IMG/VR virus record: IMGVR_UViG_3300035698_001510
Span: 1-26,343 of that record
DNA length: 26,343 bases
Reading direction: 5' to 3' (one strand)
Origin: a virus
This document shows, in pieces, positions 1-26,343 of this stretch (position 1 is its first letter; each line of letters opens with the position of its first letter). Position numbers and translations under genes: made by a program. Under the pieces are notes generated by a model, which was not told the DNA's origin, made no database searches, and saw nothing but the letters and a program-made list of their open reading frames with translations.

Positions 1-52
1 GTAAAGTAACTCTTAACAAACCCAGTAATAAAAGAAATTATTTTATCAAGCA

Positions 53-274
53 TTAGACATCTTCGATATCATCTTCACCATCGAGGCGGTCTATATAATT
101 AGCTTTAACTTTTTCAACGAAGCCTGCGCCTAACTTATCTCTAAGTAATTTAGCGACCTGTTTACCTAAGTCATCGAACACATCTTCAGAGCCATCTTCT
201 TTTTTGAATAGGTCATCCAACGCTTCGTTAAGTGCAGCTTCAGCCATTCCACCTAGTTGTTCTCGTAATCCCAT
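53..274 (-). CDS. Small acidic hypothetical protein (73 aa)
   Basis: I do not recognise this protein. It is 73 residues, strongly acidic, and ends in an Asp/Glu-rich tail (GEDDIEDV). The middle looks helical and amphipathic, with no membrane segment, no cysteine and no signal peptide, so it is not an obvious holin or spanin. The start is well supported: AAAGGAG lies seven bases upstream of the ATG. It is the last gene of the minus-strand late operon visible here, 32 bp after the 419-aa fibre-like gene. That position suggests a late role in virion assembly or lysis, but nothing in the sequence shows which. Confidence 0.75.
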   Translation of the reverse strand: MGLREQLGGMAEAALNEALDDLFKKEDGSEDVFDDLGKQVAKLLRDKLGAGFVEKVKANYIDRLDGEDDIEDV

Positions 275-306
275 TTTGTTCTCCTTTAGTTATTTGGTTA
301 TTAAAA

Positions 307-1566
307 TTATTTAGCTTTCCATCCTACGACTGGAATATCTATGTGCATTTCGAAAATATCACCTGCTGCTAGTGCTAAAGGGAAAGCCTCATCAACATTT
401 TGTAAGTTATGAGCATTACCTGATCCTGCAGGTACTGCTCCAAACATTGCAATACCCGTTGTTGATAAAAAGGCACTACCATTATCATTTCTGGATGTCA
501 CGTTATTATCCCAAGCTAGAAACTTACCAATGGATTGACCAGCCATACCTGTAGTGGAAGAGATCATTTTAGCTGTGTCAGCAACTATACCTGTAGGGAA
601 GTTTAAGAGACAGTTTGTAGATGAGTTAGTCGCACCAGCTAAAGCTACTCTTGCAATAGCTTTAAACCTGTCACCCTCTCTCCACCAGATACCCGTCCAA
701 GTAGCGTTAGTAACAAAGGTTCCTGTATTACTAGGTGTGAAAGCTTGAGGAGTTGAATCAATGTATCTGTCAAATATTAACCAATTAGCACCATCAGATA
801 TTAAAGTTAAACCTTCATGGAATGTATTGATAGTAGTCGTTAAGTCACCTGAAATAGTCTCGGAACCATCAGCGTCAATAGTGATTATTGTTAAGTCATT
901 GGTAATCTTTTTAAACTTTATCTTCTGTCCAGTATTACCTACAGCCGTATAAAGAGTAACAGTATATATGCCACCGGATGAGTCTAATGTTATTGAGTCA
1001 TCTGCAGTAGTGACTGTATACGTGGTTGTCTTAGCAGCCATCGCTTCTCCAGCATCTGCTGCTGCTAAAGCTGTCTCTCCACCTGCACTATCTAAAACAT
1101 AAACTAAGTTATCAGCTTTAGGGTACACCTTTATAAAACCAGATGAAGGATTCGCAGGGGTCGTCTCATGCGATAAGATCATAGGGTTTGTAGCAGTAAT
1201 ACCTGCGAATGAAGGTACATCAGTAGTAGCTACAGCTTGGTCTTGTCCACCAAGGTATCCCCACTGAGTATTAGTTAATGTAACACTATCTACAGTAGCA
1301 AGTTGTCCAAGCTCAGTATCATTAACTGCACTTGATACGAGCTGCTTAGTAGCATCAAGATAAGGAACTGTGTTTGCAGTCCCTGATGTAACTATGACAT
1401 CTCCTGTACCATTAGGTGTTAAGGTGATGTCACCATTGGTATCACTAGATGATATTGTGTTCCCATCAATTGTTATATTGTCTACGTTTATCTGATCCCA
1501 AAAGCCTTGTCCTACAGCTACTGAACCAATTAATAATACTGTTATCCAAATAAATAGTTTATACAT
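307..1566 (-). CDS. Exported beta-rich fibre-like protein (419 aa)
   Basis: Probable tail-fibre or receptor-binding-type protein. Residues 1-20 form a signal peptide (MYKLFIW start, hydrophobic 4-18, likely cleavage near G19 or Q20), which is unusual for a virion protein. Residues 28-60 carry a DGNTISS...NGDITLTPNGTGD element common in phage fibres. Residues about 180-268 form a beta domain with a TVTTADDSITL start and an ISDGANWLIF end. Residues about 285-419 could be a C-terminal receptor-binding head (WWREGDR, FEMHIDIP). Its start overlaps the end of the 320-aa tail-fibre gene by 8 bp and GGAGAG precedes the ATG. The fibre role comes from composition and position and is inferred; the signal peptide is seen directly. 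Confidence 0.7.
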   Translation of the reverse strand: MYKLFIWITVLLIGSVAVGQGFWDQINVDNITIDGNTISSSDTNGDITLTPNGTGDVIVTSGTANTVPYLDATKQLVSSAVNDTELGQLATVDSVTLTNTQWGYLGGQDQAVATTDVPSFAGITATNPMILSHETTPANPSSGFIKVYPKADNLVYVLDSAGGETALAAADAGEAMAAKTTTYTVTTADDSITLDSSGGIYTVTLYTAVGNTGQKIKFKKITNDLTIITIDADGSETISGDLTTTINTFHEGLTLISDGANWLIFDRYIDSTPQAFTPSNTGTFVTNATWTGIWWREGDRFKAIARVALAGATNSSTNCLLNFPTGIVADTAKMISSTTGMAGQSIGKFLAWDNNVTSRNDNGSAFLSTTGIAMFGAVPAGSGNAHNLQNVDEAFPLALAAGDIFEMHIDIPVVGWKAK

Positions 1567-2521
1567 TTACATCTCTCCTAGATAATTTAATCGTTCCGTT
1601 GCTTCCTGCATTTACTGCAGCTCTAAGTTGACCTATAGCTGACGCTTGACTTACTGAGAAAGTTACCCCATGTGCTTCAAGAGCTAAAGATGCCCCTGTA
1701 ACTACACGCCATGTGCTATTAAAGTATTGCATTGCAATTGTTCCGTTAGCGAGAATTGTAGTCCCTCTAAGGATTTCATACTCAAACTGTGTAGACGTAT
1801 AAAGAGCACCATCTGTAGTCTGAGCTGTCAGATCCGTAGCTGACTGTCCTGCAGTGATAGCGTGAGATACCCATAAAGAGTAAGCCGTTGCTGCTGCAAT
1901 CTCTGCTGCTGCTTGAGCAGCCTGTGCTGCTGTTTCTGAAACTGCTGCTGCTGTCTGAGAAGCTAGAGATGCTACCGCGTATCCTTGAGCTGCTGATATC
2001 TCAGATGCAGTTGGTCCCATAATAAGCTTGGTTCCTGCTGCATTAGTGATCAACACTTTACTGACTGCCCCTGGCAAATCAATAGGGAGGTTAGGATCAA
2101 ATGAAGAGAGTAAATTAAACTCATTAAGCTTTAAAGATCTCTGAGAATTAAAGGCTGCTCTCATCACAGAACCAACTACAAAGTCTAATGCTGCTTCAAT
2201 TCTTTCTAGACTGAAGCTAAACTTACTTTTGAATTGGTAGTCCTGAGTTGGAGCGTCGTTAGCTAATACTAATTTAAGTATCCGTCCACTGACTAAGCTA
2301 GCTGCGAGTGTGACTGTGCCGCCACCATCAGTAGCATCGAAGACCACACCACTTAAATAAGTAACGTCTGTCCCTCTCACTCGTTGGTTCTCAACTCCTG
2401 CTGCAGTGTATTCGAGGATCAATAGTTGGCTAAGATTCTCAATCTTAAAAGAGAATGTATAAATAGCCAGTGATCCTGTGCCTGTATAGGTTTCTATGGG
2501 TGCGTATGTAGTCCTGCTCAT
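1559..2521 (-). CDS. Tail fibre protein, T7 gp17-like N-terminal domain
   Basis: 320-aa tail fibre. Residues about 1-140 match the pattern of the T7-type fibre N-terminal domain that attaches to the tail: an early YTGTG...YTFSFKIEN strand pair, RVRGTDVTYLSG, a basic Phe-Ser segment with LERIEAALD, and the RSLKLNE motif. Residues about 175-215 are extremely Ala-rich and heptad-like, consistent with a trimeric coiled coil. The last 100 residues are beta-rich and may be the distal tip or a joint for another fibre component. At 320 aa it is much shorter than T7 gp17 (553 aa), so receptor binding may be shared with the 419-aa protein that follows. AGAAGGAT lies about nine bases before the ATG. Confidence 0.8.
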   Translation of the reverse strand: MSRTTYAPIETYTGTGSLAIYTFSFKIENLSQLLILEYTAAGVENQRVRGTDVTYLSGVVFDATDGGGTVTLAASLVSGRILKLVLANDAPTQDYQFKSKFSFSLERIEAALDFVVGSVMRAAFNSQRSLKLNEFNLLSSFDPNLPIDLPGAVSKVLITNAAGTKLIMGPTASEISAAQGYAVASLASQTAAAVSETAAQAAQAAAEIAAATAYSLWVSHAITAGQSATDLTAQTTDGALYTSTQFEYEILRGTTILANGTIAMQYFNSTWRVVTGASLALEAHGVTFSVSQASAIGQLRAAVNAGSNGTIKLSRRDVNV

Positions 2522-2533
2522 AATTTAATCCTT

Positions 2534-5500
2534 CTAGTTACTGTTCAGTTTGTCAATGGCTTTTCTCTGAGCTTTAGCCCTTTGCTGGGCTTTCTTAAAT
2601 AAATCAATATCTTCTGGTCTTACTGGTACGATATTATCTCTCTTCTCTAAACCCTTGTCTAACAGCCATCTAAGTTTCCGCTTCATATCACCAACTGTTT
2701 TGATTTCTCTTAGCCACTTATTAGCTCTAAGGGTATCATCGTTCATAGTTGTAGGAATGTTACTTCTTGATAGCTTATCGCTGTCTTCGCCTTTAAATAC
2801 CTTCTTAGCGTCTTTGACACTACCCGTACCGAAATGATGTAAGTAATAAACAGATAGGTCTGTCACTGGTACTGCATTTATTTTAAGCTTACTTATGTTC
2901 TTCTCAGTAAATATCTTTATTCCAGCATGTTGCTGCCACTGCTGATCCTTACGATACAGACCATCTAATGTAAGACCTGCATCTTTCCCAGCAGGACTCT
3001 CTACAGTAGTTCTCCATGTATCAGGTAAGAACTGATAAAAACCAAAAGCCTGACTTAACACTTTACCTGTCTTACGATCTCTTGGTCTTGAGTTCCACTT
3101 ACCTTCACCTTCTGTCCATTGTAAATTCTCAGTGTAGGTAGTCATAGGGAAGTCTTCAGGTCCTTTTAATATAACTAATGCATTTTTCACAGAATCAACT
3201 GCTTCTTTAACTGAAGGTACTTCTGCATATTTAACAATGAAGTCTTCTAGTTTAGCAATACCCTCTGCAAATACTTTAGGGTTAGGTATGAAGTCAGTGA
3301 GATCTCTTCCACCTTCTTCATCTAACCCAAGTATCTTTCTAAACTTGAACCACGCGTTTACAGGCATGCCACCTACCGCGACTCCTATTCCGTTAGATAA
3401 CTTCTTCATATCAGATTCTTTCATGTCGAAGAAAGCGTCTATCATGTTGGTTCCTTGTATGACTTGATCTAAGTAGTCATAAGCAACTACACCACCTTGA
3501 CCTATTGAAAACGGTGCAGTTAGCACTGGAGCCCCTACTGTTAACGCTTCCGTTTCTAAAGCGAAAGCTACAGATCCTAATATTGGTCCTTGTGCGAAAG
3601 TGTTACCTGTAACCTTAGCAACTAGTCTGCCAGCACCCATCACTCCATTCTCTGTAGCTCTACCTATAATATTGCCAGGAAGGTCTAACACTATTTGCTC
3701 AAACAACTTACCCATCTCTAAAGATTCTTTCTTACCTGCTCTGTCTTCTTCACCGAACGGTACGTTACCTAGAGTTACATCTTTTAAAGCGTAGAACATT
3801 ACTGCTAACACTGCCATCATTGCCATTTGACCATTACTGTCTACAAGCGCAGCATTTGCTTTTACGAAGTCTCCTTCTTTCATAGCCTCTTTAAGTTCAT
3901 CTTTATTAACACCAATTCTTCTGAAGCTTGATCCTCTACTATTAAGAACTTGTCTTACTTCCGTAAACAGTCTTGTGAAGAATATAAGGGACTTGTTAGT
4001 CTGTATTGCAGATTTGTCTGACTCTTTAGCTCTCAGTGTAGTAGAAGCTGCCAGACTTGCCGCGTATGAGTTAGCCCTAGCTTGACGTTCTTCTTGTGAC
4101 ATTTTACTTATCACTTCTGATGGGAATCCATCTACTTCCCCTGCCATGAAAGCGTCCTGTCCTCCGACGACTGCTATTATCTTATTTATCATATCCTGCT
4201 TAGCTAGTATCTGCTCAAATGCTATAGATACGGTAGCTTCTCTAACTTCCATAAATGTTCTAACAGGTAAAGATCTTGTGAACCCATTGGTTCTTATCTT
4301 TGGTAACACCTTATCTAGACCTGGAGCTGAGAAATCACTTAGACCTTCTAGTGTTGCTCCTAAACTTGGATCAATATTACCAGCAGCTTCTATGATTGCG
4401 CCTAGTCTGCCAGATAAAAAGAGAGCTGCTAATTTAGTGCTAACTATACTCATGCGTTTAGGACCAAGCTTGCCAGTCAATTCTATGATCGTGTTAAAGT
4501 TAAGTATGAATGTTCCAGGGTTAGCTGCAAGCCAATTCACAATCTGAGCCATCTCTAATTTTCTTGCAAGCCTTACAAACCCATTGTCTACAGCAATATC
4601 CATTGATGTCTTATCTGCTGATAAGTTCTTACTCAACCTGCTCACTGCATCAGTCAACACATCATAGACTGGTTTTCCACCAATAGCTTGGATATCGAAA
4701 GCTACTCTTTTGTCATTGAGCACTTTAGCTAAGTCTTTCAAAGTGAGACGCATGTTAATGTCATATATCTCAGGGTCAAATATAGAACTCAGATACTTAC
4801 CTTGAATATTTAAAGTCCTGCCTGTACCTATACGCTCGTTAGTGTGGGGAGAGTAAACAGTACCTGCATAGTCATCACCCTTTTGTGAGTTCTTAGTGTT
4901 AGTTTTATATTCGTTTTCTACTATATCACCTAACTCATTCTCAAATTTAGATGGGTTTAGCTTCAGAGGAAAGAAACCACCTCTATAAGTTTTACCATGC
5001 ATCTCGAACTCATTCTTAGCAATCATCTCTAGGTCAATACCTTTATCTTTTTTGTATACCTCTTTTAAGTGAGGATTAAGTCTATCAAATATATCCCATA
5101 CAGTTTCTTGAATGAAATCCATTTCACTCTCTGAGACATACTTCTCTATGATCTCTAAGAAAGTCTCTCTGTCCATACCGTAATTGTCTATAACCTTGAG
5201 GTTAGACTCGTTACCAATATTCATTGCTAGCTGAAGAAGATCTATCCTTGCTAGCTTACCGTTATTTAAAGCGTCAATGCCTATAAACTCAGGTATGTTG
5301 ACAGTAGTGAATGCAAGTTTCTTAAACTCTTTCTTACCTATGTGCTTATTAATACCTTCTTGAAATAAGTCCTGCATCTCTTTGGTCATCTTAGCTACTG
5401 CAAGGTTAGCTTGATCCAAAGGAGCTTGTAAAAGTCTAAACCAAAAGCCTCCTTCTTTCTCATTATCTAGTAACAATGTAGCTGCTTTTGTATTTTGTAT

Positions 5501-8500
5501 TGATGCAAGTGGGTTAGATAAGAAGTCATTAAAAGCCTTATTCGTATCAGAAGTACCTACTTCATCCTTTACTCTACTAGGGTCATACTTAGGACTCTTG
5601 AGTGCTTCGTTATGTACACCATCAGCTATTGTGTCACTTGCAAATTCTTCCATGCTATTTATATATTCATTATCAATTGCAATAGCGGTCTTAGCTTTAT
5701 GATATATAGTCTCAAGCGTATCAACAATAAAAAGGAACTGATCTACAGTTAGTTCATTATAGTTAGTGGTAGGTTTTAACCACTCTAGAGTTGGCTCTGG
5801 AATACTTTCATCTCCCTGACCTTTTCTAACTTGCTCTGCATTCCATTTGTTATATCTGTCAATCTTCTCTCTTTGATCAGGGTCAGTAGTGAAATCAAAG
5901 AGAGATATAATATCATTCCCTGCTTGAACAAAACTAGGTCCAGCTTGTGCTAACATATTCTGTATTTTCTTCATCTTAAACTTGGCAATGAACTTGAGAC
6001 CTTTGTTTACTTTACCTATAGCTACTCTACTTTGACCTGACATCTGTGTGGAAAAAGCTTCGTTCTCTTTCTCTCTAAGTAACCTTTCAAAGTCACCATC
6101 AAGTAACGCTCCTACTGCAATACGTTCAGACTTTCTTTGAGCTACTTCCCATACGTTAGGGTTTAGGTTAGCAACCAATGTTCTACCGATCTTGTCTCTA
6201 GCTTTAGCTTTTAACCCAGCAAGAGTTGGTAATTTGAAAGCTGCTCTTTTAACTAGTCTCTTGAAAGCAGGGAATGATTTATTAACTATACTCTTCAGAC
6301 TCTTAAGTCGGATCTTAGTAAGATCATCGTAAGCATTCTTAGTGCCACTCTCTTCAAAAGTAGCATTAGTTACAGCCTCTTCTCTAATCTCTGCTTCTGT
6401 AACTTCTCTATTTAGCGCAGCAGCTTCATCAAATGTTAAAGTGTTTGCCAACATGTGCATAAACTTAGTGGCATTATCAAAACCAAACATGTCCATTACA
6501 GCAGTGATGTTTGATCCTTTTTGATTGAGCACTCCTCTGCTTTTTAATACTGCATCATTTTTATATTTTCTCTGAAGATCTTCAGGTAATGTTCGAGGAT
6601 CTATATCAAATATAGGTAGTCCCTTTGCTTTTCTTTTCTGCTGTCTTTCTGTCAACTCAACATCTTCACTAATAAGGATGTTGCTAAGATACTTCTCAAG
6701 GTTAACTATATTGTCATCGTCTTGGATCTCTTCTCGATATGCTGCTTCTTCGAGTAAGTTATTCTTCTCCGTTTCAAAATCAATAACTTTCTCCATAGCT
6801 TTGCCTCTGTCGGCCCTGATCTTTTGAACTACTTTTTGTTTAGCTTTATCTAAAGCGGCTCTTACTATGCGAACTTCAGCTTCAGGTAATACTTTAATCA
6901 TACCTTCTGTGAAGTCTTGTTGATCTAAGTAACTAGCTTCATCATAAATGTCTTCGTCAATGATACGTCTGTTGCCAGCTTCTATAAGAGAGTCTAGAGT
7001 CTTGTTAAGTTTCTTTTGTTTATCAGCCTCATCATTAGCTAATTGTTCAAGTTGTTTTATATTTGTAGGGTTACTCTTGGTCCTTTTCATTGAATCAATA
7101 TTCTTACTAGCATTTTCAGATATTACTTCAGACTCATTGATCAGCTTGACTGTCTTTTGTATGTCATTGCGTATTGCTTCTATGGTGTCTGGTTCAGGAG
7201 AAGTCTTAGGCTCTATAGGGTCTGGTCCAGAGTCCTTTTTTAAAGCTTCAACTTTACGTTTGTTCTCTTCCACTCTACCAGCATATTGGTTAGCAGTTGG
7301 TGACTCTGGTTCAACCATGACCATGCCTGATAACTCAGGGTATGCCGTAGCCATTGATACCAAGTCACCTGCTCTGACTACTATAGGAGCGTTAGCCTCA
7401 GTAGTCTCAACTCCTGCACCTAACATCTGTTTAAAGTCATTTGACTTCTGCTCGTCGTCACCAATCCAATCATTGATCGACTGTCTGTCCATGTATAAAA
7501 AGGTTATTCCTTTACTGTCCCATGCTTGTTGTATTAAGTCTTTTATAACTTTAGGGCTCTTCTTTAAGCTTTTAGACTCACTTATAAATTGTACTGCATT
7601 GTCTACCATAGCCTTTAAGTGATGCGCTCTCAGTCCTGTAATCACAGGGTCTCTATTAGGACTTTCACTGAATATAACCCCAGGCTCATTGATCCTAGTC
7701 TCTACTGATATCTTCGTGTTCTCTACAGGATCTATGCCTCTAGGGAGATCTTCTCCGAATCTAGTAGTGACATCTGGTGCGCCCTTCTGCTCTTTAACTG
7801 TCGGATTGTCTGCACTCAATCCTTTATTACCAAGTGCTTTTCTAATAAGAGGATCAGCAGCCATAGCTGCTGATCCAAACGTTCCACCCAAAGCAGCACC
7901 TAATACTAATGACTTTCCTATTCGTTCACCAGCTTGACCTACAGCTTCCGCTTTAGTTAAACCGTCATTCACACTGTTAAAGAATGTCTCTTCAGTACCG
8001 TCCCATGTTTGAGCAACTGACTCTGCCATTATTTGTAGAAGTTCCTGTGCTGACTCTTCTAATCCTTCTGCTCTTGCTATATTAAATATACGTCTAGATG
8101 TACTAAGTAACTGTGGAGATGCCCCAGCAGCGAGAGATTTAGCTACCGCTTTAGGGTTTACGAAATTCTTAACCCAAGGTACATTTTTAGCCACTGCTTT
8201 TATTGGTCCAAAAGCAGTTAGTAATGTCATAAGTGAACCAGTACCAAAAGCTATTGCTCGCATTGTATCTTTAGGGATAGGCTTGCCACCTTGCTCTTTT
8301 CTTAGTCTTTCAGATATGGTACTGAGTTCATTGTATACACCACCTACAGACAACTCATAGGTGTCTACAACTGTAGCTACCCCAAAGCCAAACACTGAGC
8401 CTGTAAGACTTCCTACTACACCACCAGCAACTCCACCACCCAAGAGTCCTGCAGTCCCGCCAGCAGCCGCAGCACTACCTATTATTCCTTTTTGTCTTTC

Positions 8501-9040
8501 TACTGACTTGAATATGTCAACAACACCTACACCAAATTCAAGTACCAAAGATTCACTTGTTGAGAATCCTCTTTGTTCAGGTCCTACCATTGATGCTGAT
8601 TTGTTATTAAGTTCTCTAAGTCTCATTAGGTCTTTATCAGATAGAGTACCACCATGTACGATGCCTAATGAGATATTAGCGGCCTCTACGTTTCGTGAAC
8701 TATTGTTAAGCATGTCGCCAAGTGTGTCGAACGAGTCTTTGAAATCAAATATTAAATCTTTATCTTCGTCTACTGCAACTTTATGCTCGGTAGACTTATT
8801 ACTTATGTTATCAACTACAGGATCAGTTCTTCTATTTTTATCTCTATCATTCTGTGCAACTACAAAGGTCTCTTTACCTTGCTTAAACATCTCAGGACTT
8901 GTGTTAAACTCTTCAGCTCCGTTGATATTATCAGCAGCTTCTTGAGGAGTTGACTCTTTGATATCAGCACCAAAATTAGATGCTAACTCTGGGCCTTCCT
9001 CTTCTCTCTGTATGTCTTCTTCAGTTTCTATAAATGCCAT
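2534..9040 (-). CDS. Giant internal virion (ejection) protein with C-terminal lytic transglycosylase, gp16-like
   Basis: 2168-aa protein, the largest in the window and well above T7 gp16 (1318 aa). By position after gp14- and gp15-like genes it should be the third ejection protein, which enters the cell envelope with the DNA. Residues 186-226 and about 378-398 are Gly/Ala-rich hydrophobic stretches that could insert in a membrane. The middle is mostly long charged helices. Residues about 1968-2075 form a lytic transglycosylase-like domain: QWTEGEGK with candidate catalytic E1977, then AFGFYQFLPDTW at 1998-2009. This resembles the W-x-E-G ... GxYQ pattern of lambda gpR (GH104), although a general SLT fold is also possible. 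In T7 gp16 the enzyme lies at the N-terminus, so the order here is reversed. Its start overlaps the upstream stop as TAATG. Confidence 0.85.
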   Translation of the reverse strand: MAFIETEEDIQREEEGPELASNFGADIKESTPQEAADNINGAEEFNTSPEMFKQGKETFVVAQNDRDKNRRTDPVVDNISNKSTEHKVAVDEDKDLIFDFKDSFDTLGDMLNNSSRNVEAANISLGIVHGGTLSDKDLMRLRELNNKSASMVGPEQRGFSTSESLVLEFGVGVVDIFKSVERQKGIIGSAAAAGGTAGLLGGGVAGGVVGSLTGSVFGFGVATVVDTYELSVGGVYNELSTISERLRKEQGGKPIPKDTMRAIAFGTGSLMTLLTAFGPIKAVAKNVPWVKNFVNPKAVAKSLAAGASPQLLSTSRRIFNIARAEGLEESAQELLQIMAESVAQTWDGTEETFFNSVNDGLTKAEAVGQAGERIGKSLVLGAALGGTFGSAAMAADPLIRKALGNKGLSADNPTVKEQKGAPDVTTRFGEDLPRGIDPVENTKISVETRINEPGVIFSESPNRDPVITGLRAHHLKAMVDNAVQFISESKSLKKSPKVIKDLIQQAWDSKGITFLYMDRQSINDWIGDDEQKSNDFKQMLGAGVETTEANAPIVVRAGDLVSMATAYPELSGMVMVEPESPTANQYAGRVEENKRKVEALKKDSGPDPIEPKTSPEPDTIEAIRNDIQKTVKLINESEVISENASKNIDSMKRTKSNPTNIKQLEQLANDEADKQKKLNKTLDSLIEAGNRRIIDEDIYDEASYLDQQDFTEGMIKVLPEAEVRIVRAALDKAKQKVVQKIRADRGKAMEKVIDFETEKNNLLEEAAYREEIQDDDNIVNLEKYLSNILISEDVELTERQQKRKAKGLPIFDIDPRTLPEDLQRKYKNDAVLKSRGVLNQKGSNITAVMDMFGFDNATKFMHMLANTLTFDEAAALNREVTEAEIREEAVTNATFEESGTKNAYDDLTKIRLKSLKSIVNKSFPAFKRLVKRAAFKLPTLAGLKAKARDKIGRTLVANLNPNVWEVAQRKSERIAVGALLDGDFERLLREKENEAFSTQMSGQSRVAIGKVNKGLKFIAKFKMKKIQNMLAQAGPSFVQAGNDIISLFDFTTDPDQREKIDRYNKWNAEQVRKGQGDESIPEPTLEWLKPTTNYNELTVDQFLFIVDTLETIYHKAKTAIAIDNEYINSMEEFASDTIADGVHNEALKSPKYDPSRVKDEVGTSDTNKAFNDFLSNPLASIQNTKAATLLLDNEKEGGFWFRLLQAPLDQANLAVAKMTKEMQDLFQEGINKHIGKKEFKKLAFTTVNIPEFIGIDALNNGKLARIDLLQLAMNIGNESNLKVIDNYGMDRETFLEIIEKYVSESEMDFIQETVWDIFDRLNPHLKEVYKKDKGIDLEMIAKNEFEMHGKTYRGGFFPLKLNPSKFENELGDIVENEYKTNTKNSQKGDDYAGTVYSPHTNERIGTGRTLNIQGKYLSSIFDPEIYDINMRLTLKDLAKVLNDKRVAFDIQAIGGKPVYDVLTDAVSRLSKNLSADKTSMDIAVDNGFVRLARKLEMAQIVNWLAANPGTFILNFNTIIELTGKLGPKRMSIVSTKLAALFLSGRLGAIIEAAGNIDPSLGATLEGLSDFSAPGLDKVLPKIRTNGFTRSLPVRTFMEVREATVSIAFEQILAKQDMINKIIAVVGGQDAFMAGEVDGFPSEVISKMSQEERQARANSYAASLAASTTLRAKESDKSAIQTNKSLIFFTRLFTEVRQVLNSRGSSFRRIGVNKDELKEAMKEGDFVKANAALVDSNGQMAMMAVLAVMFYALKDVTLGNVPFGEEDRAGKKESLEMGKLFEQIVLDLPGNIIGRATENGVMGAGRLVAKVTGNTFAQGPILGSVAFALETEALTVGAPVLTAPFSIGQGGVVAYDYLDQVIQGTNMIDAFFDMKESDMKKLSNGIGVAVGGMPVNAWFKFRKILGLDEEGGRDLTDFIPNPKVFAEGIAKLEDFIVKYAEVPSVKEAVDSVKNALVILKGPEDFPMTTYTENLQWTEGEGKWNSRPRDRKTGKVLSQAFGFYQFLPDTWRTTVESPAGKDAGLTLDGLYRKDQQWQQHAGIKIFTEKNISKLKINAVPVTDLSVYYLHHFGTGSVKDAKKVFKGEDSDKLSRSNIPTTMNDDTLRANKWLREIKTVGDMKRKLRWLLDKGLEKRDNIVPVRPEDIDLFKKAQQRAKAQRKAIDKLNSN

Positions 9041-10959
9041 TATTCACTACTCTCTTCTAGTCTATTTTTCTCTCTCTTGTTGTACCATATTATTACACTC
9101 TGGATGTCTTCTAGTTCACCTTCTGCTGCAGCATAATCATCGAAGACTTGGTTCTTCTGGTCAGTACTTAAAGAGTTAAAGTTAGGAGCTACAGGTCCGT
9201 CTATCTTATCTCTAAGTGGTATTCTACGTTCTTCAAATTTAGGTATTTCATCAGTTGGTCTCTCTTGACGGTTAAGTAACTTGTTGCCGACTGAACGTCC
9301 TTCTCTAGCTATAATCTCTCTAGATATAAATTGAACTACGAACTTTTGCTTCTCTGCAACTGTTGCATTTTTAGGAATGTCTGGGGCATTGTCGTATACT
9401 TCACCAGACATCTTAGCAAAGGTAAGTGCTTCTCTACGATTAAGTGTACCTGCCTTAAACAGCCCTTGCCGTATAGACTCTTTCCTAAGCATACTCATAA
9501 TGTCATTTAACTTACGTTTCTCACCTGATGTGGTCTCTCTATTTGCAACCAAGTGTGCTCGCACTAGTGCATTGAATCTAGGCTTACTTAATTTAGATTG
9601 AAATTCTTGTATGTCTTTTCCACTCATCGCCCGTAGCGTACTGCTATCAGCCATCAAATCAATTACTTCAATTAGTGCAGGGGTCTCAGATCTCTTAGAA
9701 GAACCAACACCTTCTATCTGTGCTTTGTATGCTTTTTTCTTAGCAGGGTCAGTAATCCTGTCATACACTTGTTGGTTTGAACTTTTACTAAGAGCCTCTT
9801 TCACTGTGCTATAGTTATTAGCTTCAGCATCATCAAAGAGTACATTATGATTCTGATTATTCATTCTTGCTTCTTCTGCAGAGATACCTCTTTCAATAGA
9901 ACCAAGGAGTTCAAGTGCAGCTTTTAATCCTTCTGGGTTATTCTTATTAAGACTTTTAATCTTATCTAACCTACTATTTCTTACTTCTGATTTAATCTGA
10001 GACTCACTTAAAGGATTAGCTTTAGTTGATACTGGTCTCTTAATATTACCTGATGCAATAATGTCTTGAACTGCCTTCTGGTCAATTCGTACTTGCTTAA
10101 ATCTAGTATCTATTTTACTTCTTTTTAGAGGATCTAAGTTGTCTCCGAACTCATCCATTACCATTTGAGCAGAGCCGACCTGCTTGCTTGCCAGTAGGTT
10201 CATAATAGTAGCAGAGGTTGCTGCGCTAAGATCTTTAGCTATTTTCAACTGAGTATCAGGTCCAAGTTTATACTCACGTACAAGCTTATCATCCCCCGTT
10301 ATAAAAGTACCGCCACCTTCTGTTTCTGATGAAGAGTTATCACCTACAGCAGTGGTTACTCGGTCATTTTTAATATTATTTAATTCAAGTCTAAATCCAT
10401 CAAGTGTTGTATTGTCACTTGGGTTAACCAACATACCTGCTTCTGCAGCATTCTTTATATTCATAGCAGCATTAGACTCGTCTAATCTAGCACTGTAAGC
10501 TTTAGTTTGCTGACCAGCTAAAGCTAGACGTTTACCATAAGATGAATTGTAAGAAGAAGTAACTGCTGCATTAACTGCTCTTTTACTTCTTGGAGATAAC
10601 TTGTCAGACTCTGCGAACAGTTCATGTACAAACTTGGTATTGTCACTGTCAAATTTGTTATATAAGTCAGTAGGATCACTTTGATCACTAAGGATACCTC
10701 TTGTTTTTGTCTGAGTGTTCCCATGTACTTGTTCACTCCACCATTTATCATAACGGCCCTTGAACTCTTTGGCCTTAATATTAGCAGCGTCTTGTTCAGT
10801 CTTATCAACGAAGCTGATACCTTCTTTTAATAAATTAGTAGTAGCATTAGCTACCTTATTGATCGCACCTTCACTACTAGGAATCTTAGCTTCTATACGT
10901 CCAGTCGGAGCTTGCCCTACTGCCGATGTTCTTTTTAATTGTGGTATTTGTATTGCCAT
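9040..10959 (-). CDS. Internal virion protein, gp15-like (639 aa)
   Basis: Probable internal core/ejection protein corresponding to T7 gp15. It is 639 aa, almost entirely helical and charged, with no signal peptide, cysteine cluster or enzyme motif. The N-terminal IQIPQLKRTSAVG and the following alternating Ala/Lys/Asp helices are typical of podovirus core proteins. The call rests mainly on gene order: it sits between the gp14-like gene (3 bp upstream) and the gp16-like gene, as in T7. Its stop overlaps the next start as TAATG, implying coupled translation and matched amounts. AGGA lies about ten bases upstream of the ATG. Sequence similarity alone would not establish this function. Confidence 0.65.
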   Translation of the reverse strand: MAIQIPQLKRTSAVGQAPTGRIEAKIPSSEGAINKVANATTNLLKEGISFVDKTEQDAANIKAKEFKGRYDKWWSEQVHGNTQTKTRGILSDQSDPTDLYNKFDSDNTKFVHELFAESDKLSPRSKRAVNAAVTSSYNSSYGKRLALAGQQTKAYSARLDESNAAMNIKNAAEAGMLVNPSDNTTLDGFRLELNNIKNDRVTTAVGDNSSSETEGGGTFITGDDKLVREYKLGPDTQLKIAKDLSAATSATIMNLLASKQVGSAQMVMDEFGDNLDPLKRSKIDTRFKQVRIDQKAVQDIIASGNIKRPVSTKANPLSESQIKSEVRNSRLDKIKSLNKNNPEGLKAALELLGSIERGISAEEARMNNQNHNVLFDDAEANNYSTVKEALSKSSNQQVYDRITDPAKKKAYKAQIEGVGSSKRSETPALIEVIDLMADSSTLRAMSGKDIQEFQSKLSKPRFNALVRAHLVANRETTSGEKRKLNDIMSMLRKESIRQGLFKAGTLNRREALTFAKMSGEVYDNAPDIPKNATVAEKQKFVVQFISREIIAREGRSVGNKLLNRQERPTDEIPKFEERRIPLRDKIDGPVAPNFNSLSTDQKNQVFDDYAAAEGELEDIQSVIIWYNKREKNRLEESSE

Positions 10960-10961
10960 AA

Positions 10962-11453
10962 TTATCTAGTCCTATTGAAACCACTGAGGCCAGTGGCGGC
11001 TGCATTTAGTATCCCAGCTTGTTTAGTAGCAGCAGCATTCCCTGCGCCCTGACTATCATTGACAGATCCTTGCAGTCTAATGTTTCCAGCTTCATTGTTT
11101 AATCCGTAGGCTTTGTTTCTAGCCTGTGTTTGTATATCTAATGTGTTTAAGTATCCTACAACTCCTGTGTCCTTTTGGATCTCTTTTGCAGAACCAAAGT
11201 TAACATCTATATTCTGACTTGCAAAAGCTACTTGTTGAGAGCTGATGGTTTTATCTATTACTGTTTGGTATCTAGCAGCTTCAGTGTAACCCTGAGCAAT
11301 AGCATCAAATGCTTCAAGCTCTGCAAACTCAGCATTCATTTCATTAATTTGATTATTGAGTCGAGCATTCCCCATAATTGCATCAGCCTGTGACTGACTT
11401 GATAATAGTTGAAAAGCTGATAGCCCTAGTGCGGCTAATGTTACTGGGTCCAT
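10962..11453 (-). CDS. Internal virion protein, gp14-like (163 aa)
   Basis: Probable T7 gp14-type core protein, thought to form the outer-membrane part of the ejection channel. The 163-aa sequence shows the family pattern: an N-terminal Ala/Leu-rich hydrophobic helix (residues 5-17), a long Gln/Asn/Ala-rich helix, then QQVAFASQNIDVNFGSAKEI, where an Asp-Val-x-x-Gly-Ser turn is characteristic, followed by a second Ala/Asn-rich helix and a Gly/Ala-rich C-terminus. The upstream nozzle gene ends at TAG directly before this ATG (TAGATG), with GGGGAG as ribosome binding site. It is followed by the gp15- and gp16-like genes, the T7 order. Confidence 0.75.
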   Translation of the reverse strand: MDPVTLAALGLSAFQLLSSQSQADAIMGNARLNNQINEMNAEFAELEAFDAIAQGYTEAARYQTVIDKTISSQQVAFASQNIDVNFGSAKEIQKDTGVVGYLNTLDIQTQARNKAYGLNNEAGNIRLQGSVNDSQGAGNAAATKQAGILNAAATGLSGFNRTR

Positions 11454-14400
11454 CTATCTCTCCCCTTCTTTCCTATTTGATCTTCTTAAAACTTCTAAGT
11501 CAGGCGTAATAGATAATATTTCAAAATGCACAGGATCTACATTTCTAATACATATTTTTCCTTGACTTTTCCAGTCTCCTGGCAACGTAATTTCATGTCT
11601 CTTACTTGTAGGAGCTTGGTATCTATTCGCAGTTATTGGTTCCGCTTGGAGATAGTTTACATCAATCTCAGTTACATCAATCATCTCAGTTGTGTCTAAG
11701 AATGTAAGTGTATCGTTGAGAGGGAACTTATTACCGACGAAGAACCCTCTGCTCTTATGTGTTTTTATATAAGCTTTGTTAGCTAGTATAGACTCAATCA
11801 ATACGGGAGATTGATCAACGGTATCAACATCTAATGTCTCAATGTCCATTACATACGGTCGTCCTATGCTAACATAGGCACCCTTCTGACTCTGTGGCAG
11901 TGTAAGAGATCCGCTTGAAGGTGACACATTAGTGTAACCATCTATAGTATTATTTGGTGATGCGAGTACGTAACCGTCTGACACTATGGACACGTTCTCT
12001 CCGTCCATGTGATCAAGTCCAGTAAACACAGCTTTAGCTTCGTATAGTCTTGGGTCAACGGCATCTGCTGAAGGGAACTCAATGTTACTCTCAACTGTCA
12101 CTACCAAGTCACTAGCGCGAGCTAAGACTGTTAAATCGTATGCACTTCCAACTGAGTCAAAGTATCTAAAGACTGTTCCAACAACACCCATCCCTGCAAT
12201 TAAGAATATGTTATCTATTGAAGAGGTAAGATGGAATGGACCATTACCTGCCCAAGTAGTTGCTACTGTATGAGTACCACCACCTGCTGCAGCAGTTATA
12301 TCTACGGCTACTTTAGCGATGGCATTAAGTCTACTAGATGCAACTTTAAAGTTGTCACCATCGACTAGGATTACAAAGTAGTTGGTATTGACAACAAGCC
12401 CAGTAGGTAACACCCCATCAGTAGTGAACTGCACAATGCCTAAATCTAATAGCTCATGTGTTGAGATATTAATGTTCTCTGTAGCTATTGTCACATCTCC
12501 ATCTGCAAATGTAGGAGCTATAGGTGACAATGTTAGTAAATTTGCTTCTGTAGTTTTGTCATCATTTACCAAGTGAGACCATGAGACCATAGAGTCCATA
12601 GCGGCAATTGATTCATTCATGTGAGCTTCTGGATTAGTGACTAACAATGAGTCAGCTACATATCGTGGTACAAAGACTTCCATGTGTCTCTTAGTTCCAC
12701 TCTTGACTACCATTACAACACTCGACGCTACAATATCTCCTGTCGTAGAATTAACAGACTGTGGGTTAGATATAACGTACTCCGCACCTTTACCTGAACT
12801 ATGACGAGTCCATGCTTTCATCTCATGCCCACGTTCGTATGTGAAACTCGCATAAGTTTCATCAGAGAAGACAACCCATAATAGCGGGAAGTCACCTTCT
12901 TGAAACGCCCAAGAGACAACTGTCTTACCTTGGAACAGATGGTCACTAAAGATGCTTACTTCTTCTGCTGTTACTTTATCGTTACCGTTAGCGTCCCACC
13001 CCAATAACCTAACTGTGTTAGTAGAGTGCTCAACGAACAGGACTCCTCCTGGCACATTAATAGGTGCTACTTTAGGACTTGCCACCCAGCTACCACGTTT
13101 AACTGGAGATAGGTTATTCAAAGCTAATGCACCTTCGTGTTGGAAGACACCTCTAGAAGTGAAAAGCATTAAGCCATCATTTTCAATCATGTGTAATAAA
13201 GTATTGTATCCTTCTGAGCCCATTTTAATAGTTTGTCCTGAAGCATCGTTTAACGGATAGTCTCTGAAGAAATTAAAAAGATAACCTGTGCGACTCATTG
13301 ATACTTTGTCTTCATGTCCTACTAAGAGTCTTTGCTGATAAAGTGATCCTACGGCAGGAGTTAAATATTGAAGATCAGTTTCACCTTCGTCTAATAATGT
13401 ACTAACAGCAGCAGGTGGTGCATGACTGTAATCAGCAGCATCTCCTACGTCATCAAATGTAGCTTCATGGTCCCAAGCTTGTGTAGTTGTAGCGGTATGA
13501 GTGCCACCACTTGCCGCAGCAGTTATGTCTACGGCTGTACCTGCCAACGCTAATGCGTAACTAGATGCTAGTTTATAATTGTCAGCATCTACAAATATTA
13601 CCCAATAATCAGTAAGTAAAGCTAGTCCGACTGGTAGTGTTGTAGTGGTAGTGAGCTGAACTGTTGTTAGATTCCCTAACGAATGTCCTGCATCGTTGAT
13701 GTTCTCAGTACCTAATGTAATATCAGAATCTATAAAATTACTAACAGTTGCACCACTGCTTGGTGTAAATGCAGAACTACTACCTACATAACCATAAGCT
13801 CCCGCTAGTCTTGGTCTTCGATAGACTCTTATCTCACTTACTCTACTAGCGAAGGATGCATTCTCTACAGCTACTATAATCTTATTTTCTTGTCCTGCAC
13901 TGATAGGTAACTTGCCTGTCAAAGTCTCATATACTACCGACTCTTCTCCGTTGACTACTCTAGTGATAAGGTAGTCAACATCATAACCTGTACCTGCTAC
14001 TGTGTTACTTATGAGTATAGGAGCGATAGGTAGCGAGAAGTCAGCAGTGCTAATGATTGGATACCCATCACCTAAATCTTGTGCCGATAATATGGGTAAT
14101 CCATCTCTAAATATCAGCACTCTACCGTTTTCTTGTAATACGAATTTAATAAAAGGAAGGTCAGCTTCTGTCATAGTGTGTACAGTTACTGTTCCACCAC
14201 CGTTAGCTACACTTACATATCTAGCATACAGATGGCCCCACTCTAACCAAGTAGTTCCACTCAATGGGAATAAGACAACCTTACGATTATCTACATAACA
14301 CTCAGCAACTTGCTTGCGACCAGCTCGGCTTAACACTCTTCCTGATTTACCAATAATAACATTGTTAGCGGTAGCCAAAGCTGCGCTATGTTTATCAAGA

Positions 14401-14468
14401 GTAGTTCGATCATGGAGAGCTGGGTCTAGCTCGCCCGTCGTGAAGTTAGGTTGAAACTTTAGTGACAT
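11454..14468 (-). CDS. Tail nozzle protein, T7 gp12-like (tail tubular protein B), with duplicated inserted domain
   Basis: 1004-aa nozzle protein forming the distal part of the short tail tube. The N-terminus is typical of the family (QPNFTTGELDPALHDR; RVLSRAGRKQV). The conserved core LYQQRLLVGHEDKVSMSRTG lies at about 376-395 and FTSRGVFQHEG at 436-446. It is longer than T7 gp12 (794 aa), largely because of two related insertions of about 80 residues at 250-329 and 659-738. Both contain TENIN, LPxGL, VDxDN(Y/F)K(L/V)ASS, AVDITAAA and GGTHT. Such LP-x-GL modules recur in phage structural proteins and are probably surface beta domains. The start overlaps the adaptor stop as TAATG. Confidence 0.85.
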   Translation of the reverse strand: MSLKFQPNFTTGELDPALHDRTTLDKHSAALATANNVIIGKSGRVLSRAGRKQVAECYVDNRKVVLFPLSGTTWLEWGHLYARYVSVANGGGTVTVHTMTEADLPFIKFVLQENGRVLIFRDGLPILSAQDLGDGYPIISTADFSLPIAPILISNTVAGTGYDVDYLITRVVNGEESVVYETLTGKLPISAGQENKIIVAVENASFASRVSEIRVYRRPRLAGAYGYVGSSSAFTPSSGATVSNFIDSDITLGTENINDAGHSLGNLTTVQLTTTTTLPVGLALLTDYWVIFVDADNYKLASSYALALAGTAVDITAAASGGTHTATTTQAWDHEATFDDVGDAADYSHAPPAAVSTLLDEGETDLQYLTPAVGSLYQQRLLVGHEDKVSMSRTGYLFNFFRDYPLNDASGQTIKMGSEGYNTLLHMIENDGLMLFTSRGVFQHEGALALNNLSPVKRGSWVASPKVAPINVPGGVLFVEHSTNTVRLLGWDANGNDKVTAEEVSIFSDHLFQGKTVVSWAFQEGDFPLLWVVFSDETYASFTYERGHEMKAWTRHSSGKGAEYVISNPQSVNSTTGDIVASSVVMVVKSGTKRHMEVFVPRYVADSLLVTNPEAHMNESIAAMDSMVSWSHLVNDDKTTEANLLTLSPIAPTFADGDVTIATENINISTHELLDLGIVQFTTDGVLPTGLVVNTNYFVILVDGDNFKVASSRLNAIAKVAVDITAAAGGGTHTVATTWAGNGPFHLTSSIDNIFLIAGMGVVGTVFRYFDSVGSAYDLTVLARASDLVVTVESNIEFPSADAVDPRLYEAKAVFTGLDHMDGENVSIVSDGYVLASPNNTIDGYTNVSPSSGSLTLPQSQKGAYVSIGRPYVMDIETLDVDTVDQSPVLIESILANKAYIKTHKSRGFFVGNKFPLNDTLTFLDTTEMIDVTEIDVNYLQAEPITANRYQAPTSKRHEITLPGDWKSQGKICIRNVDPVHFEILSITPDLEVLRRSNRKEGER
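12255..12494 (-). repeat. Second copy of an 80-aa module inside the nozzle gene
   Basis: Encodes nozzle residues about 659-738. It is related to the copy at 13482-13721, with roughly half of the residues identical and near-identity in AVDITAAA and GGTHT. The copies have diverged at DNA level, so the duplication is not recent. Confidence 0.75.
13482..13721 (-). repeat. First copy of an 80-aa module inside the nozzle gene
   Basis: Encodes nozzle residues about 250-329, starting at ITLGTENIN and ending after GGTHTATTT. It pairs with the copy at 12255-12494. The core nozzle sequence resumes just after it, which suggests an insertion into a surface loop. Confidence 0.75.
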
Positions 14469-15085
14469 TATTCTAGCCTCGCTTCAACGAACTCCGAGTT
14501 AACAGAGTCATCATCAAAATTGAAGTTCTCTCTCTTATCGCGCTCTTGGGCCTCAGACTTCGTTATAATGTACTTTGCGTTTATCTCTTCTCTTAGGACC
14601 CTTGATCCTCTCCCAACGATTAGGGGAGATGCTAGGATCGCTAAGCGGTATGCCACCATAAGACCCATAGAAGAACTCAAAGAGTTCAAAGGTATATCTG
14701 AAGGAACATACTCACCAATAGCACTGATCTCGTTTGTGAAGATAACCTTCACTCCACCCTTAACCAATATTCTAAGTTTGATACGAGTAGTTTTATTATC
14801 CATGAGAGATGTTGATTTTATACGTCTAAGGAATAAGCAATTTAAAGGATATTTGTATGAGTAAGACCAATCATCAGTTGGGTCTGCTTCGATGAGTTCC
14901 AATGCTGTATCGCTAACAGTTGAGCCTAAGTCGGCATCAGACAGCGCATCTTCAAAAGCTGCATTGTAATAAGTATTCAATACTTTTACTTCATTAGATT
15001 TGTCAGTAGTTGGATCTATTGTGGTTCTCTGCAGAAGCAATGCTCCTAGAGACAAATTGTATATATCTGCTTTAGTGTAACTCAA
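14468..15085 (-). CDS. Tail adaptor protein, T7 gp11-like (tail tubular protein A); TTG start
   Basis: 205-aa adaptor that joins portal to nozzle. The N-terminus (SYTKADIYNLSLGALLL), the YYNAAFEDAL segment and WSYSYKYPLNCLFLRRI are characteristic of the gp11-like family, and the length is right. The start is a TTG at 15085: no in-frame ATG gives the conserved N-terminus, and an AAGGCGGG stretch lies a few bases upstream. That purine stretch is the right arm of a small GC hairpin (15091-15109), so initiation may be tuned. The gene is followed directly by the nozzle gene (TAATG overlap), matching the T7 gp11-gp12 pair. Confidence 0.8.
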   Translation of the reverse strand: MSYTKADIYNLSLGALLLQRTTIDPTTDKSNEVKVLNTYYNAAFEDALSDADLGSTVSDTALELIEADPTDDWSYSYKYPLNCLFLRRIKSTSLMDNKTTRIKLRILVKGGVKVIFTNEISAIGEYVPSDIPLNSLSSSMGLMVAYRLAILASPLIVGRGSRVLREEINAKYIITKSEAQERDKRENFNFDDDSVNSEFVEARLE

Positions 15086-15090
15086 TTGTT

Positions 15091-15109
15091 CCCGCCTTCG
15101 CTAAGCGGG
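15091..15109 (-). promoter_or_regulatory. GC hairpin covering the ribosome binding region of the TTG-started adaptor gene
   Basis: In the minus-strand transcript CCCGC and GCGGG pair across a nine-base loop. The GGCGGG arm is the only purine-rich stretch before the TTG start at 15085. It may lower adaptor translation relative to its neighbours. This is inferred from complementarity only. Confidence 0.35.
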
Positions 15110-15111
15110 TT

Positions 15112-15411
15112 CTAGTTACCCGCTGCTTTTACTTTTTTCATCCATTTACCGAGTTGCTTCTCGGATGCTATGAAGAACTCGTCACCTTCAACTTTACGTC
15201 TGCCACCAAAGAACCCTGGTCTAAGTGCTCGAACCTTAATCCCTTGGGATGTAGGCACGGGTACAGGTACTTCTGGAACATCTGGAAGATCAACCTTTGG
15301 TGGGTTCATCTTATCTACTTCTTTCTCAGCTACTCCGTCTGGAAGAGCTGAGTTAGATTTATCTACGTTAGGTTTTGGCATGTCTCTGTTCCTGTTATTA
15401 AAAGGATTCAT
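15112..15411 (-). CDS. Small virion-block protein, disordered N-terminus (99 aa)
   Basis: Function not known. Residues 1-56 are Asn-, Pro-, Val- and Asp-rich and probably disordered. Residues 58-95 form a short basic domain (KVRALRPGFFGGRRKVEGDEFFI then KQLGKWMKKV). A small protein with a G-D-x-F and W-M pattern is commonly seen between head and tail genes of podoviruses. GGAAG lies about eight bases upstream of the ATG, supporting this start over the internal Met11. It begins one base after the stop of the cement gene (TAAATG). A structural or head-tail joining role is inferred from position. Confidence 0.7.
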   Translation of the reverse strand: MNPFNNRNRDMPKPNVDKSNSALPDGVAEKEVDKMNPPKVDLPDVPEVPVPVPTSQGIKVRALRPGFFGGRRKVEGDEFFIASEKQLGKWMKKVKAAGN

Positions 15412-15412
15412 T

Positions 15413-15847
15413 TTATACTTCCGCGTTTACAACTTTAGGAAATGATTTGTACATGTGTACTTCGTCTTGAGGGACAAGGTATACATCTGCTGTTAAAGTT
15501 TCAGTTCCACCAGAAATAGTATTTCTAAAACCGAGGTGTAAACGAGTCATAGTTCCTTGTGGAATTGGAATCTCATGTACACTACCAACAGTCAATGCTG
15601 CTGCTAGAACGGTAATAGAACCTAACACTTCGATGTTAGTAGTCAACGCTGTAACGTCAGCTTGAACTGCTGCAAGTACGTGAGTTGAACCCGCACCCGC
15701 TGCTACAGTTGGGATGACGATAATCGAATATCTGCGTCCGATACTAATATCTTGTGCAGCACTTTGTTTTTGGTATGAATTAGTGCTAACTGCAGTGGCT
15801 GTCCACGCTTGTGCATCACTAAGTTGGTTCTCTTTATCAAATCTCAT
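15413..15847 (-). CDS. Putative capsid cement/decoration protein, Bbp16-like
   Basis: 144-aa beta-rich protein directly after the major capsid gene. The pattern, an N-terminal DKENQLSDAQA, then AAQDISIGRRYSIIVIPTV, then PIPQGTMTRLHLGF and a closing DVYLVPQDEV, fits the jelly-roll cement protein family typified by Bbp16 of Bordetella phage BPP-1. The order Bbp19-like, scaffold, capsid, Bbp16-like is also that of BPP-1. It should sit on the outer capsid surface and brace capsomers. GGGAG precedes the ATG. A 66-bp gap containing hairpins separates it from the capsid gene, so its level may differ from that of the capsid. Confidence 0.65.
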   Translation of the reverse strand: MRFDKENQLSDAQAWTATAVSTNSYQKQSAAQDISIGRRYSIIVIPTVAAGAGSTHVLAAVQADVTALTTNIEVLGSITVLAAALTVGSVHEIPIPQGTMTRLHLGFRNTISGGTETLTADVYLVPQDEVHMYKSFPKVVNAEV

Positions 15848-15874
15848 ATTCGTCTCCCGAAGTAAATTTTAAGT

Positions 15875-15899
15875 AAACTGAAGACAGTTTCCTGTCTCC
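15875..15899 (-). terminator. Overlapping hairpins after the capsid gene; possible attenuator or processing site
   Basis: In the minus-strand transcript AGACAG-GAAA-CTGTCT (15882-15897) forms a stem with a GNRA-type loop, extendable to eight pairs with one G-U (15880-15899). A competing stem, AAACTG with CAGTTT (15875-15890), shares bases with the first, so only one can form at a time. The sequence after it is AU-rich without a clean U-run. The position just behind the capsid gene resembles the T7 terminator after gene 10, which reduces downstream expression. Confidence 0.45.
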
Positions 15900-15913
15900 C
15901 ACTCGCTTTTAGA

Positions 15914-16939
15914 TTAAGTAGTTATCTGAGCTTCAGAGTTCAATAAAGCGTCTGATCGTCTAACTGGCATTCCTAAGAACATTAATACTTTCTTGCCTTG
16001 GTAGTTATCGTAAGTCAAACCAGCTCCAGCTCCAATTTTAGTTAAAGACTGTTTATGTAAAGCTGCTTCGATAGTACGGTTAACATACCAAACACCTTGT
16101 CCATTTTCAGGACTGTGGATTTTGTAGAAAGCACTAATCATAAGATCAATAAGGTCTGCTGCTGCAACACCAGAAATCAAAGCTGGATAATCAATGTTCG
16201 CGATACGAGAAGCTTGACGGTAATCTTTTACAACTAAACCGTGGTCAATCTCGAACTGCTCTTCATATCCGTAGAAGCTACCAGCATCGCCAGCAGAATC
16301 TAGTGCTTGAATTTGAACTTCAACATTACCTTTAGAACGATCAGTTCTTTTAAGACCTGATTGAGTTCCCTTTGGATAAATACCAAAGATAGAACGTTCG
16401 CCCCAGAAAGCTAAAAGGATTGAAGTGTTATCTGAACCAGTACCACCAGCATCAATAATCTGCTTAGAAGTCTCTTCAGTAGTAGCAAGAGTCGAATAAA
16501 CATCGAAGAATCCTGCTGACTTCAAAGGATCAGTTAATGGTGATCCATATATAGTTAAACTTGCATGTTCAATTGCATGGGCTTGTAAGTGACCCATTGC
16601 TTGGTTCCAACGATTGTATCCGATTCGATCCATTCCACCACGTTTTGCAACGGCTGCATCAATTTGAGATTTACTCTCGAAATGAGCTGCTGTGAATGAT
16701 CTTTCTTCAACAGTTGATTTACTTGCTGGAATAGCTTGGTTGGCCTTACGGTAGTAAACCGCAGGTAACGCTGAACGTATGTCTTCTTTATGTATAGTGC
16801 CTTCATTCATCTCCATGTAGGGGATGTCGTTAAGCATAGGATTCTCTTCAACAAGAACCTCAGCCACTTTACCGATTTGTTTATTTTTGCTTTTCGCAAC
16901 GTCTGCTAGTGTTACAAGTTTAGTACCGAGTGCGGCCAT
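15914..16939 (-). CDS. Major capsid protein
   Basis: 341-aa major head protein, of the length and type found in BPP-1-like podoviruses (HK97 fold by family knowledge). Supporting features are VEENPMLNDIPYMEMNEGT near residues 30-48, an early KEDIRSALPAVYYRKANQ, a central RSIFGIYPKGTQSGL, and the C-terminal VLMFLGMPVRRSDALLNSEA, which is a very typical capsid ending. It lies immediately downstream of the scaffold gene and before the cement gene. GGGAGAATCAC precedes the ATG, a strong ribosome binding site expected for the most abundant virion protein. Confidence 0.92.
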   Translation of the reverse strand: MAALGTKLVTLADVAKSKNKQIGKVAEVLVEENPMLNDIPYMEMNEGTIHKEDIRSALPAVYYRKANQAIPASKSTVEERSFTAAHFESKSQIDAAVAKRGGMDRIGYNRWNQAMGHLQAHAIEHASLTIYGSPLTDPLKSAGFFDVYSTLATTEETSKQIIDAGGTGSDNTSILLAFWGERSIFGIYPKGTQSGLKRTDRSKGNVEVQIQALDSAGDAGSFYGYEEQFEIDHGLVVKDYRQASRIANIDYPALISGVAAADLIDLMISAFYKIHSPENGQGVWYVNRTIEAALHKQSLTKIGAGAGLTYDNYQGKKVLMFLGMPVRRSDALLNSEAQITT

Positions 16940-16951
16940 GTGATTCTCCCA

Positions 16952-17761
16952 TTAAGAATTATAGAAAGCTAAAGGATCATCTTCTTTAGCCTTATCTTCA
17001 TTTGACTTTCCAGGAGGGTCACCTTGTTCCAACTGTTTAGTTGAATATAGATGAGCTGCCATCTTAGACAAATCCTTCATAACATAAGGAGGCAGCATTC
17101 CACCACCTTCTGTCAACTTCTTTTTTAAGCCGGGCAAGAACTCATCCACGACTCTTTCAGCTTGTTTTATGTTATATCCAAAATTCTCACCACCAAAATC
17201 AGGGTCATCTTTCAACTCATTATGCCAAGCTAATTTCTGTGCTTTCTCACTACGTTCGATCTCAGCGTCCTGATTAACCAATGATGCTTTCTGGTTCTTT
17301 ATCTCTTCTGCACGTTGATCGGAGAGTGCTTGAGCTACTTCTTTTGTAACGCCATGCTTCTTAACAAAGTCTTTTATTTCACTAATATCTTCAGCTTCTA
17401 GACCTTCGACGGTGAACTCTATTTCTTTAGCATCATCTTTTGATTTATCTTTAGATTCAATTTCAGGTTCTTTTTCTTTTGGAGCTTCGGGTGCTTTGTC
17501 AGCGTCGTATCCTGTGGCGGGCTCTTTAATTTCTTCTTCTTTGGGCTTATCTTTGTCGTCGTATCCTGTAGCTGACTTTCCTTCTGGTTCTTTAACTTCT
17601 TCTTTTCCCTCTCCCTCTGGTTTTGGAATCTCGTACCCATTGTCGTCGAGTCCACTCCCTTCTTGTTCAACTTTCTCTTTGTTCTCTGGTGTTTCCGGTC
17701 CACTGCCACCCTCTATCTCTCCAGCCTTATTCATTTTGCGATTCTGTATAAAGTATAGCAT
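16952..17761 (-). CDS. Capsid scaffolding/assembly protein
   Basis: 269-aa acidic protein with the usual position of a scaffold, 12 bp before the capsid gene. Residues 15-112 are low-complexity Glu/Lys/Pro with three degenerate repeats around NGYEIPKP, ATGYDDKDKPK and ATGYDADKAPE. Residues 115-240 are helical and include NELKDDPDFGGENF (181-194), a signature of phage assembly proteins in this slot, then a helix ending in YVMKDLSKMAAHLYS. The start at 17761 is backed by AAGGAGAGAC directly before it; internal Met10 lacks a ribosome site. The first 35 bp overlap the end of the upstream gene. Confidence 0.75.
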   Translation of the reverse strand: MLYFIQNRKMNKAGEIEGGSGPETPENKEKVEQEGSGLDDNGYEIPKPEGEGKEEVKEPEGKSATGYDDKDKPKEEEIKEPATGYDADKAPEAPKEKEPEIESKDKSKDDAKEIEFTVEGLEAEDISEIKDFVKKHGVTKEVAQALSDQRAEEIKNQKASLVNQDAEIERSEKAQKLAWHNELKDDPDFGGENFGYNIKQAERVVDEFLPGLKKKLTEGGGMLPPYVMKDLSKMAAHLYSTKQLEQGDPPGKSNEDKAKEDDPLAFYNS

Positions 17762-18053
17762 GTCTCTCCTTCTCGTTCTTAGTAATTAATTTACTAGTTA
17801 CCTCTACATCTGCTTCTGCTAAAAGACGAAACACAGCGTTCCCCGCCCGTAGAAATCCTAACTTATCCATCAACAATTCACCAGTCAAGCCCATCTCTGG
17901 TAATTCATTAACACCTAAATGTTTCAGTAAGTATTTAAAAGCTCGCTTACCTGATTGAGTAGCGAGTACCGCACGAAGATCGAGCAACATGTCTCTGTGC
18001 TCGATCCGTTCTTTGATTTCTTCTAAAGACAAATTGTCTTCTTGTGATTCCAT
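17727..18053 (-). CDS. Bbp19-like small head-module protein (108 aa)
   Basis: 108-aa protein resembling the Bbp19 family of BPP-1-like phages. The core is DLRAVLATQSGKRAFKYLL, then a loop with MGLTGEL, then LRAGNAVFRLLAEAD: a two-helix pattern with the Ser-Gly-Lys-Arg and an Arg-x-Gly-Asn motif. The family role is unknown; it always lies between portal and scaffold. I place the start at ATG 18053, one base after the stop of the preceding gene (TAATATG); an upstream TTG extension would run inside that gene. No Shine-Dalgarno is visible, so translation is probably coupled to the preceding gene. Its end overlaps the scaffold gene by 35 bp. Confidence 0.65.
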   Translation of the reverse strand: MESQEDNLSLEEIKERIEHRDMLLDLRAVLATQSGKRAFKYLLKHLGVNELPEMGLTGELLMDKLGFLRAGNAVFRLLAEADVEVTSKLITKNEKERHAILYTESQNE

Positions 18054-18054
18054 A

Positions 18055-18678
18055 TTAGTTAACGTCAGTAATAATTCCGTTAGTAGAGATGACCGCCCAT
18101 AGATTGGCAGCAACTGCTTCTAAAACAAAACCTGCACCAACATCAGTACATCTCAAAGCATCACCAGCAGCCGGAGCTAAAACAGTAGCTGTGTTTGTTC
18201 CAGTGATTGAGCCTGTAATACCAATCACATCTGTGCCATCAGCAGGGTTAACATCGAAATCATCAGCCGTTCCACATACAAATGTGTATCTGCAACCAAG
18301 AGCCGTTGAAGCCTCTGGTAACACAATCACATCAGCACTGTCACTGACGATAGTTGATCCACACTGAGCAATTGTTAAAGAACCGGTAGTAGATGCTACT
18401 TGAGCATTTAAGAAACCAGAAAGAGAATCACCACCGTCACCTAAGACAGCTCCACTCAAACTAGACAAACCTGATGCTGATAGAGTAGTAAAAGATCCTG
18501 CTGAACCTGAACCACCAACGATAACTAAGTTAGCGCCAACCTTGCTGCAACTAATGCCTGTGCTACATCTAATACTGTTAAATATATCTAGGTCAGTTGT
18601 GCCATTAAATGCTCTGAATCCCGCGTAGGATACAGTTGCCGTAAGTAGTATTCCTAGCATTATAAGTAAGTTTTTCAT
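18055..18678 (-). CDS. Exported six-cysteine beta-rich protein in the head module (207 aa)
   Basis: Unknown function. Residues 1-19 are a clear Sec signal peptide (KN basic end, hydrophobic LLIMLGILLTATV, cleavage after SYA). The mature part has six cysteines (38, 44, 106, 129, 135, 177), an even number consistent with disulfides in the periplasm. Residues 100-197 look like a beta domain of the type seen in phage fibres (LTIAQCGSTIV, GCRYTFVC, a closing NLWAVIS), similar in layout to residues 180-266 of the 419-aa protein. AGGAGAGAAC precedes the ATG. Sitting between portal and Bbp19-like genes it should be expressed late, yet it appears to leave the cytoplasm. It could be an envelope-exposed protein such as a superinfection or adhesion factor; this is inference. 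Confidence 0.75.
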   Translation of the reverse strand: MKNLLIMLGILLTATVSYAGFRAFNGTTDLDIFNSIRCSTGISCSKVGANLVIVGGSGSAGSFTTLSASGLSSLSGAVLGDGGDSLSGFLNAQVASTTGSLTIAQCGSTIVSDSADVIVLPEASTALGCRYTFVCGTADDFDVNPADGTDVIGITGSITGTNTATVLAPAAGDALRCTDVGAGFVLEAVAANLWAVISTNGIITDVN

Positions 18679-18706
18679 GTTCTCTCCTGTAAAGTTTAGT
18701 TATAAA

Positions 18707-20437
18707 TTAATTACTGTCCCCACCCTGCGGTGCTTTAATTCCTAAATCCTTAGCGGCACTAGCTGTTTGACTCATGGCCTCTAATTGCTCTTGTCTGGCT
18801 CTTTGAGCCTCTGCCTGTTCTCGTATAGCGTCCGTTTTAGTCTGGTCGTTATTGAGTCCTGCAGGTAAATATAGTCGATCCTCATAAATATCAGCAAGCT
18901 TGTCAAGATTAACTTTGTCCAGCATTGCAGGGTTTACCTGCCCTACTTCCATCACCATTGCAACGTATCTATCAACTGATGGAAGGTCGGCTGCTCGCTG
19001 AGCTTGCGCGAAAACTGAGATAAACTCAGGTCTCAAAAACCTTCCTGTTAACCCATCAGGTGGTGGTGGTAATGAAGGATCGCTATCAAGGGTATGTCCC
19101 ATGACGAAATCTATTACTGGCATATTATAAGTAAAATTAAGACTCTGTAAGTTTGGTCCTATTACCATTTGCTGTTCGCTAACTACAGCATTGGTCTCGG
19201 TAGCTGTTCTAGTCTTAGGGTTCCTACTTAAGAACAATAAGAAATCAGCATAGTATAGTTTATCGACTTGTTGTCTTAAGTCGTCAACGTCTTGAATCAA
19301 TGCACCTATGCCAGGGTTTACTTCAAATACTGGACGTAACCCTTTTTGTGCAATCGAGTTGGCATCCAAAGGAATGTAAGAATTGGATGCAGTGGTAATG
19401 TAAGACTTTTTAAGATTTGCTGGACCCTGTAGTGCAGGACGTAGCATTTGCTCAAGAGCCTGATCTTTACCAATAGCTTTTTTATTTAAAGATTTAATGA
19501 GACCAAGAGCATCAGTTGTCGGCCCCTTCTCCCCATACTCGTAGTTATTAGAAGTGGTCGATCTTCCTACGATGAAAGGTTTTCTTTTAAATGCTGATTC
19601 ATTTAGGAACTTCTCTTTATCAGCAGGTCCAAGTTCAGCAAATGAACCTGATCCATCTTGATAAGTAGTACCTCTAGCTTCTCCAATTTCATAAGTCTTT
19701 GAGACCCATTGCTTATTTAAAAGTACCTGCGGCTCTTCAAGATTGAAGTCATCATTCTCTTTAATTACTTGTACAACATCTACAGTTTGTGTGTAGTTTG
19801 AATCTTCATACATCTTCTTAACTCGACCTGAGATGTTACTCCAATCGAATTTCCCGTCTACTTTTCTACCGTATTGATCAACAAGTGCTTTCACGCTAAG
19901 TGAGAACTCTCGGATCATTACTACAGCTTCGCCATAAGAATTGTTAATTACAAAATATGAACCTGGAATTAAAGTGTGAAAATACAACTCTCCGTTTGGT
20001 AGTTCATCTACATAATGTGCGCCTGAATTTACAGTACCATAATCATAATAGAACTCACCTGCTGCATGATAGAAGTTACTTCTAGCTAACGTCTTAAGTG
20101 TTGCTCTAGTGAATTTATCTAACCATGCGTGATTCTCTGGTATCAAGTTAACTTCAGAATCAGCCGTACCTAATCTGTACCACGGTCTCGTAGCTGAAGT
20201 ATTCCCCTCAAGGAATCCTGCAACGTAAGATCTCAAAGCTAAGATATGAGTCGAATCAACAATGTGTTGGTTCTTACGTTCACCTTCAACTTGTGAGAGT
20301 AGCCAGTTGTTACGATGAGGCAATGCCCATTTTAAAGAGTCAACCCAAGTGTTCCTTACTTTATCGAAACGTTCTCGTCCCAAATGTCTAAGGTACTCGC
20401 ATTGTGATTTATTAAATTCTTTTCTTAACCCAGCCAT
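18707..20437 (-). CDS. Portal protein (head-tail connector)
   Basis: 576-aa portal, forming the ring through which DNA enters and leaves the head. The pattern is that of the podovirus head-tail connector family: WALPHRNNWL near residues 38-47, HIVDSTHILALRSYVAGFLEG then TSATRPWYRLG, SNFYHAAGEFYYDYGTV, later RKPFIVGRSTTSNNYEYGEKGPT, and a helical region with RNPKTRTATETNAVVSEQQ. The C-terminal 60 residues are Gln/Ala-rich with RARQEQLEAMSQTAS, the usual helical barrel. Length is normal. The ATG follows the preceding stop directly (TAAATG) with AGGA upstream. It lies downstream of the terminase genes as expected. Confidence 0.9.
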   Translation of the reverse strand: MAGLRKEFNKSQCEYLRHLGRERFDKVRNTWVDSLKWALPHRNNWLLSQVEGERKNQHIVDSTHILALRSYVAGFLEGNTSATRPWYRLGTADSEVNLIPENHAWLDKFTRATLKTLARSNFYHAAGEFYYDYGTVNSGAHYVDELPNGELYFHTLIPGSYFVINNSYGEAVVMIREFSLSVKALVDQYGRKVDGKFDWSNISGRVKKMYEDSNYTQTVDVVQVIKENDDFNLEEPQVLLNKQWVSKTYEIGEARGTTYQDGSGSFAELGPADKEKFLNESAFKRKPFIVGRSTTSNNYEYGEKGPTTDALGLIKSLNKKAIGKDQALEQMLRPALQGPANLKKSYITTASNSYIPLDANSIAQKGLRPVFEVNPGIGALIQDVDDLRQQVDKLYYADFLLFLSRNPKTRTATETNAVVSEQQMVIGPNLQSLNFTYNMPVIDFVMGHTLDSDPSLPPPPDGLTGRFLRPEFISVFAQAQRAADLPSVDRYVAMVMEVGQVNPAMLDKVNLDKLADIYEDRLYLPAGLNNDQTKTDAIREQAEAQRARQEQLEAMSQTASAAKDLGIKAPQGGDSN

Positions 20438-20890
20438 TTAAAGTCCTAGTATGTCATTGCCAGAACCGAGTATACCACCACCAGATGAATCATTAGGTGC
20501 AAGATTATTAGCTCTTACGCGTCTTGCCCCTTTATTCTTAGGTGTTCTTCTAGCCTCGGCTACTAACGATTTACTGATGTCATCTTTTTCATTTCTTGCT
20601 CGTTGCTGATTGAGTGCATCTTTGCGTCTTGCTGATTCTTTAGTTATAGCTTTGGATTTCTCAGCGTCAGCTTTTCTCTGTTTGTTAGCTCCGGTAAGGT
20701 CACGTACAGCATTTTGTCCAAACTCAGTAACAGGACCAGATTGAAGAGTACCAGAGTCTCTATCAAATCTTGCAGCACCAAGAGTACCTATTTGAAGAGC
20801 TGAATCGAAGGTTGTTCCTAGTGGATCTTCTACTAATCTTTTCAAGTTATTATCTAGAAAACGACTTATGTCTCTGCCTTCTTTGCCCAT
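20438..20890 (-). CDS. Basic helical hypothetical protein between acetyltransferase and portal (150 aa)
   Basis: Unknown function. Residues 1-65 include a short amphipathic segment and SGPVTEFGQNAVRDLTG. Residues 68-118 are highly charged helix. The C-terminus is NNLAPNDSSGGGILGSGNDI, a flexible Gly/Ser tail. Small basic proteins with an N-terminal MGK and a Ser-Ser-Gly-Gly-Gly-Ile tail occur beside the portal gene in other podoviruses; T7 gp7.3, a tail assembly protein, is one I recall with such a tail. That comparison is only suggestive. GAGG lies before the ATG. The first 25 bp overlap the acetyltransferase gene, and its stop touches the portal start. Confidence 0.65.
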   Translation of the reverse strand: MGKEGRDISRFLDNNLKRLVEDPLGTTFDSALQIGTLGAARFDRDSGTLQSGPVTEFGQNAVRDLTGANKQRKADAEKSKAITKESARRKDALNQQRARNEKDDISKSLVAEARRTPKNKGARRVRANNLAPNDSSGGGILGSGNDILGL

Positions 20891-21324
20891 TTACTTACCT
20901 CAATGCTAAAGTGCTCTTCGGTTTTAGTAAACCCAAGCCTTTCTAGTGAACGACGCTTGATGTTAGTTTCAGTGCCGATCATAGTATATATATGATCAGC
21001 ATTAGATTTTCCAAAGTCAATATATTCCTTCAATAATAGGTGCGCAGCCCTAGTTCTTGGTTGACAATACAGTAAATCTTGGGTCAGTATTTTAACCCTA
21101 GAATCAAACAGGCTCCCATTGAGCTGATACATCATAAATCCTACGGGTATTCCATCCCGTTCACAAAGAATAAATCTATGCTCATCTATGTACTTTGCTA
21201 AAGGGAAACCACTCCAATTGTAATCATTACCATACGCATCATTCACAGTCATAGCACCGTCAGCAATGAAGTCTAGTATCTCTTTAGTTAGCCCATCTCT
21301 TCTGAGTCTCCTAACTGTATACAT
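20866..21324 (-). CDS. GNAT-like N-acetyltransferase (152 aa)
   Basis: Probable member of the GNAT fold, which transfers acetyl from acetyl-CoA. With the start used here, residues 50-69 (RFILCERDGIPVGFMMYQLN) form the beta strand pair, 78-106 give the motif-A region (LTQDLLYCQPRTRAAHLLLKE), and 112-142 give the C-terminal NIKRRSLERLGF helix and strand. The usual Gly residues of the CoA loop (Q/R-x-x-G-x-G/A) are replaced by PRTRAA, so activity is uncertain. I chose ATG 21324 because GAGG lies six bases upstream; longer starts at 21348 lie deeper in the terminase gene without a ribosome site. Target unknown. Confidence 0.7.
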   Translation of the reverse strand: MYTVRRLRRDGLTKEILDFIADGAMTVNDAYGNDYNWSGFPLAKYIDEHRFILCERDGIPVGFMMYQLNGSLFDSRVKILTQDLLYCQPRTRAAHLLLKEYIDFGKSNADHIYTMIGTETNIKRRSLERLGFTKTEEHFSIEVSKWAKKAET

Positions 21325-22900
21325 CGTCATCCTCATCATAGTTGACACTGTGGTCTGGCATTTTTAGTGGATGAGATCCTACGTTAAAGCGATCATCACC
21401 AAGTCTTGAATCGTTCTCCCACTTACGCTCTAATACTTCTCTAGCAAAGCAAAGTACAAATCCATCAGCTACATCGGGTGACTTCCCTACTCTTGACTTA
21501 ATCTCACTCTTTGGTTCTGCAAGTTTTTTACCATGTGTTTTATGACGAGTCCCTTTAGTCCAACATAGTTGAGATCTAATCGAGTCGAACCACTCAGGAC
21601 GTTTAGCATCTATTATTCCACCAGCAACTAACCATTGATTAGCTTGGTAGTACATCTGTGCTCTGATGTTTGAGTACTCACTGTCTTTAAACTCAGCAGC
21701 ATCATTAGGAGTGTTAGCAAAAGATATCATCTCCCATCCTGTCTTACCGTTATTCATAGCAATTGTGTAAATACCTGTACCTTCACCTTGATCTATGAAA
21801 ACTGCGTCTACCATTAACTCGCGCTCCCAATGGACAAGTCTATTATACGTGTACATGTGATCGGCTTTATCAATGTCTCTAAGTTTATATTTCTCTAACA
21901 TACAGGCGTAGTTCCCCTGTCGATACCAAATACAAGTATCATCTCCACCCTGCCAAGCTGGATCGCAAGTTAGGATTACAGGAAGCATACCGACGCTGGC
22001 CTTATCAAAGCCTCGCATCCTCTCTATGCCACCTACAACACTCTCTAGTTTTATGATTGAGTCTTTAGCTGTCTTCCTTGGAAGTCCACGCACACGCACT
22101 CTGAAGTCATCGTCATCTTCATTACCACCAGCTTTCTGTAGCCAATAGTTAATCTGCGTCTGGTCAATATGAGTTAACGTCCTTGTGTCTATCCGTAAGG
22201 TATTCCATAACCTCGACTGCATGTTCTGTTCAAACTGACTTTCAGGATCATCTGAGTTCCCAAAAGCTAAGAATATCTTTATTGTCTCTGTCTCTGTAAA
22301 TGCACCCTCTGCGTAGTCCCAGATAACTGATGGTATACCTGGAGCTTCCTCAAAGATATACATAGCTACTCCACCTTTATTATGTAATCCTGATATACTT
22401 GCTGGTGTTTGTTCGTTCCATGTTACTGCATCTAGTCTCCAAGTTTCTGCCAATTTTGGATTTCTCGCTTTTATACTCGTTCCAAACTTCTCGAAGAATT
22501 GATCTACATATCTAGCATGTCTAAACCACAAGTCATACTCAGGCCAAACTATACTGTTCATCTGTGGTTGAGTATTGGCAGTGATACGCCCTCGCACTCG
22601 TTGGGTAAACATCAACATTAAATATGTCATTGCACCAAATGCTGTCTTTGCCGATCCGTTACCAGAAGAGATGCATAGTCTATACGCTTCATATCTTGTC
22701 TTCGGGGAGCTTAGGTGCAGAGAGAGTTTAGCCCACTCTTTCATCTGCCACTCATAAGGAGCCATGTGTTCTAATGCGTGCTCCTCTTCACCAAATGGAA
22801 ATATAATGTACGCTAGTTTACAGAAATCAAATCGGTTCTCATTGATCATCTCTGTAAAGAGTTGCATCTCATCGTTACTTGGTTGTGCAGGTTTAGCCAT
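21311..22900 (-). CDS. Terminase large subunit
   Basis: 529-aa packaging motor with ATPase and nuclease domains. The Walker A motif is SGNGSAKT at 79-86, an accepted variant. Walker B is AMYIFEEAP at 179-187, with E184/E185 as catalytic candidates. LAFGNSDD at 211-218 fits the coupling motif. The RNase H-like nuclease shows D313 (TCDPAWQGGDD), D370 (FIDQGEGTG) and the SPDVADG segment with D476/D479. All key residues appear present, so it should be functional. GGAGAG lies before the ATG and the preceding zinc-finger gene ends immediately upstream (TAAATG). Confidence 0.93.
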   Translation of the reverse strand: MAKPAQPSNDEMQLFTEMINENRFDFCKLAYIIFPFGEEEHALEHMAPYEWQMKEWAKLSLHLSSPKTRYEAYRLCISSGNGSAKTAFGAMTYLMLMFTQRVRGRITANTQPQMNSIVWPEYDLWFRHARYVDQFFEKFGTSIKARNPKLAETWRLDAVTWNEQTPASISGLHNKGGVAMYIFEEAPGIPSVIWDYAEGAFTETETIKIFLAFGNSDDPESQFEQNMQSRLWNTLRIDTRTLTHIDQTQINYWLQKAGGNEDDDDFRVRVRGLPRKTAKDSIIKLESVVGGIERMRGFDKASVGMLPVILTCDPAWQGGDDTCIWYRQGNYACMLEKYKLRDIDKADHMYTYNRLVHWERELMVDAVFIDQGEGTGIYTIAMNNGKTGWEMISFANTPNDAAEFKDSEYSNIRAQMYYQANQWLVAGGIIDAKRPEWFDSIRSQLCWTKGTRHKTHGKKLAEPKSEIKSRVGKSPDVADGFVLCFAREVLERKWENDSRLGDDRFNVGSHPLKMPDHSVNYDEDDDVYS

Positions 22901-23086
22901 TTATCTCTCCAACCCGCATATCGCGCAGTCATTGTAATGTACACTATTAGGAGTATGACAGGAGTCACATACCCAATTAAGTAAAGCGATCATCTTAGAC
23001 ACCTCTATGTGGTGACTCTTAACCTCTGGGTCACTCATGTCTTGTCCTGTGAATATGCATAAGACCTTGCACGCTTTACGCAGCAT
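22901..23086 (-). CDS. Small RanBP2-type zinc-finger protein between terminase subunits (61 aa)
   Basis: 61-aa protein whose C-terminal third matches the RanBP2 zinc-finger pattern exactly: W38, C40, C43, N47, C54, C57 (W-x-C-x2-C-x3-N-x6-C-x2-C). Such fingers bind single-stranded RNA or proteins in the families where they are studied, mostly eukaryotic. Residues 1-36 are helical with two further cysteines (6 and 10). The gene is tightly packed: TAGATG with the small terminase and TAAATG with the large terminase, and AAAGGATAAG as ribosome site. Co-translation with both terminase subunits suggests a packaging or regulatory partner; this is inference. Confidence 0.75.
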   Translation of the reverse strand: MLRKACKVLCIFTGQDMSDPEVKSHHIEVSKMIALLNWVCDSCHTPNSVHYNDCAICGLER

Positions 23087-23839
23087 CTACTTATCCTTTG
23101 GTGTTACATCAATTGTTTTAGCCTCACGCGCTTCAACCACTGCTCGCTCTGCTCTCTCTTTACTTTGCAACAACATGTCTTTCATATTATTACTTACATC
23201 GTGTTCTACTCTTGTGGTCTCTTTAAATAAGTCCACCTCACGACCAAGTAAGTCTATAGCTTTCATCTTGTCCCACATCTCTACTTCTATTAACTCACCT
23301 ACGATTTGTTTAATACCATTGGCATCACTCTCAAATAGGTTCTTAACTTTAAACTTTTTAATAGCTCTTCTTGTCTCCGGAGATATTCCTGTAAGACTTG
23401 TTTTGTAACTACCGTCATCGTTCTCCAGCTCTGCGATATCTACGAAAGCTATCTCTTTAACTTTCTCAACCACCTCATGGGCATCAAAGCCATACTTGTT
23501 TAACGATTGTTGCGTAAGCTTTGCAATGGCTTTGTGTATGTCCGGTCTTGCTCTAAGTGCTCTGCCGCTGTTAGAAGCAATTCCTGCATCACTACTGGCT
23601 TGTTTATTGTCCCTACAGTTGAGATAACTTGAGATGTAACGGAGGATATTAGGGTCGTCCCTGTGCTCTGGGAGGAGAGTGGTATCCAGTATAAACGAGG
23701 TCGCTTCAAGGGCGGTCATCTCCTTACTAGGTAGTGTGTCGGAACCAAGCTTGAGTCCTATCTCGTCATGGGCTGGTGGTTCTTCTATTTTTTTAATAGT
23801 CGCTAAATGTGTGCCAGGTGGCTTAGGAAATTCTTTCAT
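23087..23839 (-). CDS. Terminase small subunit
   Basis: Probable small terminase, which recognises the packaging site. With the ATG used here it is 250 aa. Residues 75-101 (CRDNKQASSDAGIA...) resemble the helix-turn-helix of this family, 120-140 give VVEKVKEIAFVDIAEL, and 155-206 give PETRRAIKKFKVK followed by EVEMWDKMKAIDLLGREVDLF, a strong small-terminase C-terminal pattern. The last 40 residues are charged helix. The start is uncertain: ATG 23839 has no Shine-Dalgarno, and an in-frame TTG at 23875 coincides with a -35-like TTGACA, which argues against it. The neighbouring large terminase supports the assignment. Confidence 0.82.
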   Translation of the reverse strand: MKEFPKPPGTHLATIKKIEEPPAHDEIGLKLGSDTLPSKEMTALEATSFILDTTLLPEHRDDPNILRYISSYLNCRDNKQASSDAGIASNSGRALRARPDIHKAIAKLTQQSLNKYGFDAHEVVEKVKEIAFVDIAELENDDGSYKTSLTGISPETRRAIKKFKVKNLFESDANGIKQIVGELIEVEMWDKMKAIDLLGREVDLFKETTRVEHDVSNNMKDMLLQSKERAERAVVEAREAKTIDVTPKDK

Positions 23840-23847
23840 GTGTACAA
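23839..23847 (+). promoter_or_regulatory. TGTGTACAA site at the small terminase start
   Basis: This 9-mer also occurs at 25083-25091 and, inverted, at 25533-25541 and 25693-25701. Here it covers the predicted transcription start and the terminase ATG, a good position for a repressor. Binding is inferred. Confidence 0.4.
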
Positions 23848-23875
23848 CGTATTTCTGTCGTAAGCGTATTGTCAA
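23846..23875 (-). promoter_or_regulatory. Candidate sigma70-like promoter of the late operon
   Basis: A perfect TTGACA lies at 23875-23870 on the minus strand. With 17-18 bp spacing the -10 would be ATACGT or TACGTT, both poor matches. Transcription would then start at about the ATG at 23839, giving a leaderless or near-leaderless message, in agreement with the absent ribosome site. The weak -10 may mean an activator is needed. Confidence 0.4.
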
Positions 23876-23889
23876 GCGTCATATCTATC

Positions 23890-23920
23890 TGGACTGCTTG
23901 GTCCAAATACTCGAGTATTT
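23890..23920. promoter_or_regulatory. Operator-like palindrome and adjoining hairpin in the divergent promoter region
   Basis: AAATACTCGAGTATTT at 23905-23920 is a perfect 16-bp palindrome. It adjoins TGGAC-TGCTTG-GTCCA (23890-23905), a five-bp inverted repeat. Both lie between the divergent small terminase and phosphoesterase genes, where a dimeric regulator could control both directions. Confidence 0.5.
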
Positions 23921-23928
23921 TGTAAATA

Positions 23929-23955
23929 TTGCACTGTTCCTATGATTCTTACAAT
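23929..23955 (+). promoter_or_regulatory. Candidate promoter for the phosphoesterase gene
   Basis: TTGCAC at 23929-23934 and TACAAT at 23950-23955 are each close to the sigma70 boxes, but the spacing is only 15 bp. The leader would be about 14 nt with no Shine-Dalgarno. Confidence 0.3.
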
Positions 23956-23975
23956 ACCTTACATACACTTTATCT

Positions 23976-24728
23976 ATGAAACTTGCCTACATTATACCCG
24001 ATACTCAGTCTAAGGATAACGTACTCAGCCCTCTCATACCTGTAGCGAGACATATTTGCTACCTCAGACCAGCTATGGTTATCCATCTAGGAGACCATTG
24101 GGATATGCCCTCTCTGTCTATCTACGATAAGGGTAAGAAGTCTCATCGTGTCCGAACCTACCACTCTGATATAGTTGCTGGAAATAAAGCCATGCAGGAG
24201 TTCTGGTCCATCATTGCTAAATACTGGCCAACCTACGCCACTGACTGCCAATGGGTCATCCTAGAAGGCAACCATGAGCATCGTATCCATAGAGCCCAAG
24301 AGCATGGCCCTGACGAGCTGGTATCCCTAATGGACGAGTTCCCCAGAGACTACTCTCATTGGAACCGAACCGTACCCTTCCTAGAAGTATTTAATTGGGA
24401 AGGGATTGAGTTTTGTCATTACTTCCAAAATACCAATGGCCCGAGACCAATAGGTACAGCTAGGCAACTCTTAATGAAGACCCATCGCTCCCGCATAGCA
24501 GGACACAAGCAAGGCTTCGACTATGAAGAGATGCCATCCGGCTCCGACAAAATGATCCAAGGCATGATCGTCGGCTCTTGCTACTACCACGATGAAGAAT
24601 ATAAAGCTCACTCTAACAACCACTTCAGAGGCACAGTGCTCTTAAAAGATGTCCAAGATGGTATGTTCGATTTCTCCAGGTACTCACTCGACTCACTAGC
24701 TAAGCAATACGGTAAAGGTACAATATGA
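23976..24728 (+). CDS. Calcineurin-like metallophosphoesterase (250 aa)
   Basis: Predicted two-metal phosphoesterase acting on phosphomono- or diesters; substrate unknown. Metal-ligand motifs are in order: D9 (PDTQ), D40 (LGDHWD), N99-H100 (EGNHEHR), H148 (FCHYFQN) and H177 (AGHKQG). The first motif reads D-T-Q where the family usually has D-x-H, a substitution also accepted in some members. The length is normal for a single domain and there is no signal peptide, so it acts in the cytoplasm. It is transcribed away from the late operon and overlaps the next gene by ATGA. No ribosome binding site is visible. Possible roles include nucleotide or DNA-end processing; neither is shown. Confidence 0.85.
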   Translation: MKLAYIIPDTQSKDNVLSPLIPVARHICYLRPAMVIHLGDHWDMPSLSIYDKGKKSHRVRTYHSDIVAGNKAMQEFWSIIAKYWPTYATDCQWVILEGNHEHRIHRAQEHGPDELVSLMDEFPRDYSHWNRTVPFLEVFNWEGIEFCHYFQNTNGPRPIGTARQLLMKTHRSRIAGHKQGFDYEEMPSGSDKMIQGMIVGSCYYHDEEYKAHSNNHFRGTVLLKDVQDGMFDFSRYSLDSLAKQYGKGTI

Positions 24729-24982
24729 AACTCAACCTTGAGAAACCAATATATCTAGTTGTATGGGAAGACTCCGAGACTGCTGACGGATGGGATGGAG
24801 CCTATGAAATTGACGAGCATCTTAACTTCCACCCTATGAGTAGTGTGGGGTTCCTAATTGCTGAGAATGATAAAGGTATTGCTCTCGCTATTAGCTGGGA
24901 CCCAAAAAATGAGAGAGCTAACCCGATACTTTATATCCCTCACGCTGCTATTATAAACATGCATATCATCTATTTTGACTAA
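24725..24982 (+). CDS. Small conserved-looking hypothetical protein (85 aa)
   Basis: 85-aa protein of unknown function, translationally coupled to the phosphoesterase by an ATGA overlap. It has the layout of a small phage protein type I have seen elsewhere: a strand ending in VVWEDSETADGW, then SVGFLIAENDKGIALAIS, then a closing YIPHAAIINMHII. This suggests a compact beta barrel or sandwich. No catalytic motif, cysteine or membrane segment is present. The pairing with the phosphoesterase may reflect a shared task, but nothing more can be said. Confidence 0.75.
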   Translation: MKLNLEKPIYLVVWEDSETADGWDGAYEIDEHLNFHPMSSVGFLIAENDKGIALAISWDPKNERANPILYIPHAAIINMHIIYFD

Positions 24983-25020
24983 GTGTTTCTAATTACCAAT
25001 ATAGAACTAGTGGTTTAATT

Positions 25021-25134
25021 ATGGGGCATGATGCTGCGCTACTGTCGTTGTGTTGGGTTTGGTGGGGTTGTGCGGGTACATTTGTGTACAATGTAGTGAT
25101 TGTTGCATCTCGTAAAAATTGGATAATTTTATAG
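25021..25134 (+). CDS. Possible 37-aa single-span membrane peptide
   Basis: An ATG-started frame encodes 37 residues with a hydrophobic, Trp-rich segment (SLCWVWWGCAGTFVYNVVIV) followed by SRKNW, a positive-inside C-terminal flank. No clear Shine-Dalgarno precedes it, and it lies inside a region full of regulatory-looking repeats, one of which is part of this frame. The G/T-rich composition alone would favour Trp, Val, Cys and Gly codons, so this may be chance. Confidence 0.2.
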   Translation: MGHDAALLSLCWVWWGCAGTFVYNVVIVASRKNWIIL

Positions 25135-25149
25135 ATTTGACCTTTTCAA

Positions 25150-25180
25150 GCCCCCGCGTCATTTTGAATTTTGTGGGGGC
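25150..25180 (+). other. GC-rich hairpin downstream of the phosphoesterase operon
   Basis: GCCCCCGCG pairs with TGTGGGGGC over a 13-base loop, with two G-T wobbles. It lacks a T-run on either side, so it is a poor intrinsic terminator, but it could slow transcription or protect an mRNA end. Confidence 0.4.
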
Positions 25181-25190
25181 CCCTCTCTTG

Positions 25191-25224
25191 ACAAATGCTC
25201 AATGTACAATTCTTAAGCATTTGT
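25191..25224. repeat. Inverted repeat ACAAATGCT / AGCATTTGT enclosing a TGTACA core
   Basis: The arms at 25191-25199 and 25216-25224 are perfect nine-bp inverts; TGTACA (25203-25208) lies near the centre. The left arm begins inside a TTGACA box (25188-25193). AGCATTTGTGA recurs at 25381-25391, again just after a TGTAC site. Confidence 0.55.
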
Positions 25225-25331
25225 GACAGCCTACCCAAAGCGCCTCGGAGCATGAGTAAATCAGTCACGGGGCTACAGGGAGCTGTCAGTTACACAAGCA
25301 ATAACGTGATGTTAGCAACGCAACACACCTT

Positions 25332-25379
25332 AGTACATTGTAACGCCTCAGATGCAAGCTAAGGGCAAGACAATGTACT
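25332..25379. repeat. Inverted repeat AGTACATTGT / ACAATGTACT
   Basis: Perfect ten-bp arms at 25332-25341 and 25370-25379, separated by 28 bp. The match extends outward imperfectly. A nested CCTTAG/CTAAGG pair (25328-25333 and 25359-25364) lies in the same segment. Confidence 0.6.
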
Positions 25380-25438
25380 GAGCATTTGTGAGATATGGGG
25401 AGGATAGAGACGTTTAGGGGGATTGTGCGCCTCACGTC

Positions 25439-25481
25439 TTACTATTAATGGCTCTAAGTTTACTATTAATGGCTATTAATG
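25439..25481 (+). repeat. Phased CTATTAATG direct repeats
   Basis: CTATTAATG occurs at 25442-25450, 25463-25471 and 25473-25481. The first two are part of a 15-bp direct repeat, TTACTATTAATGGCT (25439-25453 and 25460-25474). Spacings of 21 and 10 bp are close to two and one helical turns, so bound proteins would lie on one DNA face. Confidence 0.7.
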
Positions 25482-25484
25482 ATT

Positions 25485-25493
25485 ACAATGTAC
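25485..25493 (+). promoter_or_regulatory. ACAATGTAC site
   Basis: Third exact ACAATGTAC in the region, after the inverted pair at 25332-25379. It directly follows the CTATTAATG repeats. Confidence 0.4.
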
Positions 25494-25649
25494 GTAAATT
25501 ATCTTAATGACGCGTTACATTTCTCTTGTTTATTGTACACAACCAATAATATCCATGATATTTTAATTATATATACATTATACTGTTTCCTTTTATCTAA
25601 ATTCCAGCATGCCGGTGGCAAGAAATTGAATAAAAGATTAACTGAATAT

Positions 25650-25666
25650 GTTTAATATAATTAAAC
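25650..25666. promoter_or_regulatory. AT-rich palindrome GTTTAATATAATTAAAC
   Basis: Seven-bp perfect arms around ATA. It lies about 95 bp upstream of the 178-aa gene and could be an operator or a melting element. Confidence 0.4.
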
Positions 25667-25688
25667 GCTGCGTCATCCACTAGATAAA

Positions 25689-25732
25689 TACATTGTACAC
25701 AGCTTGACAATCAATACCTCAACTAATAGACC
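25689..25732 (+). promoter_or_regulatory. Candidate promoter with adjacent TGTACA site for the right-hand operon
   Basis: TTGACA at 25704-25709 is preceded by TACATTGTACACA (25689-25701), a 13-bp exact inverse of 25083-25095. At 17-bp spacing the -10 would be TAGACC, a weak match; TAATAG at 25724 is better but 14 bp away. The surrounding GCTTGACAAT is identical to that upstream of the small terminase gene. Confidence 0.4.
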
Positions 25733-25761
25733 TATCAATCAATAGCAGGGAGCTAATCGAT

Positions 25762-26298
25762 ATGAGTGATAATCAAGAGCCGCCAAGTGATGACTTCAAG
25801 ACTGGAGTCAAAGAAATAGAGAAGCTATTCGACGAATATCCAATATTTTGGGATCAAATGAACAAGGACAAGACAAGTCTTTATAGTTCTAAATACTTAT
25901 TCATACATGAGAAGAGAGCAGGACAGTTACCCACAATAGGCTGTATTAGGGCTATATTGTTCGGTCAATGGAAAGGTTTTGAAATAATACTTCAAGACTC
26001 AAAGCCAGAGAAGCTTGGTACATTTAAGGAGCTTGAAAGCATTATATTAGAGCCGAGCAATAACTTAATGTTCCCTTATGTAGATCAGGACAGTGAGAGG
26101 TTGAAAGCTTTCCAGATGACTATATTTAAGTATTTTAAGTGTGATAAGAAGCGATACACGAACCAATACACTAAGAATAAGTTAGCCTTTGGATTAGCTA
26201 ATCATCCTTGGTTTAGCAATGCAGGTGCGGATAAGACTAAAGACTTCAATCCAGCAGGGCTTGGCATGCCAAGTTTTAATATAGGGAGCTACAAATGA
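25762..26298 (+). CDS. Hypothetical protein, first gene of the right-hand operon (178 aa)
   Basis: I do not recognise this protein. It is 178 aa, soluble-looking and mixed alpha/beta, without signal peptide. Visible segments are an acidic N-terminus (DNQEPPSDD), VKEIEKLFDEYPIFWDQMNKD, a helix IGCIRAILFGQWKGFEI, FKYFKCDKKRYTNQYTKNKL and a Pro/Gly/Asn-rich tail (NPAGLGMPSFNIGS). AGGGAG lies nine bases before the ATG. It opens a plus-strand operon behind the repeat-rich control region, a position often taken by early regulators or replication accessory proteins, but no DNA-binding motif is evident. Its stop overlaps the next start as ATGA. Confidence 0.75.
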   Translation: MSDNQEPPSDDFKTGVKEIEKLFDEYPIFWDQMNKDKTSLYSSKYLFIHEKRAGQLPTIGCIRAILFGQWKGFEIILQDSKPEKLGTFKELESIILEPSNNLMFPYVDQDSERLKAFQMTIFKYFKCDKKRYTNQYTKNKLAFGLANHPWFSNAGADKTKDFNPAGLGMPSFNIGSYK

Positions 26299-26343
26299 GT
26301 AACAAGACTAAGAGAATAGAACTAAACATAAACCAACACTTAA
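26295..26343 (+). CDS. Partial CDS running off the right edge
   Basis: An ATG overlapping the previous stop (ATGA) opens a frame of at least 16 residues, MSNKTKRIELNINQHL, with no stop before the window ends. AGGGAG lies six bases upstream, in the same GGGAGCTA context used by the previous gene. The function cannot be judged from this length. Confidence 0.6.
   Translation, partial: MSNKTKRIELNINQHL

Follow-up and report, generated by a model that had tools for sequence, protein, structure and literature searches.

Introduction

The window analysed here is a viral fragment of 26,343 nucleotides (positions 1 to 26,343 of IMG/VR record IMGVR_UViG_3300035698_001510) that encodes an epsilon15-like terminase. 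In it one 9-mer, TGTGTACAA, recurs at the start of the late operon and in the intergenic control region. An initial annotation took the copies as sites of a single phage regulator that acts at both places and switches between early and late expression. Here, we ask what the repeated unit is, whether it is kept in related phages, which protein may bind it and what the binding may be for.

Results

Genes around the control region

The structural genes run leftward from the small terminase subunit gene terS (23087..23839, − strand; phrog_51, E 1.4e-13), which is the first gene of the late structural operon; the large terminase subunit, distantly epsilon15-like, is encoded at 21311..22900 (− strand). 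A metallo-phosphoesterase gene (23976..24728, + strand; phrog_221, E 2.7e-34) lies between terS and the 779-bp noncoding control region (24983..25761), and this gene together with one small ORF stands on the structural genes' side of that region. On the other side, the rightward operon begins with an ORF of 178 aa (25762..26298, + strand) that has no PHROG family, and is cut by the contig end after 0.6 kb. It is noted that no Rfam family of structured RNA was matched in the control region, that no tRNA was found, and that no good sigma-70 promoter adjoins the sites described below, with promoter-like sites being fewer in the control region than in its shuffles (1 versus 5.8).

The repeated unit is an 11-bp odd palindrome

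The four copies of TGTGTACAA are indeed present at 23839-23847 and 25083-25091 and, inverted, at 25533-25541 and 25693-25701, as compared with 0.33 copies in shuffles of the window, where none of the 100 shuffles reached 4. The 13-bp inverted match TGTGTACAATGTA between 25083-25095 and 25689-25701 is exact as well. By contrast, the argument of the initial annotation that so many copies are rare is weak: 101 9-mers have at least 4 copies in the 26-kb window (versus a mean of 43.6 in shuffles), and the hexamer TGTACA shows no enrichment (13 versus 9.6). Nor does the 9-mer hold as the unit. Aligning its four copies and their neighbours gives an 11-bp odd palindrome, GTACA-W-TGTAC. The core of this palindrome, ACAWTGT, has 5 copies within the 779 intergenic bp versus 4 in the other 25.5 kb (binomial 2.6e-6), with a mean of 0.27 in the shuffled intergenic region and none of 2000 shuffles reaching 5. 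Within two mismatches of GTACAWTGTAC, the intergenic region contains 8 sites versus 0.4 in shuffles (maximum 3). It is thus the clustering in the control region, and not the copy number of the 9-mer, that is significant.

The operator-like palindromes are distributed along the control region as follows. The leftmost, GTACAATGTAG (25086..25096, 1 mismatch), is part of the 9-mer copy at 25083-25091, and its 14-mer TGTACAATGTAGTG is also present in a relative (locus L006, at about 268). To its right are GCTCAATGTAC (25197..25207, 2 mismatches, directly following the TTGACA at 25189), GTACATTGTAA (25333..25343, 1 mismatch), AGACAATGTAC (25368..25378, 2 mismatches, with the core exact) and TTACAATGTAC (25483..25493, 1 mismatch), then two weaker sites, each having 2 mismatches, GTTTATTGTAC (25528..25538, overlapping the 9-mer copy at 25533-25541) and ATACATTATAC (25573..25583), and finally ATACATTGTAC (25688..25698, 1 mismatch), which overlaps the 9-mer copy at 25693-25701 and is nearest to the right-hand ORF. 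Four of these related sites (25197, 25333, 25368 and 25483) lack the 9-mer and had gone unnoticed in the initial annotation.

Two further details of that annotation concerned the outermost copies. The −35 box proposed beside the rightmost one is present as TTGACA at 25704-25709, but no sigma-70 −10 box lies 16-18 bp away from it. The copy said to cover the terS start does overlap the terS ATG, but by one base, and the palindrome match there, GTACAACGTAT (23842..23852, just 5′ of the start codon at 23839-23837 on the − strand), is weak, with 2 mismatches. As its position agrees with that in the relatives described below, we regard GTACAACGTAT tentatively as a candidate late-operon site.

Dense arrays with phage-specific outer bases in related phages

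Searches with the large terminase subunit (TerL) gave about 56 loci, while those with the right-hand ORF gave no matches; none of the cultured relatives is close. In the relatives this signal likewise lies between terS and the early genes, at densities of up to 26 cores per 2.6 kb. The ACAnTGT core does not vary among them, and the outer bases are phage-specific (GA, TA, CA, AT, AA, GT), with the sites being palindromic in every array-bearing phage. When all 1024 odd palindromes were scored over each whole locus, NNACAnTGTNN was the most frequent one in several loci, with differing outer bases: GAACA in L014 (4 exact, 12 within one mismatch), L040 (9 and 19) and L061 (5 and 6), TAACA in L043 (3 and 11), ATACA in L055/L062 (4 and 13), CAACA in L041, and AAACA in L048/L050 (4 exact, 8-10 within one mismatch). 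In an unbiased scan of the 2.6 kb upstream of terS with all 1024 palindromic half-sites and gaps of 0-7 bp, the gap-1 xxACA form came first in L013, L014, L040, L041, L043, L048, L050, L055/L062 and the window, shared first place in L061 and was among the top in L011. A primase-based search added L129, where six perfect copies of AAACAWTGTTT lie inside 190 bp, L122 (ATACA) and L114-L116 (GAACA).

In the longer genomes the sites are concentrated in the control region, which in G013 (2.6 of 47.3 kb, i.e., 5.5% of the genome) contains 19 of the 22 copies of the phage's own 11-mer and in G014 (0.9 of 48.3 kb) 11 of the 14; the corresponding counts are 12 of 13 in G017, 5 of 6 in G016 and, less cleanly, 8 of 18 in G015. 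Neither of the two refuting conditions named in the initial annotation therefore holds: the sites are not equally dense in coding regions, and they are conserved in related phages. Moreover, a core is present 12-150 bp 5′ of terS in 14 of the 14 array-bearing loci examined, which agrees with the earlier idea that the start of the late operon carries a site. The arrays of the relatives fit well with one regulator acting at the late-operon start and in the intergenic region, with an early/late switch as its possible role.

The conservation across the clade has exceptions. In G019, G021 and G025 no evident ACAnTGT array is found, though the XRE gene discussed below is present; in G021 a different repeat array occupies this position. 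G027, whose contig ends before the control region, was left out. Outside the group, close pairs of GAACAWTGTTC or GTACAWTGTAC occur, among all viral contigs, in only 25 others, with two or three exact copies each and none of these contigs being homologous to this phage group. Because these contigs carry only pairs or triples and lack homology, the dense arrays look special to this clade.

A small XRE protein as the candidate binder

The operon beginning at the array encodes two conserved regulators, a ribbon-helix-helix (RHH) plus winged-helix protein and, close behind it, an XRE protein of the HigA/MqsA type, which is a small HTH protein of 60-90 aa. The XRE gene lies downstream in the early operon leaving the array, at its distal end. 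It was found in 15 phages (five array genomes, six further long contigs and four more phages), including 11 of the 11 searched TerL- or HTH-derived contigs of at least 42 kb. The contig of the window ends before the expected position, so that the XRE protein is known here from the relatives. The protein has an HTH_3 match, above the cut-off in one member only, and a likeness to MqsA/HigA-2 by profile; among 50,697 phage records it has no more than two matches, both weak. The structure model (pLDDT 83) matches the fold of HigA2 (E 2e-3), including its operator complex, with Aca1, Aca2 and Aca10 also among the fold matches; both profile and fold give an HTH plus C-terminal dimerisation helices.

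MqsA reads TAACCT-N3-AGGTTA in its own promoter with Asn97 and Arg101 (PMC4901048), and HigA2 binds TGTACGC-N5-GCGTACA in its own promoter with recognition-helix residues at comparable places (PMC11006873). Two variable residues in the recognition helix of the XRE proteins align with these DNA-contact residues of MqsA (numbering read off the alignment). The helices vary together with the operators: Q..L / QAV(R/N)L goes with (G/T)AACA in G013, G015, G016 and L114, A..H and S..H (xxVxH) with ATACA in G017 and L122, G..H (GAVEH) with CAACA in G014, and L..Y (LSIKY) with AAACA in L129. A permutation test of this pairing, which ignores kinship and uses positions chosen with the fold in mind, gave p 0.015 when applied to the XRE helix, versus 0.21 with the RHH strand. 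The XRE without an evident ACAnTGT array in G019, G021 and G025 means either that the operators differ there or that the link between XRE and operator is wrong; the helices of these three are different again (WQAVHYW, ERAIEYW and PGAVLHW), so that other operators may be in use. Note also that L114 carries four sites (16201-16608) and G016 a site at 29189 immediately 5′ of the RHH-XRE operon, a placement that would fit autoregulation. A scan of the RHH-type neighbour of the XRE gave no toxin match.

Discussion

Proposed model

We propose that the array is a set of operators for a dimeric DNA-binding protein of the phage, most likely the small HigA/MqsA-type XRE protein, with a gating of early and late genes of the kind proposed initially, a reading that we favour by a modest degree. 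In the model, each 11-bp odd palindrome NNACA-n-TGTNN (GTACAWTGTAC in the window phage) would be one operator. The XRE protein, as it accumulates, would fill the array, and the filled array would shut down the divergent early promoters together with the XRE's own operon, whereby the XRE protein would gate the late operon, which begins with terS and is read from the opposite strand. The XRE protein would most likely repress early genes in the manner of Cro or Aca. It is unlikely to be a repressor of lysogenic immunity, because no integrase (PF00589) was found in 14 genomes and no relative of TerL among bacterial genomes of 84,980 species; temporal control in a lytic phage is the more likely role. 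A further reading, which we regard as rather doubtful, is that a non-lysogenic lineage runs its early/late programme through an immunity-like operator array, the letter code of which diversifies together with the tiny HigA/MqsA-type protein, providing each phage with private regulation and possibly the exclusion of co-infecting relatives.

Alternative explanations

The main rival is that the array is a replication origin, with the palindromes being iterons bound by an initiator and the control of transcription being secondary, which we consider unlikely. The cumulative GC-skew minimum lies inside the array in G013, G015, G016 and G017 and 0.4 kb off it in G014, but the skew flips here with gene direction, and that change could cause the minimum alone. 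Iteron-like tandem units are seen, of 18 bp in L016 and about 30 bp in G014, and 11-26 copies is a large number for operators; against this, the spacing is irregular, with 12, 16, 18, 20 and 30 bp favoured and no 10.5-bp phasing (coherence 0.15), sites occur away from the array too, 5′ of the RHH-XRE operon, and no initiator gene was recognised. It is also improbable, in our estimate, that the array is bound not by the XRE protein but by its equally conserved neighbour in the operon, the RHH plus winged-helix protein. Arrays of short palindromes are bound by RHH proteins, the RHH gene stands beside the XRE gene in 10 of the 11 full genomes, and one member passes Pfam RHH_3; a search for more phages with an RHH profile was made, and the alignment proved too diverse. 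However, G013 and G016 share the operator and have near-identical XRE recognition helices, whereas their RHH strands are unlike, which speaks against the RHH protein as the binder.

An accidental recurrence of the 9-mer, by chance or as a by-product in AT-rich noncoding DNA, is very improbable. The abundance of four-copy 9-mers in the window and the lack of enrichment of TGTACA would be in keeping with such an accident, but the enrichment of the core and the arrays in the relatives refute it for the array as a whole; for the single terS site (23842) chance is possible. Host DnaA boxes were also considered, as TTGTACACA is one base away from TTATNCACA and the reverse complement of the 9-mer resembles the DnaA consensus. 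As a general explanation we find this reading hardly credible and have rejected it, with the outer bases not being conserved and the CACA end being present in some of the window copies only and absent from the phage-specific consensus sites of the relatives.

Comparison with known systems

In temperate mycobacteriophages, operators present in many copies are known to differ in code from one relative to the next and so to define immunity groups. The version described here is dense and symmetric and belongs to a widespread group of uncultured phages without integrases, and one may ask what a lytic phage gains from 10-26 binding sites and a code of its own. The candidate protein-operator pairs, with at least five specificities, could serve to study changes of target in HTH proteins of some 80 residues.

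The proposed system resembles the autoregulation by HigA2 and MqsA in the HTH-plus-dimer-helix fold of the candidate XRE protein and in the short palindromes. It differs in that no toxin gene was recognised adjoining the XRE gene, and in having tens of sites with a different spacer (1 bp) instead of one or two sites. In lambdoid phages, the Cro/CI operators (oL/oR) are likewise palindromes bound by a small XRE dimer between divergent promoters, but lambda has six 17-bp operators and the CI/Cro pair, while here up to 26 sites of 11 bp would be served by one small XRE protein. The Aca repressors of acr operons are similar in that they, too, are small HTH proteins of phages that repress their own genes and lower early expression, but Aca systems use one or two sites.

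The closest in logic appear to be the stoperators of Cluster A mycobacteriophages such as L5 and Bxb1, where up to about 30 copies of one phage-specific site are present per genome and the consensus differs between relatives, following the repressor (PMC6550527). Stoperators are 13-bp, asymmetric and oriented with transcription, scattered genome-wide and involved in lysogenic immunity, whereas the sites described here are symmetric and gathered in one control region, in phages where no integrase was found. Because stoperators are asymmetric, scattered and lysogenic, the present arrays do not belong to them; what the two have in common is many copies of a phage-specific site, the consensus of which differs between relatives.

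In the related-phage loci L040 (3112-3369 and 3451-3738) and L014 (1294-1449), the early operon begins with small proteins that are predicted to be secreted, all encoded on the minus strand, and the codons of their signal peptides contain the operator core ACAnTGT, with Asn-Asn-Val being encoded as AACAATGT. These could be exclusion proteins. Directly 5' of the gene for XRE, the small HTH protein, lies a conserved RHH-plus-winged-helix protein with no PHROG match (L062, 1413-2117; L064, 46-558; L072, 231-827), which is a candidate second regulator.

In the control region of many relatives, a G-rich GGGGGTGGGnCAAAA-like element recurs 5' of terS (L011, 270-300; L016, 2915-2945; L006, 165-195; L014, 2465-2500; L040, 4590-4610; L114, 16570-16582), for which a role as a cos/pac packaging site is possible. 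In L037, a relative having no ACAnTGT array, GAGATGTA and ACATATCTCTACATCTCGTTACATATC are instead densely repeated in the equivalent region (5220-6420).

The control region of the window holds, besides the palindromes, further repeats at 25191-25226 and 25329-25474: AGCATTTGTGA in two direct copies and a partial inverted copy, an imperfect 13-bp inverted repeat (25329-25341/25370-25382), and two copies of TTACTATTAATGGCT separated by 21 bp. Sigma-70-like promoters are rarer in 23700-25800 than in shuffles (1 versus 5.8), and from this shortfall the phage may use promoters of other types.

An acetyltransferase-like gene (20866-21348), kept in several relatives, sits between terL and portal, and 2534-9040 encodes a 2168-aa virion protein, the C-terminal part of which, as judged by eye, looks like a lytic transglycosylase.
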